A DNA stretch of 61,102 bases from an uncultured Eubacteriales bacterium. GTDB taxonomy: Bacteria > Bacillota > Clostridia > Christensenellales > Aristaeellaceae. The stretch spans positions 1 through 61,102 of the forward strand of contig CACWLP010000016.1 of NCBI GenBank assembly GCA_902761755.1. Reading direction: 5' to 3'. Shown here one piece after another: positions 1-61,102 of this stretch; position 1 is the stretch's first letter; every line of letters starts with the position of its first letter. The position numbers were made by a program, and so were the translations under genes. The notes beneath the pieces are model-generated. The model did not search any database. It saw only the letters and a program-made list of their open reading frames with translations, and was not told the DNA's origin.

Positions 1-1
1 G

Positions 2-244
2 TGCTTCATGAACCTGGAATGCAGATATATGTGGGAGAAGGAGATCGTTCCGGGCGATGACCATGTCATGGTCTGCATGGAAGTCATAGGCGGGCATATC
101 GAGAAGGACTATTTGGAAAACAGGTTCGGAGGCAAAGGAGTCCTTTACAATATTCATTATCCGATGAACCCGGAAGATGTGAAAGAAAAAGGGTGCGATT
201 ATACCGCCAGGCTTACAAAAGCAAATCAATCCTATGAATACTGA
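2..244 (+). CDS. Flavin-reductase-like protein, C-terminal end (partial)
   Basis: The reading frame is open from the first bases of the window and stops at TGA 242-244, so only the last ~80 residues are present. The string DDHVMVCMEVIGGHIEKD followed by a short tail resembles the end of FMN-binding flavin-reductase-family proteins, where a strand pair closes the split barrel. No catalytic motif is visible in this piece, so the family call rests on weak similarity. An internal ATG at position 8 has no ribosome binding site, so the true start is upstream of the window. It precedes a zone of gene fragments. It could equally be the end of another small beta-barrel protein. Confidence 0.35.
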   Translation, partial: CFMNLECRYMWEKEIVPGDDHVMVCMEVIGGHIEKDYLENRFGGKGVLYNIHYPMNPEDVKEKGCDYTARLTKANQSYEY

Positions 245-330
245 TGATCGGAACAGACATCCGGAAACGTACGGTGTGCATGTAAAGCGGCAGAATGACC
301 GACAATCCTGTTTCTTTAGGAGGAATTTGC

Positions 331-480
331 ATGCAGGGAAAGGCCGCGGTGATCACCGGCGGGGCCCACGGCATCGGCAGGGCCATTGCCGAGGCGTTTC
401 GCCGGGAAGGGGCTGCGGTGCATATTTTTGTGTCTGCCGCCTTTATATTTAATCATCTCACTATGTCGCAGAAGACGTAA
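331..480 (+). pseudogene. Truncated short-chain dehydrogenase/reductase (N-terminal fragment)
   Basis: A strong ribosome binding site (AGGAGG, 318-323) precedes ATG 331. The first ~32 codons give a typical SDR start: a beta strand, the cofactor motif TGGAHGIG and the helix RAIAEAFRREGAAVH. Near position 427 the similarity ends and the frame runs into unrelated sequence until TAA 478-480. A normal SDR is about 250 residues and contains the YxxxK active site; neither that nor the rest of the Rossmann fold is present. This is therefore a broken gene, cut by a deletion or rearrangement whose other side is the minus-strand fragment at 521-688. Confidence 0.7.
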
Positions 481-520
481 CCTTCCACCGGGCAGTTTTT
501 CAGCGGGACACTCAGCTGCG

Positions 521-688
521 TTATTGGCCGTCCTGAACAGGATATCGCGGAAACTGTCCCAGCAGCTGCGGAACGAACCTTTCAATCACTGCGCAAAGCA
601 GGAGCGCGAACGCAAAAGAAATACAGGTGGCAATGCAGGTTTAAATGAAAAGGGACACCACAGCGAAAATGGATTGCAATTCATTCAT
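521..688 (-). pseudogene. Small membrane protein with an in-frame stop
   Basis: On the minus strand a good ribosome binding site (AGAGGAG) precedes ATG 686-688. The frame reads MNELQSIFAVVSLFI, hits TAA at codon 16, and continues in the same frame with a hydrophobic stretch (TCIATCISFAFALLLCAVIE) and a polar tail ending PVQDGQ before a second stop at 521-523. Removing the one stop gives a 55-residue single-membrane-span protein with an outside N-terminus. I do not recognise it. It may be a nonsense-mutated small gene, or a 15-residue peptide with chance sequence after it. It sits in the same scar as the truncated SDR. Confidence 0.35.
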
Positions 689-903
689 GATTATTCTCCT
701 CTTTTTTCAATTCAGAGTATATTTGCTTCCGTTATAGGCCGGCTTTTCAACGATATGATCCGGGCCGTGATACGCGGGCACGCATATCGGCTCCCATCGT
801 TTTCTATTTTAACGCTGCGGCGATATGGATTCAAGCTCAAGAGCTTATTTCGCGGCACAGAAATGAAACGGAAATGCGCAATAAAAGCGGTCCGCCGTGA
901 ATG

Positions 904-960
904 AATTGCACCCCATTTGTCAGACAGGTATCGTATACTGCCAACAAATGGGGTGCAATT
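904..960. repeat. Long inverted repeat (17-bp stem)
   Basis: A perfect 17-bp inverted repeat (904-920 against 944-960; arm AATTGCACCCCATTTGT) encloses a 23-base loop that itself can fold (GTAT-CGT-ATAC). It lies just past the 3' end of the minus-strand gene at 981. There is no clear T-run on either side, so it may be a terminator of an unusual kind or the remnant of a small mobile element. The flank TGAATGAATTGCA (898-910) is repeated inverted at 675-687, over the start of the broken membrane gene. Confidence 0.6.
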
Positions 961-980
961 CCTGTTTATCTCATTCGGCG

Positions 981-1535
981 TTATTCCGCTGCCACAAAAT
1001 CCAGATCGCTCAGGAATTTCACGGCGGTTTCAATTTGTTCGTCCGTGATGGGCTGTCCGGCGTTGGCTTCCGTCTGGGTCAGGACAAATTCGATCTCATA
1101 TCCCTTGTAGACGGTGTAGAAATCCACATAGTCGCTTCCGTCCACGATTTCCTTCACCACCATCAGCTTGGTGCCGTAGGCCGTTTCCATATAGGAAATC
1201 TCCACTCCGTCCTCCGTCCGGAAAGTGGCTTCGATCCCGGCCAGCGCTTCATCGTCCAGGTCGTTCAGCCGCTCCACTTCGGACATCAGCTCGTTGTAGG
1301 CGATGGAAATGGTCATGGCCGGCTTGCTTTCATCCGCCAGGATGGAGGCGATATAGCGGCCCGGTTCCGCCTGCAGGGTGGCGAGCTGATAGCCCTCGGG
1401 CAGCACGCAGCGCAAATCAAACGCGCCGTTCATGCTGATGGTGCCCATATACTCCTTTTCCGCGCCCTCCGCCAAAGCGGACGCGCAGCACAGCGTCATC
1501 GCCAGGCACAGCAGGATCGTCAATGCTTTCTTCAT
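981..1535 (-). CDS. Secreted small protein, ETAYGTKL family
   Basis: 184 residues beginning MKKALTILLCLAMTLCC, a signal peptide with a likely signal peptidase site after ASALA. The start at 1535 follows GGAGGAAAG. I know no named function. The mature domain (about 155 residues) closely matches the C-terminal domain of the protein at 2243-3421: GTISMNGAFDLRCVLPEGY, the block SYMETAYGTKLMVVKEI, VYKGYEIEFVLT and the end FLSDLDFVAAE all have counterparts there. It is the last gene of a same-strand trio that probably forms one transcript. I infer an exported, cell-surface or secreted protein acting with the SH3 proteins next to it. Confidence 0.8.
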   Translation of the reverse strand: MKKALTILLCLAMTLCCASALAEGAEKEYMGTISMNGAFDLRCVLPEGYQLATLQAEPGRYIASILADESKPAMTISIAYNELMSEVERLNDLDDEALAGIEATFRTEDGVEISYMETAYGTKLMVVKEIVDGSDYVDFYTVYKGYEIEFVLTQTEANAGQPITDEQIETAVKFLSDLDFVAAE

Positions 1536-1563
1536 ATGCTCTTTCCTCCCAATCATTCATGGA

Positions 1564-2202
1564 TCACTGAACGGAAACATACTGCTTGCTGATGAAACCG
1601 ATCATGCCGGTCTGCGGGTCGCGGACCTGATACCAGTTCCTGGTTTCCGCGATCACGGTGAGCGCTTTTCCCTGCGGGCAGGTGGCGATGCGCTCCGCTT
1701 CCACGGAGGGCGCCCAGCGCAGATTCACCCAGCCGGAGGCGCGGGAGGGGCGGGCGTACACGGTGAACTGCTGCGGCACCAGCTTTCCGGTTCTGAATTC
1801 GTCGTTCATCGCGGTGAACTGCTTGGTGTAATCCGTCGCGGCGGCAGTTTTGCTGCTGGAGGAAGCGGGGGCCGCGGACTGCGAAGGCTTGGAAGTGGGC
1901 TTATGATTCACCAGGAACCGCCTTTGCACATAAGCCGTGCCAAATTCACCGTAGTCGTTTTGCTCCCACAGGATTTTGGCCCATCCGTTGCTGTACATTT
2001 CCATAACCGTCACTTCCGCGCCGTATGGCAGGGCGCCGATGCAGTTGTTGTCCATGGAGGGCGAGCTGCGGACGTTCAGGGTCTTGCCGTTATCCGTATA
2101 GACGTACTGGGTGCCATAGTAGGAATCGGCGGCAGCCTGCGTGGGAAGGAAAACTGCCATCATGACGGCAATGAGCGCCAGGGAAAGGATCTGCTTCTTC
2201 AT
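1564..2202 (-). CDS. Secreted protein with two SH3-like domains
   Basis: 212 residues: a signal peptide (MKKQILSLALIAVMMAVFLP, cut near AAA-DS), one bacterial SH3 domain at about 30-100 (TLNVRSSPS...GAEVTVMEMYSNGWAKI), a Ser/Ala-rich linker (about 105-130), and a second SH3 domain at about 145-212 (WVNLRWAPS...ALTVIAETRNWYQVRD, GFISKQYVSVQ). Bacterial SH3 domains usually bind cell-wall peptides or polysaccharide. No enzyme domain is present. The ribosome binding site is AAAGGAG, seven bases before ATG 2202. It corresponds to the N-terminal two thirds of the protein at 2243-3421, with the ETAYGTKL domain missing. Confidence 0.85.
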   Translation of the reverse strand: MKKQILSLALIAVMMAVFLPTQAAADSYYGTQYVYTDNGKTLNVRSSPSMDNNCIGALPYGAEVTVMEMYSNGWAKILWEQNDYGEFGTAYVQRRFLVNHKPTSKPSQSAAPASSSSKTAAATDYTKQFTAMNDEFRTGKLVPQQFTVYARPSRASGWVNLRWAPSVEAERIATCPQGKALTVIAETRNWYQVRDPQTGMIGFISKQYVSVQ

Positions 2203-2242
2203 GGGTTTTCTCCTTTCAGCCTACATATTTGATGAAGCAAGG

Positions 2243-3421
2243 TTATTTGGCTTCCACGAAGTCCAGTTCGCTGAGGAAATCGATGCACATCCCGATCTGT
2301 TCGTCGGTCAGGGCCTGGGCCTTGGCCTCGGGATTGGGTGTCATGACGAATTCGATGGAATAGCCCTTGTACACGGACAGGATGTCCACAAAATCCGTAT
2401 CGTCGCCCACTTCCTTGGCAATGAGCAGCTTGGTGCCGTAGGCGGTTTCCTGATAGCTGATCTCCACTTCGTTCATATCGGTGAAGGTGGCTTCCAGCAC
2501 CTTTAAGTCCTCCTCGCCCAGGTCGTTCATCCGGTCCACGTCGGCATACAGCTCGTTGAAGGCGATGGACAGCTGCAGGATGGGCTTTTCCTTGTCCTCG
2601 GAGGTGATGTAGGCGTTGATCTTGGAGCCCATGGTGTTGATCAGCTGCATGGTGTAGCCTTCCGGCAGCTGGCACTGGAGGGAGAATTCGCCGTTCACGT
2701 TCAGCTTGCCCATCTGCTCCTTGGCGGGCGTTTCCACATAGGTGCCCAGCACGGTGACGTAATTCTTGCTGATATAGCCGGTTTTTTCGGTTTCCAGATC
2801 CACGGCCTTATACCACTTCTCGGTTTCGCCGATGGCCTTGAGCTGACGGCCGTCCGGCAGGGAGGCGATACGGTCCGCCGCCACGCCGGGGCCCACCCGG
2901 AAATTCACCCAGCCGGAGGGACGGCCGGCCCGCACGGCGATCAACAGGGGCTGCTCCAGGCCCTTTTCGGTGCCCTGCTGCTTCTTGAGCTCCTCCAGGT
3001 TCGCCTTGTATTCTTTTTCCGCGATCACTTTGTCGGTGTCCTGAGGCCTGCTGTTCACCAGAAAACGGGTCATCACGTACGCGACGCCGTCCTTGCCTTT
3101 CTGGCTCTGGATGCAGCTCCATTCCGGGTCGATGATCACGGGGCTTTCCACGATCACCTTTGTGCCGTATTCCAGCTGCTCGATCACATTGCCGTCCTTG
3201 GCCATGGGCTCGCTGCGAACGTTCAGCTTTCCTCTGTTCTCGGTGTAGACGTACATGGTCTTGGGCCACTCCGCCGGATTGAGGCCCATCATTTCTTCCA
3301 GGGTCATCGGGACGCCTTCCGGTTCGGTGCTTTCCGGTTCGGCATTTTCCGCCAAAGCCATCGGCACCGCCGCCAGCAGCAGCACGGCCGCCAGAAGGAA
3401 AGCAATGATTTGTTTCTTCAT
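2243..3421 (-). CDS. Secreted SH3-SH3-ETAYGTKL three-domain protein
   Basis: 392 residues, first gene of the trio. Signal peptide (MKKQIIAFLLAAVLLLAAVP, cut after ALA), SH3 domain 1 at about 50-125 (KLNVRSEPM), SH3 domain 2 at about 165-230 (WVNFRVGPG, GYISKNYVTVL), then a domain at about 235-392 carrying GKLNVNGEFSLQCQLPEGY and SYQETAYGTKLLIAKEV. The two genes downstream encode these two parts separately, so the locus holds a fused and a split version of the same architecture. AAGGAGG sits ten bases before the start. Two GTCCAAAGAA direct repeats in the upstream region suggest control by the neighbouring response regulator. The function is unknown. Confidence 0.85.
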   Translation of the reverse strand: MKKQIIAFLLAAVLLLAAVPMALAENAEPESTEPEGVPMTLEEMMGLNPAEWPKTMYVYTENRGKLNVRSEPMAKDGNVIEQLEYGTKVIVESPVIIDPEWSCIQSQKGKDGVAYVMTRFLVNSRPQDTDKVIAEKEYKANLEELKKQQGTEKGLEQPLLIAVRAGRPSGWVNFRVGPGVAADRIASLPDGRQLKAIGETEKWYKAVDLETEKTGYISKNYVTVLGTYVETPAKEQMGKLNVNGEFSLQCQLPEGYTMQLINTMGSKINAYITSEDKEKPILQLSIAFNELYADVDRMNDLGEEDLKVLEATFTDMNEVEISYQETAYGTKLLIAKEVGDDTDFVDILSVYKGYSIEFVMTPNPEAKAQALTDEQIGMCIDFLSELDFVEAK

Positions 3422-3559
3422 GAGGATTTTCCTCCTTTTTTATTTCTGCATGCGCTTCACATGCGGTTTCCCATGGTTTTTCGCTGCTGCGCTCCTGCCT
3501 GCAGCGAAGATGCGTGATCGGCAAACCCCACACCTCATTGAAACAGTTTACCCGCCTGC

Positions 3560-3580
3560 GTCCAAAGAATGTCCAAAGAA
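3560..3580. promoter_or_regulatory. Two direct repeats 11 bp apart, candidate response-regulator site
   Basis: GTCCAAAGAA occurs at 3560-3569 and again at 3571-3580, one helical turn apart. It lies between the end of the response-regulator gene and the SH3 operon, about 140-160 bp upstream of the operon's first start codon at 3421. Read on the minus strand each copy contains TTGGAC, a usable -35 box; 17 bases below the lower copy there is only a poor -10 (TTCAAT), as expected for an activated promoter. Linking it to the regulator is inference from position and spacing. Confidence 0.45.
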
Positions 3581-3637
3581 GAAACGCCTTTCTTCATTTT
3601 AGAAAGGACATTTCCGGGCGCTTCCGCGCTGCATATT

Positions 3638-4441
3638 TTACTCTGTTTTTGATTGGCTCCAGGTCAGGATCCCCTCGGTCATGCTGGCCCAGGAATAGGG
3701 GTTCATGTATTCCCCGCGATAGGCGTTGATCATCTCGCTGTCGCCGGAAAAAAACAGGTATGCGTCGCAGGTGAACGCGTCCGGCCTGACGCGGAGGATG
3801 CCTTTTTCGATCTCCATGATCTCCGATATGCCGTATTCCCGCAGCGTATCCCGGAGGGAGCGGATATAAACGTCCATCTGCTTCTGCATCCGGCGGTCGT
3901 AGAGCTGGCCCTCCCACACGGCGGAAAAAACCTCCGCCCGCGTGACCCCGGAGCCCTGCTTGTCCACCAAAAAGGCCAGGATCTCCTTACTTTTGGCCAG
4001 CTTGAAGGCGATCGGCCTGCCGTCCGCATACACGTCAAAATATCCGAATGCTTTGATGAAGATATGCGGGGAAGCGGAAGGAACCTCGCTGCGGTGCGCG
4101 TAAGCGATTTCGGCCGCCAGCTTTTCCAGGGAAACAGGCTTGAGCAGATACCCCGTGGGGTGCACCGCATAAGCGTCGAAGGCGTATTCCTTGTAGGCCG
4201 TCAGGAACAGAATGGACGTTTTCGGCCTGATCTGCTTGATCCGGGACGCCAGGGTGATCCCGTCGGTCCCGGGCATGTTGATATCCAGCAGCGCAATGTC
4301 CACGGGATGGATGCGAAGATAGGCCAGCGCTTCCCCGGCGTCGGTGAAGCCCTTCACCTCGTCGATCTGAGGCAGCTGCGCGCATTGGTTCACGGTGTAC
4401 TCCACCGCCAGCGGCTCGTCGTCCACGCAGATCGCCTTCAT
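3638..4441 (-). CDS. Response regulator with SARP/BTAD-type DNA-binding output
   Basis: 267 residues. Receiver domain 1-115 with acidic pair DD at 7-8, phospho-acceptor Asp53 (ALLDINMPG), Thr82 and Lys101 (YLLKPVS). After a short linker, residues ~128-267 form a winged-helix output of the SARP (trans_reg_C plus short BTAD-like) type: FGYFDVYADGRP, KSKEILAFLVDKQG, DVYIRSLRDTL. The start at 4441 is chosen because AAGGAGGG precedes it and it overlaps the kinase stop as ATGA, so the pair is translationally coupled. It probably controls the SH3 operon immediately downstream, which has a paired direct repeat in front of it. LytS-type kinases more often pair with LytTR regulators, so the partner domain is less usual. 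Confidence 0.9.
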   Translation of the reverse strand: MKAICVDDEPLAVEYTVNQCAQLPQIDEVKGFTDAGEALAYLRIHPVDIALLDINMPGTDGITLASRIKQIRPKTSILFLTAYKEYAFDAYAVHPTGYLLKPVSLEKLAAEIAYAHRSEVPSASPHIFIKAFGYFDVYADGRPIAFKLAKSKEILAFLVDKQGSGVTRAEVFSAVWEGQLYDRRMQKQMDVYIRSLRDTLREYGISEIMEIEKGILRVRPDAFTCDAYLFFSGDSEMINAYRGEYMNPYSWASMTEGILTWSQSKTE

Positions 4442-5709
4442 TTCCGTCCCTCCTTTTTGCCGTTCCCGGCGACCTCCGGGATCAGGAGCGTCACGCTGGT
4501 TCCCTTCCCGATCTCGCTTTTCAGGATCATCGTTCCGCCGCACATCTGCTCCACCCGGTTCTTCACATTCCGGATGCCGATGTGCGATTCATCCGAAAGC
4601 TGCTCCTGCCCGGGATCGAACCCGACGCCGTTATCCTCAATGGTGATCCGGTGCATGCCGCCCTCCCGGGCCACGGATACGGTCACCCGGCCCTCCTTCC
4701 GGCTGCGCACGCCATGGCGGATGGCGTTTTCCACCAGGGGCTGGATCGTCAGCGGCGGGATCTCAAAATATCCGTCCTCGATCTGATATTCCATGCGAAC
4801 GTTGGGGAAGCGCAGCATTTCGATCTCCGCATACAGCCGGGTGTGCTCCAGCTCCTTGGCGATGGGGATCAGGTCGGTGTGGCTCAGCGAATCCAGATTC
4901 TGCCTGAGGTAAACGCTGAAATTTTCCAGCGTCTGGTCCGCCAGCGGCGGGTCTTTGGCGTAAAGCGCCCGAATGGTGTTGAGCGCGTTGAACAGAAAGT
5001 GCGGCTGGATCTGGGTCATCATGATCTGGATGCGCTGGGAGGCCATCAGATCGCGTTCATGCTCCCGGACGAACTGCAGATGCAGCCAGATATAATAGAA
5101 CACGCTGCCGGCGACGATGGCATAGGTCAGGAAAGAGATCGACTGATCCACCTCGCTGTGCAACCGAAAATCCAGCGCCACGGAAACCACGATCATGGCC
5201 GTAACGATCAGAGGGATCCATTTTTCAAGCTTTTTCGATTCGCGGTAGTTTCGGATGGATTGAATAAACAGGTAAACCATCAGGATGGCGCTGACGTACA
5301 GCGCGGCGTCCCCCAGGGGGCCGGAAATATAATGATTGTCCTCGGTGATGGTGAAGCAGACGCCGGAAAACAGCGCCGTACAGTTCACCGCCGCATTGAC
5401 GCCCGCCAGCGCCCAGCAGTACCAGTGCTTCTTCCCCGGCTGAACGATATACAGAAACAGGATCAGGAACACCGGCCGGATGGAATACCCGCAGATGGCC
5501 AGCACCGTCCGGTAGCGCGGCCGCGCCGGGCCGATGGACAGCGCATACTCCCACAGATTCTGCACGATCAGCACAAAGCACAGCGCAATGACGATCAGCA
5601 TGACCCGGCGGTTATTCTTTTTCAGATAAGGGTCGATCAGCACGGTAAAGCTCAATCCGATCAGCAAGAGCAGCAGAGGAAACGCTTCGGAAAGCACGCT
5701 GATGTTCAT
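4438..5709 (-). CDS. LytS/YesM-type sensor histidine kinase
   Basis: 423 residues. Six to seven predicted membrane segments fill residues 8-212 with no large extracellular domain. The His_kinase domain follows with phospho-acceptor His237 in QIQPHFLFNALNTI, then a HATPase_c domain with the N box VENAIRHG (326-333), DNGVGF (359-364) and GIRNVKNRV. The QPHFLFN signature is diagnostic of this family. The sensor region senses an unknown signal from within or near the membrane. The ribosome binding site is AAAGGAGG upstream of ATG 5709. The gene is co-transcribed with the response regulator, which overlaps its last four bases. Confidence 0.9.
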   Translation of the reverse strand: MNISVLSEAFPLLLLLIGLSFTVLIDPYLKKNNRRVMLIVIALCFVLIVQNLWEYALSIGPARPRYRTVLAICGYSIRPVFLILFLYIVQPGKKHWYCWALAGVNAAVNCTALFSGVCFTITEDNHYISGPLGDAALYVSAILMVYLFIQSIRNYRESKKLEKWIPLIVTAMIVVSVALDFRLHSEVDQSISFLTYAIVAGSVFYYIWLHLQFVREHERDLMASQRIQIMMTQIQPHFLFNALNTIRALYAKDPPLADQTLENFSVYLRQNLDSLSHTDLIPIAKELEHTRLYAEIEMLRFPNVRMEYQIEDGYFEIPPLTIQPLVENAIRHGVRSRKEGRVTVSVAREGGMHRITIEDNGVGFDPGQEQLSDESHIGIRNVKNRVEQMCGGTMILKSEIGKGTSVTLLIPEVAGNGKKEGRK

Positions 5710-5832
5710 TTTCCTGCCCGCCTCCTTTCCCTTTGACTGCGGCGCGCGCCTTTCACCGGGAGAAACCCACGGGGCCAGGAAAGCGCTTGATTACAAAAAA
5801 CGATCAGAAAAGGCCGCCGCCCCGGCAGAATC

Positions 5833-5861
5833 ATTGTACAATAAAATGAGCCGCCCCACAA
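5833..5861 (-). promoter_or_regulatory. Candidate promoter for the kinase/regulator operon
   Basis: On the minus strand TTGTGG (5861-5856) and TACAAT (5838-5833) are separated by 17 bases, about 125 bp upstream of the kinase start. The -35 box is only a partial match. Confidence 0.4.
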
Positions 5862-5921
5862 GTGAAACGGCAATATTTCGCCCTGCGGCCCGGCGGCGCC
5901 CTGCATAAAGCCGTTGGGTTC

Positions 5922-5949
5922 TTGACATCTTTCCAAATTCCTGTATGAT
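5922..5949 (+). promoter_or_regulatory. Promoter for the GNAT gene
   Basis: TTGACA (5922-5927) and TATGAT (5944-5949) with a 16-base spacer, 36 bp before the start codon of the acetyltransferase. Confidence 0.7.
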
Positions 5950-5984
5950 TGTATTGAGCGTATCAAAACGGGAGGAAACGGCAC

Positions 5985-6479
5985 ATGCCCACGGAACAGG
6001 TCCATCTGGAAAAAGTCACCTGGAAAAACTATTCCCAGCTGATCAAGCTGCGGGTCAGCAAAGAGCAGGATCACTTTGTAGCCCGAAATACGAACAGCCT
6101 CATCCATGCCTATCTGTGGCTTTCGGAGGGGAATCACGTATACCCGTTCGGGATCTATCTGGACAGGAAACCCATCGGGTTTGTGATGATCGGCTATAAC
6201 GGCTACGAAGAGGGCGATCCCGCGTTTATGAAGGATACCTATTTCATCTGGCGATTCATGATCGACCGGCGGTACCAGGGAAAGGGGTACGGAAAGCAAG
6301 CCTTCCAGCTGGCGCTGGATTTCGTGCGGACGCTCCCGTGCGGACAATCGGATATCTGCTGGCTGTCCTACGAACCGGAAAACGAAGCCGCGAAAAAGCT
6401 GTACGCTTCCTTTGGCTTCGTGGAAGCCCCGGAGGGGTATGTGGAAGACGAAGAAATGCCCGCGATCCTGAAGCTGTAA
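5985..6479 (+). CDS. GNAT family N-acetyltransferase
   Basis: 164 residues, a single GNAT domain that transfers an acetyl group from acetyl-CoA to an amine. The acetyl-CoA pyrophosphate loop is seen as RYQGKGYGKQAFQLAL (about residues 96-111), preceded by the beta strand IWRFMIDR and followed by the motif B region ENEAAKKLYASFGF. The overall layout, including PIGFVMIGY, resembles polyamine (spermidine/spermine) acetyltransferases such as BltD/PaiA-like proteins, but the substrate cannot be read from sequence. GGGAGG precedes ATG 5985, and a good promoter lies just upstream. The TIGR04076 gene follows after 24 bases and is probably co-transcribed. Confidence 0.9.
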   Translation: MPTEQVHLEKVTWKNYSQLIKLRVSKEQDHFVARNTNSLIHAYLWLSEGNHVYPFGIYLDRKPIGFVMIGYNGYEEGDPAFMKDTYFIWRFMIDRRYQGKGYGKQAFQLALDFVRTLPCGQSDICWLSYEPENEAAKKLYASFGFVEAPEGYVEDEEMPAILKL

Positions 6480-6503
6480 AAAACGAACCTGAGGAGGCAA
6501 ACC

Positions 6504-6866
6504 ATGAAAAAATGGTATGACGAGGAATATGAATTCACCGTGGAAGTGACCGGTTTTCTCCACGGGGATCATACGGAGCGATACTGCCGCAACGGAGAAG
6601 AGATCGGCGACAAATATACCTGCACCTACGGCTGCCCCGTCAATCGGGACGGATACGGGATCTGCTCCAAAACCATGATGATGCTGTACCCCCTGATGGA
6701 GGCCGTGCGCAGCGGCGGCGATCTGACATGCCTGGGCGGCAGCGGAAAATACGAAAAAACCATCGTGTGCCCGGACGGGTGCGTGATCTTCAATCTGACG
6801 GCAAAGCCGCTGGGGAACGAGAACTTCCACAAAGGCAAGTTCTGGGATTACCCGGATGAAACGTAA
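6504..6866 (+). CDS. TIGR04076 family protein
   Basis: 120 residues with the conserved features of the TIGR04076 family: a CxxxC pair (YTCTYGCPVN), GYGICSKTMMMLYPLMEAVRSGG and CPDGCVIFNLT. No biochemical function is established for the family; the conserved cysteines suggest metal or redox chemistry, which is inference. AGGAGG precedes ATG 6504. It is the second gene of a two-gene unit with the GNAT gene and ends at a strong hairpin. The protein is cytoplasmic, with no signal peptide or membrane segment. Confidence 0.85.
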   Translation: MKKWYDEEYEFTVEVTGFLHGDHTERYCRNGEEIGDKYTCTYGCPVNRDGYGICSKTMMMLYPLMEAVRSGGDLTCLGGSGKYEKTIVCPDGCVIFNLTAKPLGNENFHKGKFWDYPDET

Positions 6867-6885
6867 GCCTTCCCGGTAAAACAAT

Positions 6886-6923
6886 CTGATCCCTGCATGC
6901 TGTGCATGCAGGGATCAGTTTTA
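6886..6923. terminator. Convergent hairpin terminator
   Basis: A 14-bp perfect stem, CTGATCCCTGCATG (6886-6899) with its complement (6905-6918), 5-base loop, followed by TTTTA. It sits between the TIGR04076 gene and the convergent MFS gene and can serve both. Confidence 0.85.
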
Positions 6924-8216
6924 CGATTCAGGGCTGGCCGCCTCGTCCGAATAACGGTATTTTTTCAGCCGCCGCCCGGCCCCCAGGCACCACAGGACTC
7001 CCGCGACGCCCAGCACGAACATCATCAGCGCCGCGCCCGCGCCTTTCCCGGCGCCGAACAGCGCCGTCAGCAGCCCGTTTCCGCCGTTTGCGCTCATGAA
7101 CGGCTCACACACGCTGTCCACCATGAACCCGCCCAGCGCCAGGCCGATGGGGATGGTGAAAAACTGCAGGGTGTTCCTGCAGGCGTAGACCCGCCCCTGC
7201 AGCTCCACGGGAATGCTGTTGCGCATGATCACATTCTGGTTTGCGCCCATCACGGGCACGAACAGCCAGCCGATCACCTGCCCCACGCACCAGAGAACGG
7301 GCTCCCGGGAAAACGCCAGCAGGAAGTTTTCCGTGCCCAGGGAGAACAGCATGGTCAGGTAAATGACCCGCACCCGGTTTTTGGGCCTGGGCATCGCCGT
7401 GGCCAGCATGCTGCCCAGCACCATGGCGACGCCGGAGCAGGAGGTCACCACCCCCAGCACGGCGTTCCCGGCCCTGGGGATCACCAGGGCGGGCAGTACC
7501 GCGTCGAAAGCCGAGGCGATCAGATTGACCCCCGACATGAACAGGATCACATCCAGCACCAGCGGATTGTTCCTGAGGAACCGCAGCCCTTCCCGGGCCA
7601 GCTTCAGCACCCGCTCTTCCTTTCCGGCCTCCCGGCGCGTTTCCGGCAGTCGGATCAGCAGCAGCAGCGCCAGGAAAGCGACCGCGAAGGTCACAAGGTC
7701 CACGGCGATGACGGCGTCCAGCCCGGCCAGGCCGTACAGCGCAGAAGCCAGCAGGGGATTTCCGATGGCGATGACCGACCGGGAAAGCGACTGCAGGGCG
7801 CTGGTTTTCTGGTAGTATTCCTTGGGCACCACCAGGGTGGTGGCCACCTCCGAGGCGGGCTGCTGCACCGTGTTCATCAGCCCGGAAACCGCGTTGACGG
7901 CGTACAGGTGCCACACCGCCAGCCGGTCCGTCCGGTACAGAATAAACACCGTCACGGTGGTCAGCGCCGCCAGGGCGTCGCACACCAGCATGGTTTTCTT
8001 TTTATCGTATTTGTCCGAGATCGCGCCGGCAAAAATGCTCATCAGCACATACGGCGCGTAGGTGCAGATGGTCAGGGCGGCGGTGCTCAGGGCCGAGCCC
8101 GTCTTTTCATACAGCCACAGCGTCAGGGCAAAGCCGGTCATGGCGCTGCCCAGCTGGGACAGGCCCTGGGTGCTCCACAGGATATAAAAGCTTTTCAGTT
8201 TTTTGCTGTTCATCAT
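6921..8216 (-). CDS. MFS exporter, DHA3/Mef-like
   Basis: 431 residues with about 12 membrane helices. The loop SDKYDKKKTMLVCDAL between helices 2 and 3 and the late block ELQGRVYACRNTLQFF are typical of the DHA3 drug:proton antiporters (macrolide-efflux Mef and enterobactin-exporter EntS relatives). It is predicted to pump a small hydrophobic compound out of the cell in exchange for protons. The start is either of two tandem ATGs (8214-8216, 8211-8213). Its AAGGAG box (8230-8225) lies inside a hairpin, and a short well-initiated peptide gene lies upstream, as in inducible antibiotic-resistance genes. The substrate is not deducible; macrolide-type resistance is a hypothesis from the regulatory layout. 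Confidence 0.85.
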   Translation of the reverse strand: MMNSKKLKSFYILWSTQGLSQLGSAMTGFALTLWLYEKTGSALSTAALTICTYAPYVLMSIFAGAISDKYDKKKTMLVCDALAALTTVTVFILYRTDRLAVWHLYAVNAVSGLMNTVQQPASEVATTLVVPKEYYQKTSALQSLSRSVIAIGNPLLASALYGLAGLDAVIAVDLVTFAVAFLALLLLIRLPETRREAGKEERVLKLAREGLRFLRNNPLVLDVILFMSGVNLIASAFDAVLPALVIPRAGNAVLGVVTSCSGVAMVLGSMLATAMPRPKNRVRVIYLTMLFSLGTENFLLAFSREPVLWCVGQVIGWLFVPVMGANQNVIMRNSIPVELQGRVYACRNTLQFFTIPIGLALGGFMVDSVCEPFMSANGGNGLLTALFGAGKGAGAALMMFVLGVAGVLWCLGAGRRLKKYRYSDEAASPES

Positions 8217-8219
8217 TGT

Positions 8220-8294
8220 CTTTGCTCCTTTTCAATTCAGAATCAAAGAGCAAAGCCTGAGGAATGGGATCGTCTCCATACAGGCTCCTCAGGC
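8220..8294 (-). promoter_or_regulatory. Two-hairpin translational attenuator of the MFS gene
   Basis: Reading the transcript, hairpin 1 pairs GCCTGAGGA (8294-8286, containing the leader peptide stop codon) with TCCTCAGGC (8263-8255). Hairpin 2 pairs CTTTGCTC (8255-8248) with GAGCAAAG (8227-8220) and extends through flanking T/A pairs, burying the MFS ribosome binding site AAGGAG (8230-8225). The arrangement of leader peptide, stem over its stop codon and stem over the next Shine-Dalgarno matches erm/mef-type attenuators. Ribosome stalling as the trigger is inference. Confidence 0.55.
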
Positions 8295-8327
8295 CCTGCA
8301 TGGAGCGGAAACAATGCAGCGTACCAT
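8289..8327 (-). CDS. Leader peptide MVRCIVSAPCRA upstream of the MFS exporter
   Basis: A 12-codon frame starting at ATG 8325-8327 behind a very strong ribosome binding site (AAGGAGGAGG, 8344-8335) and ending at TGA 8289-8291. It encodes MVRCIVSAPCRA. The stop codon is inside the first arm of the downstream hairpin, so translation of the peptide would open that hairpin. A start site this strong on so short a frame, placed between the GH31 gene and the exporter, argues for a regulatory role. I know no described leader with this sequence. Confidence 0.5.
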   Translation of the reverse strand: MVRCIVSAPCRA

Positions 8328-8362
8328 GATTTCCTCCTCCTTTCCCGCCGTATCGGCGCGGT

Positions 8363-10315
8363 TCACGGCCGGAACGCGCGCAGCACCCCGGCGCCGCTTC
8401 TTACGAAGGCGATGAATTCACAGATCTCCGCATGCACGCGGACCCACCGGCCGCCTTCGTACACATTCCCGTCTTTGGTCAGCGTCCATTTGCCTTCCGG
8501 CAGGTACACTTCCCGCTCCGTCTGCCCCTGAACGGAGATGGGCGCGAAAAGGATATCGTCGCCGAACATGTACTGGTCTCCCACGGTCCAGCAGACCGGG
8601 GCCTGAGGAAAATCAAAAAACATGGGGCGCATCACCGGGATCCCGTGCCGGGAGGCTTCCTTCATGTGCTTCGCAATGTAGGGGATCAGGCGGTACCGCA
8701 GGGCGATCAGGTCCCGAAGGATGGGCAGGTTTGCTTCCCCGAAGCTCCAGATCTCGTTGTCCCCGCCGCTGGGCTCCTTGATGTCCCGGCTCCGGTCGTG
8801 CCCGTCCCGGCTGCCGTGCAGCCGCATCACGGGGCAGAATACGCCGTACTGGAACCAGCGCACGATCAGCTCCCGGAAATATTCGCTGTGAATGTCCCCG
8901 CCGTAAAAGCCCCCGATATCGGTGGTCCACCAGGGCAGGCCGCACATAGCCATGTTCAGGCCGGATTTGATCTGCTCGGTCAGGCTCTCGAAGGTGGAGC
9001 GGATGTCCCCGGACCACACCAGCGTGCCGAACCGCTGGGCGCCGGTATACGCCGCCCGGGACAGGGTGATGATATCCTCCCGGCCCATTTCCTTCATCCC
9101 GTCGTACACCAGCTGGCTGTAATAATACGGGTAGATCAGCGCCGCTTCGTCTCCCCGGCCCGCGTAGAGGATCAGGTTGTCGAACTGCTCGGGGTGGATC
9201 TCCGGCTCCGCCTCGTCAAACCAGAACAGGTCCACGCCTTTGTCCAGGTAGTTTTCCTTCAGCTTTTTCCACACGTATTTCCGGCATTCCGGGTTGGTGG
9301 GGTCGATCTCGGCCTGGGGGCCGTAGAAATCGAACACCCGGTTGCTGCCGCGGGCGGTGCGGATCAGCAGATTGTGCTCCAGCATGTAATGGTAGTTCTC
9401 GCTGTGTTCGTTGATGGTGGGCCACATGGAAACCATCAGGCGGATGCCCATTTTGTGCAATTCTTCCGCCATCGTCCCGGGATCGGGCCAGTAAGCGGGA
9501 TCGAAGCGGTAATCCCCCTGTTCCGTCCAATGGAAATAGTCGATCACGATCACCGACACCGGCACGCCCATTTCCTGATACTTCCGGGCCACCGCCAGCA
9601 CCTGCTCCTGCCGCTCATAGCGCAGCTTGCACTGCCAGAAGCCCAGGGCGTATTCCGGGATCATGGGGGCGTGGCCCGTCAGGTCCGCCAGTTTTTCGCT
9701 GGCCTCCCGGGGGCTGCCGGCGATGACCACGTAATCCATGGTTTTCGCGCAGTCGCTGTTCCAGCGGGTGCGGTTGAAGCCCAGCTCCACGGTGCCGGTG
9801 GAGGGCATATTCCAAAGGAAGCCGTACCCCAGGGAGGAATAAACGTAGGGGATGGCTGCTTTGGTGTTCACGTGGCGCAGGTCCACCGTGCAGCCCTTCT
9901 TGCTGAACACGTTCATCCTTTCGTGCCCCAGGCCGTAAAACTGCTCGTTTTCGTGGGGCTCGAAGGTGGCGCGCATGGCCCACAGGCCGCTGCCCACGCT
10001 GCGGTAATTGCGATAGCCCGTGGTAAAGGTCATTTCCGGCTGCTCCCGCAGGACCGCCCTCTCCCCGATGAAATAGGTGACCCGGCCCCACTTTTCAAAC
10101 CACACCTTCAGCCGCCCGGTCCGCAGCCATACGTCCTCCCCGTCCCGCCAGATCTCGGCCGCCGTTTCCCGGGGGAGCAGCGTCCAATCCTGCGTTTCCA
10201 GCCTGGAGGAAGCCGTCGCCTGGAAACGGATGCAGCCCTCCGCCGGCACGCTGACCACGCCGGTTTCCCCCGCCCGTGTGAACCAGATCCGGTTGTCCCG
10301 TATGACGAATTCCAT
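8363..10315 (-). CDS. GH31 alpha-xylosidase
   Basis: 650 residues. N-terminal beta-sandwich (about 1-210) with FYGLGHERMNVF, then the GH31 (beta/alpha)8 barrel starting at PEYALGFWQCKLRY. The catalytic nucleophile is Asp367 in DLFWFDEAEPE; the WFDEAEPE form is typical of alpha-xylosidases rather than alpha-glucosidases (usually WxDMNE). The acid/base is Asp437 in SGDIRSTFESL, and WWTTDIGGF follows. No signal peptide, so it is cytoplasmic and probably removes alpha-xylosyl groups from imported xyloglucan fragments. GGAGGGA precedes ATG 10315. It probably shares a transcript with the exporter genes below it, and diverges from the GH43 gene at 10535. Confidence 0.9.
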   Translation of the reverse strand: MEFVIRDNRIWFTRAGETGVVSVPAEGCIRFQATASSRLETQDWTLLPRETAAEIWRDGEDVWLRTGRLKVWFEKWGRVTYFIGERAVLREQPEMTFTTGYRNYRSVGSGLWAMRATFEPHENEQFYGLGHERMNVFSKKGCTVDLRHVNTKAAIPYVYSSLGYGFLWNMPSTGTVELGFNRTRWNSDCAKTMDYVVIAGSPREASEKLADLTGHAPMIPEYALGFWQCKLRYERQEQVLAVARKYQEMGVPVSVIVIDYFHWTEQGDYRFDPAYWPDPGTMAEELHKMGIRLMVSMWPTINEHSENYHYMLEHNLLIRTARGSNRVFDFYGPQAEIDPTNPECRKYVWKKLKENYLDKGVDLFWFDEAEPEIHPEQFDNLILYAGRGDEAALIYPYYYSQLVYDGMKEMGREDIITLSRAAYTGAQRFGTLVWSGDIRSTFESLTEQIKSGLNMAMCGLPWWTTDIGGFYGGDIHSEYFRELIVRWFQYGVFCPVMRLHGSRDGHDRSRDIKEPSGGDNEIWSFGEANLPILRDLIALRYRLIPYIAKHMKEASRHGIPVMRPMFFDFPQAPVCWTVGDQYMFGDDILFAPISVQGQTEREVYLPEGKWTLTKDGNVYEGGRWVRVHAEICEFIAFVRSGAGVLRAFRP

Positions 10316-10449
10316 GGGATTCCCTCCGTTTTTTCTTCATTCCGGGGCCGCGGCGCGTTTTTTGCGCCGTCCCGCACCATTGTAGCATGCACCGGGAAAA
10401 AAAGCCAGAAAGGATGCGCGGTATCGCCGGGGAAAATTCATCGGCCTCC

Positions 10450-10478
10450 TTGGTATTTCCGCGCCGTTCTGTTATAAT
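10450..10478 (+). promoter_or_regulatory. Promoter for the GH43 gene
   Basis: TTGGTA (10450-10455) and TATAAT (10473-10478), 17-base spacer, 57 bp before the start codon. Confidence 0.7.
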
Positions 10479-10534
10479 TGTTCCGTGCTCATCCGCCGCC
10501 CGGCAGGCAATATCCTCAGCAGGAGGGATGCGAA

Positions 10535-12016
10535 ATGGAACGACCCGTCACCGGCAGCGCCTACGTTACCTGCAGCGATTTCCCAGACCCGGACGTGATC
10601 CGCGTGGGCGATACCTGGTACATGATCTCCACCACCATGTATTTTCTGCCCGGCGGCGTGCTGCTCAGGTCCTGGGATCTGATGCACTGGGAGGTCTGCG
10701 GCCACGTGTTCCGCCGCCTGGAGGACAACCCCGCCTGGTGCCTGGAGAACGGGCAAAACGTATACGGCAAGGGCATGTGGGCCGCCAGCCTGCGGTATCA
10801 CCGGGGCTGCTTCTACGCGGTGTTCTGCGCCAACGATTCCCATCAAACCTACCTCTACCGCGCTCCGGATATCGCCGGCCCCTGGGAGCGCATCGGAACG
10901 GAGGGGTTTTACCACGACGCCTCGCTGCTGTTCGACGACGACGGGCGGGTATACATCGTATCCGGCAACCGGCAGATCCGTCTGACCGAGCTGAAAGACG
11001 ACCTTTCCGGCCCCAAGCCCGGCGGGCTGGACCGGGTGATCGCCGACAGCGGGCCGGGCGGCTTCCTGGGCTACGAGGGCAGCCATATCTACAAAATCAA
11101 CGGGTATTATTACCTTTTTGTCATTCATTCCCGGAAGGACCGCTGGCGTCGGGTGGAAAGCTGCCTGCGGGCGGACAGCCTTACCGGCGACTTTACCGGG
11201 CGCGTCATCTTTGACGAAGACCTGGGCTACCGCGGCGCGGGGATCGCCCAAGGGCCCGTGGTGGACTCTCCGGACGGCCGTTGGTGGGCCCTGTGGATGC
11301 AGGATATGGGGGCGGTGGGCCGCTGCCCGGTGCTCATCCCCCTGAAATGGGAGGACGGCTGGCCCGTGCCGGAAAAGGCCCAGGCCCGGGTGACCGCTTT
11401 CAGCACCCGGCCAGACAAATCCTGCGCGCCGCTGGCCCCGGAAAAAGCGCCGTTCACGGATGAAAACGTGTGGGAATGGAACCACCTGCCGGACCCGGCG
11501 GGCTTCATGCTGGACGGCGGAACGCTGACCCTGACGGCGCGGCGGACGAGCCCCTCCCTCCCCCAGACCCGGAACATCCTCACCCGCCGGGCTGTATTCC
11601 CCCGGACCGCCGTTTCCGTCCGCGTGGAGGGCCGCGCCCTCCGGGACGGCGACACGGCGGGCTTGTGCTGCCTGCAGGCGGAATGGCGGTACATCGCCCT
11701 GCGGCGGGAAGGGGAAAAGCTGTTCCTCGTATACGGGCAGGAAGGCCGGATGGAAGAAAGGCTGCTGGCCCTGCCCGAAAACGTCACGTCGGCGCGTCTG
11801 CAGATGGATATGCAGTTCTGGGGCGAGCCCGCGGACACCGTTTCCTTCCGCGGAGAAGCCGGCGGCGCGGAAACGCCGGTCCGCAGCGCGGAAATGGCCT
11901 TCAGCCTGCGGCATTTCACCGGCAACCGCCCGGGCCTGTTCCTGACGGCGGAAAAGGAGATCGGCGGCAGCGCCGTGTTCACCGATTTTTCGTTTCACGC
12001 GCCGCAGCTGCCGTAA
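10535..12016 (+). CDS. GH43 beta-xylosidase/arabinofuranosidase with C-terminal beta-sandwich
   Basis: 493 residues. The five-bladed propeller fills about 1-300: general base Asp18 (FPDPDVIR), pKa-tuning Asp127 (YHDASLLFDDDG) and general acid Glu180 (GYEGSHIYK). The remaining ~190 residues form the concanavalin-like sandwich found at the end of many GH43 xylosidases. It is predicted to split xylose or arabinose from xylo-oligosaccharides. There is no signal peptide, so it acts inside the cell. The start ATG 10535 follows AGGAGGG; an earlier in-frame ATG at 10478 lies within the -10 box and is unlikely. The gene diverges from GH31 and converges on GH10. Confidence 0.88.
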   Translation: MERPVTGSAYVTCSDFPDPDVIRVGDTWYMISTTMYFLPGGVLLRSWDLMHWEVCGHVFRRLEDNPAWCLENGQNVYGKGMWAASLRYHRGCFYAVFCANDSHQTYLYRAPDIAGPWERIGTEGFYHDASLLFDDDGRVYIVSGNRQIRLTELKDDLSGPKPGGLDRVIADSGPGGFLGYEGSHIYKINGYYYLFVIHSRKDRWRRVESCLRADSLTGDFTGRVIFDEDLGYRGAGIAQGPVVDSPDGRWWALWMQDMGAVGRCPVLIPLKWEDGWPVPEKAQARVTAFSTRPDKSCAPLAPEKAPFTDENVWEWNHLPDPAGFMLDGGTLTLTARRTSPSLPQTRNILTRRAVFPRTAVSVRVEGRALRDGDTAGLCCLQAEWRYIALRREGEKLFLVYGQEGRMEERLLALPENVTSARLQMDMQFWGEPADTVSFRGEAGGAETPVRSAEMAFSLRHFTGNRPGLFLTAEKEIGGSAVFTDFSFHAPQLP

Positions 12017-12042
12017 CACTTTTGCCATTCATCAAAAAAACA

Positions 12043-12086
12043 CGCCCGGCGGAAAGAACAGCTTTCCGTCGGGCGAATGCTTTTTT
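12043..12086. terminator. Bidirectional terminator between GH43 and GH10 genes
   Basis: A 14-base imperfect stem (CGCCCGGCGGAAAG, 12043-12056, with 12062-12075) flanked by A7 (12034-12040) on one side and T6 (12081-12086) on the other, so it works for both convergent genes. Confidence 0.85.
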
Positions 12087-13302
12087 ATCCCAGCCGCACG
12101 GTATCGTCCCTGTCTCCGTCCAGCGAAAGGGCGGCCGTCCCGCTGTCGGTACGGAGGAGGTAATCGCCCTTGAAGCCGGTAAAGGAAAGGCGGCCGTTCT
12201 CATCCGTCGTCAGCGTTTCATGGGTCTCCCACGCGCCATGGATCAGGCTTTTCAGCGCGTGATAGGCCGGTTTTTCGCTGTTGTCGGCACGCACGAAGCC
12301 CGAAGGGGCCTTCAGCCAGCAGCCGTCGTTGAAATCCCAGGTGGTGATGGCCTCCACCAGCGGATGGGCAAACAGCACGCCGTACATTTCCGCGATCTCC
12401 CGGGCCTGCCTGTCCTCCCCCTCCGGAGTGCTGGGCCATTCGGGCACCTGCCAGTCGTTCAGGTCCTCGATGTACGCGGGCATAAGCGCGCCGGAAATCA
12501 GGGTGTTTTCGGTAAAATGGATCGGCAGGCCGAAACGGGAAAAGCGCGTCAGCACGTCGTTCAGCTTCTCCAATCCCCAGTATCCCTGATGCTGATGGCT
12601 CTGGATGCCGATGGCGCCGATGGGCACATCCGCCTCCAGCAGCTCCTCCAGCAGCTTTTCATAGGCCGGACCCGTGTTGAAATCGTTAATCAGCAGCACG
12701 GCGCCGGGATCGCTCTCCTTCGCCGCGGCGAACACTTCCTTCACCAGGCGGACGCGGCCCAGATCCCGGCAGATGCGGGTAACGGCGTTATCGTACTTAT
12801 CGAACACCGGCATGATCACCGTTTCGTTGATCACGTCCCACAGCCCGATGACGCCCTGATAGGCCGTCACGTCCCGGCGGATCCGCGCGATCTGGCGGCG
12901 GAGGATTTCCGTGTTGTCATACTGCATCAGCCAGGGAGCGCAGGCGGTGTGCCAGCACAGCGGATGGCCCTTCACCGCGACGCCCTTTTCCCGCAGCCAC
13001 TTCGCCGCCGCCATGGTTTCGGCATAGGCGGTCTGCCCCTCCACGGGCTCGTACCGGCCCCAGTAAAAGGGCAGCGTGCCGTAATTGAACAAAGAAAGCC
13101 ATTTGTCCATGCGTTCCCGCAGGAAGGCCTTCTGCCCTTCCTCTGCCGTTTTCATCATCGCCACGGCGTCGAAAGCGCCGCAGCCAAACAAAAACCGGTG
13201 AGTCTGCTGATCCACCCGGACAGGCCGGTTTCCCGCCGGCGTCCCGTCCGGGTTCAGAAGCTGCAGACGGGCCTTTGCCCGGCGGTGCGTCAGCTGATCC
13301 AT
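12085..13302 (-). CDS. GH10 endo-beta-1,4-xylanase, cytoplasmic type
   Basis: 405 residues. A short N-terminal beta region (about 8-40) leads into the GH10 barrel: GHPLCWH (112-118), acid/base Glu160 in WDVINE, NDFN, QSHQH, and nucleophile Glu265 in HFTEN. The last ~60 residues are a small beta domain. There is no signal peptide, so unlike most xylanases it should act on short xylo-oligosaccharides taken into the cell. ATG 13302 follows AGGAGGA; an upstream extension to 13368 has no ribosome site. It lies beside GH43 and GH31 genes, forming a hemicellulose set. Confidence 0.9.
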   Translation of the reverse strand: MDQLTHRRAKARLQLLNPDGTPAGNRPVRVDQQTHRFLFGCGAFDAVAMMKTAEEGQKAFLRERMDKWLSLFNYGTLPFYWGRYEPVEGQTAYAETMAAAKWLREKGVAVKGHPLCWHTACAPWLMQYDNTEILRRQIARIRRDVTAYQGVIGLWDVINETVIMPVFDKYDNAVTRICRDLGRVRLVKEVFAAAKESDPGAVLLINDFNTGPAYEKLLEELLEADVPIGAIGIQSHQHQGYWGLEKLNDVLTRFSRFGLPIHFTENTLISGALMPAYIEDLNDWQVPEWPSTPEGEDRQAREIAEMYGVLFAHPLVEAITTWDFNDGCWLKAPSGFVRADNSEKPAYHALKSLIHGAWETHETLTTDENGRLSFTGFKGDYLLRTDSGTAALSLDGDRDDTVRLG

Positions 13303-13378
13303 TCTGTTTTCCTCCTGCTCAGATGCGGTGGTTTTCCGTTTGTCCTGCCGCGGCCCTCCCGGGCGCACGGCGGATCGT

Positions 13379-13978
13379 TCACATTTTCAGCACATAATCG
13401 TCGCCGTCTTTCCGGTATCCCATTTTCGTCATGTAATCCACGTGTTGGGAAGCGTTCATTTTGAACACGAGGGTCCTCAAACCCCTCTGCTTCAGCTGCG
13501 CGTACAGGAAACGCCCGACGGAGGTATCCCGGTATGCCGGCGCGGCATAGTCCAGCAGGATCTCCGCTTCGTCCGGCGCGCTTCCCCGCTTCGCTATGAA
13601 AACGCCGGCCGGATTGTTATCGCAGCACGCGAGAAAAACCAGCTCCGCCTGCAATCCCTGGGCGGAAAAATCCGGAAACCAGGCGCGGATATCCGCCGAG
13701 TTTTTTTCAAGAAAATAGGAAACATAGCCGTCCCCGAGATTCGTGTCGATCAGATCATACTGCTTCTGATCCCGGAACAGGCGGAAAAGCTGGAAAACAT
13801 TGATCCCGATCAGGCACAGATTCATCAGCGCCGTGGGATAGGAGCCGATCACCAGGGCATAGGCCGTAAAAATGACGCAGCCGACGGTGTTGACCACGCG
13901 CAGCTTCACGATAGACGTCATCAGCATGGAAAACACCACCAGCGCGGAACCGAGATAGCCAATCAATTCAATCAGCAT
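13379..13978 (-). CDS. YgjV-like membrane domain fused to a GNAT-like domain
   Basis: 199 residues. Residues 1-70 hold three hydrophobic helices (LIELIGYLGSALVVFSMLM, a second at VGCVIFTAYALVIGS, a third at LMNLCLIGINVFQLF) resembling half of a YgjV-type inner-membrane protein. Residues ~80-199 look like a small acetyltransferase fold: PAGVFIAKRG, EAEILLDYAAPAYRDTSVGRFL and the end NASQHVDYMTKMGY. The acetyl-CoA loop (normally RxxGxG/A) is poorly conserved here (YRDTSVGRF), so activity is uncertain. AAGGAGA precedes ATG 13978. The fusion suggests a membrane-anchored acyltransferase or sensor. It starts 65 bases below the end of the deaminase gene. Confidence 0.65.
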   Translation of the reverse strand: MLIELIGYLGSALVVFSMLMTSIVKLRVVNTVGCVIFTAYALVIGSYPTALMNLCLIGINVFQLFRLFRDQKQYDLIDTNLGDGYVSYFLEKNSADIRAWFPDFSAQGLQAELVFLACCDNNPAGVFIAKRGSAPDEAEILLDYAAPAYRDTSVGRFLYAQLKQRGLRTLVFKMNASQHVDYMTKMGYRKDGDDYVLKM

Positions 13979-14043
13979 TTTCCGTTCGTCTCCTTGTCCC
14001 AGCGTTTTTCCGTCGTTTCATTCCTTCTGCACGGGCCGTATTC

Positions 14044-14601
14044 TCAATAGATCGTGTGCTCCATTTCCGTATACAGGGCGAAAAGCTCCAGGCACGCGTC
14101 CCGGTCCACGCAAACCAGATAATCGCCCAGCTGTTCCCTGTCCCCGGACAGGGAATCAAAGGCTTCGTCCCGGAAACCGATCAGCGCGTTGTCCTCGATG
14201 GTGCAGCCGTAATACACCCTGCCGATATTCGCCCACAGGCACGTAAAAAGACACATGGGGCACGGCTCTCCGGTGGTATAAAGCTCGCACCCCGTCAGGT
14301 CGTAGGTGCCCATTTTCGCGCAGGCGTCCCGAATGGCGGATACCTCGCCGTGGCAGGTGGGATCGTTATTGGCCAGCACCATGTTGTGCCCTTGGCCGAC
14401 GATCTCTCCGTCACGGACGATCACCGCGCCGAAGGGGCCGCCGTGGCCCAGGGTGATCCCCTCGACGGCCTCCTCGATGGCGATCTGCATATAGACGTTT
14501 TCCGCTTCGATGGGCTGACCGGCCGTATCGGGAACAGGCTCGGCCAGGCAGACGGAACAGCTGAGCAACGCCAGGATCAGAACAAACGAAAGCTTCTTCA
14601 T
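14044..14601 (-). CDS. Exported cytidine/guanine-deaminase-like protein
   Basis: 185 residues. An N-terminal signal (MKKLSFVLILALLSCSVCLAEP) is followed by a complete zinc deaminase domain of the nucleoside/guanine deaminase type: GHGGPFGAVIVRDGEIVGQG, the zinc-binding CHGE (in place of the usual HAE) and PCPMC. These enzymes hydrolyse an exocyclic amino group on a nucleobase using a zinc-activated water. They are normally cytoplasmic, so an exported copy is unusual. The signal contains a possible lipobox (LLSC) as well as a type I site (CLA-EP), so it may be a lipoprotein. ATG 14601 follows AGGAGGA. The substrate is unknown. Confidence 0.75.
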   Translation of the reverse strand: MKKLSFVLILALLSCSVCLAEPVPDTAGQPIEAENVYMQIAIEEAVEGITLGHGGPFGAVIVRDGEIVGQGHNMVLANNDPTCHGEVSAIRDACAKMGTYDLTGCELYTTGEPCPMCLFTCLWANIGRVYYGCTIEDNALIGFRDEAFDSLSGDREQLGDYLVCVDRDACLELFALYTEMEHTIY

Positions 14602-14714
14602 GGCTGTTTCCTCCTGCACATGTTTTTTCAGCAGTTTCCAGCCCGTAACGCCATATCCTCCCGCCGGGGATCACCCGGATCGCGGCCAGACCGGGCCGCC
14701 GGGCGGGGAAAAAA

Positions 14715-15890
14715 TCAAACCATCATGCGGTAAATGTTCGCGCAGTCCTCTTCGTTCAGCGTCACAAAGCCGGAAATGCTGCCCTGCCGCCCGTCGCCCC
14801 GGCACAGGGCTTCCACCAGCGCGGGGATATCCTCTTCCCGGGCGCCCAGCTCGGCGAAATTCCGGGGCATGCCGATGGACGTGAGGAAGCTCCGCAGCGC
14901 TTCGATGCCCGCCCGCGCGGTGTTTTCGGGGTGGGCGAAATCCATCTGGCACCCCCATACCCGCACCGCCGCCTGGGCGAAGCGCATCACATCGTGCTCC
15001 ATCACGTAGGCAAACACCGCCGGCATGGTCACCGCCAGGCCCGCGCCGTGGGCGCAGTCGTAGAGGGCGGAGAGCTCGTGCTCGATGTTGTGGCTGTTCC
15101 AGTCTTGGCTGCGGCCCACGCCGCAGGAATTATTGTGGGCCATCATCCCGGCCCACATGATGTTGGCGCGGGCGTCGTAGTTATTTGGATTGGCGATGAC
15201 CCGGGGGCCTTCGTGGATCATGGTGAGCAGCAGCGCTTCGATGAGCCGGTCGGTGACCTCTACCTCTTTGGTGTTGGTGAGGTAGCGCTCGTAAAGGTGG
15301 GCCATGATGTCGGTGATGCCGGCGGCGGTCTGATAGGGCGGCAGGGTCTGGGTCAGGGCGGGGTTCAGGATGGAAAACCGGGGGCGGATGGCGTCGCCGC
15401 TGGCTCCGCGCTTGAACATGCCCTCCTCCTTGGTGATCACGCTGTCCGGGCTGCCCTCGCTGCCGGCGGCGGCGATGGTGAGCACCGTGCCCACGGGCAA
15501 GGCGTTTTCAATGGGCTTCCCGCTGTAAAAATCCCAGAAATCCCCGTCGTACACGGTGCCGGCGGCGATAGCCTTCGCCGAGTCGATCACGCTGCCGCCG
15601 CCCACCGCCAGGATAAAATCGATCTTCTCCCGGCGGCACAGCCCGATCCCTTCGTACACCAGGCCGCTGCGGGGATTGGGCTTCACCCCGCCCAGCAGCA
15701 CATAGGGAACGCCTTCTTTTTCCAGGGAGGCGGTCACCCGGCCGATGAGCCCGGAGCGCAGGGCGCTGCCGCCGCCGTAATGGATCAGCGCCTTCGTGCC
15801 GCCGAAGCGCTTCACCAGGCCGCCGGCGCGGCTTTCCGTGTCCTTGCCGAATACGAAGCAGGTGGGGGAATAAAAAGTAAAGTTCTCCAT
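14715..15890 (-). CDS. Iron-containing alcohol dehydrogenase, YqhD/BdhA-like
   Basis: 391 residues of the group III metal-dependent alcohol dehydrogenases, reducing aldehydes to alcohols (butanol or similar) with NAD(P)H. The cofactor site is seen as VGGGSVIDSAKAIAAG; the metal ligands fall in TDIMAH and in the stretch HNIEHELSALYDCAHGAGL. The opening FTFYSPTCFVFGKDTE is typical of the YqhD/BdhA subgroup. ATG 15890 follows AAGGAAGG; a longer start at 15941 lacks a site. The gene probably serves redox balancing in fermentation. No obvious operon partner; the 110 bases below it before the deaminase gene are GC-rich with no clear terminator. Confidence 0.9.
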   Translation of the reverse strand: MENFTFYSPTCFVFGKDTESRAGGLVKRFGGTKALIHYGGGSALRSGLIGRVTASLEKEGVPYVLLGGVKPNPRSGLVYEGIGLCRREKIDFILAVGGGSVIDSAKAIAAGTVYDGDFWDFYSGKPIENALPVGTVLTIAAAGSEGSPDSVITKEEGMFKRGASGDAIRPRFSILNPALTQTLPPYQTAAGITDIMAHLYERYLTNTKEVEVTDRLIEALLLTMIHEGPRVIANPNNYDARANIMWAGMMAHNNSCGVGRSQDWNSHNIEHELSALYDCAHGAGLAVTMPAVFAYVMEHDVMRFAQAAVRVWGCQMDFAHPENTARAGIEALRSFLTSIGMPRNFAELGAREEDIPALVEALCRGDGRQGSISGFVTLNEEDCANIYRMMV

Positions 15891-16011
15891 GCGATCCTTC
15901 CTTTCCAAGTTGACGGACAGATTTGTTTCTGATTTCATCATAAACTGAAAACACCCGCCGCGTCAATCGCTTCCGTGGGGGAATTTTTTATGGTTTTTAT
16001 TCCTCCACTGT

Positions 16012-16036
16012 CAAAAAAACAGGGTTTTCTCCCTGT
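16012..16036 (-). terminator. Terminator after the Nudix gene
   Basis: On the minus strand ACAGGG, loop AGAAAA, CCCTGT, then seven T's. Confidence 0.85.
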
Positions 16037-16045
16037 CTGCCTCGG

Positions 16046-16504
16046 TTATTCCTCCAGAATGTAGGATTCCAGCTTTCCCCCCGGCGCGTAGACCAGCTTC
16101 AGGGAAAAGCAATCCCCGCGGGTGCGCAGCAGCGGCAGGAAGACCCGGTCGCCCTCCCACAGGGGCAGGCGATCCACCTCCTCCGCGGGCACCCACCGGA
16201 GCGTCCCTTCCGGGCACGCGGGCAGCACGTCCGCGTCCGTACGGGCGGTGTAAAGAAAGGTCAGTTCGTTCCCCCAGTCCGGCAGAATGAAGGTGAGCAC
16301 GCCCCGCAGCCGCAGTTCCTTCAGCTCGATCCCCGCTTCCTCCCGGGCCTCCCGGCGCACGCATTCCTCCGGGGATTCGTTCTCCTCCAGGTGGCCGCCG
16401 ATGCCGATCCATTTCCCCGCGTTTTCATCCACGGCCTTTTTTGTCCGGTGCAGCATCAGCCAGCAGCCGTCCTTTTCCACATAGCAAAGCGTCGTCAGCC
16501 GCAT
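16046..16504 (-). CDS. Nudix hydrolase (8-oxo-dGTP diphosphatase-like)
   Basis: 152 residues with a complete Nudix box, GHLEENESPEECVRREAREEAGI (first part GHLEENES at about 37-44, REAREEAGI at about 51-59), which binds the Mg2+ used to cut nucleoside diphosphate-X bonds. The start MRLTTLCYVEKDGCWLMLHR and the phrase AGKWIGIGGH are characteristic of the MutT/8-oxo-dGTP diphosphatase subgroup of Gram-positive bacteria. GGAGGAG precedes ATG 16504. It is a single-gene unit closed by a terminator at 16012-16036 and separated from the BY-kinase gene by another at 16535-16576. Confidence 0.9.
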   Translation of the reverse strand: MRLTTLCYVEKDGCWLMLHRTKKAVDENAGKWIGIGGHLEENESPEECVRREAREEAGIELKELRLRGVLTFILPDWGNELTFLYTARTDADVLPACPEGTLRWVPAEEVDRLPLWEGDRVFLPLLRTRGDCFSLKLVYAPGGKLESYILEE

Positions 16505-16534
16505 ATGCTCCTCCTGTTTCCTTTTCGCCCGGGG

Positions 16535-16576
16535 CAGAAAAACCCCGGCCTGCCTTTTCCAGGCAAGCCGGGGTTT
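16535..16576 (-). terminator. Terminator after the BY-kinase gene
   Basis: AAACCCCGGC (16540-16549) pairs with 16567-16576, with an inner five-base-pair stem; the minus-strand side ends in T6. Confidence 0.85.
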
Positions 16577-16587
16577 CGCGCCTTCCG

Positions 16588-17325
16588 TCAGTCGGCGGCC
16601 TTCTTCTTCTTGTCCTTCACGCTCTCGTTGTAGTCCGAATTATAGTGGGAGTAATAGGAATTGCTGTAATTTTTCCGGGCGCTCAAGGTATCCATGGTGA
16701 CGGCGTTGATGATACAGCCCACCACCGGGCAGCCGGCCTGTTCGATCTGCTGCTTGGCCATGTTCATTTCCCGGGTGCGGGTCTTGCGGTAGCGGGTGAT
16801 GAGCACCGCGCCGTCGCAGCACCGCGCCACTTCCGCGGCGTCGATCACCAGGCCGATAGGCGCCGCGTCCAGCAGCACCAGATCATAATTCTCGGCGCAG
16901 TACTCCATCAGCGCCTGGAATTCATTGCTGGTCACAAGCGGCAGGGGGTTGGAGGTATTGCGCCCCGCGGGGATCAGATACAGATTGGGGATGTTGGTTT
17001 CGTAAATGATGTCTTCCATGCCGCAATGGTCGGTCAGGTAGTGGGTCAGGCCCAGGGGCTGATCCCCCAGATCAATCCTGTGGCGGGACACCAGCACCGA
17101 GCGGCGCACGTCCACGTCGATGAACACCACGCGCTTGCCGCGCTTGGCCAGGGTGTTGGCGATCTGCAGCGTCAGGAAGGTTTTCCCTTCAGAGGAGGAG
17201 CAGCTGGTGAATACGATCTTTTTCAGATTTTTTCCGGCAAAGGAAAGATTGCTGCAAATGGTGTTCAGCGCTTCCGTGCCCACGTAATCCAGCTTTTTCA
17301 GATTATGAATCACTGCGTTTTTCAT
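16588..17325 (-). CDS. CpsD/CapB-type tyrosine kinase (BY-kinase)
   Basis: 245 residues. Walker A (SSSEGKT, about 43-49), Walker A' (VFIDVDVRR) and Walker B (LVLLDAAP) define a bacterial tyrosine kinase that autophosphorylates a C-terminal tyrosine cluster, here YSNSYYSHYNSDY (about 218-231). In Gram-positive bacteria the kinase is soluble and is switched on by the membrane protein CpsC/CapA, which is the gene directly upstream, 15 bases away. Together they normally control polysaccharide chain length and export. No glycosyltransferase or Wzy gene is in the window, so the pair is either an orphan controller or acts on a distant locus. Confidence 0.92.
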   Translation of the reverse strand: MKNAVIHNLKKLDYVGTEALNTICSNLSFAGKNLKKIVFTSCSSSEGKTFLTLQIANTLAKRGKRVVFIDVDVRRSVLVSRHRIDLGDQPLGLTHYLTDHCGMEDIIYETNIPNLYLIPAGRNTSNPLPLVTSNEFQALMEYCAENYDLVLLDAAPIGLVIDAAEVARCCDGAVLITRYRKTRTREMNMAKQQIEQAGCPVVGCIINAVTMDTLSARKNYSNSYYSHYNSDYNESVKDKKKKAAD

Positions 17326-17340
17326 TTTCTTATCTTTCCT

Positions 17341-18228
17341 TTACTTTTTGTCCGCCGGGGCAAGATCGCCCGCCGCGCCTTCGTTGAGGATCGGCATCAT
17401 GCCCAGGGTGGTGATGCCGGTGCGCTTCTCGATAAATTCGCTGGTGGTGATCCGGTCGTCGGCAATAAAGTAAATCACGTGGAACGCGGCCATGGCCAGC
17501 GCGCCCAGCAGGAAGAACAGCACGATCCTGAGCACCTGCTGACGGGACACCCTCCGTTCGGTGGCCTTCTCGAACAGGGTGGGCTCATGCTTGAGGCGCC
17601 CGTCGTCCTGCACGTCGTAGGGATCGTCGTTCATGATGCGGACGGCGATGAACTTCTGCCCCTTCGTGGCATAGGCCTCCGCCAGCTCCATGGCTTCCTG
17701 CTGACTTTTTTCGGAAGTGACCGTGATCACCACGATGCGGGTGTTGGCGGGGTTGGAAACGGATACCATGCGGTCCAGCTGTTCGTTGGTATAATCCAGG
17801 TTCAGCTCCTCCCGGACGCTTTCATGCAGCTCCACGTTGTTGAACACCTGCATATAGTCGTTGGCCAGGGAGGTGCCCAGCTGCAGATCCTGCAGGCTGA
17901 CCAGAGAATCGGAGGAGAGCACGTACAGCTTGCTGGTGGCCTGGTAGACGGGCTTTTCCACAAAGAACACCCATGCGGCCGTCAGCAGCGCGCAGATGGC
18001 GCCGGCAATCAGGATCTGCGGCAGCTTGTCCACCAGGTGGTACAGCAGATCCAGCATATCGATTTCTATTTCCCCGTCGTTCTTTTCCAGTTCAACGGAT
18101 GCAGCGGCCTGCTGCGGCTCCTGCCAATTGGTTTTTCTCGTTTGCACTTTCGCAAACCCGCCTTTCCCCTGCGCCCCGCGGACCGCATAGGGCCCCGGAC
18201 GCGCTGCTTTGTTGATCGTAATGGGCAT
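17341..18228 (-). CDS. Wzz/CpsC-type chain-length determinant, BY-kinase activator
   Basis: 295 residues. A Wzz domain begins around 50 with EIEIDMLDLLYHLVDKLPQI, followed by the first membrane helix (about 70-92), an extracellular part to ~225 and a second helix (RIVLFFLLGALAMAAFHVIYFI, near 230-250) with a cytoplasmic tail that contacts the kinase. Residues 1-45 are an unusual basic, Gly/Gln-rich cytoplasmic extension. The start at 18228 has only a weak site (AAAGTGAAG), so a start nearer the Wzz domain is possible. It is the first gene of a two-gene operon with a good promoter at 18259-18287. Confidence 0.85.
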   Translation of the reverse strand: MPITINKAARPGPYAVRGAQGKGGFAKVQTRKTNWQEPQQAAASVELEKNDGEIEIDMLDLLYHLVDKLPQILIAGAICALLTAAWVFFVEKPVYQATSKLYVLSSDSLVSLQDLQLGTSLANDYMQVFNNVELHESVREELNLDYTNEQLDRMVSVSNPANTRIVVITVTSEKSQQEAMELAEAYATKGQKFIAVRIMNDDPYDVQDDGRLKHEPTLFEKATERRVSRQQVLRIVLFFLLGALAMAAFHVIYFIADDRITTSEFIEKRTGITTLGMMPILNEGAAGDLAPADKK

Positions 18229-18258
18229 AAAGCTTCACTTTAGCTACATTACAGTATT

Positions 18259-18287
18259 ATTATATATGCAGCAGCACGTTTTGTCCA
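18259..18287 (-). promoter_or_regulatory. Promoter for the Wzz/BY-kinase operon
   Basis: On the minus strand TGGACA (18287-18282) and TATAAT (18264-18259), spacer 17, 31 bp upstream of the start. The rest of 18229-18520 is AT-rich with two small hairpins (18327-18351 and 18359-18377) and no other gene. Confidence 0.75.
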
Positions 18288-18520
18288 TTGTTTTTTTGTC
18301 GATTATTTTCCCAGCCGGAAGGCTTGTTTTTTCCTTGTGCGAAGGGAAAAAAAAGGATCTTCCGGGCGCGCCGGAAGGAAAACGCGGAAAAATGCAGAAT
18401 TTTTATCAAAAAGCGGCATTTTGCCGGATGAAAAGCTCCCCGGTTTCCGTTATATGGTCGAAAAGACGATGGGAAAGATCCCGGACCTGCCCGCAGAGGG
18501 CTTCAAGGAGGAAGAGAACC

Positions 18521-19243
18521 ATGAAAAAACTCGCCGCGCTGATCCTGGCCGCGATGCTGCTGGCCGCCTGCATCCCCGCCCTGGCGGACGGTGACCTTTG
18601 GTACTGCCCCGTATGCGATACCTGGAACACCTCCAACTACTGCCCCAACGACGGCACGTCCCGGGAAGCAGGCTACAATTACGTCAACGGCGTTTACGCA
18701 CCCTATACCGCGCCGTCGCAGAGCACTTCCAATAACAGCGGCAATTACACCCAGTACGCCAACGTCACCGGCACGCTGAACCAGCGCCTGTCCACCCGCA
18801 CCGGCCCCAGCACCAAATATGACGAGCCGGGCTCCTTCCTGCGCGCCGGCGATCGGGTGACTGTGCTGTCGAAGGCCTGGGACGATGTGAACCAGATCTG
18901 GTGGCTGCAGGTGGAGTTCCGCTCCCAGGGGCAGAAATACCGGGCGTACACAGGCCTCAAGCGCTTCAGCGACGTGAATATTAACTACATCCCCGAGGAA
19001 TACCCCCTGGGCACCTGCACCATCGGATATGAAATGGAAGGCTACTACGGCCCCTCCTATGATTACCGGGCCATCAGCCGCAAGCTCCCCGCCGGGGTCC
19101 AGTGCACGATCTACGGCTACGCCCCGGGCGACAGCAGCGATTTCATCCAGGTGGAATTCTTCGATCAGGGCCTGAACCAGATGCGCCGCGCCTGGGTGCC
19201 GGACTGGTCGGTGAACAACCTGTACATGTACTACGGCTTCTGA
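18521..19243 (+). CDS. Secreted protein with a four-Cys zinc-ribbon-like motif and SH3-like domain
   Basis: 240 residues. Signal peptide MKKLAALILAAMLLAACIPALA, then CPVCDTWNTSNYCPNDG (about 29-45), which has the look of a small zinc ribbon with a missing fourth Cys, a Ser/Asn/Gly-rich linker, an SH3-like domain at about 90-150 (QRLSTRTGPSTKYDE, GDRVTVLSKAWDD) and a second beta domain at about 160-240. A lipobox-like stretch (LLAAC) is also present in the signal. The substrate of the SH3 part is unknown. ATG 18521 follows AAGGAGGAAG. It belongs to the same broad group as the SH3 proteins at 1564-3421 but is not a close copy. Confidence 0.8.
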   Translation: MKKLAALILAAMLLAACIPALADGDLWYCPVCDTWNTSNYCPNDGTSREAGYNYVNGVYAPYTAPSQSTSNNSGNYTQYANVTGTLNQRLSTRTGPSTKYDEPGSFLRAGDRVTVLSKAWDDVNQIWWLQVEFRSQGQKYRAYTGLKRFSDVNINYIPEEYPLGTCTIGYEMEGYYGPSYDYRAISRKLPAGVQCTIYGYAPGDSSDFIQVEFFDQGLNQMRRAWVPDWSVNNLYMYYGF

Positions 19244-19269
19244 TTCTCCCCCCCATCCCCTTTCCCCTT

Positions 19270-19297
19270 GCCCGCGCCTTGCGCGCGGGCATTTTTT
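19270..19297 (+). terminator. Terminator after the SH3 gene
   Basis: GCCCGCGC (19270-19277) pairs with GCGCGGGC (19283-19290), followed by ATTTTTT. Confidence 0.88.
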
Positions 19298-19319
19298 CGT
19301 TTGCGGGGCCGCGCCGTCC

Positions 19320-19348
19320 TTGACCCGTCCCCGGCTCTCTGGTATAAT
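19320..19348 (+). promoter_or_regulatory. Promoter for the DHH phosphoesterase gene
   Basis: TTGACC (19320-19325), 17-base spacer, TATAAT (19343-19348). Confidence 0.8.
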
Positions 19349-19402
19349 GATTCCAGAAAAAATCCGCACAGAATGAATTCAAAAAGATTCAGGAGGCAAA
19401 CC

Positions 19403-20332
19403 ATGGAACAGAAAAAACGGCTGGTCACCCGCAGCGACTTCGACGGCCTGGCCTGCGCCATGATGCTGCGCGAAATGGACCTGATTGACGAGATCAAATT
19501 CGTTCATCCCAAGGACGTGCAGGACGGCAAGGTGGAGCTCAGCGAAAACGACATCACCACCAACCTGCCCTACGATCCCCGGGTTTCCCTGGCCTTCGAC
19601 CACCACGAAAGCGAGATCGACCGCCTCAGGGCCCAGGAAACCGGCCATAAGCTCGTGATCGACCCCAACGCCCGCAGCGCCGCCCGGGTGGTATACGATT
19701 ACTACGGCGGGAAGGCCGCTTTCCCCGGCCTGAGCGAGGAACTGCTCGCCGCCGTGGACAAGGGCGACAGCGCGGACTTTACCGTAGACGAGATCCTCAA
19801 CCCCAAGGGCTGGGTGCTGCTGCATTACCTGATGGACCCCCGCACGGGCCTGGGCCGGTTCCGGGAATTCCGCATTTCCAATTACGACCTGATGATGGAG
19901 CTGATCTCCTACTGCATGGACCATCCCATCGACGAGATCCTGGCCCTGCCGGACGTGAAGGAGCGGGTGGACCTGTACTTTGAGCAGGCCGAGGCCTTCA
20001 AGGCCCAGCTCCGGCGCATCGCCCGGGTGGCGGGCAAGGTGGTGGTGCTGGATCTGCGGAACGAGGAAATCATTCACGCGGGCAACCGCTTCATGATCTA
20101 CGCCCTCTATCCCGAAGCCGAGATCTCCGTGCACGTGGCCTGGGGTTTCCGCAAGCAGAACACCGCCGTCATGATCGGCAAATCCATCGTGAACAAGGCC
20201 TCCCGGGCCGACATCGGCGAGCTTTGCCTGCGCTACGGCGGCGGCGGCCACCGCAACGCCGGCACCTGCCAGCTGGACAACGACGCCGTGGACCGGCTGC
20301 TGCCGGACATTATCGCAGCCCTCAACGCGTAA
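19403..20332 (+). CDS. DHH/DHHA1 phosphoesterase
   Basis: 309 residues. The DHH domain shows SDFDGLACA (about 10-18), the DHH motif in AFDHHES (about 69-75) and ARSAARVVYDYYGG; the DHHA1 domain ends with the substrate-binding GGGGHRNAGTCQ (about 276-287). The family includes exopolyphosphatases, nano-RNases and c-di-AMP/pApA hydrolases; this protein is of the short, stand-alone type and the exact substrate cannot be chosen from sequence. It is cytoplasmic and metal dependent (Mn2+). AGGAGG precedes ATG 19403. It has its own promoter and terminator. Confidence 0.85.
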   Translation: MEQKKRLVTRSDFDGLACAMMLREMDLIDEIKFVHPKDVQDGKVELSENDITTNLPYDPRVSLAFDHHESEIDRLRAQETGHKLVIDPNARSAARVVYDYYGGKAAFPGLSEELLAAVDKGDSADFTVDEILNPKGWVLLHYLMDPRTGLGRFREFRISNYDLMMELISYCMDHPIDEILALPDVKERVDLYFEQAEAFKAQLRRIARVAGKVVVLDLRNEEIIHAGNRFMIYALYPEAEISVHVAWGFRKQNTAVMIGKSIVNKASRADIGELCLRYGGGGHRNAGTCQLDNDAVDRLLPDIIAALNA

Positions 20333-20358
20333 GCGGCCCGCGTTCCTTTTCCATTTCG

Positions 20359-20387
20359 CCTCTCCCTCTCCGGGTGAGGTTTTTTTA
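20359..20387 (+). terminator. Terminator after the DHH gene
   Basis: CCTCTCCC (20359-20366) pairs with GGGTGAGG (20372-20379), followed by eight T's. Confidence 0.75.
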
Positions 20388-20444
20388 TTCTGCTTTTTCC
20401 CTGTGTTTGGTACGTTTCGCACCGGGGTTCTCCCAAATTTCCTA

Positions 20445-20473
20445 TTGGCGGTGGGCGCAAAGCATGGTATAAT
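20445..20473 (+). promoter_or_regulatory. Promoter for glgP
   Basis: TTGGCG (20445-20450), 17-base spacer, TATAAT (20468-20473). Confidence 0.75.
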
Positions 20474-20556
20474 ATTACCCGGCCGTGCGCCGCGCGGCCT
20501 TGAAACAGCGGTGCGTAAACGGGAAAGATCCGCGCCGCACGGAAGGATGGGACAGC

Positions 20557-22983
20557 ATGCCTACCACGCAATTCGATAAAGAATCCATCAAGCAATCCAT
20601 CATCGGAAAGCTGCAGCGCTACAACGGCCGCACCCTCAGCGACGCCACGAACCAGCAGATTTACAACGCCCTGGCCTCCACCGTGCGGGACCAGATCATG
20701 CAGAAATGGGTGGCCTACCGGGAAAAGGATAAGCACTCCACCGCCAAGCGGCTGTATTACCTTTCCGTGGAGTTCCTCACCGGCCGCGCGCTGCACTGCA
20801 ACGTGCTGAACCTGTGCAGCATCGACAATTACCGCCAGGCCATGGAAGAGCTGGGCATCGACTGGCGCGCCGTGATCCAGGAAGAGCCGGAGCCCGGCCT
20901 GGGCAACGGCGGCCTGGGCCGTCTGGCCGCCTGCTTCATGGACAGCCTGGCCTCCCTCTCCCTGCCCGCCATGGGCTGCACCATCCGCTACGAATACGGC
21001 CTGTTCCGCCAGAAGATCCTGAACGGCCAGCAGGTGGAGGTGCCGGACAACTGGCTGGAAAACGGCAACGTGTGGGAAGTGCCCGCCATGGAGGACGTGT
21101 GCCAGGTGAATTACGGCGGCCGGGTGGAAACCGAAGAGGTGTTTGGCCGCACCCGCTACGTCCTGAGGGACTATTATTCCGTGGAAGCCGTGCCCTACGA
21201 TATGCCCGTGGCCGGGTACGACTGCGAAACGGTGGACACCCTGCGCATGTGGCGCGCCCGCTCCGTCAAGACCATGGACCTGCATTCCTTCAACAGCGGC
21301 GATTATACCCGCGCCATGCACGAGCAGGAGCTGGCCTCCGTGATCAGCAAGGTGCTCTACCCCGAAGACAACCACTACGAGGGCAAGGAGCTGCGCCTCA
21401 AGCAGCATTATTTCTTCACCAGCGCCACATTGCAGTACGCCCTCAAGGATTTCAAACGCCGCTTCGGCAATGATTTCCGCAAGATCCCGGAAAAAATGAC
21501 CATCCACATCAACGACACCCATCCGGGCCTGGCGATCCCCGAGCTGATGCGCCTGCTGATGGACCAGGAGGGCCTGGGCTGGGACGAGGCCAGCTGGATC
21601 GTGCAGCACACCGTGGCCTATACCAACCACACCGTTTTGAGCGAAGCCCTGGAAAAGTGGCCCGAGGACATGATGCGCAATCTGCTGCCCCGGATCTATA
21701 TGATCCTGCAGGAGATCAACCGCCGCGTCTGCGCGCGGCTGGCCGATCACTACATGAACGGCACCGATCCCCGCATCGCCGGCATGGCCATCACCGCTTA
21801 CGGCCAGGTGCATATGGCCAACCTGTGCGTGGCCATGAGCTACTCCGTCAACGGCGTCAGCCAGCTCCACGGCGACATCCTCAAGAAGGAAACCTTCCAC
21901 GATTATTACAAGTTCTCTCCCCGCAAGTTCTCCGCCATCACCAACGGCATCACCCACCGCCGCTGGCTGATGGGCTGCAACGAAGGCCTGCGGGACCTGA
22001 TCTGCAGCGCCATCGGCGACGGCTGGGTGCGGGATCCCGAAAAGCTCCGGGATCTGCTGCCTTTCCGGGACGACGCCGCCTTCCGGGAAGCCTTTGCCAA
22101 GGTGAAGTACCAGAACAAAGTGGCGTTTTCCAACCGTCTGGCTTCGCATCAGGACGTGAAGCTGAACCCCGATTTCATGCTGGACGTGCAGGCCAAGCGG
22201 CTGCATGAATACAAGCGCCAGCTGCTCAACGCCCTGCATATCATGGTGCTCTACAACCGCATCATGGACGATCCCAACTACACCATGACGCCCCGGGCCT
22301 TCGTTTTCGGCGCCAAGGCCAGCCCGGGATATTACATGGCCAAGCAGATCCTGCGCATGATCATCGCCATCTCCAAGCTGATCGACCGCAGCCCCCGGGC
22401 CAAGGAATTTTTGCAGGTGGTGTTCCTGGAGAACTACTGCGTTTCCGCCGCCGAATTCCTGATCCCCGCCGCGGAGCTGTCCGAGCAGCTGTCCACCGCC
22501 GGCAAGGAAGCCAGCGGCACCGGCAACATGAAATTCATGATGAACGGCGCGGTGACCATGGGCACCATGGACGGCGCCAACGTGGAGATCGCCGAGCAGG
22601 TGGGCATGGACAATATCTATATCTTCGGCATGCGGGCGGACACCGTTTCCTCCCTCTACCGGGAAGGCACCTATTCCCCCATGCACATTTACGAAAGCAA
22701 CAGCGAGCTGCGCAAGGCCCTCACCCAGATCATCGACGGCACCCTGATGCCGGAAAACCCCGCCGCGCTGCAGGATATCTACCACAACCTGCTCTTCTCC
22801 GATCCCTATTTCGTCCTCAAGGATTTCGGCTCCTACTCCATGGCCCAGCGCCGGGTGAACGCCGATTACCAGGACCGGGAAAAGTGGCTGAAAATGGCCG
22901 TCACCAATACCGCCTGCTCCGGCATCTTCTCCTCCGACCGCACCATCCGCGAATACAACGAGAAGATCTGGCACCTGGGCTGA
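20557..22983 (+). CDS. glgP: Glycogen/starch alpha-glucan phosphorylase
   Basis: 808 residues, the usual length of GT35 glycogen phosphorylases, which release glucose 1-phosphate from alpha-1,4-glucan with phosphate. Visible signatures: EPEPGLGNGGLGRLAACFMDS near the N-terminus, INDTHPGLAIPELMRLL, ITNGITHRRWL, VQAKRLHEYKRQLLN, and the pyridoxal phosphate lysine in EASGTGNMKFMMNGA. The start ATG 20557 follows GGAAGG; the 24 codons above it have no site. Cytoplasmic. It is a single-gene unit with its own promoter and a strong terminator, so it is not linked here to other glycogen genes. Confidence 0.97.
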   Translation: MPTTQFDKESIKQSIIGKLQRYNGRTLSDATNQQIYNALASTVRDQIMQKWVAYREKDKHSTAKRLYYLSVEFLTGRALHCNVLNLCSIDNYRQAMEELGIDWRAVIQEEPEPGLGNGGLGRLAACFMDSLASLSLPAMGCTIRYEYGLFRQKILNGQQVEVPDNWLENGNVWEVPAMEDVCQVNYGGRVETEEVFGRTRYVLRDYYSVEAVPYDMPVAGYDCETVDTLRMWRARSVKTMDLHSFNSGDYTRAMHEQELASVISKVLYPEDNHYEGKELRLKQHYFFTSATLQYALKDFKRRFGNDFRKIPEKMTIHINDTHPGLAIPELMRLLMDQEGLGWDEASWIVQHTVAYTNHTVLSEALEKWPEDMMRNLLPRIYMILQEINRRVCARLADHYMNGTDPRIAGMAITAYGQVHMANLCVAMSYSVNGVSQLHGDILKKETFHDYYKFSPRKFSAITNGITHRRWLMGCNEGLRDLICSAIGDGWVRDPEKLRDLLPFRDDAAFREAFAKVKYQNKVAFSNRLASHQDVKLNPDFMLDVQAKRLHEYKRQLLNALHIMVLYNRIMDDPNYTMTPRAFVFGAKASPGYYMAKQILRMIIAISKLIDRSPRAKEFLQVVFLENYCVSAAEFLIPAAELSEQLSTAGKEASGTGNMKFMMNGAVTMGTMDGANVEIAEQVGMDNIYIFGMRADTVSSLYREGTYSPMHIYESNSELRKALTQIIDGTLMPENPAALQDIYHNLLFSDPYFVLKDFGSYSMAQRRVNADYQDREKWLKMAVTNTACSGIFSSDRTIREYNEKIWHLG

Positions 22984-23003
22984 CCCTTCAATTCAAATCA
23001 AAC

Positions 23004-23037
23004 AACGCCCGCCCCGCATCACGCGGGGCGGGCGTTT
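23004..23037 (+). terminator. Terminator after glgP
   Basis: A 14-bp perfect GC-rich stem (23004-23017 with 23023-23036) followed by TTTAT. Confidence 0.85.
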
Positions 23038-23052
23038 ATGTCAAATCCTTAT

Positions 23053-23108
23053 CAAAAAACGGGGCCTCCGCAGCCCCGTACTCCGCGCCGGGAGGGAAAC
23101 CCTCCCGG
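23053..23108 (-). terminator. Terminator of the pilus operon, with an extra hairpin
   Basis: On the minus strand ACGGGGC-(7)-GCCCCGT (23079-23059) is followed by T6. A second, 9-bp perfect hairpin without a T-run (CCGGGAGGG, 23088-23096, with 23100-23108) lies between it and the last gene, possibly an mRNA-stabilising stem. Confidence 0.8.
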
Positions 23109-23138
23109 ACATCGGCTGATCCCCAGCGGACGGCGCGC

Positions 23139-24269
23139 TCACCGTCTTTTCCGCTTGATTTCGTAAAGCTCCTCGTCCGCGGCGGCGATCATATCGTTGG
23201 GCGTCATGCCGGGATCGTACTCCGCCATGCCGATGCTGACCTGCAGATCGTACGTCGCATCCGCCCGCTTGCCTTCCCGCAGGATCTCCTGGATGCTGGT
23301 TTTCATGGCCGCCGCGTCGCCGACGGTGCCTTCCAGCACCACGATGAATTCGTCCCCGCCGTAACGGGCGATATACGGCCGCTTCCGGAAGGGGATGCAG
23401 GCTTTCTTCAGCGCGCTCACCACGTCCACCAGGGCGTTGTCGCCCTCCAGGTGGCCGTAGGTATCGTTGATCTCTTTGAAATAATCCACGTCCACCATGA
23501 AAACGAACAGCTTTTCTTCATGGGAATGCACCTTATAGTTCAGGAAGCTGATCAGATTCTGGCGGTTGTTCACCTGGGTCAGCTTATCCTTGGAGATCAG
23601 CTGATTATTGGCGCCGGCATACATGAAGAGCATTTCGACCATGATGCACACCACGATCACCGGCACGGATTCGCCCACGAAGCACAGCACCCAGGCCAGC
23701 AGCAGGCACAGGGGGAACAGGGCCGTCTGCCGCAGGGCGGTGCGATGGTTCGGATCGCTTTCTGTGCCGGCACGGAGCGCCAGCCGCACCGAGAAGGACG
23801 CCGACACCGCAAACAGGTACAGCATGAAATAATTGAAGGCGATATTGCGGTGATACACGCACTGCTCGTCAAAATAGAACATGGAGCCGGTCCAGAAATT
23901 GGCGATCAGGGGGGTCAGGCTCAGCGCCAGGGCCGCGCCCACCACGCTCATGGTGAGGCGGTAGCGCTTAAGCGACGTTTTCTGCACCGCCTCCGCATAC
24001 GCGCACCAGGCGCCCACGCCCCAGATCATGGTCAGGAAATACAGGGTTTTCAGCGCGTAGGAAAGCGGCAGCCGCAGCGCCCCCGTCAGCAGCCTGTTGA
24101 CCAGGGTGAAAAAGAAATTCGTCAGAAAGTTGCACAAAAACCAGCCGAAAACGTGCCGCAGCTTCCTTTCCGGCGTAGAAGACGTTTCCCTTTTTGCCGT
24201 CCACACGAACAGCAATCCAACCACGATGCTGCAGATCAGATAGATCTCAGCATACAGGATATGTTCCAT
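23139..24269 (-). CDS. Membrane-bound GGDEF diguanylate cyclase
   Basis: 376 residues. Six or seven membrane helices fill residues 5-215 with no separate sensor domain, and a GGDEF domain follows (about 218-376): DKLTQVNNRQNLISFL, FMVDVDYFKEINDTYGHLEGDNAL and the active-site YGGDEF. All catalytic residues look intact, so it should make c-di-GMP from two GTP. The RxxD inhibitory site five residues before GGDEF is absent, so product feedback is unlikely. It is the last gene of the pilus operon, starting 25 bases after the PilT gene (site GAGGGGG). I infer that it signals for assembly or retraction of the encoded machine. Confidence 0.9.
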   Translation of the reverse strand: MEHILYAEIYLICSIVVGLLFVWTAKRETSSTPERKLRHVFGWFLCNFLTNFFFTLVNRLLTGALRLPLSYALKTLYFLTMIWGVGAWCAYAEAVQKTSLKRYRLTMSVVGAALALSLTPLIANFWTGSMFYFDEQCVYHRNIAFNYFMLYLFAVSASFSVRLALRAGTESDPNHRTALRQTALFPLCLLLAWVLCFVGESVPVIVVCIMVEMLFMYAGANNQLISKDKLTQVNNRQNLISFLNYKVHSHEEKLFVFMVDVDYFKEINDTYGHLEGDNALVDVVSALKKACIPFRKRPYIARYGGDEFIVVLEGTVGDAAAMKTSIQEILREGKRADATYDLQVSIGMAEYDPGMTPNDMIAAADEELYEIKRKRR

Positions 24270-24294
24270 AAGACCCCCTCGTGCCGATCGCAGA

Positions 24295-25356
24295 TCAGAT
24301 GCGTTTGGACAGCGTTTCCGGGTTGGACGCGTGGATCAGGGCGATATCCCGGGTGATGCGTCCCGCCCGCACCAGGCGCTGCAGCTCCGCGTCCATGGAC
24401 ATCATGCTCTGGTCACTGCCGCCGTAAATCACGTTGTCGATCTGATGGGTGCGCCCGTCGCGAATCATATTCTGGATGGCGGCGTTCACCGTCATCACTT
24501 CAAAGACGGGCACGCGGCCGCCGTCCACCGTGGGCACCAGGCGCTGGGACACCACGGCCTTGAGCACCATGCTCAGCTGCACGCGGATCTGGCTCTGCTG
24601 CTCGGCGGGGAAAGTGTCGATGATGCGGTCCACCGTTTTGGCGGCGCCGATGGTATGCAGGGAGGAAAGAAGCAAATGCCCCGTTTCCGCGGCGGTAATG
24701 GCGGTGCGGATGGTATCCAGATCGCGCATTTCGCCCAGCATGATCACGTCCGGCGCCTGGCGCAGGGCCGCGCGCAGGGCACGGTCGAAGGTAGCGGCGT
24801 CGTTGGGCACCTCGCGCTGGCTCACCAGGGATTTCTGGTGCCGGTGCAGGTATTCGATGGGGTCTTCGATGGTGACGATATGGGCGTTGCGGGTGGCGTT
24901 GATCCGGTCCACCATACAGGCCAGGGTGGTGCTCTTGCCGCTGCCGGCAGGGCCTGTCACCAGGATCATGCCGCTGCGCTGGGCCGCCAGGGTCATCACG
25001 ATGTCCGGAATGTTCATGCTGCGGTAATCCGGCAGCTCAAAATTCACGATGCGGGCGATGGCGGCATAGGTGCCGCGCTGACGGTAAGCGTTGCAGCGGA
25101 AGCGGCTGACGTTGAGGATGGCGAAGGAAAAATCGTCGTCCCCTTCCTTATCCAGCATGGAGAAATCCCGCCGGGACAATTCGTACATCTGCCGCACCAG
25201 CCATTCCGAATCCGTGGGCATGATGCGGTTGGGCGTCAGATCCACAAAATTATTGTTGACCTTCACCGCCACCGGCGCGCCGGGAACGATGAACACGTCC
25301 GATCCGCCCATTTCCACCGCTTTTTGCAGCAGTTCCGTCAAAGTGGGTCCTTCCAT
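24295..25356 (-). CDS. pilT: PilT-family ATPase
   Basis: 353 residues. N-terminal PAS-like region (1-110), then the RecA core: Walker A GPAGSGKST (135-143), Asp box around VTIEDPIEYLH, Walker B DVIMLGEMRD, His box HLLLSSLHTIGA, and the PilT-specific AIQNMIRDGRTHQI. The last motif (AIRNLIRE in textbook PilT) identifies a retraction-type ATPase, not PilB. It hydrolyses ATP at the inner face of the membrane to move PilC and the pilin chain. The start is ATG 25356, overlapping the upstream stop as TAATG behind GAGGAAGGG. It is the only motor ATPase of the operon. Confidence 0.93.
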   Translation of the reverse strand: MEGPTLTELLQKAVEMGGSDVFIVPGAPVAVKVNNNFVDLTPNRIMPTDSEWLVRQMYELSRRDFSMLDKEGDDDFSFAILNVSRFRCNAYRQRGTYAAIARIVNFELPDYRSMNIPDIVMTLAAQRSGMILVTGPAGSGKSTTLACMVDRINATRNAHIVTIEDPIEYLHRHQKSLVSQREVPNDAATFDRALRAALRQAPDVIMLGEMRDLDTIRTAITAAETGHLLLSSLHTIGAAKTVDRIIDTFPAEQQSQIRVQLSMVLKAVVSQRLVPTVDGGRVPVFEVMTVNAAIQNMIRDGRTHQIDNVIYGGSDQSMMSMDAELQRLVRAGRITRDIALIHASNPETLSKRI

Positions 25357-25802
25357 TACCAATCCATCCCTTCCTCGGTGGCCGAAGTCAGCTTATACCG
25401 GACCCATACTGCCCGGCTGTCCGCGCCCAGGGGCTGCAATTCCACCGCGCAGTCCAGACGGCGAAGCTCGTCGCTCTCGGTCCATTCCACGATCCGGCCG
25501 TCCAGCGTCATGGCTTCCGGCAGGCGGCTTTCCACCGCCGACAGGTACGCTTCCTCATCCGAAGCGCCCTTCGCTTCCTCCGCCAGGATCTGATCCAGCG
25601 CCGCCCGGCTTTCCTCCGCCCGGGCGTTCAGGGCGTACACGGCCTCCACCACCGCGGCGCTGCGCTCGCTCAGGCGGATGTCGTTGCGGCTGTTCATCAG
25701 GCTCAGCATGCCCAGCACGCTCATGCTCAGCACCACGAAGATCAGGATCAGCGAGGACGCGCCGGGCCCCAGGCTGACGCTGCTTTTCTTTTTCTCGCTC
25801 AT
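25356..25802 (-). CDS. Pilus operon protein with one N-terminal membrane helix
   Basis: 148 residues. A short basic N-terminus (MSEKKKSSVSLGPGAS) is followed by one hydrophobic helix (SLILIFVVLSMSVLGMLSLM, about 17-36), a helical, Ala/Glu-rich stretch (about 40-85) and a small beta-strand region. This shape is that of minor pilin or TadE/PilX-like proteins, but no prepilin peptidase site is obvious, so it may be a plain inner-membrane component. The start overlaps the pseudopilin stop by four bases (ATGA) and its own stop overlaps PilT by one, so all three are translationally coupled. No named family. Confidence 0.7.
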   Translation of the reverse strand: MSEKKKSSVSLGPGASSLILIFVVLSMSVLGMLSLMNSRNDIRLSERSAAVVEAVYALNARAEESRAALDQILAEEAKGASDEEAYLSAVESRLPEAMTLDGRIVEWTESDELRRLDCAVELQPLGADSRAVWVRYKLTSATEEGMDW

Positions 25803-26218
25803 GGCTGCGCCTCCTCATACCGGGCGACGGGCAGGGCAAAAAGCTGCTCCTCGCCGGAAAACGCCAGCACTTCGGCGCTGTGCATCCTGCCGGCGGGCCG
25901 GTCCTCGGTGTTCAAATAAGCAGTCAGGCTGAATCCATCGCCGGTCAAATGCCAGCCGGAGGCGGCGTCCGCCTGAAAGCCCAGATCCTGCAGGGCGCGA
26001 ATCTCGCCGTCCGCCCCGTTCCCGTCCGACAGCGCGGCGTACAGCCGGTCCGCCGTGTTCTGGGCGGCCACCAAAGCGTCGTTGATGGCGCCGGCCTTTT
26101 TCCCCTGGTTGCTGGAGGCGGTGAACACCTGCAGAAGCACGGTGGAGGCCAGCATGAAAAAGATCACCACGATCAAAAGCTCCACCAGCAGTGCGTTGCT
26201 TCGATTGGCCTTCTTCAT
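25799..26218 (-). CDS. Type IV pilin-like protein with non-standard cleavage site
   Basis: 139 residues. The N-terminus MKKANRSNALLVELLIVV, continuing into IFFMLAS, has the class III prepilin pattern: basic leader, then a hydrophobic helix with Glu at position +5 if cut between Asn8 and Ala9. The usual residue at -1 is Gly; here it is Asn. The rest is a soluble domain with strands such as GWHLTGDGFSLTAYL. It probably forms part of the pilus or pseudopilus shaft. The gene overlaps its neighbours by four bases on each side. No prepilin peptidase gene lies in the window. Confidence 0.75.
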   Translation of the reverse strand: MKKANRSNALLVELLIVVIFFMLASTVLLQVFTASSNQGKKAGAINDALVAAQNTADRLYAALSDGNGADGEIRALQDLGFQADAASGWHLTGDGFSLTAYLNTEDRPAGRMHSAEVLAFSGEEQLFALPVARYEEAQP

Positions 26219-26712
26219 TCCTTCACCCCTCCGTCCGCCGCACAGCGCAGGGCGATCTGCACGTCCGTTTCCGAATCCGCCGATTTGAGATGAATGGTCA
26301 TCAGCCCGTCGCTGATCCCGGCGTTCAATTCTTCCAAAGGACAGATGGGCTCGCCCTCGTCCGGGTCAAATTCGTTTGCCCGTTCGGTGAACAGTTCCCG
26401 CAGCGTGCCCCCGTAGGCGTACAGCCGCGTCACGTATTCATCCCCGTCGTACACTTCGATCATGGTCACAGTGGGGATCCCGTTCAGGTTCTCCGTCAGG
26501 ATCTCGTCCTTTTCATCGTCCGCCCGGACCATGCTGCGGACGTAGGCAGCGGCCACGCGGCTTTCGTTATGCTGCTGCGTGCGGTCGGAGGTGGACTTGT
26601 AGGTGCGCGCCCCCAGCAGCACCATCACGGTGGAGAACACCGCGAAAACACCCATCAGCAGGAACACGAACACGCCCGAAATGGCATGCTGGGATGGCTG
26701 ATGCTTGCTCAA
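26215..26712 (-). CDS. DUF4860 family protein
   Basis: 165 residues. A basic N-terminus and one hydrophobic helix (ISGVFVFLLMGVFAVFSTVMVLL, about 11-33) precede a soluble domain with the family signature HNESRVAAAYVRSMVRADD and ICPLEELNAGISDGLM. DUF4860 proteins are found in clostridial pilus/secretion clusters with the genes seen here; their role is not established. The helix looks pilin-like and the protein may be a minor pilin. It is coupled to the pilin-like gene by a four-base overlap and sits four bases below the gene at 26717. Confidence 0.8.
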   Translation of the reverse strand: MSKHQPSQHAISGVFVFLLMGVFAVFSTVMVLLGARTYKSTSDRTQQHNESRVAAAYVRSMVRADDEKDEILTENLNGIPTVTMIEVYDGDEYVTRLYAYGGTLRELFTERANEFDPDEGEPICPLEELNAGISDGLMTIHLKSADSETDVQIALRCAADGGVKE

Positions 26713-26716
26713 GGCG

Positions 26717-27100
26717 TCACGGCCTCCTCTCTGTAACGAAGATATCGGGAAGCAGGTTTGAAGCGAAGGCGTCGTAGGTGATCAGGTAGCGGCTCCGGTC
26801 GTAAGCCAGATGGTAGTTTTCCCGCAGGTAGCGGATGGCGGGATCCTCCTTTTCCATCCGGAAAACCGACTGCAGGTACGCATACAGCCAGAAGGGGGAG
26901 TCCGGCTCGTACCGCTCCTCCTCGCTGACCGGATAAGCCCCCTCCACGGCGTAGCACGTCAGCGCTGCGGATTTCACCGCGTCGTGGACGATTTCGCTTT
27001 CCGCCCGGGTCTGCTTGGTATCGATCCGGTTCACCAGCGCCACTGCCAGCACCAGCACCGCCAGGATCGTCAGCAGCTTCAAGACATCCTTTCGGCTCAT
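26717..27100 (-). CDS. Pilus operon membrane-anchored protein, unknown
   Basis: 127 residues. One N-terminal helix (LLTILAVLVLAVALVNRI, about 9-26) anchors a soluble domain with AVKSAALTCYAVEGAYP and AYDRSRYLITYDAFASNLLPDI. The phrase CYAVEGAYP resembles the segment of pilins (ALYAYYADNGAYP-like) where a helix meets the globular head, so a minor pilin is plausible. The leader lacks the Gly/Glu cleavage pattern. The ribosome binding site is GGAAAGG upstream of ATG 27100. It lies between PilC and DUF4860. Confidence 0.65.
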   Translation of the reverse strand: MSRKDVLKLLTILAVLVLAVALVNRIDTKQTRAESEIVHDAVKSAALTCYAVEGAYPVSEEERYEPDSPFWLYAYLQSVFRMEKEDPAIRYLRENYHLAYDRSRYLITYDAFASNLLPDIFVTERRP

Positions 27101-27121
27101 ATCGGTTTCCTTTCCCGGCCC

Positions 27122-28171
27122 TTACAGGCTGGACAGAATGCCCGCCATCGGCAGCATGACCGCCAGCAGCACCGCCCCGATGACCACGGACAGGAGGGCC
27201 ACCAGCGTCGGCTCGATGATCGCCACCAGGCGGGTGATATCGTCCTCCACCTCTTCCTCGTACAGCGACGCCAGCTTGCCCAGCACCTGGTCTTCCCGGC
27301 CGGTGGCGCTGCCCATGGTGATCATGCGGTTATGCAGTTCGTCGAACAGGCCGGTTTCCGTGACGGCCTCGGCAAAGGTGCTGCCGCCCTCCAGGCTTTC
27401 CCGGATGCTCTGCACCTTCCGGGCCGCCTCCTGATCGTTGAGCACCTTGCTGGTCATTTCCAGGGCTTCTCCCGTGGGGAAGCCGCCGGAGAGCATCATG
27501 GACAGCACGCTGGCCACCCGGGAGGCGGACAGGCGGCGGTTCAGCCGCTGCAGGGAAGGCACCGCCTTCTGCAGCGCGCCCATCACCTTGTCCCGGTGCT
27601 TGGTGCGCAGCAGGATCACGATGGTCAGCACCCCGATCACCAGCAGCGCCACCACCGCCAGCACGATCCAGCCCACGGCCACGCCCAGGCGCATCATGGT
27701 GCTGCCCGATTCCGTCACGCCCACGCCCATGCTGTTGAGCACCCGGCGGAACACCGGCAATACCTTCCACAGCAGGATCAGCACGATGACCACCAGCATA
27801 ACCCCCAGCACCAGCGGGTACGTCACGGCGCTGACCACGGAGGAACGGATGCGGTCCTCCCTGGCGTAATATTCTTCCAGACCGCGCATGACCTTGTCCA
27901 GCTGGCCGCTGCGCTCGCCGATGCCAACCATTTCCACCAGGTAATCCGGCCACCGGTCGTCTTCCTTCAGCGCGTTATAAAGGGACCCCGTTTCGGTAAC
28001 GCCCTTGCTGGCGGAGGCATAAATATCGGCGTTGGCGCTGCCCTTGTCGGCCCCGGCCAGGGTTTCCATGCCGTCGTACAGGGGAAGGCCCGCTTCCAGA
28101 ATCAGAGCCACCTGGCCGCAGAAGTTGCTCAGCTCGGCCGAAGACAGGCCGTTTACATTTTTCCTGCTCAT
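27122..28171 (-). CDS. pilC: PilC/GspF-type inner-membrane platform protein
   Basis: 349 residues. Two T2SSF domains (about 10-135 and 215-340), each starting with a helical bundle, GQVALILEAGLPLYDGMETLA and SVLSMMLSGGFPTGEALEMT, and followed by membrane helices; the last is LVALLSVVIGAVLLAVMLPM. It is the membrane rotor on which the ATPase acts. Three in-frame ATGs lie close together; the third (28169-28171) is chosen because GGAGG is eight bases ahead of it. It starts 22 bases below the transglutaminase gene and 21 bases above the gene at 26717. Confidence 0.92.
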   Translation of the reverse strand: MSRKNVNGLSSAELSNFCGQVALILEAGLPLYDGMETLAGADKGSANADIYASASKGVTETGSLYNALKEDDRWPDYLVEMVGIGERSGQLDKVMRGLEEYYAREDRIRSSVVSAVTYPLVLGVMLVVIVLILLWKVLPVFRRVLNSMGVGVTESGSTMMRLGVAVGWIVLAVVALLVIGVLTIVILLRTKHRDKVMGALQKAVPSLQRLNRRLSASRVASVLSMMLSGGFPTGEALEMTSKVLNDQEAARKVQSIRESLEGGSTFAEAVTETGLFDELHNRMITMGSATGREDQVLGKLASLYEEEVEDDITRLVAIIEPTLVALLSVVIGAVLLAVMLPMAGILSSL

Positions 28172-28192
28172 TTTCATTTCCTCCATCCCTCC

Positions 28193-29017
28193 TCAATACC
28201 AGCGTTCCACGGTATAATTTTTCGGCTTGGATATAGCGTTCAGCGCCGCCGTAGGATCAAAGAACACTTCCTCGCCGTCGATGATGGTGACGGTCCAGGC
28301 GTGGTAGTTCTTGTCGGCGTAGCCGATCATCAGCTTGCAGGGGATCCCCTGGGTGCGCAGCATGCACGCCATGATGGCGGACAAGTCCTGGCAGACGCCC
28401 ATGTGCTTGTCGTAGCTGCCGTCGATGTCCGGCAGGACGCCGGGCTTGATGGTGGCGGCCTTCACGAAATCGTAGACGAACTGGGTCTTCATGAAGCTGC
28501 ACACGGCGTCGAAGGCTTCCTTGTCCGTTTTGCCTTTGCACAGCTCCTCCGCCTTGAGGAAGGCCTTGGAATCCACGGTATAGAACACGTACTGATTGGG
28601 ATAGAGGAAGGCCCCGTCCTCCCGCGTCAGCTTCACCGTTACCGTGATCTTGCCTGCCGCGGCGTACTTTTTCCCCGAAACGTTTTCCCACAGGGTGATC
28701 TCATAGCTGCCGCTGCCCATCTGGAAGGGGAACACCTCGGTGTCGCCGGTGTTCTTCAGATCGTAGGTCAGCGTTTCTCCCTTGAAGGAAACGCGGAGCT
28801 TCAGGGCTTTCTTTGTTTTGTTCTGCACGGACGCGACGAAATACCCCTCCGACGCGTTGCTCATATCCACCTTCAGCTTTTCGCTCTTCTTGATCTCTTT
28901 CCCCGGGCTCTCGGGCCATTTGGCGTTTCCTTCCGCCGCCGCGCCCCCGCCTGCGAAGATCGCCAGGCATATCAGGGCCGCTCCGGCGAGGAACAAAATC
29001 AGTTTTCTGTGTCTCAT
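28193..29017 (-). CDS. Exported transglutaminase-like protein
   Basis: 274 residues. Signal peptide or N-terminal anchor (MRHRKLILFLAGAALICLAIF, cut near AAA-EG), a beta-sandwich region (about 40-140, GKEIKKSEKLKVDM, VTVKLTRE) and a transglutaminase core with Cys in GVCQDLSAIM, His in YHAWTV and Asp in FFDPTAA. Such domains act as cysteine proteases or cross-linkers at the cell surface. In the pilus operon it may process or link the exported pilin-like proteins, which is inference. ATG 29017 follows AAGGAGG; an extension to 29113 lacks a site. Confidence 0.88.
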   Translation of the reverse strand: MRHRKLILFLAGAALICLAIFAGGGAAAEGNAKWPESPGKEIKKSEKLKVDMSNASEGYFVASVQNKTKKALKLRVSFKGETLTYDLKNTGDTEVFPFQMGSGSYEITLWENVSGKKYAAAGKITVTVKLTREDGAFLYPNQYVFYTVDSKAFLKAEELCKGKTDKEAFDAVCSFMKTQFVYDFVKAATIKPGVLPDIDGSYDKHMGVCQDLSAIMACMLRTQGIPCKLMIGYADKNYHAWTVTIIDGEEVFFDPTAALNAISKPKNYTVERWY

Positions 29018-29117
29018 AACGCCCCTGCCTCCTTTCCGTCGGCCGCCTGCGCGGCCGGGATCGTTCCGTGGGATCGTATGCGGACCGGCGGAAAAAAACG
29101 CTTCCGCCGCCACGTTT

Positions 29118-30281
29118 TCAGGCCATTACATTGCCCAGGGGGTTGACACGGTACTGCAGCGTCACGCCGCCCCTGGGATACTCCTTGCCGAACAGCTTTT
29201 CGATCCGGCCCATCACCATGCTGCCCGTGGAATAATTCACCGTGGGCAGCAGCATGGCCACCAGGTCCGCGTCCAGCCGGGTGACGATATCGCCCTTGCG
29301 CAGATTGTTGCGCAGGATCTCCATCAGCGCGGCCATGGCGCTTTCCCGGCTGACGGAGGTCAGCCCCCCGTTTTCGCCCGTCACCATCATCACGCCCAGG
29401 AACATGGTGGACCCCAGGCGCTCCAGATTGCGCATCTGGATGTTGTAGATTTCCTTGAATACCGGATAATCGCAGAAGAACGGCCCCTGGCGTTCCCGAT
29501 CCTTTTCCTGCAGCTCCCGGGCGATGAGATCCAGGTTCAGCCGCAGCTGCCGCCCGGTTTCCGTGCTCCTGGAGAGGCTTTCCTCGTTCTCGTCAGCGTC
29601 CTGCCTGTCGTCCCTGCGGTCGCTCCGCCGGCGCTCGCCGCGCTCCAGCCATTCGGCGGCGTCCGCCATTTCGGCGCGCAGCTGCCGGTCCGTGCTGTCG
29701 ATTTCCAGGGCCCGGCGGCACACCCGGCAGATCTCGCCCCAGGCCTTCTCCGCCCGCATCATTTCCACCAGGGCGCAGGCGGCGTCCAGATATTCCTTGT
29801 GCAGGTAATTCACCATGGTGCTGCCGTTGCTGATGTCCCCGGAATTGTACAGATCATCGGTGTATTCCACCATGATCCTTTCCAGCAGCTCCCGCTTCTC
29901 CGCTTCCGGCGGCCGCTGGCGCAGCCGATCCATGCAGTCCATCAGGTCCAGCACGTCCACCTGCACCCAGGGCAGCGTCTGCCAGTAATAGCCGCTGGCG
30001 CCGTTGGCCACGCAGTCGCCCAGCCCCACGCAGATCCCGTGAAGCAGCGACCGCAGGCGGCTGATCATGGTTTTCAGCGCGTTTTCGGGGTTCCGGCCCG
30101 TCCGGTCCTTCCAGAGCTCGCGAATCAATCGCGCCCCCGACACCGGCTGGCCGCGCTGCATGATCAGATATTCCATCAGGCTTGCCCCGATCCGGCTTTT
30201 GGCGGTGAGCCGAACGGGCGCGCTGTCGTCTACCCGGACGGTAATATCCCCCAGCAGGCAGACGGCCACTTGATGCTGCAT
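29118..30281 (-). CDS. SARP/BTAD regulator with a degenerate GGDEF-like C-terminus
   Basis: 387 residues. A winged-helix OmpR-like domain (about 5-95: VAVCLLGDITVRVDDSAP, ISRLRSLLHG) joins a BTAD tetratricopeptide-like helical domain (about 105-205: LPWVQVDVLDLMDCMDRL, AEKAWGEICRVCRRALEID). After a charged linker (about 210-245) the C-terminal ~140 residues look like a GGDEF fold with a broken active site: LRKGDIVTRLDADLVAMLLP stands where GD-x-x-R-x-GGDEF-x-x-LLP is usual. I infer binding of GTP or c-di-GMP, or a structural role. ATG 30281 is chosen from the spacing to AAGAAGGA. It is the first gene of the pilus operon and probably its activator. Confidence 0.8.
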   Translation of the reverse strand: MQHQVAVCLLGDITVRVDDSAPVRLTAKSRIGASLMEYLIMQRGQPVSGARLIRELWKDRTGRNPENALKTMISRLRSLLHGICVGLGDCVANGASGYYWQTLPWVQVDVLDLMDCMDRLRQRPPEAEKRELLERIMVEYTDDLYNSGDISNGSTMVNYLHKEYLDAACALVEMMRAEKAWGEICRVCRRALEIDSTDRQLRAEMADAAEWLERGERRRSDRRDDRQDADENEESLSRSTETGRQLRLNLDLIARELQEKDRERQGPFFCDYPVFKEIYNIQMRNLERLGSTMFLGVMMVTGENGGLTSVSRESAMAALMEILRNNLRKGDIVTRLDADLVAMLLPTVNYSTGSMVMGRIEKLFGKEYPRGGVTLQYRVNPLGNVMA

Positions 30282-30369
30282 ACGCATTCCTTCTTTCCGG
30301 CACGGCGCCCGGCATGCGCAGGCGTTTCCGCTTGGATCCCGGATCGCCCGGCCAGATTTCCTTAACTTG

Positions 30370-30398
30370 ATTATATAAAAATCATCATATTTTGTCAA
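30370..30398 (-). promoter_or_regulatory. Strong promoter of the pilus operon
   Basis: On the minus strand a perfect TTGACA (30398-30393), 17-base spacer and perfect TATAAT (30375-30370), about 90 bp above the regulator's start codon. The -35 box overlaps the stop codon of the MATE gene. Confidence 0.88.
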
Positions 30399-31822
30399 TC
30401 ATTTCCGGCACTTTCGGGGCTGCGGGACGCGGCTTTTCCCGGCGTCCAGCCCCGCATAGCCGCCCGGCCTTCCGGCGTCACCGGGCGGATCCATACGCCG
30501 CGGAACAAATGCCGCTGCATCAGCGCGTAGCGGATGGGCTCGTCCAGGTAGCAGCAGGCGAACACCGCCAGGGTGGGCCACTTCCACACCATGCCCCCCA
30601 GCCATACCGCCGGGATCAGCAAGGCCCACATGAACACGATTTCCAGCACCGTTCCGAAGGTGGCGTCCCCCGCGGCGCGGAAAGTGTCGTTCTGGGTCCA
30701 GTTGCCCATGCGCAGCAGGGCGGCGGCGCCGTAAATGCACACCAGGCCGAAGGCGATGCGGAAGCTCTCCCCTTCCATGCCCATCAGCGTCAGGATGGGC
30801 CGGTGCAGAACGATGAGCAGCGTGCACACCAGGGCGATGAAGCCCTGGCACAGGTACACCAGCCGCCAGGCCCGGGCATACGCCGTATCCGGCCGCCCGG
30901 CCCCCACCTGCGTGCCCACCAGCACCGAGGCTGCGTTGGAAAAGCCCGCGAAAAAGCCGATCACCAGCCCTTCCAGCGTGCGGAACACCGCCAGGGCGGC
31001 AATGGCTTCCTCGGGCTGCCGGCCCAGCACCACGTTGATCACCATGTTGCCCACGCCGATGAGCACCTCGTTGAGAATGATGGGGAAGCACTTTTTCAGG
31101 TACGCCCCCACGAAGACGCGGCTCCACCGGAAATGCCGCCGCACCGCCAGCAGGTATTGATGCCCGCTTTTCCGCGCCAGCACCATCACCACCGCCGCGC
31201 CGATCCCCTGGGCGATCACCGTGGCCAGCGCCGCGCCCCGGACCTTCATGGCGGGGGCCCCCAGGTGCCCGAAGATCAGCACCCAGTTGAGGAATACGTT
31301 GGCGGCCACCGCCGCAATGGACCCGTACAGCGGGATGCGCACCCGGTCCGTGCAGCGCAAAAGCGCCGACATGGCCATGGAAAGTACCGTCAGCGGATAT
31401 CCCCAGCCCACGATCCGCAGGTATTCCACCCCGATATCCTGGATCGCTTTCTTATCGGTGTACAGCTGCATCACTTTTTCGGGAAACGCCGTAGCCATCA
31501 GGCAGAACAGAAGCGCCACCGTCATCATGCACGTCAGCGTCACGCCGTAGGAACGGTTGATGCCCTCGTCGTCCTTCGCGCCCCAGTACTGGGAAAAGAA
31601 CAGCATGCCGCCGCCCACGAACCCCCAGTACCCGCTGAACATGAGAGAGGAAAACTGGGCGCACAGCCCCACCGCCCCCACCTCGGTTTTCCCCAGGGAG
31701 GCGATCATCATGGTGTCCACCATGGAGCCTGTGGTGGTCAAAAGATTCTGCAGCGCCACCGGCACCGCGATCACGGCCACTTTTGTCAGGAAATCCTTCC
31801 ACGGAAACGCCTGCTTCTGCAC
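30395..31822 (-). CDS. MATE family efflux transporter
   Basis: 475 residues with 12 predicted helices in two repeats; the opening ALQNLLTTTGSMVDTMMIASLG is typical of the MATE superfamily, which exports drugs or metabolites in exchange for Na+ or H+. The second half has a matching repeat (LNEVLIGVGNMVINVVLGR). The start is taken as GTG 31820-31822, since AAGGAGGG lies five bases above it and there is no ATG between. The gene follows the GH43 gene on the same strand after 22 bases, so the two may share a transcript. The substrate is unknown. Confidence 0.9.
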   Translation of the reverse strand: MQKQAFPWKDFLTKVAVIAVPVALQNLLTTTGSMVDTMMIASLGKTEVGAVGLCAQFSSLMFSGYWGFVGGGMLFFSQYWGAKDDEGINRSYGVTLTCMMTVALLFCLMATAFPEKVMQLYTDKKAIQDIGVEYLRIVGWGYPLTVLSMAMSALLRCTDRVRIPLYGSIAAVAANVFLNWVLIFGHLGAPAMKVRGAALATVIAQGIGAAVVMVLARKSGHQYLLAVRRHFRWSRVFVGAYLKKCFPIILNEVLIGVGNMVINVVLGRQPEEAIAALAVFRTLEGLVIGFFAGFSNAASVLVGTQVGAGRPDTAYARAWRLVYLCQGFIALVCTLLIVLHRPILTLMGMEGESFRIAFGLVCIYGAAALLRMGNWTQNDTFRAAGDATFGTVLEIVFMWALLIPAVWLGGMVWKWPTLAVFACCYLDEPIRYALMQRHLFRGVWIRPVTPEGRAAMRGWTPGKAASRSPESAGND

Positions 31823-31844
31823 GCGCCCTCCTTCCCCGCCTCCC

Positions 31845-33179
31845 TCAGCGGGTAAATACGAACCGCTCGATCTGCACCAGCTCCCTGCTCCTGTCCGCCT
31901 GGGCCCATTCGGGGGGACGGCGGCCGTCCCCGACGGCAAAATACAGCGCGTGCCGCCCGGACACCGGCGGCGTCTGCGCCGTCAGGCGGCGGGAATCCCC
32001 CGCAAAGGGCAGCGCCGCGATCTCCTCCCCGGTTTCCGGATCGTCCAGCAGCACCCGGATGCAGCCGCTTTCCCCCACGCCCCGGATCTCCAGATGCAGC
32101 GTCAGGGGCGTATCCGCCCCCGGCGCGCCGAAATCGAAATACTTATAGCCCACCACGCTGCCGTCCTTGAGGCCTGCCAGCACGGTATGCAGCGGATCCA
32201 GATATTTCACCATGCCGCCGCTGAGCACGCAGGCCCAGTGGGCCGATACGGGCTCGTAGGGATTCAGGGCGGCATCGAACCCCAGGGAGGTCATTTCCGC
32301 CTGGGGGATGGAGCCGTCCGGGAGGATCGTGATCCTTTCCGCGCAGGCCTGGCGGGAAAACACGCTGCCGTTGGTCATGCGGTGATAGAAAATATACCAC
32401 TGCCCGCCGATCTGCACGAGCCCCCCGTGGTTGTTCCCTCCGGGATAGCCCGCGCCGTTGTCCACGATCACGCCCCGGTAAGCGAACGGCCCCTCCGGGG
32501 AGGAAGCGGTGGCATAGCACAGGCGGCTGCCCCGGCGGGGGGAATACACCAGGTAATAGGTGTTCCCGATCTTCCGGGGCGAGGCTGCCTCGTAGAAGCA
32601 GAAGGGCTCCTCCGCGGGGATCACGTTCTCCCGGTAGGTGCCGGGAATCACCTGCCAGGGCTTTTCCGGATTCAGCTGCGCCATCCAGGATTTTTCAAAC
32701 CCGCCGTAGACATACAGCTTCCCGTCGTCGTCCAGCAGCACCCCGGGATCCACCAGCACGCCGTTTTCGCACACGCCCCGGGGAAACTGCTCCTCCTCTC
32801 CCCAGGTGTAGGGGGAAAGCACCCGGAACGGCCCCTCGGGCCGGTCGCTCGCCGCCACGCAGCCCCGCCCGTAGAACACATACGCAAAAAGATAGTATTT
32901 GTCCCCGATCTGCAGCGCGTCCGGGGCGTAGAGCATGCCGTCCTCCAGCCAGGTCACGTCCGCGTCCCGCCCGTCCCGGGGCCGGCTGAGGAGGATGTTC
33001 CCGTGGCAGCGCCAATGGCTCAGATCGCTTACGTCGGTGCTCCACACCTTCAGGAGGCTGTCGCAGAAGGAATCGGAAAAAGGCCGGTCATGGGAACCGT
33101 ACAGATACACCCGGCCGCCGAAAAGCCGGGGCTCCCCGTCGGGGATGTGCTCCCACAGGGGCAGGATGGGATTGGGCAT
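31845..33179 (-). CDS. GH43 glycosidase with C-terminal carbohydrate-binding domain
   Basis: 444 residues. Five-bladed propeller at about 10-305: DGEPRLFGGRVYLYGSHD (base Asp14), VLVDPGVLLDDDGKLYVYGG (second Asp) and the acid Glu in CFYEAASPRKIGNTYYLVYS. Residues ~310-444 form a beta-sandwich with the pattern YKYFDFGAPGADTPLTLHLE of a CBM6-like binding module. No signal peptide is present, so it is cytoplasmic. It probably removes arabinose or xylose from xylan fragments. AAGGAGGG precedes ATG 33179. It lies downstream of an ABC exporter pair and upstream of the MATE gene on the same strand. Confidence 0.88.
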   Translation of the reverse strand: MPNPILPLWEHIPDGEPRLFGGRVYLYGSHDRPFSDSFCDSLLKVWSTDVSDLSHWRCHGNILLSRPRDGRDADVTWLEDGMLYAPDALQIGDKYYLFAYVFYGRGCVAASDRPEGPFRVLSPYTWGEEEQFPRGVCENGVLVDPGVLLDDDGKLYVYGGFEKSWMAQLNPEKPWQVIPGTYRENVIPAEEPFCFYEAASPRKIGNTYYLVYSPRRGSRLCYATASSPEGPFAYRGVIVDNGAGYPGGNNHGGLVQIGGQWYIFYHRMTNGSVFSRQACAERITILPDGSIPQAEMTSLGFDAALNPYEPVSAHWACVLSGGMVKYLDPLHTVLAGLKDGSVVGYKYFDFGAPGADTPLTLHLEIRGVGESGCIRVLLDDPETGEEIAALPFAGDSRRLTAQTPPVSGRHALYFAVGDGRRPPEWAQADRSRELVQIERFVFTR

Positions 33180-33200
33180 GGAAGGCCCTCCTTTCCGCCG

Positions 33201-34967
33201 TCAGGCGGCGAACTGGCTGTTGTAGAGCTTTGCGTAAAACCCGTCCCGGGCCAGCAGCGCTTCGTGGTTTCCCTGCTCCACGATGTGCCCGTCCCGCATC
33301 ACCAGGATCACGTCCGCCTCCCGGATGGTGCTCAGCCGGTGGGCCACGATGAAGGTGGTGCGGCCCCGCATCATGGTATCGAAGGCCTTCTGGATGCGGA
33401 TTTCCGTGCGGGTGTCGATGGAGGAGGTGGCTTCGTCCAGGATCAGCATGGGCGGCAGGCACAGCATGATCCGGGCGATGCAAAGCAGCTGTTTCTGCCC
33501 CTGGGAAAGCTGGCCCCCGTCCTCACCGATCACGGTATCGTACCCCTGAGGCAGGCGCTTGATGAAGCTGTGGGCGTGGGCGGATTTTGCCGCGGCGATC
33601 ATTTCTTCGTCCGTGGCGCCGGGCTTGCCCATTTTCAGATTGTCCCGGACGGTGCCGGCCTTGAGCCAGGTTTCCTGCAGCACCATGCCGTAATTGGCCC
33701 GCAGGCTGCGGCGGGTGATATGGCGGATATCGGTGCCTTCCACGGAGATGCCGCCTTCGTCCACATCGTAGAACCGCATCAGCAGATTGATGAGGGTGGT
33801 TTTCCCGCAGCCCGTGGGGCCCACGATGGCGATGCGCTGGCCCGGGCGGACGGACAGGTTCAGCTTTTCGATCAGGGGCTTGTCCGGGGTATAGGCGAAG
33901 GCCACGTCCGAAAGCTCCACGCGCCCCTCCGCTTTCGTCAGCACCCGGGCGTCCGGGTCGTCCGGCTGCTGGGCGGGCTGCCCGATCAGGGAGAAGATCC
34001 GATCGGCGCAGGCCAGGGCGTTCTGCAGCTCCGTCACCACGCCGCTGATCTCGTTAAAGGGCTTCGTGTACTGGTTGGCATAGGAAAGCAGGGCGCTGAG
34101 GCTGCCCACCGTGAAGGGGACGGCCGCCCCCGCCGTGGCGATGCACACAAGCGCCCCGGAAAGCGCCACCGCGGCGTATACCACGTTGTTGACGAACCGG
34201 GTGCAGGGATTGGTGAGGGAGGAATAAAAGATCGCTTTCAGGGAGCACTTCGCCAGCCGCCCGTTGATCTCGTCGAACCGCCGGGCGTTTTCCTCCTCCC
34301 GGACGAAGGCCTTCACCACCTTCTGGTTCCCCAGCATCTCGTCGATGTAGGCCGTCTGCTCTCCCCGGGCTTCGCTCTGGCTGCGGAAAAAATCGTAGGA
34401 ATGGGTGGCGATGAACCGGGCTACCACGAAGCTGAGGGGCGTAAGCAGCACCACCAGGGCGGCGATGCCGGGCCGGATGGCCACCATAAAGCCCAGGGTG
34501 CCCAGGATGGTGACGGCGCCGGTGAACAGCTGGCTGAATCCCAGCAGCAGGCCGTCCGCGAACTGGTCCACGTCCGCGATCACCCGGCTCACCACCCCGC
34601 CCACGGGCTGGGTATCCAGATAACTCAGGGGCAATACCTGCAAATGCCGGAATGCCCGGTCGCGCACGTCCCGCACCACCTGGAAGGCGACATGGTTGTT
34701 CAGCGTGTTCACGATCCACTGCACCGCGGCGGTGGCCGCCACGATGACCCCGATGCGCACCAGCAGCGGCAGGATCCGCCCGAAATCCACCTGTCCCGGC
34801 CCCAGGATGCCGTCGATGGCCCGGCCGATGAGCACCGGCACATACAGCGTCAGCGCCACCGTCACCGCGGACAGCAGCACGGACAGGGCCACCAGCATCC
34901 GGTAAGGCTTCAGGTAAGCCAGCACCTTTTTCAGCGTGCCGCGCTGCGCTTTCTGCTTTCCGCTCAT
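33201..34967 (-). CDS. ABC exporter half-transporter, consensus-Walker subunit
   Basis: 588 residues: six membrane helices (about 20-330) and an ATPase domain with Walker A GPTGCGKTT, the signature LSQGQKQL (Gly replaced by Gln in LSGGQ) and Walker B MLILDEATSS with the catalytic Glu intact. It pairs with the upstream protein at 34964, whose signature is normal but whose Walker Glu is changed. The two together make one good and one defective ATP site, as in known heterodimeric exporters (BmrCD, TM287/288). ATG 34967 overlaps the upstream stop by four bases. Substrate: drug, lipid or peptide, unknown. Confidence 0.93.
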   Translation of the reverse strand: MSGKQKAQRGTLKKVLAYLKPYRMLVALSVLLSAVTVALTLYVPVLIGRAIDGILGPGQVDFGRILPLLVRIGVIVAATAAVQWIVNTLNNHVAFQVVRDVRDRAFRHLQVLPLSYLDTQPVGGVVSRVIADVDQFADGLLLGFSQLFTGAVTILGTLGFMVAIRPGIAALVVLLTPLSFVVARFIATHSYDFFRSQSEARGEQTAYIDEMLGNQKVVKAFVREEENARRFDEINGRLAKCSLKAIFYSSLTNPCTRFVNNVVYAAVALSGALVCIATAGAAVPFTVGSLSALLSYANQYTKPFNEISGVVTELQNALACADRIFSLIGQPAQQPDDPDARVLTKAEGRVELSDVAFAYTPDKPLIEKLNLSVRPGQRIAIVGPTGCGKTTLINLLMRFYDVDEGGISVEGTDIRHITRRSLRANYGMVLQETWLKAGTVRDNLKMGKPGATDEEMIAAAKSAHAHSFIKRLPQGYDTVIGEDGGQLSQGQKQLLCIARIMLCLPPMLILDEATSSIDTRTEIRIQKAFDTMMRGRTTFIVAHRLSTIREADVILVMRDGHIVEQGNHEALLARDGFYAKLYNSQFAA

Positions 34968-36688
34968 GCCTGCGCCGCCTCCTTTTTGAACTGGGATTCG
35001 TAGATCTCCCGGTACACCTGGCAGCTTTCCAGCAGCTCCTCGTGCCGCCCGACGCCCACGGCCCGGCCGTCGTCCAGCACCACGATCTGATCCGCGTGCC
35101 GGATGGAGGAGGTGCGCTGGGACACGATGAACACCGTGGGCCGCTCCTCCATTTCCCGCAGGGCCCGGCGCAGCGCGGCGTCGGTGGCGAAATCCAGGGC
35201 GGAGGAGGAATCGTCCAGAATCAGGATCTCCGGCTTTTTCACCAGCGCCCGGGCGATGGTGAGCCGCTGACGCTGCCCGCCGGACAGGTTGCGGCCGGCC
35301 TGCTCGATTTCGGCGTCCAGCCCGCCCTTGGAGGCGATCACGTCCTCCGCCTGGGCGACGCGCACGGCGGCCATGATTTCCCCGTCCGTGGCCTCCGCAT
35401 TGCCCCAGCGCAGGTTGTCCCGGACGGTGCCCTTGAACAGCACCGCCTTCTGCGGCACCACGCCGATGCGCTGCCGCAGGGCCGGCGCGTCCCAGGCCCG
35501 CACGTCCTTTCCGTCCACCAGCACCCGGCCTTCCGTGGCCTCGTAAAACCGGGGGATCAGGTTCACCAGGGTGGATTTGCCGCTGCCCGTGCCGCCGATG
35601 ACCCCCACGGTCTCTCCCGGCAGGACGGAAAGGCTCACGTCCGTCAGCGCTTCCTCCGCCCCTTCGGTATAGCGCAGCCCCGCGTGAATCAGCTGCACCC
35701 GGAAGCGGGGATCTCCCGCCGGCAGGCCCTGCGCCGTTTCCTCCCCGGCGGGGATCTCCATGACGCTCTGGATCCGCTTCCCGCAGGCCACGGATTTGGT
35801 GATGTTGATGATCAGATTGGCCAGCTTGATCAATTCCACCAGGATCTGGCTCATGTAATTGTACAGGGCCACCACCGCGCCCTGGCCGATGATCCCCGCC
35901 TCCACCCGGAGCGCGCCGGTGCGGATCAGAAAAAGGATGGCCAGGTTGATGATCACGTAGGTGACGGGGTTCATCAGGGCGGAAATGCGGCCCACGTATT
36001 TCTGCATGGCGGTGTGGGCTTCGTTCTTCTGCCGGAAATCCTCCGTTTCCGCATCCTCCTTGCCGAAGGCGCGCAGCACCCTGACCCCCGTCAGGTTTTC
36101 CCGGGTGGCCCCCAGCACCCGGTCCAGCAGCCCCTGCACCTTCCGGTACAGCGGGATGCTCACCAGCATGATGCCGAACACCACCAGCGACAGCGCGGGA
36201 ATGGCCGCCGCGAACCACAGCGCCGCCCGGGCGTCGATGGTAAAGGCCATGATCATGGCGCCGAACACCACGAAGGGCGACCTGAGCAGCAGCCGCAGCG
36301 CCAGATTCAGCCCGGTCTGCACCTGGTTCATATCGCTGGTCATGCGGGTGATCAGGGTGGAGGTGCCCGCCCGGTCCAGGGTCTGATAAGAAAAGCCCTG
36401 GATGTGGCGGTAGAGGGCGCTGCGCAGCTTGGTGACGAACCCCACGGAGGCCTTCGCCGCGAAATACTGGGCCGTCACGGAGCACAGCAGCCCCACCAGC
36501 CCCAGCGCCACCAGCACCAGGCACATCCGGATCACGTACCCCTGATCCTGCCCCCGGATGCCCCGGTCGATGATGGCGGCCACCACCAGGGGCACGATCA
36601 GCTCGAACCCCGCCTCCAGCAGCTTGAACAGCGGGCCCAGCACGCTTTCCCGCCGATATTCCTTCAGATAAACGAACAGCTTCTTCAT
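34964..36688 (-). CDS. ABC exporter half-transporter, degenerate-site subunit
   Basis: 574 residues: six helices (about 15-315) and an ATPase domain with Walker A GGTGSGKST, canonical signature LSGGQRQR, and Walker B EILILDDSSSALD, where the catalytic Glu is replaced by Asp. It is the usual first gene of heterodimeric exporter operons. GGAGGGG precedes ATG 36688; any longer frame upstream has no site. It is translationally coupled to the second subunit by ATGA overlap. The operon may continue into the GH43 and MATE genes (21 and 22 base gaps). A divergent PspC gene lies 214 bp upstream. Confidence 0.93.
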   Translation of the reverse strand: MKKLFVYLKEYRRESVLGPLFKLLEAGFELIVPLVVAAIIDRGIRGQDQGYVIRMCLVLVALGLVGLLCSVTAQYFAAKASVGFVTKLRSALYRHIQGFSYQTLDRAGTSTLITRMTSDMNQVQTGLNLALRLLLRSPFVVFGAMIMAFTIDARAALWFAAAIPALSLVVFGIMLVSIPLYRKVQGLLDRVLGATRENLTGVRVLRAFGKEDAETEDFRQKNEAHTAMQKYVGRISALMNPVTYVIINLAILFLIRTGALRVEAGIIGQGAVVALYNYMSQILVELIKLANLIINITKSVACGKRIQSVMEIPAGEETAQGLPAGDPRFRVQLIHAGLRYTEGAEEALTDVSLSVLPGETVGVIGGTGSGKSTLVNLIPRFYEATEGRVLVDGKDVRAWDAPALRQRIGVVPQKAVLFKGTVRDNLRWGNAEATDGEIMAAVRVAQAEDVIASKGGLDAEIEQAGRNLSGGQRQRLTIARALVKKPEILILDDSSSALDFATDAALRRALREMEERPTVFIVSQRTSSIRHADQIVVLDDGRAVGVGRHEELLESCQVYREIYESQFKKEAAQA

Positions 36689-36815
36689 CCGGCGCCCCTC
36701 CGTACGGCCATACGGCACAGATACAATGATTATACCCCATCCGGCCTGCGAAAGCAACACGGCGGCCGAGCCGGTTTTCTCATCTTCTTTTAATGTATTT
36801 CTTATGATTTTTTCC

Positions 36816-36844
36816 TTGTCTCCCCACCGGGCAGGCGCTATACT
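36816..36844 (+). promoter_or_regulatory. Promoter for the PspC/HAD genes
   Basis: TTGTCT (36816-36821), 17-base spacer, TATACT (36839-36844). Confidence 0.65.
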
Positions 36845-36902
36845 GTTCCCGTCGGCAGCGAAAAGCGCCGGCGCCACCACATCACCGAAGGAGGAAACCA
36901 AC

Positions 36903-37082
36903 ATGAAAAAGCTGTACAGGAGCAGGTCAAATAAAATCGTCGCCGGCGTATGCGGCGGCATCGGCGAATACTTCAACGTGGACCCCACCCTGATCCGTCT
37001 GGGGGTCGTGGCGCTGTCCTTCATGTTCGGCGGCGGCTTTATCGCCTACATCATCGCGGCCATCGTCATTCCCGCCGAGTAA
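36903..37082 (+). CDS. PspC domain protein
   Basis: 59 residues, the complete PspC domain: KKLYRSRSNKIVAGVCGGIG, EYFNVDPTLIRLGVV and a C-terminal membrane helix FGGGFIAYIIAAIVIP. Stand-alone PspC proteins of this size are common in clostridia and are thought to sense or respond to membrane stress; the partner here is unknown. AAGGAGG precedes ATG 36903. The HAD gene starts one base after its stop, so the two are co-translated. Confidence 0.93.
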   Translation: MKKLYRSRSNKIVAGVCGGIGEYFNVDPTLIRLGVVALSFMFGGGFIAYIIAAIVIPAE

Positions 37083-37083
37083 T

Positions 37084-37836
37084 ATGGGCGATTTTCCGTA
37101 CGACACTTACGTGTTCGATCTGTACGGCACCCTGGCAGACATATGGACGGACGAGGAAAGCCCCCGGCTGTGGGCGGCGTTCTCCTGGGATCTGCGTCTG
37201 CGGGGCGCCCAATGGGCCCCGAAGGAACTGAAGGAAGCCTGGCGGCGGCTGTGCGCCGAAAGCCTGGCGGAAAAAGAAGCGGCGCTGAAAAGAAAGGGGC
37301 TGGAAGGCCCCGGGGAGGCGGACATCCATCAGGTGTTCCGCCGTCTCGGCGCTCTGCGCGGCGTCCGGATGAGCCAGCGGGAAACCGATGATCTGGCCCG
37401 GCACTTCCGGGCGCTGTCCCTCCGGCGGCTGCGGCTGTACCCCGGGGCGAAGGAGCTGCTCGCCGCGCTGCGGGCGGCGGGAAAACGGGTGATCCTGCTC
37501 ACCAACGCCCAAAGCGCCTTCACGGTGCCGGAGCTTCGGTGCCTGGGCATCGGCGAACTGTTCGGCCATATTTTGATCTCGTCCGATTTCGGGGCCAAAA
37601 AACCCTCCCCCGCGTTTTTCGCGTCGCTTTCGGATTGCGGCGTGGAAGCTGACCGCGCCGTGATGATCGGCAACGACGACGAAAGCGACTGCCGGGGCGC
37701 GGCGCGCTTCGGCATGGACAGCCTGTACCTGCAGACCGCCCAGTCCCCGCCCCTGTCCGGCCCCCTGCCGGAAAACTGCCGGCGGATCCCCTCTCTCTCC
37801 GCGCTCCTTTTACATGAAAAAGGGCTGATACACTAA
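37084..37836 (+). CDS. HAD-family hydrolase
   Basis: 250 residues. Motif I is FDLYGTL (nucleophile Asp12; the second Asp found in phosphatases is Tyr14, as in haloacid-dehalogenase-like members), motif II VILLTNAQ, motif III KKPSPAFF and motif IV VMIGNDDESDCRGA. The cap (about 20-100) is helical, class C1. It therefore cleaves a phosphate or C-halogen bond by an Asp-ester intermediate, or has a related role; the substrate is not predictable. It starts one base after the PspC stop, probably by re-initiation. It ends at a bidirectional terminator. Confidence 0.85.
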   Translation: MGDFPYDTYVFDLYGTLADIWTDEESPRLWAAFSWDLRLRGAQWAPKELKEAWRRLCAESLAEKEAALKRKGLEGPGEADIHQVFRRLGALRGVRMSQRETDDLARHFRALSLRRLRLYPGAKELLAALRAAGKRVILLTNAQSAFTVPELRCLGIGELFGHILISSDFGAKKPSPAFFASLSDCGVEADRAVMIGNDDESDCRGAARFGMDSLYLQTAQSPPLSGPLPENCRRIPSLSALLLHEKGLIH

Positions 37837-37840
37837 AAAG

Positions 37841-37876
37841 GCTGCCGCACCAGGAAAAAGTGCGGCAGCTTCTTTT
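37841..37876. terminator. Bidirectional terminator between HAD and Na/Pi genes
   Basis: GCTGCCGCA (37841-37849) pairs with TGCGGCAGC (37861-37869), with A5 before and TTCTTTTTC after. Confidence 0.85.
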
Positions 37877-37886
37877 TCATCCGTCT

Positions 37887-39527
37887 TTATTCTCTTTCCC
37901 TGTGCCCGTCGTACAGGGCGGTGGCGATATTGATGGCCTGGTCGGAGCAGCGCTCCAGATCCGTGCACATATCGGTAAAAATCACGCCGCCCAGGGGGTT
38001 GCACGCCGTGGACATGAGCCGGTCCACATGGTTCTGGATGAACTGCTCCTGCATATCGTCCACCCGCTGCTCCAGCGCCTCGGCGTGGGGCAGCAGGGAA
38101 AACTTTTCTTTCTCGAAGATTTCCATGGATACGTCCAGGCACTCCATCACGGTGTCCGCCATCACCTTCAGCTCCGCCAGCCCGGCGTCCGAAATGGTGG
38201 CCTTCGCCGTCTGCATGCGCAGGGCAAATTCCACCACGTTCTCCGCATGGTCGCTGATCCGCTCGAAATTGGATACCACGCGGATGATCCGGGACAGGCG
38301 GAATACGTCGTGGTCCGCCAGCTGCAAACTGCGCATGGTGACCAGCTTGTCGCTGATGGCGTGATCCAGGTAATCCACGGTCTTTTCCCTTTCCAGCACC
38401 TGGCTGTACCATTCTTCGTGGGTGGGATCAAAGAAATACCGGACGGCCGTGGCCAGGTTGTCCCGGGCTATTTCGCCCATGCGGTCCACCTCCAGCATGG
38501 CCTGGCGCAGCGCCACCGAGGGTACCATTTTTTCCACATTGGCCAGGTACACCAGGCGATGCTCTTCCTTCTCCCGCTTTTCCTCCGCCCGCAGGGGCAC
38601 GGTGCGCTCCGCCAGCTTCACGATGAGGGAGGACCCCGGCAGCATCACCAGCACGGACGCCACCGCGAAGAGGGTGTGGGTGTTGGCCACCTGACGGGCC
38701 ACGTCGTTGGGAGAGAGGTTTTTGATCCATTCCAGCACTCCCGGGAACAGGGCGGTCAGCGCCAGCAGCAGCGCCGCCCGCAGCAGATTGAAATACAGGT
38801 TCAGCAGCGCTGTGCGCTTGCCGCTGCGCCCCGTGGTGAGGGAAGCCAGCAGGTTCGGCGTCACGGAGCCGATGGCCGCGCCGATCACCAGATACACGCA
38901 CTGCCGGTAATCCAGCAGCCCTTCCACCGCGAAGGCCTGGAAAATGACCACGGAAGACGAGGAGCTCTGCAGCAGCGCGGTGAAGAGCACCCCGAAGAGC
39001 ACCGCCGCCGCCGGATGCGACAGGGCGGACAGCGCCTGCTTGAATCCTTCGCTTTTGGACAGGGGCGCGATGGCCGTTTTCATCACGCCGATGCCCACGA
39101 ACAGCATGCCGAAGCCCAGCAAAATGCTGCCGATGTGCCGCCCGGAAGCCTTTTTGACGAACAGCGCCATCACGCACCCCAGGAACAGCAGCCCCGGCGC
39201 GTAGGACGTTAGGTCAAAGGCGGTGATCTGGGCGGTGACGGTGGTACCGATGTTGGCCCCCATGATGACCCCGATGGCCTGGCCCAGGCTCATCAGCCCC
39301 GAATGGACGAAGCCGATCACCATCATGTCCGTGGCCGAGGAGCTCTGGATCAGCATGGTCACCAGGATCCCGATGAGCACCGCGGCGATCCGGTTCCCGG
39401 TCACTTTTTCCAGGATGGCGCGCAGCTTGTCCCCCGCGGCGTTTTTCAGCCCCGTGGACATCACCGTCATCCCGTACAGAAACAGCCCCACGCCGCCCAG
39501 CAGCGAAATCACATTCAAAACTGTCAT
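37887..39527 (-). CDS. Na/Pi-cotransporter family protein with PhoU-like tail
   Basis: 546 residues. Two inverted transport repeats each carry the QSSS signature: LIQSSSATDMM (about 60) and LLQSSSSSVV (about 185), with ANIGTTVTAQ between. After ~310 residues of membrane region the C-terminal ~220 residues are all-helical and PhoU-like (VYLANVEKMVPSVALRQAM, ISDHAENVVEFALRM), probably sensing phosphate status. The function is sodium-driven phosphate movement across the membrane. ATG 39527 follows GGGAGAG; a 28-codon upstream extension has no site. It is a single-gene unit. Confidence 0.9.
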   Translation of the reverse strand: MTVLNVISLLGGVGLFLYGMTVMSTGLKNAAGDKLRAILEKVTGNRIAAVLIGILVTMLIQSSSATDMMVIGFVHSGLMSLGQAIGVIMGANIGTTVTAQITAFDLTSYAPGLLFLGCVMALFVKKASGRHIGSILLGFGMLFVGIGVMKTAIAPLSKSEGFKQALSALSHPAAAVLFGVLFTALLQSSSSSVVIFQAFAVEGLLDYRQCVYLVIGAAIGSVTPNLLASLTTGRSGKRTALLNLYFNLLRAALLLALTALFPGVLEWIKNLSPNDVARQVANTHTLFAVASVLVMLPGSSLIVKLAERTVPLRAEEKREKEEHRLVYLANVEKMVPSVALRQAMLEVDRMGEIARDNLATAVRYFFDPTHEEWYSQVLEREKTVDYLDHAISDKLVTMRSLQLADHDVFRLSRIIRVVSNFERISDHAENVVEFALRMQTAKATISDAGLAELKVMADTVMECLDVSMEIFEKEKFSLLPHAEALEQRVDDMQEQFIQNHVDRLMSTACNPLGGVIFTDMCTDLERCSDQAINIATALYDGHRERE

Positions 39528-39719
39528 TTTTCTCTCCCGTAATCGGTTCTTGCCCCCCCGGGCAGGAGCCATGGCTTTGCCTCTCTCCCCATTTTCGATC
39601 ATATCAGACACATGTTAAATTCCTGTGTGGATTTCCGGAACTCTGTATTACATTTTGCCCTGACAAGGAAAACAGGCCGGTCCCCGAAAGGGAACAGCCT
39701 GCTGCGGCAGACGGAATAT

Positions 39720-40580
39720 TTATGCTTTTTCCTCCGGCCAGCCGTCGTATTCGTCCAGGAAGGATACGGTTTTCCCCCGCCAGGTCCATTGCACCATGGT
39801 ATCCAGCTGCAGGTTGTGGATGCTGGCGAAAATGTTGTCCTCCACGTGGGGATTGACCTTCTTCAGCTCCCGGAGCAATTCCTTGATCTCCTGCCGCTTG
39901 CCGCCCCCCTGGGGATGGCCGTTGCCGCCGGAAGCCTCGGTAAAGCGGCAGGCGCACTGGAGGAAATGCAGATCGTTGAACCGCTGCCAGGCCACGATGT
40001 TCCTTTCCCGCACCAGGTACAGGGGGCGGATCAGCTCCATCCCCGGGAAATTCTTGGCCCGCAGCTTGGGGGCCATGGCCTGCAGCTGCCCCCCGTAGAA
40101 CATGCCCATCACCGTGGTGCCCACCACGTCGTCGAAGTGATGGCCCAGGGCGATCTTATTGCACCCCAGCTCCCGCGCCTTTCCGTACAGGCAGCCCCGG
40201 CGCATCCGGGCGCACAGGAAGCAGGGATTCTTTTCCTGGGCGTTGGCCACCTCGAAAATATCGCTTTCAAAAATCGTATACGGCAGATCCAGCCTTTTGG
40301 CGTTCTCCTCCGCCATGCGGCGGTTTTCCGGGTTGTAGCCCGGATCCATGATGAGGTATTCCGCCTGGAAGGGGATCTCCGAATGGCGTTGGAGCATCTG
40401 CAGCATCTTGCCCATGAGCATGCTGTCCTTGCCGCCGGAAATGCAGGCGGCGATCCGGTCCCCGGGCTGGATCAGCCGGTAGCGCTTGACGGCCTTGCAC
40501 ATGGGGCTCCACAATTCTTCATGGTAGCGGCGCACAATGCTCTGCTCGATCAACTGCACCGGGGTGAAGGTTCTGCTCAT
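39720..40580 (-). CDS. TtcA-like PP-loop tRNA-thiolation enzyme
   Basis: 286 residues. PP-loop SGGKDSML (about 48-55) binds ATP; the cysteines PCFLCARMRRG (about 118-128) and the single CxC-like CAC (near 200) match the positions of the iron-sulfur cysteines in TtcA, which 2-thiolates C32 of some tRNAs. GHHFDDVVGTTVMGMFYGGQ is characteristic of the family. Gram-positive members of this subgroup are often annotated as tRNA 2-thiocytidine synthetase, without experimental proof. It may be the last gene of a run with the two esterase genes (gaps 25 and 16 bases). Cytoplasmic. Confidence 0.82.
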   Translation of the reverse strand: MSRTFTPVQLIEQSIVRRYHEELWSPMCKAVKRYRLIQPGDRIAACISGGKDSMLMGKMLQMLQRHSEIPFQAEYLIMDPGYNPENRRMAEENAKRLDLPYTIFESDIFEVANAQEKNPCFLCARMRRGCLYGKARELGCNKIALGHHFDDVVGTTVMGMFYGGQLQAMAPKLRAKNFPGMELIRPLYLVRERNIVAWQRFNDLHFLQCACRFTEASGGNGHPQGGGKRQEIKELLRELKKVNPHVEDNIFASIHNLQLDTMVQWTWRGKTVSFLDEYDGWPEEKA

Positions 40581-40605
40581 GAAAGGAAGCTCCTTTTCTT
40601 AAGGA

Positions 40606-41850
40606 TCACGGGGCGTAGGCAAAGCAGGTGACGGTGAATTTCTTGTTTTCGCTGCCCTCGGCCATCCGGATCTCCACCGTGTGTTCCAGCGCCTCTTTCG
40701 CGTCGAAGATCATCACCACTTCGGATTGGCCCCATTTGCCTTCGCCGCCGGCGAGGGTCCTTTTCAGCTTACCGTCCACCCAGATCTCCGCCGCGCCGTA
40801 CTGCGGGTCGTTCACCGCCCGCCAGGCGATCATCAGCTTTTTGAACACGGCGGTGAAGCGCAGCGGCTCATTCCCGCAGTCCGCGTCGTGAAAGAAATTC
40901 TCCCCGCACACCCGGCCCACCGGCTGATTGCGGTAGGAATTCGCGTCGTCCCCGGAAAAGCCGCCCCGGTCCAGCTGAATGTCCGTGTGGTCCCCGTCGG
41001 CGTACACCGTGATCAGCCCCCGGTAATCCGTGCCATAGGCCGGCGGCACGTCCAGGTCCGCGTCCGCGGGGCTTTCCTCCGCCGCCCAGGCCGCGTCGAC
41101 GGCGGCAAGCAGGCAGTCCGCCATGACCGCGTGGCCCAGGGAGGTGGGGTGGTACTGATCGAAGAAAAACTCCTCCTTGGTCCATTCCTTCCCCACGTGG
41201 GGGTAGGCCCCGTCCTTTACGGACACCATCATCAGGTCGTAGGCGTCGCCGATTTTGCGGATCTCGTCCTGCAGATTGAAGCCCCCGTCGAACACCGCGA
41301 ACAGAAGGATCACCGCCGGGGCGTTTTCCTGCTCCAGGATGGTTTTTACCATGGATTCGTAGCAGCGGTGCTTGGTGGGCTCCTGGTAATCGTTCACCGC
41401 GAACTCGATCACCACCAGGTCCGGCAGCCCGTCGTCGTCCTCCACCCGGTCCACGATGTCCCGCTGATAGCGCATGAAGCCGAAGGTGGAGGCCGTGCCG
41501 CCCACCCCGGCGTTCACGCAGCGCACGTTGGTTTTATCCCCGGCGCCGAAGCGGTCCCGGAAGCCCTGGAAGGTGCGGTAAGCGTAACATTCCTTGTACT
41601 GGGCGGCCCCGGCGCCCTCGGTGATGGAGCCGCCGATGAAGGCGACGGTGATCTTTTCTCCCGCCAGGGCCCGCCGGATCACGCTTTTCAGCCGCCGGTT
41701 ATTGCCCAGGCGCATCTGCGCGTCCCGGAGCGCGTCCTGATACCAGGTCTCCCCGGCGTCCCTTCCGAAATACAGGCTTTCTCCCATGGCCGTCATCCCT
41801 CCCAGGCACAGAACGGCCGCCAGCAGCAGCGCCGCGATCCGCTTTAACAT
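40606..41850 (-). CDS. Secreted SGNH/GDSL esterase with beta-sandwich domain
   Basis: 414 residues. Signal peptide MLKRIAALLLAAVLCLGGMT. The SGNH hydrolase spans about 50-260: block I FIGGSITEGAG with the nucleophile Ser, the Gly in NAGVGGT, Asn in EFAVNDYQEP, and the Asp/His pair in DQYHPTSLGH. The C-terminal ~130 residues form a beta-sandwich (PLRFTAVFKKLMIAW, YGAAEIWVDGKLKRT) resembling carbohydrate-binding or CE2-like modules. It probably removes acetyl or other acyl groups from xylan outside the cell. GGGAGGGG precedes ATG 41850. It is followed by a TtcA-like gene and preceded by a second esterase. Confidence 0.88.
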   Translation of the reverse strand: MLKRIAALLLAAVLCLGGMTAMGESLYFGRDAGETWYQDALRDAQMRLGNNRRLKSVIRRALAGEKITVAFIGGSITEGAGAAQYKECYAYRTFQGFRDRFGAGDKTNVRCVNAGVGGTASTFGFMRYQRDIVDRVEDDDGLPDLVVIEFAVNDYQEPTKHRCYESMVKTILEQENAPAVILLFAVFDGGFNLQDEIRKIGDAYDLMMVSVKDGAYPHVGKEWTKEEFFFDQYHPTSLGHAVMADCLLAAVDAAWAAEESPADADLDVPPAYGTDYRGLITVYADGDHTDIQLDRGGFSGDDANSYRNQPVGRVCGENFFHDADCGNEPLRFTAVFKKLMIAWRAVNDPQYGAAEIWVDGKLKRTLAGGEGKWGQSEVVMIFDAKEALEHTVEIRMAEGSENKKFTVTCFAYAP

Positions 41851-41866
41851 TTTCCCCTCCCGGTCC

Positions 41867-42652
41867 TTACGCGAACATCCAATCCACGATCTTCACGATA
41901 TGCTCGTCCCAGAATACCATGTCGTGCCGGCCCGGCCCTTCGCGGTAAATATGTTCGATGCCGGCGTCGGTGAGGAAGCGGTGGAATTCCCGGTTGTTTT
42001 CCAGCAGGAAATCCTCCGTGCCGCAGCACATGTAGATCTCCGGGATCCTTTTGCCCGTCTTTTTCAGCCGCAGCGCCAGCACCTCGGGGTTGCAGCGGCG
42101 TTTGAGGACGGTGGAGGGCTCGCCGAAGCACTCCCGGTAATATTCGTAATTGGCCACGGTGTTTCCCTGCCCCGGCTTCATTTGGGCGATCTCATGCACG
42201 ATCAGCGCCGAGGACAGCGCCCCGATTTTCCCGAATACCCGGGGGTGGGCCAGGCCCGTATGCAGCGCGCCGAAACCGCCCATGGACATGCCGGCGATGA
42301 AGGTATCCTCCGCCCTTTTCGCCAGGCCGAAGGTTTTGCGCACATATTCCACCAGTTCCTTGGCCACCATGGTTTCATAGGCCCGGCCGGTGGCCTCCCC
42401 GTCCAGGTAGAAAGAATTTTCCGCCGAGGGCATCACGATGGCGAAATTGTATTTCTCCGTCAGGTGGACCGGCACCCAGTTGCCCGCCTTCCCGGTGTAG
42501 CCGTGGAGCAGGAACAGGGTTTTCATGGGCCGCTTTGCATAGGGGTTTTCCGGGCGCTGGATATCCGTCCTCACGTCGTTGGGAATCAGCATTTCAAAGG
42601 ACGTCTGCCGCCGCAGCGCGGCGGAATAATATTCGATGCGGAAATAAGCCAT
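41867..42652 (-). CDS. CE1/EstA-like esterase
   Basis: 261 residues, an alpha/beta hydrolase of the esterase D / tributyrin esterase / feruloyl esterase group. Nucleophile Ser in GMSMGGFGAL (about 128-137), oxyanion loop LLHGYTG, Asp in CCGTEDF and His in GRHDMVFWDEH. It lacks a signal peptide, so it is cytoplasmic and could deacylate imported oligosaccharides. ATG 42652 follows AAGGAGG; a frame up to 42685 has no site. It lies 16 bases from the SGNH esterase, forming a probable deacylation pair with GH43, GH10 and GH31 enzymes elsewhere in the window. Confidence 0.85.
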   Translation of the reverse strand: MAYFRIEYYSAALRRQTSFEMLIPNDVRTDIQRPENPYAKRPMKTLFLLHGYTGKAGNWVPVHLTEKYNFAIVMPSAENSFYLDGEATGRAYETMVAKELVEYVRKTFGLAKRAEDTFIAGMSMGGFGALHTGLAHPRVFGKIGALSSALIVHEIAQMKPGQGNTVANYEYYRECFGEPSTVLKRRCNPEVLALRLKKTGKRIPEIYMCCGTEDFLLENNREFHRFLTDAGIEHIYREGPGRHDMVFWDEHIVKIVDWMFA

Positions 42653-42751
42653 GGCGCTTCCTCCTTCTTGCGTGACGCCGCCCATCCGGCGGAACGGCCG
42701 CTCCTGCCGCTATCATACCATAAAAACCACCGTTTGCCCAGCGCCAGGAAT

Positions 42752-42992
42752 AAAAAAAAGGGGCTGTTGCACAGCCCCTTCGATCAAATGGATCCTCCAT
42801 TTGATCGACTTAAAGCGCCTTTTCCTCTCGTCCCTGCGGGACTCCCGGGCGGTATACTTGGAGGGGCTGCGGCCCCTCCAAACCACCCCGGGGTTCTTCG
42901 ATTTCCCGGTATTCACTGTTGCTCATTCTTTTTTTGAAAGCCAATATGCCTGTAAACAAAGAGGATGTTGCAGATTGGTTTCTGCAACATCC
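42752..42992. repeat. Palindrome-rich intergenic element, four hairpins
   Basis: Fills most of the 357-bp gap 42653-43009. Hairpins: AAGGGGCTGT with its complement (42758-42780; T8 on the minus side, so a good terminator for the aminotransferase transcript), CGATCAAATGGA (42781-42807, 12 bp), TGGAGGGGC (42859-42880, 9 bp) and GGATGTTGCAGA (42963-42992, 12 bp). No coding frame is convincing. The layout resembles the element at 45191-45398. Likely a repeated non-coding module. Confidence 0.65.
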
Positions 42993-43009
42993 CCTCCAGC
43001 GGCGCAAAG

Positions 43010-44305
43010 TTATGCCTTTTGCTTTTCCGCCAGGATCTTTTTCGCGCTGGAATAGCGCACGCAAAGGGTAAACAGCTCCATGGCGGTGGTCAGGTCCGCC
43101 AGGCTGGGATAGGTGGGCGCGATGCGGATGTTGGAATCGTTGGGGTCCAGGCCGTAGGGCCAGGTAGCCCCGGCGTTGGTCATGATGACGCCGGCCTTCT
43201 TGCACCGGGCCACGATGTCCTTGGCGCAGCCGGGCAGGGAATCGAACATGATGAAATAGCCGCCCAGGGGCTTGGTCCAGGTGCCGATCTCCAGGCCCTC
43301 CAGGTTCTTTTCAAAAATGGCTTCCACCAGCTCAAACTTGGGCCGGATGATCTCGGCGTGCCGGCGCATGTGCTCCACCATGCCGTGAATATCGCCGAAG
43401 AAGCGCACGTGGCGCAGCTGGTTCACCTTGTCGTGCCCCAGGGTCTGGCGCTTGAGATCCTCGATGAAATCCACCATGTTGTTGGGGCTGGTGGCCAGGG
43501 CGGCGATGCCGCTGCCGGGGAAGGTGATCTTGGAGGTGGAGGCAAATTTATACACCATGTCCGGGTTGCCGGCGCGCTTGCACTCCGCCAGGATCTCGAT
43601 CAGGTAATCCTGCTTGTGGTCGTAGAGATGGTGCATGCCGTAGGCGTTATCCCAGAAGATGCGGAAATCCGGGGCCGCGGGCTCCAGCCGGGCGAAGCGG
43701 CGCACCGTCTCGTCGGAATAGGAAATGCCCTGGGGATTGGAATACTTGGGCACGCACCAGATGCCCTTGATGCTTTCGTCTTCCCGCACCAGCTTTTCCA
43801 CCGTGTCCATGTCCGGCCCGGTGGGAGTCATGTTCACGGGGATCATTTTGATGCCGAAATATTCGGTGATGGCGAAATGCCGGTCGTAGCCCGGCACCGG
43901 GCAGAGGAATTTCACCTCCGGCAGCCGGCACCAGGGAGGATTGCCCATGATGCCGTGGGTCCAGGCCCGGCTGATGGTATCGAACATCACGTTCAGGGAG
44001 GAGTTGCCGTAGATGATGATATCCTTGGGGTTGTTTTCCATCATGTCGCCCAGCAGCTCCCGGGCCTCCTCGATGCCCGTGAGCTGGCCGTAATTGCGGC
44101 AGTCCGTGCCGTCCTCGCAGGTCAGATCGGAGGAGGAATCCAATACGTCCATCATCTGCATGGACAGATCCAGCTGCTCCTGGCAGGGGATGCCCCGGCT
44201 CATATTCAGGTTCATGCCCAGGGCTTGGATCTTTTTGTACTGGACCTTCAGCTCCGCCATTTCCGCCGTCAGTTCCTCCGGCGTCATCTCTCTGTAAGGC
44301 TTCAT
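43010..44305 (-). CDS. Type Ic (MocR-like) aspartate/aromatic aminotransferase
   Basis: 431 residues, PLP-dependent fold type I of the Ic subgroup found in clostridia and corynebacteria. The PLP lysine lies in FASTSKITFPGSG; the Asn/Asp/Tyr contacts appear as YGNSSLNVMFD, FWDNAYGMHHLYD and CVPKYSNPQG. The N-terminal helix TPEELTAEMAELKVQYKKI is typical. It transfers an amino group between amino acids (probably aspartate or aromatic) and 2-oxoacids. The start ATG 44305 has a weak site (GAGGG, 11 bases away). Promoter at 44374-44402. It ends in the palindrome-rich element below. Confidence 0.88.
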   Translation of the reverse strand: MKPYREMTPEELTAEMAELKVQYKKIQALGMNLNMSRGIPCQEQLDLSMQMMDVLDSSSDLTCEDGTDCRNYGQLTGIEEARELLGDMMENNPKDIIIYGNSSLNVMFDTISRAWTHGIMGNPPWCRLPEVKFLCPVPGYDRHFAITEYFGIKMIPVNMTPTGPDMDTVEKLVREDESIKGIWCVPKYSNPQGISYSDETVRRFARLEPAAPDFRIFWDNAYGMHHLYDHKQDYLIEILAECKRAGNPDMVYKFASTSKITFPGSGIAALATSPNNMVDFIEDLKRQTLGHDKVNQLRHVRFFGDIHGMVEHMRRHAEIIRPKFELVEAIFEKNLEGLEIGTWTKPLGGYFIMFDSLPGCAKDIVARCKKAGVIMTNAGATWPYGLDPNDSNIRIAPTYPSLADLTTAMELFTLCVRYSSAKKILAEKQKA

Positions 44306-44373
44306 GCCCGTCAACCCTCTTTCTTTTCCGGAAAAATCCTTCTCTTGGGGAAACAAAAAAGAAGTTCCTGGGA

Positions 44374-44402
44374 ATCTTAACACATCAAGCCTGCTTTTTC
44401 AA
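44374..44402 (-). promoter_or_regulatory. Promoter for the aminotransferase gene
   Basis: On the minus strand TTGAAA (44402-44397), 17-base spacer, TAAGAT (44379-44374). Confidence 0.65.
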
Positions 44403-44480
44403 GCCCGCAGCCCCTCCAGGACCCTCTTTTTTCTGATTTTTTATGCAAACAGATTGAAAATTATGCCTGTTTTTCCGCCG

Positions 44481-45029
44481 TCACGACGCCGCGCGGCCCG
44501 GCTTCCAGCCCACGATGGCGCCGCTTAAGCCATTGGCCCGGAAGGATACCTCGCCGAACCCCGCGTCCTGCATCAGGCGCATCTGCTCCCTGCGGCTGAG
44601 GACGCCCTCCCCCCGGGGAGAGAACAGCGGGGACGCCATCACGAACTGCCCGCCGGCGCGCAGCACCCGGAACACCTCCCGCAGCACCCGGGCCGCGTCC
44701 CCCTTCAGGGCGGAGGCAAGCATCACGATATCGAAGGTATCGTCCCGCCAGGGAATATCCTCCTGCCGGGCGAAGATCACGTCCGCGTCCGTCAGCTGCT
44801 CCCGGGCCGATCGGGCGCTTTCCGGCGTTTCGCTCATGCCGCACAGGGTCAGCCGGTAGCGCATATCCAGATGCCGCAGCAAAGCGCCGCCGCCGCAGTT
44901 CATGTCCAGCACCTTGTCGTGCTCTTCGATGGCGGCCCAGGAAATGCAGGCCCGCATGGCCGCGTTCAGCCGCTTCTCCGGGCCGAGGGGCGCAAAAAAC
45001 CGGCCCTGCGCCTGGGTTTTGGACAGCAT
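44481..45029 (-). CDS. SAM-dependent methyltransferase (class I)
   Basis: 182 residues. The Rossmann motif I is DKVLDMNCGGGALL (about 40-53), followed by motif IV-like FDIVMLASALK and the late strands of a Methyltransf_11-type domain (VLREVFRVLRAGGQFVMASP). Substrate unknown; the small size and closeness to metK do not decide it. Two ATGs lie near the start; the one at 45027-45029 is chosen because GGAGGG lies six bases ahead, whereas at 45035 it is directly adjacent. Own promoter at 45083. Confidence 0.8.
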   Translation of the reverse strand: MLSKTQAQGRFFAPLGPEKRLNAAMRACISWAAIEEHDKVLDMNCGGGALLRHLDMRYRLTLCGMSETPESARSAREQLTDADVIFARQEDIPWRDDTFDIVMLASALKGDAARVLREVFRVLRAGGQFVMASPLFSPRGEGVLSRREQMRLMQDAGFGEVSFRANGLSGAIVGWKPGRAAS

Positions 45030-45082
45030 CGGCATCCCTCCAAACAGGCGGTTTTCTCCCTTTCATTCCGCCTCACTCCCCC

Positions 45083-45088
45083 AGTATA
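45083..45088 (-). promoter_or_regulatory. Extended -10 promoter for the methyltransferase gene
   Basis: On the minus strand TGCTATACT (45091-45083), an extended -10. The bases above it (45089-45180) are an AT-rich tract that may act as an UP element; no gene is seen in them. Confidence 0.5.
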
Positions 45089-45190
45089 GCATACCTTTTC
45101 ATAAAATGCACGCATTTTCTTAATATTTTTTTAACTTTTTCAAAACTTTTTTGAAATATATTGGCTTTCACCGGTTTTCTCACACAAAAA

Positions 45191-45398
45191 AGGGACGGCC
45201 CGGGCCGTCCCTCAGTTTGTCGAAAAACCAAGGGGATGCATCGAAGGGGCCGCAGCCCCTTCGATTCTCATCCGCAGGCGGCGGCATGTACGTCGCCGAG
45301 GAGCAAATGAATCGAAAAAAAGCGGAATCCTTTTTTTCGCTTTTTTTCGCAGGGTGTCGACTTTGTCGACACCCTGAGGGACGGCCCGGGCCGTCCCT
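45191..45398. repeat. Intergenic element bounded by two identical 22-bp palindromes
   Basis: The same 22-base perfect palindrome (arm AGGGACGGCCC) occurs at 45191-45212 and 45377-45398. Each has T's only on its outer side (minus strand at the left end, plus strand at the right), so the ends act as outward-facing terminators. Inside are TCGAAGGGGC (45241-45264), CGAAAAAAA (45313-45339) and CAGGGTGTCGAC (45350-45376) hairpins. It fills the gap 45030-45424 with the AT-rich tract. No coding frame is convincing. It looks like a repeated, possibly mobile, non-coding module. Confidence 0.7.
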
Positions 45399-45424
45399 TT
45401 TGTTTTCTGTTCCGGATAGCGGTG

Positions 45425-46603
45425 TTATTCCAGTTCCTTCCACGCCGCCTTCAGTTCGTCCACTTTGTCCAGCCGTTCCCAGGGCAGATCCACGTCCGTG
45501 CGGCCGAAATGGCCGTAGGCGGCGGTCTGGCGGTAGATGGGCCGGCGCAGGTCCAGCCGGCTGATGATGGCGTCGGGCCGCATGTCGAACACCTTTTCCA
45601 CCAGTTTTCCGATCTCCGCATCCGGGATCACGCCGGTGCCCCGGGTGTTCACCTGGAAGGATACGGGCCGGGCCACGCCGATGGCGTAGGCCAGGGCGAT
45701 CTCGCACTGCCGCGCCAGGCCGGCGGCCACCACGTTCTTGGCGGCGTGGCGGGCGGCGTAGGCGGCGGAACGGTCCACCTTGGTGGGGTCCTTGCCGGAG
45801 AAGGCGCCGCCGCCGTGGGGAGCGTAGCCGCCGTAGGTATCCACGATGATCTTGCGCCCGGTAAGGCCGCTGTCCCCCGCGGGGCCGCCCAGCACGAACC
45901 GGCCGGTGGGGTTCACGAAATACTTCGTATCCGCCGTCAGCCATTCCGCCGGGATCACGGCCTGGACCACCTGCTCGATCATGGCCCGGCGGATCTCCTC
46001 CTGGGTAACGGTTTCGTCGTGCTGGGTGGAAATGACGATCGTATCCACCGCCACGGGCCGGCCGTCCTCGTACACCACGGTGACCTGGGATTTGCCGTCG
46101 GGGCGCATCCAGGGGCACAGGCCCATCTTGCGCACCTGGGCCATCCTGCGGGTGAGCCGGTGGGCCAGGGCGATGGGGGCGGGCATCATTTCGGGGGTCT
46201 CGTCGCAGGCGAAGCCGAACATCATTCCCTGGTCCCCGGCGCCAGTTTCCCTCTCCGCGTCGTTCCGGGTCTCCAGGGCGTCGTCCACGCCCTGGGCGAT
46301 GTCCGGGGACTGGTCGTGCACTGCGGTGAGCACGGCGCAGCTCTGGCCGTCGAAGCCCTTCTTGGCCCGGTCGTAGCCGATCTCCGTGACCACCCGGCGC
46401 ACGATGTCCGCAATGGGCACGTAGCCCCGGGTGGTGATCTCGCCCATCACCATCACCAGCCCGGTGGTGGCGCAGGTTTCGCAGGCCACGCGGCTGTCCG
46501 GGTCCTGCTCCAGCAGGGCGTCCAGCACGGCGTCGGAGATCTGGTCGCAGATCTTGTCCGGATGCCCTTCGGTGACGGATTCAGAAGTAAACAGGGTGCG
46601 CAT
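45425..46603 (-). CDS. metK: S-adenosylmethionine synthetase
   Basis: 392 residues, the normal length of MetK, which makes SAM from methionine and ATP. Signatures: [20 protein letters not shown] at the N-terminus, [16 protein letters not shown] (the hexapeptide GAGDQG), [16 protein letters not shown] and [22 protein letters not shown] 46603 follows AAGGAGGG; the 44 codons before it fall in the riboswitch. It is controlled by the SAM-I riboswitch and terminator just upstream. The gene is followed by the palindromic element at 45191-45398. Confidence 0.97.
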
Positions 46604-46657
46604 GGAAAAAATCCCTCCTTTGTATTTTCTGAATACCGTCCGGGCCGCAAAATCCCA

Positions 46658-46688
46658 AGAAAAAGCCGCTTGCTCACAGACAAGCGGC
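46658..46688 (-). terminator. SAM-I riboswitch expression-platform terminator
   Basis: GCCGCTTG (46688-46681) pairs with CAAGCGGC (46672-46665), followed by T5. It lies between the riboswitch and the metK start. Confidence 0.85.
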
Positions 46689-46710
46689 ATGAATTCATCC
46701 TTCGTTTGCG

Positions 46711-46819
46711 CCTTATCTGCCGGCGTGACAGCCACGCCGCTGGAATTGGCACCTTGCGCGCATATCCGCGCCGGTTGCCGGGCTTCATCGGGCCAGTCCC
46801 TCTGCCGCTCTGGATAAGG
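46711..46819 (-). ncRNA. SAM-I (S-box) riboswitch upstream of metK
   Basis: The transcript reads CCTTATC (P1 5' side, 46819-46813), CAGAGCGG, then GAGGGACTGGCCCGATGA and GCCCGGCAACC, the highly conserved S-box core, AAGGTGCCAATTCC, and GATAAGG closing P1 (46717-46711). It is followed by an intrinsic terminator. With SAM bound, transcription ends early and metK is not made. Promoter just upstream. Confidence 0.95.
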
Positions 46820-46835
46820 TATTCAGTTCTTATTC

Positions 46836-46864
46836 AGTATAATCCATTCCGTCCCCGGCGTCAA
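46836..46864 (-). promoter_or_regulatory. Promoter for metK
   Basis: TTGACG (46864-46859), 17-base spacer, TATACT (46841-46836), 17 bp above the riboswitch. The remaining 46865-46924 has no gene. Confidence 0.8.
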
Positions 46865-46924
46865 GCCCGGCGGCGCGTTTCTTTCGCATCAGCAAAGAAA
46901 AACGGCGGGGCATGAATTCTTCCC

Positions 46925-46953
46925 TTGCATCCCGGGCCAAAATACGGTATACT
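46925..46953 (+). promoter_or_regulatory. Promoter for the asp23-fakA operon
   Basis: TTGCAT (46925-46930), 17-base spacer, TATACT (46948-46953), 57 bp before the start of the Asp23 gene. It diverges from metK. Confidence 0.65.
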
Positions 46954-47009
46954 GTAGATTGATCCAGCATGTGTATCTGGATCAGAACCGGCGAAGGAGG
47001 TTCAAATCC

Positions 47010-47363
47010 ATGGAATGTAAAATCAAGAACAGCGCCGGCACGATCTTCATTTCCGAAGATGTGATGCTGAAGGTCGTCGGCTATGCCGCGCTGGAATGCT
47101 ACGGCATCGTGGCGATGTCCTCCAAGCGCGCCAAGGACGGGCTGGTGGAATGGCTGGGAAGGGAAAACCTCAGCAAGGGCGTACAGGTGCGCATGGTGGA
47201 CGATCAGCTGGACGTGGATCTGTTCATCGTGGTGGAATACGGCATTTCCGTCGCCGAGGTGTGCAAGACCATCGTGGAGGTCGTCCGTTACAAGCTGGAG
47301 AGCATGACGGGGGTCAAGGTCCGCTCCGTCAATATCTCGGTGGAAGGGATCCGCGTGCAGTAA
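47010..47363 (+). CDS. Asp23/Gls24 family envelope-stress protein
   Basis: 117 residues, the Asp23 (YloU-like) domain: GTIFISEDVMLKVVGYAALE, YGIVAMSS and VDLFIVVEYGISVAEVCKTI are typical. Members lie under the cell membrane and are induced by alkaline or envelope stress. It forms an operon with the following fatty acid kinase gene, an order conserved in most Bacillota (yloU-yloV). AAGGAGG precedes ATG 47010. The C-terminal part, KVRSVNISVEGIRV, is a full-length match, so the gene is intact. Confidence 0.93.
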   Translation: MECKIKNSAGTIFISEDVMLKVVGYAALECYGIVAMSSKRAKDGLVEWLGRENLSKGVQVRMVDDQLDVDLFIVVEYGISVAEVCKTIVEVVRYKLESMTGVKVRSVNISVEGIRVQ

Positions 47364-47391
47364 GCGCGGGACGGAACGGAGGGAATAACCT

Positions 47392-49032
47392 TTGATTCAG
47401 ATACAGGCAATCGACGGGCTGCTGCTGCGGGAAATGGTGCTGGCCGGGGCGGCGTTATTGGAAAAGAACCGGGAAATGGTGGACGCGCTGAACGTGTTCC
47501 CCGTCCCGGACGGCGATACGGGCACCAACATGTCCCTGACCATGGCCAGCGCCACCCGGGAAATCAATTCCAAGGAATTCCTGCGGGCCGACGAAGCGGC
47601 GGAAGCCCTCTCGAAAGGCGCGCTGCGGGGCGCCCGGGGCAACAGCGGCGTCATCACCAGCCAGCTTTACCGCGGCTTCGCCAAAGCCGTCAAGGGCAAG
47701 GAGACCCTTTCCCCTGCGGATTTCGCCTTCGGGCTGCAGAAGGGCGCCGAGACAGCGTATAAAGCCGTCATGAAGCCCAAGGAGGGCACCATCCTCACCG
47801 TGGCCCGCACCATCGCCGAGGACGCCGTGCGCCAGGCGCAGTCCGCCCCCGAGGACTGGGACGGGCTGTTCAACGTGATATTGCAAAGCGGCGAAAGCAT
47901 CCTGCGCCGCACGCCGGAAATGCTGCCCGTGCTCAAGCAGGCGGGGGTGGTGGACGCCGGCGGCCGGGGGCTTCTCTTCCTCTATACCGGCTATGCCGCC
48001 GTCCTCCGGGGCGAAACCATCGAGGAGGCCGCCGCCCAGGCCGAAGCTGCCGGGGCCGAAGCCGAATTCACCGACGATCACGACGCCATTACGGACGTGA
48101 CCAACGCGTATCACACGGCCTTTGAGATCCGCAATATCCGGCCCGAAACGCAGGAAAGCGATTTCGACCATTTCCGCCGCCGGCTGAACCGCATCGGCGA
48201 CATGGTGCACATCGAGCAGGAAAGCGATCTGATCCGGGCCCACGTGCACACGGGCGATCCCGGCCGGGCATTGCAGTACGCCATGGAGCTGGGGGATCTG
48301 ACGGCCCTGGACATCCGGAACATCGCCCAGGAGCGCCGGGACGCGGAAGCGGAAAAAGCCGCCCACGAGCCGCCCAAGCCCTTCGGCATGGTCAGCGTTT
48401 CCCTGGGTGAAGGCTTCAGCCAGATCCTCAAGGACCTGCAGGTGGACGTGGTGGTGGAAGGGGGACAGACCATGAACCCCTCCATCGAGGATCTGCAGAA
48501 GGCCATCGATTCCGTCAACGCGGAAACCGTGTTTGTCTTCCCCAACAACGGCAACATCATCCTGGCCGCCCAGCAGGCGGCGGAGCTGAGCGAGAAAAAC
48601 GTGATCGTGATCCCCACGAAGAACGTGGCCATGGGCATCGCCGGCGCCGTGGCCTTCCAGCCGGACCTGTCCGCCGAGGAGATCGCCCAGCACATGGAGG
48701 AATCCGCCCAGCGGGTGCGCACCGGCACCATCACCTTCGCCGTGCGGGACAGCGAGTTTGAAGACCTGCACATTTCCGAGGGCGATATCATCGGCCTGCA
48801 CAACGGCAAGGTGACCTTCAAATCCGATAACGTCCACGACGTGGCGCTGCAGCTGCTGCAGGCCATCGTCACCGAGGACGACGGGCTGATCACCGTCTAC
48901 TACGGCCAGGACACCAAGGAAGAGGACGCCCAGGCCCTGGGCGCCGAGATCGAAAAGCTGTATCCCGACTGCGACGTGGAAGTGCACATGGGCGGCCAGC
49001 CCCTGTATTACTACCTGCTGGCCGTGGAATGA
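47392..49032 (+). CDS. fakA: Fatty acid kinase FakA / DAK2-domain protein
   Basis: 546 residues, normal for YloV/FakA. The DAK2-like (DhaL) ATP-binding domain is at about 5-200: NVFPVPDGDTGTNM (the Asp cluster that holds Mg-ATP), GARGNSGVI and VVDAGGRGLL. Residues ~250-546 hold the linker and DegV-like phosphate-transfer region (FPNNGNIILAAQQAAE). FakA phosphorylates fatty acids bound to FakB, for lipid synthesis; no fakB is in the window. The start is taken as TTG 47392, since GGAGGG lies eight bases ahead and no ATG fits. It follows asp23 by 28 bases. Confidence 0.93.
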   Translation: MIQIQAIDGLLLREMVLAGAALLEKNREMVDALNVFPVPDGDTGTNMSLTMASATREINSKEFLRADEAAEALSKGALRGARGNSGVITSQLYRGFAKAVKGKETLSPADFAFGLQKGAETAYKAVMKPKEGTILTVARTIAEDAVRQAQSAPEDWDGLFNVILQSGESILRRTPEMLPVLKQAGVVDAGGRGLLFLYTGYAAVLRGETIEEAAAQAEAAGAEAEFTDDHDAITDVTNAYHTAFEIRNIRPETQESDFDHFRRRLNRIGDMVHIEQESDLIRAHVHTGDPGRALQYAMELGDLTALDIRNIAQERRDAEAEKAAHEPPKPFGMVSVSLGEGFSQILKDLQVDVVVEGGQTMNPSIEDLQKAIDSVNAETVFVFPNNGNIILAAQQAAELSEKNVIVIPTKNVAMGIAGAVAFQPDLSAEEIAQHMEESAQRVRTGTITFAVRDSEFEDLHISEGDIIGLHNGKVTFKSDNVHDVALQLLQAIVTEDDGLITVYYGQDTKEEDAQALGAEIEKLYPDCDVEVHMGGQPLYYYLLAVE

Positions 49033-49068
49033 GCCCCGGCGAGCCAAAACACGAAGGAGGAAATACCA

Positions 49069-49644
49069 ATGAAAAAACTGACTGCCCTGTTCCTGGCAAT
49101 GCTCCTTTTGCTCCCCGCCCTGGCGCTGGCGGAGCCCGCCCCGGCCTTTGAGCCGCTGGATTTCGGCGATTTCTGCATGGCCATCGACCCGAACATGGTT
49201 TACTCCGGCGGCGAAGAAAAGCAGGAGGCCGCGCCCTGGTACACGCTCTATCCCTGCTACACCGAAGAGAACCCGGATACGTCTGTCAATTTCATTATCG
49301 TCTGGAGCGAAGAGGTCGTCGATTACGGCGAATTCACGGACGACGACGCGGACGATTACATCTTAACCCTTCACGAGTCCATCGCCGAGGAATATGCCGC
49401 TTACGGCCTGAACCTCAGCGATTTCTCCGTGATGGAGATCGGGCTGAGGAAGATAGACGGCAGGGACGCGCTGGTATATACCATGGTTTCCGAGCTGAAC
49501 TCGTCGATCACCATCTATCAGATGCAGGCCGCCGTTTCCGATCCCGCCTTCGGCCTGTATAATTTCACCGGCACCGCCCTTTCCATGGAGGATCTGAACG
49601 AATACATCGTCCCCCTGTTCGATTCCATCACCTGGAACCGCTGA
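49069..49644 (+). CDS. Secreted protein, unknown, small export type
   Basis: 191 residues. Signal peptide MKKLTALFLAMLLLLPALALA, cut before EP. The mature part (about 165 residues) is acidic, with FEPLDFGDFCMAIDPNMVYS, YEEN-like acidic loops and the end YIVPLFDSITWNR. The overall size and strand pattern (MEIGLRKIDGRDALVYTMV) resemble the C-terminal domain family at 981-1535 and 2243-3421, but the ETAYGTKL signature is missing, so the relation is uncertain. AAGGAGG precedes ATG 49069. It follows fakA by 36 bases and may share its transcript, ending at a clear terminator. Confidence 0.75.
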   Translation: MKKLTALFLAMLLLLPALALAEPAPAFEPLDFGDFCMAIDPNMVYSGGEEKQEAAPWYTLYPCYTEENPDTSVNFIIVWSEEVVDYGEFTDDDADDYILTLHESIAEEYAAYGLNLSDFSVMEIGLRKIDGRDALVYTMVSELNSSITIYQMQAAVSDPAFGLYNFTGTALSMEDLNEYIVPLFDSITWNR

Positions 49645-49659
49645 GGGATTGCGCTGAAG

Positions 49660-49689
49660 AAAAGGGAGGGCCCGGCAGCCCTCCTTTTT
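49660..49689 (+). terminator. Terminator after the secreted protein gene
   Basis: GGAGGGC (49665-49671) pairs with GCCCTCC (49678-49684), preceded by AAAA and followed by T5. Confidence 0.88.
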
Positions 49690-49750
49690 GGTTGAATTTT
49701 CGCCGCATGCGACAGGCAGAGGAAATACAGATCCCCCGCATGTTTTTCTC

Positions 49751-49778
49751 TTGACAAATCCTCCAAAAGGGTTACAAT
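49751..49778 (+). promoter_or_regulatory. Promoter of the T-box operon
   Basis: TTGACA (49751-49756), 16-base spacer, TACAAT (49773-49778). Confidence 0.8.
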
Positions 49779-49784
49779 ATCTGT

Positions 49785-50052
49785 AATCGCTTTGACGGAG
49801 CTAAGCTTTCCCGGGAAGCATGGAAGAGAGTTGGCGGCTGGTGCGAGCCAATCATGCGCGGAAAGGCTGCCTCACTCCCGAGCTGAACGCCTGAAAACCG
49901 CAGTAAGGCGTTCCGGATCGCCCCGTTATCACGGCGCAGGGCTTTTATGAGCCTAAAGAGACCGGAAAAACCGGTAACAAGGGTGGTACCGCGGTAAAGA
50001 AATTGCTTTATCGTCCCTGAAACGCAGATGCGATTCAGGGGCTTTTATTTTT
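49785..50052 (+). ncRNA. T-box leader, specifier read as Leu CUC
   Basis: The T-box core AACAAGGGTGGTACCGCGG is at 49977-49995. Stem I contains TTGGC-GGCTGGTGCGA-GCCAA (apical arm), GCATG/CATGC, and AGCTTTCC pairing with GGAAAGGCT. The specifier loop then lies on the 3' side at 49869-49875 (GCCTCAC), placing CTC (49871-49873) followed by the usual purine A. This reads as Leu. The terminator is CCCTGAA/TTCAGGG (50015-50040) with a long T-run. Uncharged tRNA-Leu should let transcription pass into the LeuA-like gene. The specifier assignment is from hand folding. Confidence 0.85.
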
Positions 50053-50072
50053 TCCAAGGAGGCTTGCCCGAT

Positions 50073-51470
50073 ATGCGTTCCATCGCCGTATCCAACCAGA
50101 CGCTGCTGTCCCCCATGCTGAAAAACGCGTCCTTCCGCCAGAAGCTGGAGGCCGCCCGGAAATTGGATCATCTGGGCCTGGAGGCCGTGGAGACCCCGGA
50201 GATCGCCGACCCCGAAGGGGATATGCTGCTGATGCGCAGCCTGTGGATGACGGTGAAGCGCAGCGCGCTTTGCTGCCGCACGGGGATCACCCGGGAAAGC
50301 GTCGCCCAGGCCTGGGACGCCGTCCGGGGCGCGAAAAAGCCGCGGCTGGCCGTGGCGCTGCCCCTGTCCAGCGCCCAGCTGGAGTATTTCTGCCATTTGA
50401 AGCCGCCCAAGGCCCTGGCGCTGATCGGGGAATTGGTCTCCGCCGCCAAGGCGCTGTGCCCCGACGTGGAATTCGTCTGCGAGGACGCGGTGCGGGCGGA
50501 AAGGAATTACGTGATCGACGCCGTGAAGGCCGCCGTGGATGCCGGCGCCGGGCGGATCACCCTGTGCGATTCCGCCGGGCAGAGCCTGCCGGAAGAGATC
50601 GCCGCCCTGGTGCGGGATGCCCGCGCCGCGGCGGGGGAAGGCACGGTGCTGGCCGTCCGCCCCGGGAACGAGCTGGGATTGGCGATCTCCTGCGCCGTGG
50701 CCGCGCTGCAAGCCGGCGCGGACGAGGTCAAAACCTCCTGCCTGGATGAAAACGCCCTCAGCGCCGTGCAGATGGCCCGCCTGTTCCGGGCCCGGGGCGC
50801 GGACCTGCAGCTGGAAAGCCCTCTGGACATTACCCGGGTGGAGCGCACCGCCGCCGAGATCCGGGAGCTCCTGGCCGACAGCGGCAAAAATACGCCCTTC
50901 GACGCCCCCGTCTTCTCCCGGGGCGGAGAGGAAACCCTCCCCGCCGGGGCGGACGACGCGGCGCTGCAGAAAGCCGTGCTGGCCCTGGGCTATGATCTGA
51001 ACGAAGAGGACGCCCAGCACGTGCGGGACGCGGTAGCCCGGGAGGGCAAGGGCCGGGCGCTGACCCGGGCCGAATTGGAGGCCGTGATCCTCTCCTCCGC
51101 CCAGCAGGTGCCCGCCACCTACCGGCTCCGGAGCTATCTGATCAACAGCGGCACCGCCATCACCGCCACCGCCCACGTGACGCTGGAAAAGAACGGCGAG
51201 CTCCTCTCCGGCCTGTGCGCCGGGGACGGCCCCATCGACGCCGCTTTCCTGGCCATCGAGCAGATCATCGGCTGCCATTACGAAATGGACGATTTCCAGA
51301 TCGCCGCCGTCACCCAGAACCGGGAGGCCATGGGCGACGCCCTGGTGAAGCTGCGCTGCGGCGGCCGGGTCTACGCCGGCAAGGGCATTTCCACCGACAT
51401 CAACGGCGCCGCCATCCGGGCGTACCTGAACGCCCTGAACAAGATCGCCTACGAGGAGAAAACCGTATGA
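50073..51470 (+). CDS. LeuA-like protein with lost catalytic residues and intact leucine-binding domain
   Basis: 465 residues. The N-terminal ~280 residues are an HMGL/LeuA-type barrel, but the RDGEQ motif that opens the active site is replaced by SNQTLLSPML, and the metal-binding HxH (SVHCHDDLGL in LeuA) is RPG in AVRPGNELGLA (196-198). The later NGIGERAGN metal ligand region reads SCLDENALS. In contrast the C-terminal allosteric domain (about 345-465) is well conserved: GDGPIDA (384-390) and GKGISTDINGAAIRAYLNALN (437-457, shown in two parts, GKGISTDI and AYLNALN). It therefore cannot make isopropylmalate by the normal route; leucine sensing or a scaffold role is my inference. ATG 50073 follows AAGGAGG. 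Confidence 0.85.
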   Translation: MRSIAVSNQTLLSPMLKNASFRQKLEAARKLDHLGLEAVETPEIADPEGDMLLMRSLWMTVKRSALCCRTGITRESVAQAWDAVRGAKKPRLAVALPLSSAQLEYFCHLKPPKALALIGELVSAAKALCPDVEFVCEDAVRAERNYVIDAVKAAVDAGAGRITLCDSAGQSLPEEIAALVRDARAAAGEGTVLAVRPGNELGLAISCAVAALQAGADEVKTSCLDENALSAVQMARLFRARGADLQLESPLDITRVERTAAEIRELLADSGKNTPFDAPVFSRGGEETLPAGADDAALQKAVLALGYDLNEEDAQHVRDAVAREGKGRALTRAELEAVILSSAQQVPATYRLRSYLINSGTAITATAHVTLEKNGELLSGLCAGDGPIDAAFLAIEQIIGCHYEMDDFQIAAVTQNREAMGDALVKLRCGGRVYAGKGISTDINGAAIRAYLNALNKIAYEEKTV

Positions 51471-53947
51471 AGCTGAGCTTTGCCACGGGCGACTGGCCCT
51501 TTTCCCTGCGGCAGTGCATGGATCTGGCCCGGGAAATGCGCTATGACGGGCTGGAGATCTCCCAGCGCAGCCTGGAGACCCTGTCCGCCGGCGGCGCGCC
51601 CTTCTCCCCCGCCCGATTGATGGAAACCGCCCGGATGCTGAACGACGAAAACCTGGCCGTCGCCTGCCTGGCGGCGGAAAAGGACTGGACGGAGGAAGAC
51701 GTTTTCTCCCTCCTGTCCCTGGCACGGGAGCTGCGCTGCCCCTGCGTGGCGCTCCCGATCCGGGAGACCCCGGAAATGGGCGCGGCGGGCCGGATCGCCC
51801 CCGTGCTTTCCAAGGCCGCGCAGCTGGGCGTCACCCTGGTGATCCCCACCTGCGGCCCCTATGCCGATACCGGCAGGCTGAAAACGCTGCTGGACCGCTT
51901 CGCCTCCGATTTTCTGGGCGCGGCCTGGCATCTGCCCTGCGCCGCCGCCGCGGGCAAGACCCCGGAGGACATCGTCACCGATCTGGGCGCCTACATCCGC
52001 CACGTATACCTGTGCGACGGCACGGTGGAAAAGGGCGAAGCGCAGCCCCGGCTGCTGGGGGAAGGGGAGCTGCCCCTTTCCGACGTGTTCGCCGCCCTGC
52101 GCTCCATCAGCTACGATGGCTTTTTCTCCTTCGACTGGACCCCGGGCAAGGGCGTGATGGGCCAGGCGGACGTGGTGCTTTCCCATTTCGCGGCCATGGC
52201 CCGGCCTCTGGGGCGGGACCCGCGCCGCGCCCGGCATCACCTGTATGAAAACCGCCGGGGAAACGGCAAATACATCTGGAAAAAGGAAATCATCATCGAA
52301 TCCACCTTCTCCCAGATGCTGGACCGGGTGGTGGAGGAATTCCCGGACCAGTACGCCTTCCGCTACACCACCCTGGATTACACCCGCACCTACGCCCAGT
52401 TCCGGGACGACGTGGACGAGTGCGCCCGGGCGCTGATCGCCATGGGGGTGCGCCGGGGGGCGAAGGTGGCCGTTTGGGCCACCAACGTGCCCCAGTGGTA
52501 CATCACCTTCTGGGCCACGGTAAAGATCGGCGCAGTGCTGGTGACCATGAACACCGCCTACAAGATCCATGAGGCGGAATACCTGCTGCGCCAGAGCGAC
52601 ACCCACACCCTGGTGCTGGTGGAGGGCTGGCGGGATTCGGACTACGCCGGCATCATCCGGGAGCTGTGCCCGGAGCTGAGCCATTCCGCCCCCGGAGAGG
52701 CGCTGCATCTCAAGCGCCTGCCCTTCCTGCGCAACATCGTCACCGTGGGCTTTTCCATGAAGGGCTGCCTCACCTGGGAGGAATTCCTCACCCGCAGCCG
52801 CCGCACCCCCCGGGAAGCGCTGCTGCGGCGGGCGGCGGAGGTGCGGCCGGACGACGTATGCAACATGCAGTACACCTCCGGCACCACGGGCTTCCCCAAG
52901 GGCGTGATGCTCACCCACCGGAACATCGTCAACAACGGCAAGTGCATCGGCGACCGGATGGACCTGTCCACCGCGGACCGGATGATGATCCAAGTGCCCA
53001 TGTTCCACTGCTTCGGCATGGTGCTGGCCATGACCGCCTCCATGACCCACGGGACCAGCCTCTTCCCTCTGCCTTACTTTTCCCCCAAGCCGGCCCTGGC
53101 CTGCATCCATCAGGAAAAGATCACCTGCTTCCACGGCGTGCCCACCATGTTCATCGCCCTGCTGGAGCATCCGGATTTTCCCAAGACCGATTTTTCCCAC
53201 ATGCGCACCGGCATCATGGCCGGCTCCCCCTGCCCCATCTCCGTGATGCGGGACGTGGTGAACAAAATGCACATGACGGAAATCACCATCGTTTACGGCC
53301 AGACGGAGGCCAGCCCGGGCTGCACCATGTCCTCCACGGACGATCCGCTGGAGGTGCGCGTGGCCACGGTGGGCCGGGCGCTGCCGGAAATCGAATGCCG
53401 GATCGTGGACCCGGAAACCGGCGAGGAGCTGCCCGACAACGTGACGGGCGAATTCGTGGCCCGGGGCTACAACATCATGAAGGGCTACTACAAAATGCCC
53501 CGGGCCACCCAGAGCGCCATCGACAAGGACGGCTGGCTGCACACCGGGGACCTGGCCTGCCGCACCCCCGAGGGCAATTACCGCATCACCGGCCGGCTCA
53601 AGGACATGATCATCCGCGGCGGCGAGAACATTTACCCCAAGGAGATCGAGGAATTCATCTACACCCACCCCAAGGTCTCCGACGTGCAGGTGATCGGCGT
53701 TCCGGACGAGCAGTACGGCGAGGAAATCATGGCCGTGGTGATCCTCAAAGAAGGACAAACCATGACCGAGGACGAATTAAAGCAATTCGTGCGGGACCAC
53801 ATGGCCCGGCACAAGACCCCCCGGTACGTGCGGTTCGTGGACGCGTTCCCCACCAACGCGGCGGGCAAGATCCTCAAATACAAAATGCGCCAGGACGCCG
53901 TGGAGCTCCTCAAGCTGCAAAAGGCCAATTCCATCGAAACAGCCTGA
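51467..53947 (+). CDS. TIM-barrel (sugar-isomerase-like) / acyl-CoA synthetase fusion
   Basis: 826 residues, continuous frame. Residues 1-~250 are a xylose-isomerase-like TIM barrel (YDGLEIS, VYLCDG, FFSFDW; the late metal-ligand Glu is Asp), and ~275-826 are an AMP-forming acyl-CoA synthetase: YTSGTTGFPKGV (ATP loop), GQTEASPG, HTGDL, GRLKDMIIRGGENIYPKEIE and the catalytic Lys in AGKILKYKM. The linker YENRRGNGKYIWKKE joins them, with no start codon or ribosome site between, so the fusion appears real. It activates a carboxylic acid, probably short- or branched-chain (inference from neighbours). The start ATG 51467 overlaps the LeuA-like stop by four bases. Confidence 0.88.
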   Translation: MKLSFATGDWPFSLRQCMDLAREMRYDGLEISQRSLETLSAGGAPFSPARLMETARMLNDENLAVACLAAEKDWTEEDVFSLLSLARELRCPCVALPIRETPEMGAAGRIAPVLSKAAQLGVTLVIPTCGPYADTGRLKTLLDRFASDFLGAAWHLPCAAAAGKTPEDIVTDLGAYIRHVYLCDGTVEKGEAQPRLLGEGELPLSDVFAALRSISYDGFFSFDWTPGKGVMGQADVVLSHFAAMARPLGRDPRRARHHLYENRRGNGKYIWKKEIIIESTFSQMLDRVVEEFPDQYAFRYTTLDYTRTYAQFRDDVDECARALIAMGVRRGAKVAVWATNVPQWYITFWATVKIGAVLVTMNTAYKIHEAEYLLRQSDTHTLVLVEGWRDSDYAGIIRELCPELSHSAPGEALHLKRLPFLRNIVTVGFSMKGCLTWEEFLTRSRRTPREALLRRAAEVRPDDVCNMQYTSGTTGFPKGVMLTHRNIVNNGKCIGDRMDLSTADRMMIQVPMFHCFGMVLAMTASMTHGTSLFPLPYFSPKPALACIHQEKITCFHGVPTMFIALLEHPDFPKTDFSHMRTGIMAGSPCPISVMRDVVNKMHMTEITIVYGQTEASPGCTMSSTDDPLEVRVATVGRALPEIECRIVDPETGEELPDNVTGEFVARGYNIMKGYYKMPRATQSAIDKDGWLHTGDLACRTPEGNYRITGRLKDMIIRGGENIYPKEIEEFIYTHPKVSDVQVIGVPDEQYGEEIMAVVILKEGQTMTEDELKQFVRDHMARHKTPRYVRFVDAFPTNAAGKILKYKMRQDAVELLKLQKANSIETA

Positions 53948-53977
53948 CAATAGAGAACAGAAAGGAAGCGCACATCC

Positions 53978-55039
53978 ATGGAAATCAAAATGAACCTCAC
54001 CACCGCCCCCAAGCAGAAACCCGACGAAAGCAACCTGGGCTTCGGCAAGATCTTTACCGATCACATGTTCGTCATGGATTGGGACAGCGAAAACGGCTGG
54101 CATGACGCCCGGATCGAGCCCTTCGGCCCCCTGGTGCTGCATCCCGCCGCCACGGTGTTCCATTACGGCGCGGAGATTTTCGAGGGCCTGAAGGCCTACC
54201 GCCGCCCCGATGGGGACGTGCAGCTGTTCCGCCCCTGGGAGAATATCAAGCGCCTCAACAATTCCGCCGAGCGCCTGAGCCTGCCCCAGGTGGACGAGGA
54301 ATTCGCCCTGGAAGCCCTCAAAAAGTTCGTGGCCCTGGAAAAGGACTGGGTGCCCTCCGCGCCCGGCACCAGCCTGTATCTGCGCCCCTTCCTCTTCGGC
54401 AATGACGAAACGCTGGGCGTGCACACCATCCACCACGCCAAATACGTGGTGATCGCCTCCCCCGTGGGCGCGTACTACGCCGAGGGGCTGAACCCCGTCA
54501 AGATCATGATCGAGACCCGGGACGTCCGCGCTGTCCGCGGCGGCACGGGCTATACCAAGTGCGGCGGCAACTACGCCGCCTCCATGCGCGCCGGCGACCG
54601 GGCGGCCGCCGAGGGCTATTCCCAGGTGCTGTGGCTGGACGGCGTGGAGCGCCGCTACATCGAGGAAGTGGGCGCCATGAACGTCATGTTCCTCATCAAC
54701 GGCACCGTGGTCACCCCCGCCCTCACCGGCTCCATCCTGCCGGGCATCACCCGCAAGAGCTGCATCGAGCTGCTGCGGGAAATGGGCTACACCGTGGAAG
54801 AACGCCTGCTGCCCGTGGAGGAGCTCTCCCAGGCCCTCAAGGACGGCTCCCTCACCGAAGCCTGGGGCTGCGGCACCGCGGCGGTCATCTCCCCCATCGG
54901 CGAGCTGCGCATGGGCCAGGCCCATTACCAGGTGGCCGACGGCGGCATCGGCAAGCTCTCCCAGAAGCTGTACGATACCCTCACCTCCATCCAGTGGGGC
55001 ACCGCTCCCGACACCCATCAGTGGACCTGCAAAGTGTAA
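53978..55039 (+). CDS. ilvE: Branched-chain amino acid aminotransferase
   Basis: 353 residues, class IV PLP enzyme. The PLP lysine lies in GYTKCGGNYAAS (about residue 193), with FHYGAEIFEGLKAYR, YLRPFLF and TPALTGSILPGITR all in place. The N-terminus (KIFTDHMFVMDW) and length place it in the larger BCAT II group. It interconverts leucine, isoleucine and valine with their 2-oxoacids. AAAGGAAG precedes ATG 53978, and it is 30 bases from the synthetase fusion, so it is in the Leu-T-box operon. It ends at a strong terminator. Full-length and apparently intact. Confidence 0.95.
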   Translation: MEIKMNLTTAPKQKPDESNLGFGKIFTDHMFVMDWDSENGWHDARIEPFGPLVLHPAATVFHYGAEIFEGLKAYRRPDGDVQLFRPWENIKRLNNSAERLSLPQVDEEFALEALKKFVALEKDWVPSAPGTSLYLRPFLFGNDETLGVHTIHHAKYVVIASPVGAYYAEGLNPVKIMIETRDVRAVRGGTGYTKCGGNYAASMRAGDRAAAEGYSQVLWLDGVERRYIEEVGAMNVMFLINGTVVTPALTGSILPGITRKSCIELLREMGYTVEERLLPVEELSQALKDGSLTEAWGCGTAAVISPIGELRMGQAHYQVADGGIGKLSQKLYDTLTSIQWGTAPDTHQWTCKV

Positions 55040-55069
55040 AATACGGCAGCAATAAAATCATATAATGGG

Positions 55070-55106
55070 AAGGGGGCTTTCTTTTCGGAAAAAGAAAGCC
55101 CCCTTT
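55070..55106 (+). terminator. Terminator of the Leu-T-box operon
   Basis: AAGGGGGCTTTCTTTT (55070-55085) pairs with 55090-55105, then TTTCC. The bases to 55274 hold a 10-bp direct repeat (AAAACCTCTT, 55125-55134 and 55141-55150) and a promoter. Confidence 0.88.
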
Positions 55107-55204
55107 CCTTACCCATCCCCAAAGAAAACCTCTTGGGCAAAAAACCTCTTTGGATATCCTTGGGATGCGCATTCGGGAAATCATGATAAAATCTGCGTTT
55201 TTCA

Positions 55205-55234
55205 TGGACGAAAGCGCCCGGGTTGTGTTATACT
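55205..55234 (+). promoter_or_regulatory. Promoter for the FHA-FtsW-PBP operon
   Basis: TGGACG (55205-55210), 18-base spacer, TATACT (55229-55234), 41 bp before the GTG start. Confidence 0.5.
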
Positions 55235-55274
55235 AAGATATTGAATTATATGCGATCGGAAGGAGGGCTCCCCC

Positions 55275-56075
55275 GTGGCGGATAGCGCGTATGAGCTGCT
55301 GGCCCTGGCCATGCGGTACGTGTTCGTGCTGGCAGGCGCGCTTTTGCTGTGGCGGGCCTTCCGCTGGATGCGCCGGGACGCCCGGCAGTATCAAAGGGAC
55401 ATGCGCGCCCTACCCGATGCCGGGCTGGTGGGCGAGGTGGTGGATCTGCGCACCGGCCAGGCTCAGCCCCTGCCCCGGGAAGGCACCATCGGCGCGTCCC
55501 GGGAGTGCGATATCCGGGTGAAGGATACGGGCGTCAAGCGCAATCACGCGCTGTTCACCTTCGAGGACGGCAAGGGCATGCGCATCGTTCCCCGCCTGGG
55601 GGCCCGGGTGCTGCTCAACGGCCGGGAAATCGGCGGCAGCGGCTACGCCCTGCACGGCACCCGGCTGCAGCTGGGCAACGCGGAATTGCGGGTGCGCCTG
55701 TTCGCCGGGCTCAACGTGCCCTTCTATCCCGCCTGGCAGCAGGAAGCGCCGGATGTGACGCTGGAGAATTTTTCCTTTGTGGAGGAAAACGCTCCCGCGC
55801 CCCTGCCCTTCCCCGCCCCCGGCTTTGACGCGGCGGAAACGGCGGAGGACGGCGCCGACGGCTTCCCCCAGCCCGACGCTTACGACGGCGGCTATACCGA
55901 CGACGGGCAGATGACCTGGCAGTACGCCTATTCCCTGGAGGATCTGCGCAGGGCCCAGGAAGAAGCGGCCCAAATGCAGAGCGAAAGCCTGAAAGCGGAC
56001 CTGGAGGAGGGCGAGGCCCTGCCCTACGAAAGCCCCGTTCCCCGGCGCAGAAGGAGGAGCGAACGCCATGGCTAA
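55275..56075 (+). CDS. Membrane-anchored FHA-like protein with altered phosphate-binding residues
   Basis: 266 residues. One N-terminal helix (YVFVLAGALLLWRAF, about 15-29), a forkhead-associated fold at about 60-145 and a long acidic, Pro-rich tail. In active FHA domains GR and SxxH contact phosphothreonine; here the strand reads GTIGASRECDI (Arg moved away) and GVKRNHALF (Ser replaced by Lys), so phosphopeptide binding is doubtful. GTG 55275 follows AGGAGGG. The FtsW-like gene overlaps its last eight bases. In Actinobacteria an FHA-RodA-PbpA cluster also contains kinases and a phosphatase, none of which is seen here. Confidence 0.82.
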   Translation: MADSAYELLALAMRYVFVLAGALLLWRAFRWMRRDARQYQRDMRALPDAGLVGEVVDLRTGQAQPLPREGTIGASRECDIRVKDTGVKRNHALFTFEDGKGMRIVPRLGARVLLNGREIGGSGYALHGTRLQLGNAELRVRLFAGLNVPFYPAWQQEAPDVTLENFSFVEENAPAPLPFPAPGFDAAETAEDGADGFPQPDAYDGGYTDDGQMTWQYAYSLEDLRRAQEEAAQMQSESLKADLEEGEALPYESPVPRRRRRSERHG

Positions 56076-57318
56076 GAATCCTTCCCGCCAGCGCAATTCA
56101 GCCCGGGGCATGACGGCGGTCTCCATGCTGTTCTTTTTCGCCGGCTTTCTGCTGCTGGCCCTGAAAAGATGGGAATGGCAGTGTTTCCTGCTGGCCGCCG
56201 TGGTGCCCGCCCTGATCTTCGCGGGCAACGAGATCCTGCCCCACCTGTTCCCCTCGGACCGGCTGCTGCTGTGCCTGACGAATTTCCTGTGCGCCCTGGG
56301 GGTGCTGATCCTTTACCGCATTTCCCCCGAGAGGGGGCTCACCCAGGCCCTGAATTACGGCGTGGGCGTGGGCGGCATGGTTTTATCCGCCCAGCTGGTG
56401 CGCCACGTGAGATCCTGGAAGCTGCTGACGCTGCTGATGATGGCGGGCAGCATGGCGCTGCTGGCCCTGCCGCTGCTCATCGGCAAAGAGCAGAACGGCG
56501 CGAAAAACTGGATCTGGATCGGCGGCCATTCCCTCCAGCCCAGCGAGATCGTGAAGCTGGCGCTGCTGCTGTGCATGTCCTATCTGCTTTCCCGGCGGAA
56601 AGCGCTGCTTTCCATCCTGTTCGGCGGTGCGTGCCTGGCCATGCTGATGCTGCAGAAGGATCTGGGCACCGCCCTGCTGTATTACGGGCTGTGCCTGGCC
56701 ATGCTCTTTGCCGCCACGGGCAGCCTGCTGCTGGTGGGCGCGGGGCTGGCGGGGGGCGCAGGCGCCGCGGTGCTGGGCTATAAAATGTTCAAGCACGTCA
56801 AGGACCGCCTGGCCGTCTGGCAGGACCCCTGGAAATACGCCAACGACGCAGGCTATCAGATCGTCTATTCCTTCATCGCCATCGCCAACGGCGGGCTGTG
56901 GGGCACGGGCCTGGGCCTGGGCAACGCATCCTCCACCATCCCGGAAGCATACAACGATTTCATTTTCCCCGTGATCCTCAACGAATTCGGCCTGATCTTC
57001 GGAGTGATCGTGGTGCTGATGTACCTGTTCATCGTCATCCGCGCCGTGATGATCGCCCGGCGCTCCAACACCCTGTTCCACGCCCTGCTGGCCGTGGGCT
57101 GCGCGGCGCTGATCACCCTGCAGGCCTTCGTCATCATCGCCGGCAACATCAAATTGATCCCCCTCACCGGCGTCACGCTGCCCTTCATCAGCTACGGCGG
57201 CACCTCCATGCTCTCCAGCCTGTGCATGATCGGCTTCCTCCAGGGCATCGCCAGCCGCAACCGGGCCAGCGTGGCGGAAGACCGGGCCCTGGCCATGCAG
57301 GGAGGTGACGCGCCGTGA
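56068..57318 (+). CDS. FtsW/RodA/SpoVE-family glycosyltransferase
   Basis: 416 residues with about 10 membrane helices. Hallmarks: GAKNWIWIGGHSLQPSEIVKLALLL, LQKDLGTALLYY, GYQIVYSFIAIANGGLWGTGLGLG, NDFIFPVILNEFGL and LPFISYGGTSML. These SEDS proteins polymerise peptidoglycan glycan strands from lipid II, with a cognate class B PBP. That PBP follows here, overlapping by four bases. The start ATG 56068 lies inside the FHA gene. Whether it serves elongation (RodA), division (FtsW) or sporulation (SpoVE) cannot be told from the sequence alone. Confidence 0.93.
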   Translation: MAKNPSRQRNSARGMTAVSMLFFFAGFLLLALKRWEWQCFLLAAVVPALIFAGNEILPHLFPSDRLLLCLTNFLCALGVLILYRISPERGLTQALNYGVGVGGMVLSAQLVRHVRSWKLLTLLMMAGSMALLALPLLIGKEQNGAKNWIWIGGHSLQPSEIVKLALLLCMSYLLSRRKALLSILFGGACLAMLMLQKDLGTALLYYGLCLAMLFAATGSLLLVGAGLAGGAGAAVLGYKMFKHVKDRLAVWQDPWKYANDAGYQIVYSFIAIANGGLWGTGLGLGNASSTIPEAYNDFIFPVILNEFGLIFGVIVVLMYLFIVIRAVMIARRSNTLFHALLAVGCAALITLQAFVIIAGNIKLIPLTGVTLPFISYGGTSMLSSLCMIGFLQGIASRNRASVAEDRALAMQGGDAP

Positions 57319-58751
57319 AGAAGCTGCGCAAGAATATGCTGCGGCTGGCCTTCGTGCTCTGCGGGCTGCTGCTGCTGCTCATCGCCTACGGGGCGTACAC
57401 CGTCTCCGTCAACGGCAACCGCTGGTATTCCTCTCCCAAAAACAGCTACGCCCGCAGCAAACGGCAGAACGTGATCCCCGGCCGCATCCTGGACCGCAGC
57501 GGCACGGTGCTGGCGGATTCCGACGCGGAGGGGGCGCGCCTTTATCCTGAAGACGAAAGCCTGCGCCGCGCCACGGTGCACGCCGTGGGCAGCAGCGCCT
57601 TCAATATGAAAAGCAGCGCGGAATACTTCTGCTCCGCCTATCTGTACGGCGCCCGGGTGTCTTTCCCGGAGCGGCTGAGCGCCGCGCTGCGGGGAGAAAA
57701 GCTCCAGGGCGACGACGTCAAGCTGACCATCGACGGCCCCCTGTCCGTCTACGCCGCGTCCCTGTTCCCGACGGGCAAAAAGGGCGCCGTCACCGTGATG
57801 AATTACAAAACCGGGGAAGTGCTGTGCATGCTGTCCTTCCCCGCCTTCGATCCCCGGGATACCTCCGCGGCCCCCGCGGGCTCCTCCACCAACCGCTGCA
57901 CCCAGACCCTCACCGCCCCCGGCTCCACCTTCAAGATCGTCACCGCCGCCGCGGCCATGAAAAACCTGGCCGACTGGCAGGGGCGCACCTACCTGTGCAC
58001 CGGCGTGCTGCAGGCCGGGGACCGGGAGATCACCGACGCCGGCACGGACCGGACGGCGGGAAAGCTGACCCAGCACGGATCGGTGACAATGAAGGAAGCC
58101 TTTGCCCAGAGCTGCAACAACACCTTCGCCCAGATCGCCCTGTCGGTGGGGGATCAGGCCCTGCGCAGGGCCGCGGAGGATTTCGGCTTCAACGACGCCT
58201 TCCTCTTCCGGGATCTGGTGGTGGAGGATTCCAGATACCCCACGGAGAACCGCACGGAATATGAAATCGCCATGACCGGCATCGGCCAGAGCGCCCTGGG
58301 GGCCTCTCCCCTGCACATGTGCATGATCGCCGGGGGCATCGCCAACGGCGGGCAGATGATGGAGCCCTGGATGATCCGGGAAGCCGATTCCGCCTCCGGC
58401 AGCCGCCGGGCCGCCTTCTCCGCCCAGGCTTACCGCCGGGCCCTGAACGCCCAGCAGGCCAAGGTCCTCAAGGAATACATGCGCGCCGTGGTCACAGGCG
58501 GCACGGGCAGCCGCGCCGCCATCCCCGGCAAGGCCGTCTGCGGCAAAACCGGCACCGCCGAGCTGGACGACCCCAAGAATCCAGGCGGCACCATCGTCAA
58601 CGCCTGGTTCGTGGGCTTTCTGGACGAGACCGACGCCCCCTACTGCCTGGCCGTCATGGTGGAAAACGCCGAAAACGGCGGCGGCACCGTGGCGGCCCCC
58701 ATCGCAAAGCAGATCTTTTCCTGGCTGCTGAACAACGGCATCAGCCCCTGA
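57315..58751 (+). CDS. Class B penicillin-binding protein transpeptidase
   Basis: 478 residues, a short class B PBP. One N-terminal membrane helix (LAFVLCGLLLLLIAYGAYT, about 11-29), a small dimerisation part (RILDRSGTVLADS) and a transpeptidase domain (about 135-478): SxxK in APGSTFKIV, SxN in AQSCNNTF and KTG in CGKTGTAE. The spacing is that of PbpA-like mycobacterial/clostridial proteins. It cross-links peptidoglycan and is the partner of the preceding SEDS protein. The start is GTG 57315, overlapping the FtsW stop (GTGA) behind GGAGGTG. Membrane-bound, acting outside the cell. Confidence 0.93.
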   Translation: MKKLRKNMLRLAFVLCGLLLLLIAYGAYTVSVNGNRWYSSPKNSYARSKRQNVIPGRILDRSGTVLADSDAEGARLYPEDESLRRATVHAVGSSAFNMKSSAEYFCSAYLYGARVSFPERLSAALRGEKLQGDDVKLTIDGPLSVYAASLFPTGKKGAVTVMNYKTGEVLCMLSFPAFDPRDTSAAPAGSSTNRCTQTLTAPGSTFKIVTAAAAMKNLADWQGRTYLCTGVLQAGDREITDAGTDRTAGKLTQHGSVTMKEAFAQSCNNTFAQIALSVGDQALRRAAEDFGFNDAFLFRDLVVEDSRYPTENRTEYEIAMTGIGQSALGASPLHMCMIAGGIANGGQMMEPWMIREADSASGSRRAAFSAQAYRRALNAQQAKVLKEYMRAVVTGGTGSRAAIPGKAVCGKTGTAELDDPKNPGGTIVNAWFVGFLDETDAPYCLAVMVENAENGGGTVAAPIAKQIFSWLLNNGISP

Positions 58752-58765
58752 AACGAGGAGCAATT

Positions 58766-59695
58766 ATGATCGACGTGACCCTGCTTGGTGTTTCCGCCCT
58801 CCTGCCGCTGCCGGAAAGGGCGCTCACCGCCGCGGTGCTTGCCTGCGGCGGGCGGAGCATCCTGTTCGACTGCGGCGAGGGCACCCAGACCGCCGCGCGG
58901 AAGGCGGGGGTCAGCCTGATGAAATGCGATCTGATCGCCCTGACCCACTACCACGGCGACCATGTGTTCGGCCTGCCCGGGCTTTTGCAGACCCTGGGGG
59001 TCATGGGCCGCACGGAGCCCCTGACGGTCACAGGCCCGGAAGGGCTGCAGTCCGATCTGCGGCCTCTGATGCAGGCGGCGGGAGAATTGCCCTTCCCGGT
59101 GGCGCTGCAGCCCTGGGAGGAAGGTGGCATTTCCCTTTCCGCCCTGCATCCACAATGGCCCGTTTTGGCCCGTCTCGCCGCCTTCCCCACCTGCCACCGG
59201 GGAAAAAGCCAGGGTTACCTGTTCACCCTGGGCCGGGCCGGGGCGTTCCGCCCGGAGGCCGCCCGGGCGCTGAATGTGCCCACAAGGCTGTGGAGCGCGC
59301 TGCAGAAGGGCGAAACGGTGCAGACCGAAAACGGCCCGGTCCGGCCCGAACAGGTGCTGGGGCCGGCGCGGCGGGGGCTGCGCTTCGTCTTCACCGGCGA
59401 TACCGCCCCCTGCCCGGCCATCGCCGACGCCGCCCGGGACGCGGACCTGATGATCCTCGAAGCCACCTACGGCGAAGACAGCCAGGCGGAAGAAGCCAAC
59501 CGCTACGGGCACATGACCTTTTCCCAGGCCGGGGCTGCCGCGGCGGAAAGCGGCGCCCGGCAGGTGTGGCTGGCCCATTTTTCCCAGCGCATCGAGGATC
59601 CGGAATCGTATCTGCCCCTGGCCCGGGCCCATTGCCCCGCCGCCGTCTGCGGCCGGGACGGGCTACATGCGACGCTGGTTTTCCCCGCCGGATAA
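58766..59695 (+). CDS. rnz: Ribonuclease Z-like metallo-beta-lactamase-fold enzyme
   Basis: 309 residues. The metal site is THYHGDHVFGLPGLL (RNase Z consensus THFHGDHxxGLPGLL), with FDCGEGTQ, the FTGDTAPC Asp and a late LAHFSQRIEDP His. This layout is that of tRNase Z, which matures the 3' ends of tRNAs with zinc. It is slightly short of the usual ~305-320 residues and the flexible exosite arm (about 150-200) is visible as GKSQGYLFTLGRAGAFRPE. GAGGAG precedes ATG 58766. It follows the PBP gene by 14 bases and may share its transcript. The tRNA-Arg promoter lies 19 bases beyond its stop. Confidence 0.88.
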   Translation: MIDVTLLGVSALLPLPERALTAAVLACGGRSILFDCGEGTQTAARKAGVSLMKCDLIALTHYHGDHVFGLPGLLQTLGVMGRTEPLTVTGPEGLQSDLRPLMQAAGELPFPVALQPWEEGGISLSALHPQWPVLARLAAFPTCHRGKSQGYLFTLGRAGAFRPEAARALNVPTRLWSALQKGETVQTENGPVRPEQVLGPARRGLRFVFTGDTAPCPAIADAARDADLMILEATYGEDSQAEEANRYGHMTFSQAGAAAAESGARQVWLAHFSQRIEDPESYLPLARAHCPAAVCGRDGLHATLVFPAG

Positions 59696-59713
59696 AAAAG
59701 CGACGCCCGGCGC

Positions 59714-59742
59714 TTGCGTCCCGCCGGCAGTTATGCTATAAT
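59714..59742 (+). promoter_or_regulatory. tRNA-Arg promoter
   Basis: TTGCGT (59714-59719), 17-base spacer, TATAAT (59737-59742) with an extended TGC ahead of it, 12 bp before the broken tRNA gene. Confidence 0.75.
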
Positions 59743-59753
59743 CAGCATGCTGT

Positions 59754-59793
59754 GCGCCTGTAGCTCAGCAGGATAGAGCGTTCGCCTCCTAAG
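59754..59793 (+). pseudogene. 5' half of a tRNA-Arg(CCT) gene, cut after the anticodon
   Basis: Acceptor 5' strand GCGCCTG (59754-59760), D-arm GCTCAGCAGGATAGAGC, anticodon stem and loop start TTCGC-CTCCTAA. Past CCTAAG the sequence becomes AAAAAGGCC, so the anticodon stem, T-arm and acceptor 3' side (expected CAGGCGC-N-CCA) are missing. Its promoter is intact. The shared stretch GTAGCTC...CTAAG (59760-59793) matches 60051-60084 in 33 of 34 bases. Confidence 0.8.
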
Positions 59794-60044
59794 AAAAAGG
59801 CCGACTACCACCTTTTCTGGAAGCTGAAAACGGGCCAGATGCGGAATTGATCCGAAATTGTGGTCACTCCGATGCCTCTTGATCCGGAGGTCAAAATCAG
59901 CAGGTGGGAAAATGTCCTACCGCCAAAATTAGAAAAGCTGATTAGAAGTCGACCTTCCCGATTAGCAAAAACCACTCCCAAGCACCACGGTGAACAATCA
60001 CCGAAATCTCGAAAGCCTTGGAAAATAAGGACTTTCGAGAACGA
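59794..60044. other. Interposed sequence between the two tRNA copies
   Basis: 251 bp, lower in GC than the genes to the left, with no gene that I trust. Two short plus-strand frames end here: one reads KKKADYHLFWKLKTGQMRN and stops at 59850; the other, starting at GTG 59860, gives 64 residues including DPEVKISRWENVLPPKLEKL and a basic tail into the second tRNA. Neither has a ribosome site; they may be remnants of an element end. Confidence 0.5.
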
Positions 60045-60121
60045 GGTCCCGTAGCTCAGCAGGATAGAGCGGTCGCCTCCTAAGCGACAGGCCGTGGGTT
60101 CGAATCCCGCCGGGATCACCA
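60045..60121 (+). tRNA. tRNA-Arg (anticodon CCT), complete
   Basis: 77 bases including CCA. Acceptor GGTCCCG (60045-60051) with CGGGATC, D-arm GCTC/GAGC, anticodon stem GTCGC/GCGAC with loop CTCCTAA (anticodon CCT at 60079-60081), T-arm GTGGG-TTCGAAT-CCCGC, A discriminator, encoded CCA. No promoter of its own is seen, so it may be read from the promoter of the broken copy. Confidence 0.93.
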
Positions 60122-60140
60122 TTTTACCTACCAGATCGAC

Positions 60141-60191
60141 AGAAATCTGCTAACGGATGAATGCTCCTGTTAGCAGATTTCTAATTCTTTT
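60141..60191 (+). terminator. Terminator after the tRNA
   Basis: A 14-bp perfect stem AGAAATCTGCTAAC (60141-60154) with 60169-60182, followed by AATTCTTTT. The repeat GATTTCTAAT occurs at 60176-60185 and 60196-60205; no gene is seen to 60257. Confidence 0.8.
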
Positions 60192-60257
60192 CCCTGATTT
60201 CTAATCGACCTTTGCTGACGCCCCTTCTTCAGTATCTAATTTTTTCGGACGATCGTG

Positions 60258-61016
60258 CTAACTTTGGTGGACGGTGCCTATAGCGTTTTCTAAACCTGGC
60301 AATACTGTGTTGGATACGTCGGTGTAGATGATGCTTCGCAGATGATCCATCCGGACATCCAGCTCCACACTCAGTTCGGCGCAGCGCTTCAGTTCATCGG
60401 TCATACTTTCATCAAAGCTGTTGCCTTTTTTGTATCGCAACTGATGCTCCAGACTGGCCCAGCTGTCCATGGCGATGGTGCGCAGCTGCACTTCGGCCCG
60501 CATGATCCGCTTTTCGTGTTCAAGAAAAATCGGCACGGCCACAATCAGATGCAGGCTGCGGTAGCCATTGGGCTTGGGGTTCTGAATATAATCCTTCCTT
60601 TGGATCAACGAAATATCATCCTGCTTGAGCAGGGCCTCCGCAAGCTTATACACATCATCCTCAAAAGAACAGATCACCCTGATGCCGGCAATATCATTCA
60701 GCCCTTTTTCGATGCTCTCCACAGTGATTGGAAGTCCTCTGGCTACCAACTTGTTGTGAATGCTGATGGGCTGCTTCAGCCTTGTATGAATACTGCTGAT
60801 GGGCTGACGGTCAAACCGTAGAGAAAACTCTTCGTTGAGTACGTTCAGCTTGGTTTCAATCTCCATCATGGCACATTTGTAATAGGACATCAGGCGCGCA
60901 AATTCGTAGGTCTTTTGCAGCGCCCATTCCACCATATCCGGGCTGATGATTTGCTCAAGCTGACTGAACCGGCTGGCGTCATTTGGGGACAGTTCGTTCA
61001 TTTCCATATCACCCAT
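60258..61016 (-). CDS. Small alarmone synthetase (GTP pyrophosphokinase, RelA/SpoT domain)
   Basis: 252 residues, a stand-alone synthetase domain of the RelQ/RelP type that makes (p)ppGpp from GTP or GDP and ATP. Signatures: SIHNKLVARG, GLNDIAGIRVICSF, QNPKPNGYRSLHLIV and AEVQLRTIAMDSWASLEHQLRYK. No hydrolase, TGS or ACT domain is present. Codon use and GC are noticeably lower than in the genes before 59700, pointing to transfer. The start is ATG 61014-61016, which overlaps the upstream stop as TAATG; in-frame ATGs at 61007 and 61001 are alternatives, since the ribosome site is weak. Confidence 0.9.
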   Translation of the reverse strand: MGDMEMNELSPNDASRFSQLEQIISPDMVEWALQKTYEFARLMSYYKCAMMEIETKLNVLNEEFSLRFDRQPISSIHTRLKQPISIHNKLVARGLPITVESIEKGLNDIAGIRVICSFEDDVYKLAEALLKQDDISLIQRKDYIQNPKPNGYRSLHLIVAVPIFLEHEKRIMRAEVQLRTIAMDSWASLEHQLRYKKGNSFDESMTDELKRCAELSVELDVRMDHLRSIIYTDVSNTVLPGLENAIGTVHQS

Positions 61017-61102
61017 TAAGCTTTTTGAAGGGTTTTGTTCTGCTGCAGAAACAGCGAGACGGCATCAAACACACCTTCAATGATCAGCGTAATGCCCGTG
61101 AA
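61016..61102 (-). CDS. C-terminal end of a membrane protein (partial, DUF308-like)
   Basis: Only the last 28 residues are in the window: a hydrophobic stretch GITLIIEGVFDAVSLFLQ and a basic end NKTLQKA, then TAA 61016-61018. The pattern G-x-x-L-I-x-E/D-G-x-x-D-x-x resembles the last helix of HdeD/DUF308-type membrane proteins; this is a weak call. Its stop overlaps the synthetase start, so the two genes are in one operon on the lower-GC island. Confidence 0.45.
   Translation of the reverse strand, partial: FTGITLIIEGVFDAVSLFLQQNKTLQKA

Follow-up and report, generated by a model that had tools for sequence, protein, structure and literature searches.

A leucine T-box operon with a dead LeuA homologue, an acyl-CoA synthetase fusion and BCAT: the probable leucine branch of branched-chain volatile fatty acid salvage

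The window, by which we mean the whole 61,102-nt stretch of DNA analysed, carries a T-box leader followed by three genes, all on the forward strand (+). A promoter-like site (TTGACA-16-TACAAT, 49751..49778), assigned by consensus matches only (11 of 12), lies just 5' of the leader. The leader (49783..50021) scores 106.5 bits against the Rfam covariance model RF00230 (gathering score 93), and the triplet aligned to the specifier columns of the model is CUC, so the leucine specifier proposed in the sequence-only reading is borne out. Applied to other T-boxes of this genome, the same positional rule reads Val at valS, Ile at ileS and Ser at serS. Both the antiterminator with its UGGN bulge (UGGU here) and a competing terminator are present; the terminator is an intrinsic hairpin with a U-run (50013..50054) that folds as the alternative to the antiterminator, and the fold of 49975-50056 has a z of -3.04. 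The genome also encodes a tRNA-Leu(GAG) with the 3' end ACCA, which matches both the specifier and the bulge.

The first gene (50073..51470) encodes a LeuA homologue, dLeuA, with an HMGL-like domain and a LeuA_dimer domain. Its regulatory domain (residues 330-458) is conserved, and PF08502, the LeuA regulatory domain, scores 92.8 bits against a gathering score of 24.9. The protein falls outside the LeuA family as defined by TIGR00973 (191.1 bits, cut-off 598.7), and the best curated LeuA family, NF002086, reaches 225.3 bits against a cut-off of 532. We counted residues in an alignment of 109 dLeuA rows, in which one contig stands twice, with eight true LeuA/CimA-type sequences. The Asp of the RDG motif and the His residues of the HxH motif, which we take to be the metal ligands of LeuA, are missing from the window copy; across the alignment, the Asp is kept in 1/109 rows, both His residues in none and the first His in one, and the Glu of the GER motif is gapped in 105/109. 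Mean conservation is 0.75 in the regulatory part vs 0.52 in the catalytic part, and two LeuA regulatory motifs are kept in 97/109 and 107/109 rows. An AlphaFold model (pLDDT 89.4, pTM 0.60) matches LeuA structures, with the barrel fold intact. Compared to 2-isopropylmalate synthase LeuA, dLeuA shares the two-part architecture, the fold and the regulatory motifs but has lost the catalytic RDG, HxH and GER residues. Judged by its residues, dLeuA is a catalytically dead LeuA homologue, in agreement with the initial description of the gene, and it has probably been kept as a leucine sensor.

The second gene (51467..53947) starts within the end of dLeuA, its start codon overlapping the dLeuA stop in a 4-base gene overlap, and encodes AP_endonuc_2, AMP-binding and AMP-binding_C domains in one frame. 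The TIM-barrel domain (51521..52144, residues 19-226) is matched by PF01261 with 44.4 bits, and a PDB sequence search with it returned weak matches only. Only one of the four canonical PF01261 metal ligands is present in the window copy; in the columns that we take to be these ligands, the E/D/H/E set is present in 16/42 rows of alignment A4 and in 6/29 rows of A2. The acyl-CoA synthetase (ACS) domains (52322..53869) score 312.9 bits with PF00501 and 77 bits with PF13193, and the ATP motif TSGTTGFPKG is intact in the window and present in all 42 A4 rows. The nearest NCBIfam models for the ACS are broad fatty-acid ligase models, all below their cut-offs, with PRK12583 the closest, and the 50 matches listed by Foldseek for the full-length fusion are enzymes resembling acyl-CoA synthetases. 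The third gene (53978..55039) starts 30 bases after the fusion gene and encodes a branched-chain aminotransferase (BCAT, ilvE_II; NF009897 477.6 bits, cut-off 307; TIGR01123 400.7 bits, cut-off 250.05). The three tightly packed genes, the TIM-barrel/synthetase fusion, which recurs in relatives, and the ilvE assignment thus stand as originally read.

Linkage of dLeuA and the fusion is conserved in many families. After the 112 loci were reduced to 111 distinct ones (L048 and L149 are the same contig, equal in length and with an identical dLeuA end), a strict filter placed the fusion directly 3' of dLeuA, in the same orientation, at 105 of the 111, and contig ends, shortened dLeuA or the filter itself account for the remaining six. 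This recurrence led us to reject a local annotation or assembly fusion. BCAT is present in 33/111 distinct loci and always shares the dLeuA strand; the full set of three Vor genes does so in 19/111, and any 2-oxoacid oxidoreductase gene (Vor or PFOR) is present in 37/111. The fullest arrangements are T-box(Leu)-dLeuA-TIM/ACS-BCAT-ATPase-ferredoxin-VorB-VorA-VorC in L072 and L134, and T-box(Leu)-dLeuA-TIM/ACS-BCAT-PFOR in L103 and L121. A class-wide search for dLeuA matched 43/341 genomes, which we count as 41 because the two weakest matches (G412 and G286) may be true LeuA. A plasmid search with dLeuA gave no match at E<=1e-40. The dLeuA ends of L135 and L139 are identical, and these two loci may be one species.

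A strict T-box pattern upstream of dLeuA matched at 72/111 distinct loci, and all 72 read Leu (55 CUC and 17 CUG), so a chance or non-Leu specifier was rejected. The strict pattern found no T-box at the other 39 loci, but it missed one at three or more of them. A looser pattern gave 79 reads, 12 of them non-Leu; the strict pattern reads Leu at ten of those 12 loci and nothing at L062 and L073, and for this reason the strict counts are used. The covariance model finds a T-box at 20 of the 29 order loci. An Rfam scan at the gathering score of nine Vor-BCAT loci found no T-box in eight, and L083, L086 and L104 remain without one at the permissive limit of E<=0.01.

We surveyed the pathway genes in 200 genomes of the order, comprising 33 dLeuA carriers and 167 others. 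The results show that no carrier has ilvC (0/33, against 63/167 of the others) or leuA over its cut-off (0/33 vs 54/167), and that VorB is present in 32/33 vs 87/167. Seven families contain both dLeuA genomes and ilvC genomes, never with the two genes in one genome. The classical Leu/Val pathway, judged by searches for ilvC, leuA and leuC, is absent in the carriers, except that leuC is over its cut-off in 4/33 (G065, G097, G179 and G192) and that G142 has a leuA-like gene split in two pieces. Neither dLeuA nor ilvC occurs in 104 of the 200 genomes, indicating that loss of ilvC alone does not imply the system. In the same-genus genome G155 (95% complete), dLeuA, ilvC, an MbcS-like ACS and VorB were not found at the limits used. 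The assembly to which the window belongs (73% complete) has no match to leuC, leuA or ilvC at E<=1e-30, consistent with the absence of leuC stated in the sequence-only reading. That reading had also placed a 2-oxoacid oxidoreductase elsewhere in the genome: VorBAC lies on another contig, C12 (VorB 454.2 bits, cut-off 399), and the enzyme is encoded within the operon in some relatives.

Outside the window, the same genome carries Val (GUG) and Ile (AUC) T-boxes, each before an XRE-cupin-ACS gene. The best-scoring curated family for the ACS of the Ile unit is MbcS (NCBIfam), at 411.5 bits and below the 850-bit equivalog cut-off. MbcS is the methylbutyryl-CoA synthetase of S. aureus, and the sister units differ from it by their XRE and cupin domains and by an upstream T-box specific for Ile or Val; the ACS of the Leu unit is nearest to PRK12583, not to MbcS. 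According to excerpts of PMC10026030, MbcS activates 2-methylbutyrate and isobutyrate but isovalerate poorly, so that leucine would need a synthetase of its own. The Leu, Ile and Val units occur together in nine loci. Leaders of XRE-cupin-ACS genes give 12 Val reads with the strict pattern when L132 and L155 are left out; these two read GGC by the strict pattern and GTC by eye, and L155 also GTC by the loose pattern. MbcS-like ACS genes are also present in 26 ilvC genomes without dLeuA, which indicates that the family has other uses. The sister units, like the well-conserved regulatory domain of dLeuA, had gone unmentioned in the first description of the locus.

We propose, with a probability of roughly three in four, that the operon forms the leucine arm of a system salvaging branched-chain volatile fatty acids, with dLeuA as its leucine-sensing subunit. 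The Leu specifier, the conserved linkage, the oxidoreductase and the carriers devoid of ilvC and over-cut-off leuA all support the salvage reading put forward at the outset. T-boxes of this type are read through on uncharged tRNA. During leucine shortage, uncharged tRNA-Leu(GAG) would pair with the leader at its CUC specifier and at the T-box bulge, the terminator would not form, and the operon would be transcribed. The ACS domain would then convert isovalerate and ATP to isovaleryl-CoA, VorBAC with reduced ferredoxin would carboxylate isovaleryl-CoA reductively to 2-oxoisocaproate, and BCAT would convert this to leucine; isovalerate as the putative substrate follows from the Leu T-box and pathway logic, and the reductive direction is likewise inferred. 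True LeuA is subject to feedback inhibition by leucine, and dLeuA would most likely bind leucine through its retained regulatory domain and throttle the translationally coupled synthetase, possibly in a complex with it. In the sister units, the salvaged acids seem to be 2-methylbutyrate for Ile and isobutyrate for Val, as isovalerate seems to be for Leu. The chances appear evenly balanced for the wider proposal that many gut Clostridia have exchanged branched-chain amino acid synthesis for a three-armed system, with one synthetase under each of the Leu, Ile and Val T-boxes and dLeuA as a dead leucine-binding subunit controlling the synthetase of the Leu arm.

The synthetases could instead, like MbcS in S. 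aureus, serve membrane lipids, supplying branched acyl-CoA primers, with T-boxes that switch on when the precursor amino acids are short and so spare them. MbcS has a known role in branched-chain fatty acid synthesis (excerpts of PMC10026030), and both the MbcS-like ACS of the Ile unit and the occurrence of such ACS genes in ilvC genomes lacking dLeuA fit this function. However, BCAT stands under the Leu T-box in the window, together with an oxidoreductase in L072, L134, L103 and L121, and lipid priming through these enzymes would drain leucine during starvation; the distribution of VorB and ilvC among the carriers also speaks against it, and we regard lipid priming as unlikely. Far less probable still is leucine degradation, in which BCAT and the oxidoreductase would make isovaleryl-CoA and the synthetase would run in reverse or recycle the acid. 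BCAT and Vor/PFOR can run in either direction, and branched-chain amino acids are fermented by gut anaerobes. However, T-box read-through on uncharged tRNA would express a catabolic operon in the absence of leucine, AMP-forming synthetases usually work as activating enzymes, and the carriers have neither ilvC nor over-cut-off leuA. The T-box and the lack of synthesis genes led us to reject degradation as the main reading.

A further alternative concerns only the sensor part of the salvage proposal: dLeuA might have a different catalytic activity, for instance as an aldolase or lyase acting on a related compound, or be no more than a scaffold for the TIM/ACS protein. The model retains the barrel fold, Lys110, Asp138 and Arg141 of the barrel (window numbering) are invariant across 51 rows, and the RDG motif has Glu in place of Asp in 24/109 rows and keeps its Arg in 38/109. 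Against this stand the lack of any row with both HxH His residues, the gap at the GER Glu in nearly all rows, and the better conservation of the regulatory part than of the barrel, which make a non-sensor role somewhat improbable, though clearly less so than lipid priming. For a leucine-sensing dLeuA, HisZ offers a parallel as a dead HisRS paralogue that regulates HisG. Both would be dead enzymes serving as regulatory subunits of a biosynthetic enzyme, a candidate role for dLeuA; the protein families differ, and unlike HisZ, dLeuA derives from the replaced pathway. If it is a sensor, dLeuA would clearly exemplify a feedback sensor that outlived its enzyme and was joined to the replacement pathway.

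The chemistry of the proposed salvage, as the sequence-only reading stated, is known from rumen bacteria, where isovalerate is carboxylated and aminated to leucine (Allison 1962, 1966; via excerpts of PMC7356843). The sister routes lead from isobutyrate to valine and from 2-methylbutyrate to isoleucine (PMC7356843, citing Allison, in the same excerpts). Such carboxylation of branched-chain volatile fatty acids to amino acids has been known since the 1960s and was described as metabolism, whereas we propose a gene set, the RNA that regulates it and a candidate for an allosteric subunit. A literature search, with subscription papers largely outside it, returned no paper naming the activating genes or reporting this gene set. 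If the salvage reading is true, it would provide genes, regulators and a genomic marker for the branched-chain fatty acid carboxylation trait, and the RNA leaders would predict the substrates of three synthetases. In gut metagenomes, the marker could help to separate salvagers from genuine auxotrophs for branched-chain amino acids, a distinction that bears on ruminant feeding and cross-feeding models. The leader itself has a precedent in B. subtilis, whose ilv-leu operon has a Leu T-box (Marta 1996, cited in PMC2494555, in excerpt). That leader belongs to the same T-box class and has the same CUC specifier and a leucine-synthesis output, but controls another gene set.

We found that three close-set genes in the window follow a leucine-specific T-box, as the sequence-only reading had proposed. 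The T-box leader (49783-50021, + strand) matches the Rfam covariance model RF00230 (106.5 bits; gathering score 93), and its specifier triplet is CUC (Leu), as had been read; a promoter-like site starting at 49751 (+) lies immediately 5' of the leader, and a terminator hairpin (+) lies 3' of it. The first gene (50073-51470, +) encodes a LeuA homologue without catalytic residues (dLeuA). It overlaps by 4 bases the gene for a TIM-barrel/acyl-CoA-synthetase (ACS) fusion (TIM-ACS, 51467-53947, +), and an ilvE-type aminotransferase gene (BCAT, 53978-55039, +) is the third gene of the operon. The source genome is a 2.2-Mb draft, 73% complete, of which the window is one entire 61-kb contig. It encodes a tRNA-Leu(GAG) with an ACCA end, compatible with both T-box contacts, and the same specifier-position rule reads a Val codon before valS, an Ile codon before ileS and a Ser codon before serS in this genome. 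Elsewhere in the window, a SAM riboswitch (46710-46820, - strand; RF00162, 90 bits) lies 5' of a minus-strand gene that looks by eye like metK, and the sole tRNA is a tRNA-Arg (CCT) at 60045-60121 (+).

A dLeuA search matched 43 of 200 sampled order genomes at E<=1e-30, comprising 10 true LeuA over the cut-off and 33 dLeuA, the window's genome included. Across 341 genomes sampled from the class, 43 match, or 41 once the two weakest are set aside. We examined 112 loci: the window, those of 31 of the 32 remaining order genomes and, among 560 relatives on genome contigs, the best 80; one contig is present twice, leaving 111 distinct loci. The contig titles of the relatives name chiefly Clostridia and related groups, with a ruminant host in 40 of the 80 named contigs (best 80 of 560). 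A search for co-occurrence in related genomes showed conserved linkage: with a strict filter, 105 of 111 distinct loci have the fusion 3' of dLeuA and on its strand. The fusion is also present in the window, L073 and L129, where the filter missed it; the contig end falls inside it in L101 and L114, and contig L131 stops just past dLeuA. The cassette is widespread and tightly linked. The system is patchy even among near relatives, since G155, a genome of the window's genus, lacks dLeuA, ilvC, VorB and an ACS like S. aureus methylbutyryl-CoA synthetase (MbcS) at the limits used. Contigs titled Salinivirgaceae or Bacteroidetes also carry cassettes (L104, L135 and L139, with identical dLeuA ends in the last two), by gene transfer or mis-binning. 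In 17 of 112 loci (L049, L054, L113, L123 and others), the neighbourhood of the cassette also encodes a protein of about 274 aa that resembles an amidohydrolase by eye.

With the Rfam model, 20 of 29 order loci show a T-box close to dLeuA. A strict sequence-pattern scan found one in 72 of 111 distinct loci; every one of these 72 has a Leu triplet (55 CTC and 17 CTG). Two distinct Leu codons, and no others, are strong evidence for leucine as the signal. Among the 39 loci without a strict match, at least three carry a T-box: L048 (by eye), L093 and L129 (807 bases upstream). L083, L086 and L104 show no T-box in the Rfam scan even at E<=0.01. L093 also holds an STnc490 match (4063-4171) below threshold, at 52.6 bits against a gathering score of 56.

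dLeuA consists of an HMGL-like barrel and a LeuA_dimer domain, and scores 191.1 bits against a bacterial LeuA cut-off of 598.7. After three short sequences were set aside from the 112 fetched relatives, the other 109 were aligned with eight true LeuA/CimA-type sequences of the same order. The proposed loss of catalytic residues was borne out: in the dLeuA rows, the Asp of RDG is present in 1/109 and the Arg in 38/109, both His of HxH are retained in 0/109, and the Glu position of GER is a gap in 105/109. Mean conservation is 0.75 in the regulatory part versus 0.52 in the catalytic part, and the GDGP.DAAF-like and G.G.STD-like regulatory motifs are retained in 97/109 and 107/109. The AlphaFold model of dLeuA has a pLDDT of 89.4 and a pTM of 0.60, and its top Foldseek matches include LeuA structures, among them the leucine-bound M. 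tuberculosis enzyme. By these residue patterns, dLeuA is a predicted pseudoenzyme with a well-preserved regulatory half. The TIM-barrel domain of the fusion (window 51521-52144) appears to be drifting, as its canonical metal ligands are complete in 16/42 and 6/29 aligned rows and incomplete in the window copy.

We next compared 33 carriers of dLeuA with the 167 other genomes of the order; the Fisher tests ignore kinship. ilvC is found in 0/33 carriers versus 63/167 others (p 1.8e-6), leuA over the cut-off in 0/33 versus 54/167, and leuC over the cut-off in 4/33 versus 74/167. VorB occurs in 32/33 versus 87/167, and an MbcS-like ACS (E<=1e-120) in 33/33 versus 70/167; the latter also occurs in 26 ilvC genomes without dLeuA. 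Seven families hold both dLeuA genomes and ilvC genomes, no genome among the 200 holds both genes, and 104 of the 200 hold neither. Judged from gene content, carriers lack the classical pathway, the exceptions being the four with leuC and G142, in which a leuA-like gene is in two pieces. This gene absence, like the specifier and the linkage, is established at the sequence level.

Clustering of neighbours placed 2-oxoacid:ferredoxin oxidoreductase (Vor) alpha, beta and gamma subunits in 25, 22 and 23 loci; NCBIfam assigns the alpha subunit to VorB, over the cut-off in both proteins scanned. Among 111 distinct loci, BCAT occurs in 33, all three Vor subunits on the dLeuA strand in 19, and any 2-oxoacid oxidoreductase gene in 37, including PFOR (13 loci); these counts are lower bounds because many contigs are cut. 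The order in L072 and L134, closely packed, is T-box(Leu)-dLeuA-TIM-ACS-BCAT-P-loop ATPase-like protein-two-cluster ferredoxin-VorB-VorA-VorC, and that in L103 and L121 is T-box(Leu)-dLeuA-TIM-ACS-BCAT-PFOR, indicating that the entire acid-to-amino-acid route can sit under one leucine switch. The Vor order also occurs in L110 and L152, where the strict pattern detects no T-box. Of 9 Vor-BCAT loci scanned at the Rfam gathering score, 8 have no T-box, and the sole match (L052) precedes a downstream ACS. In the window's genome, VorBAC lies on another contig (C12), in agreement with the proposal of an oxidoreductase elsewhere. The P-loop ATPase-like protein (by eye) and the two-cluster ferredoxin adjoin VorBAC in L134 (11958-12686), L170 (the C12 locus, 6214-7212) and others; the former has no NCBIfam match at the limits used.

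In the most probable mechanism, leucine shortage would lift termination at the T-box, the ACS would form isovaleryl-CoA, Vor or PFOR would add CO2 with reduced ferredoxin, and BCAT would carry out the final step to leucine; dLeuA would sense leucine and slow the ACS. Here we infer the ACS substrate, the reaction direction, the induction and the sensor role of dLeuA. The chemistry itself is old in rumen bacteria, as had been stated: they form leucine from isovalerate by carboxylation and valine from isobutyrate (PMC7356843, citing Allison), and methanogens likewise use 2-methylbutyrate and isovalerate (PMC10658910). Among the papers listed by a literature search, with most subscription papers outside its scope, none names the gene set, a dead LeuA or the three T-box/ACS units.

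Of 13 T-box matches in the window's genome, two precede XRE-cupin-ACS genes, one in a Val unit (L170, contig C12, 3784-6360; specifier GUG) that diverges from the Vor operon, the other in an Ile unit (L163, contig C22, 14935-17527; specifier AUC). Their model-anchored T-boxes score 79.8 and 61.6 bits, under the gathering score, and the genome encodes a tRNA-Val(CAC). The two units are 68% identical, and the best curated family of the Ile-unit ACS, the one of the pair that was scanned, is MbcS, under its cut-off. MbcS activates 2-methylbutyrate and isobutyrate, and isovalerate poorly (PMC10026030); this range suits isoleucine and valine and would account for leucine's need for a synthetase of another branch. 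The other loci hold 51 ACS paralogues longer than 500 aa, of which 49 carry the XRE-cupin part, and the strict pattern reads 17 Ile, 12 Val, 2 misplaced (Val by eye) and 20 none. Eleven loci have two such reads, nine with one Ile and one Val unit and two with Ile and a misplaced read, and all eleven also show a Leu read before dLeuA. In four of the nine Ile and Val loci, the covariance model finds 12 T-boxes, and the ten alignments read give 4 Leu, 3 Ile and 3 Val. XRE-cupin-ACS, predicted to join DNA-binding, cupin and enzyme parts in a single chain, is possibly self-regulating. In L052 (genome G192), a Val T-box precedes a 557-aa ACS paralogue without the XRE-cupin part.
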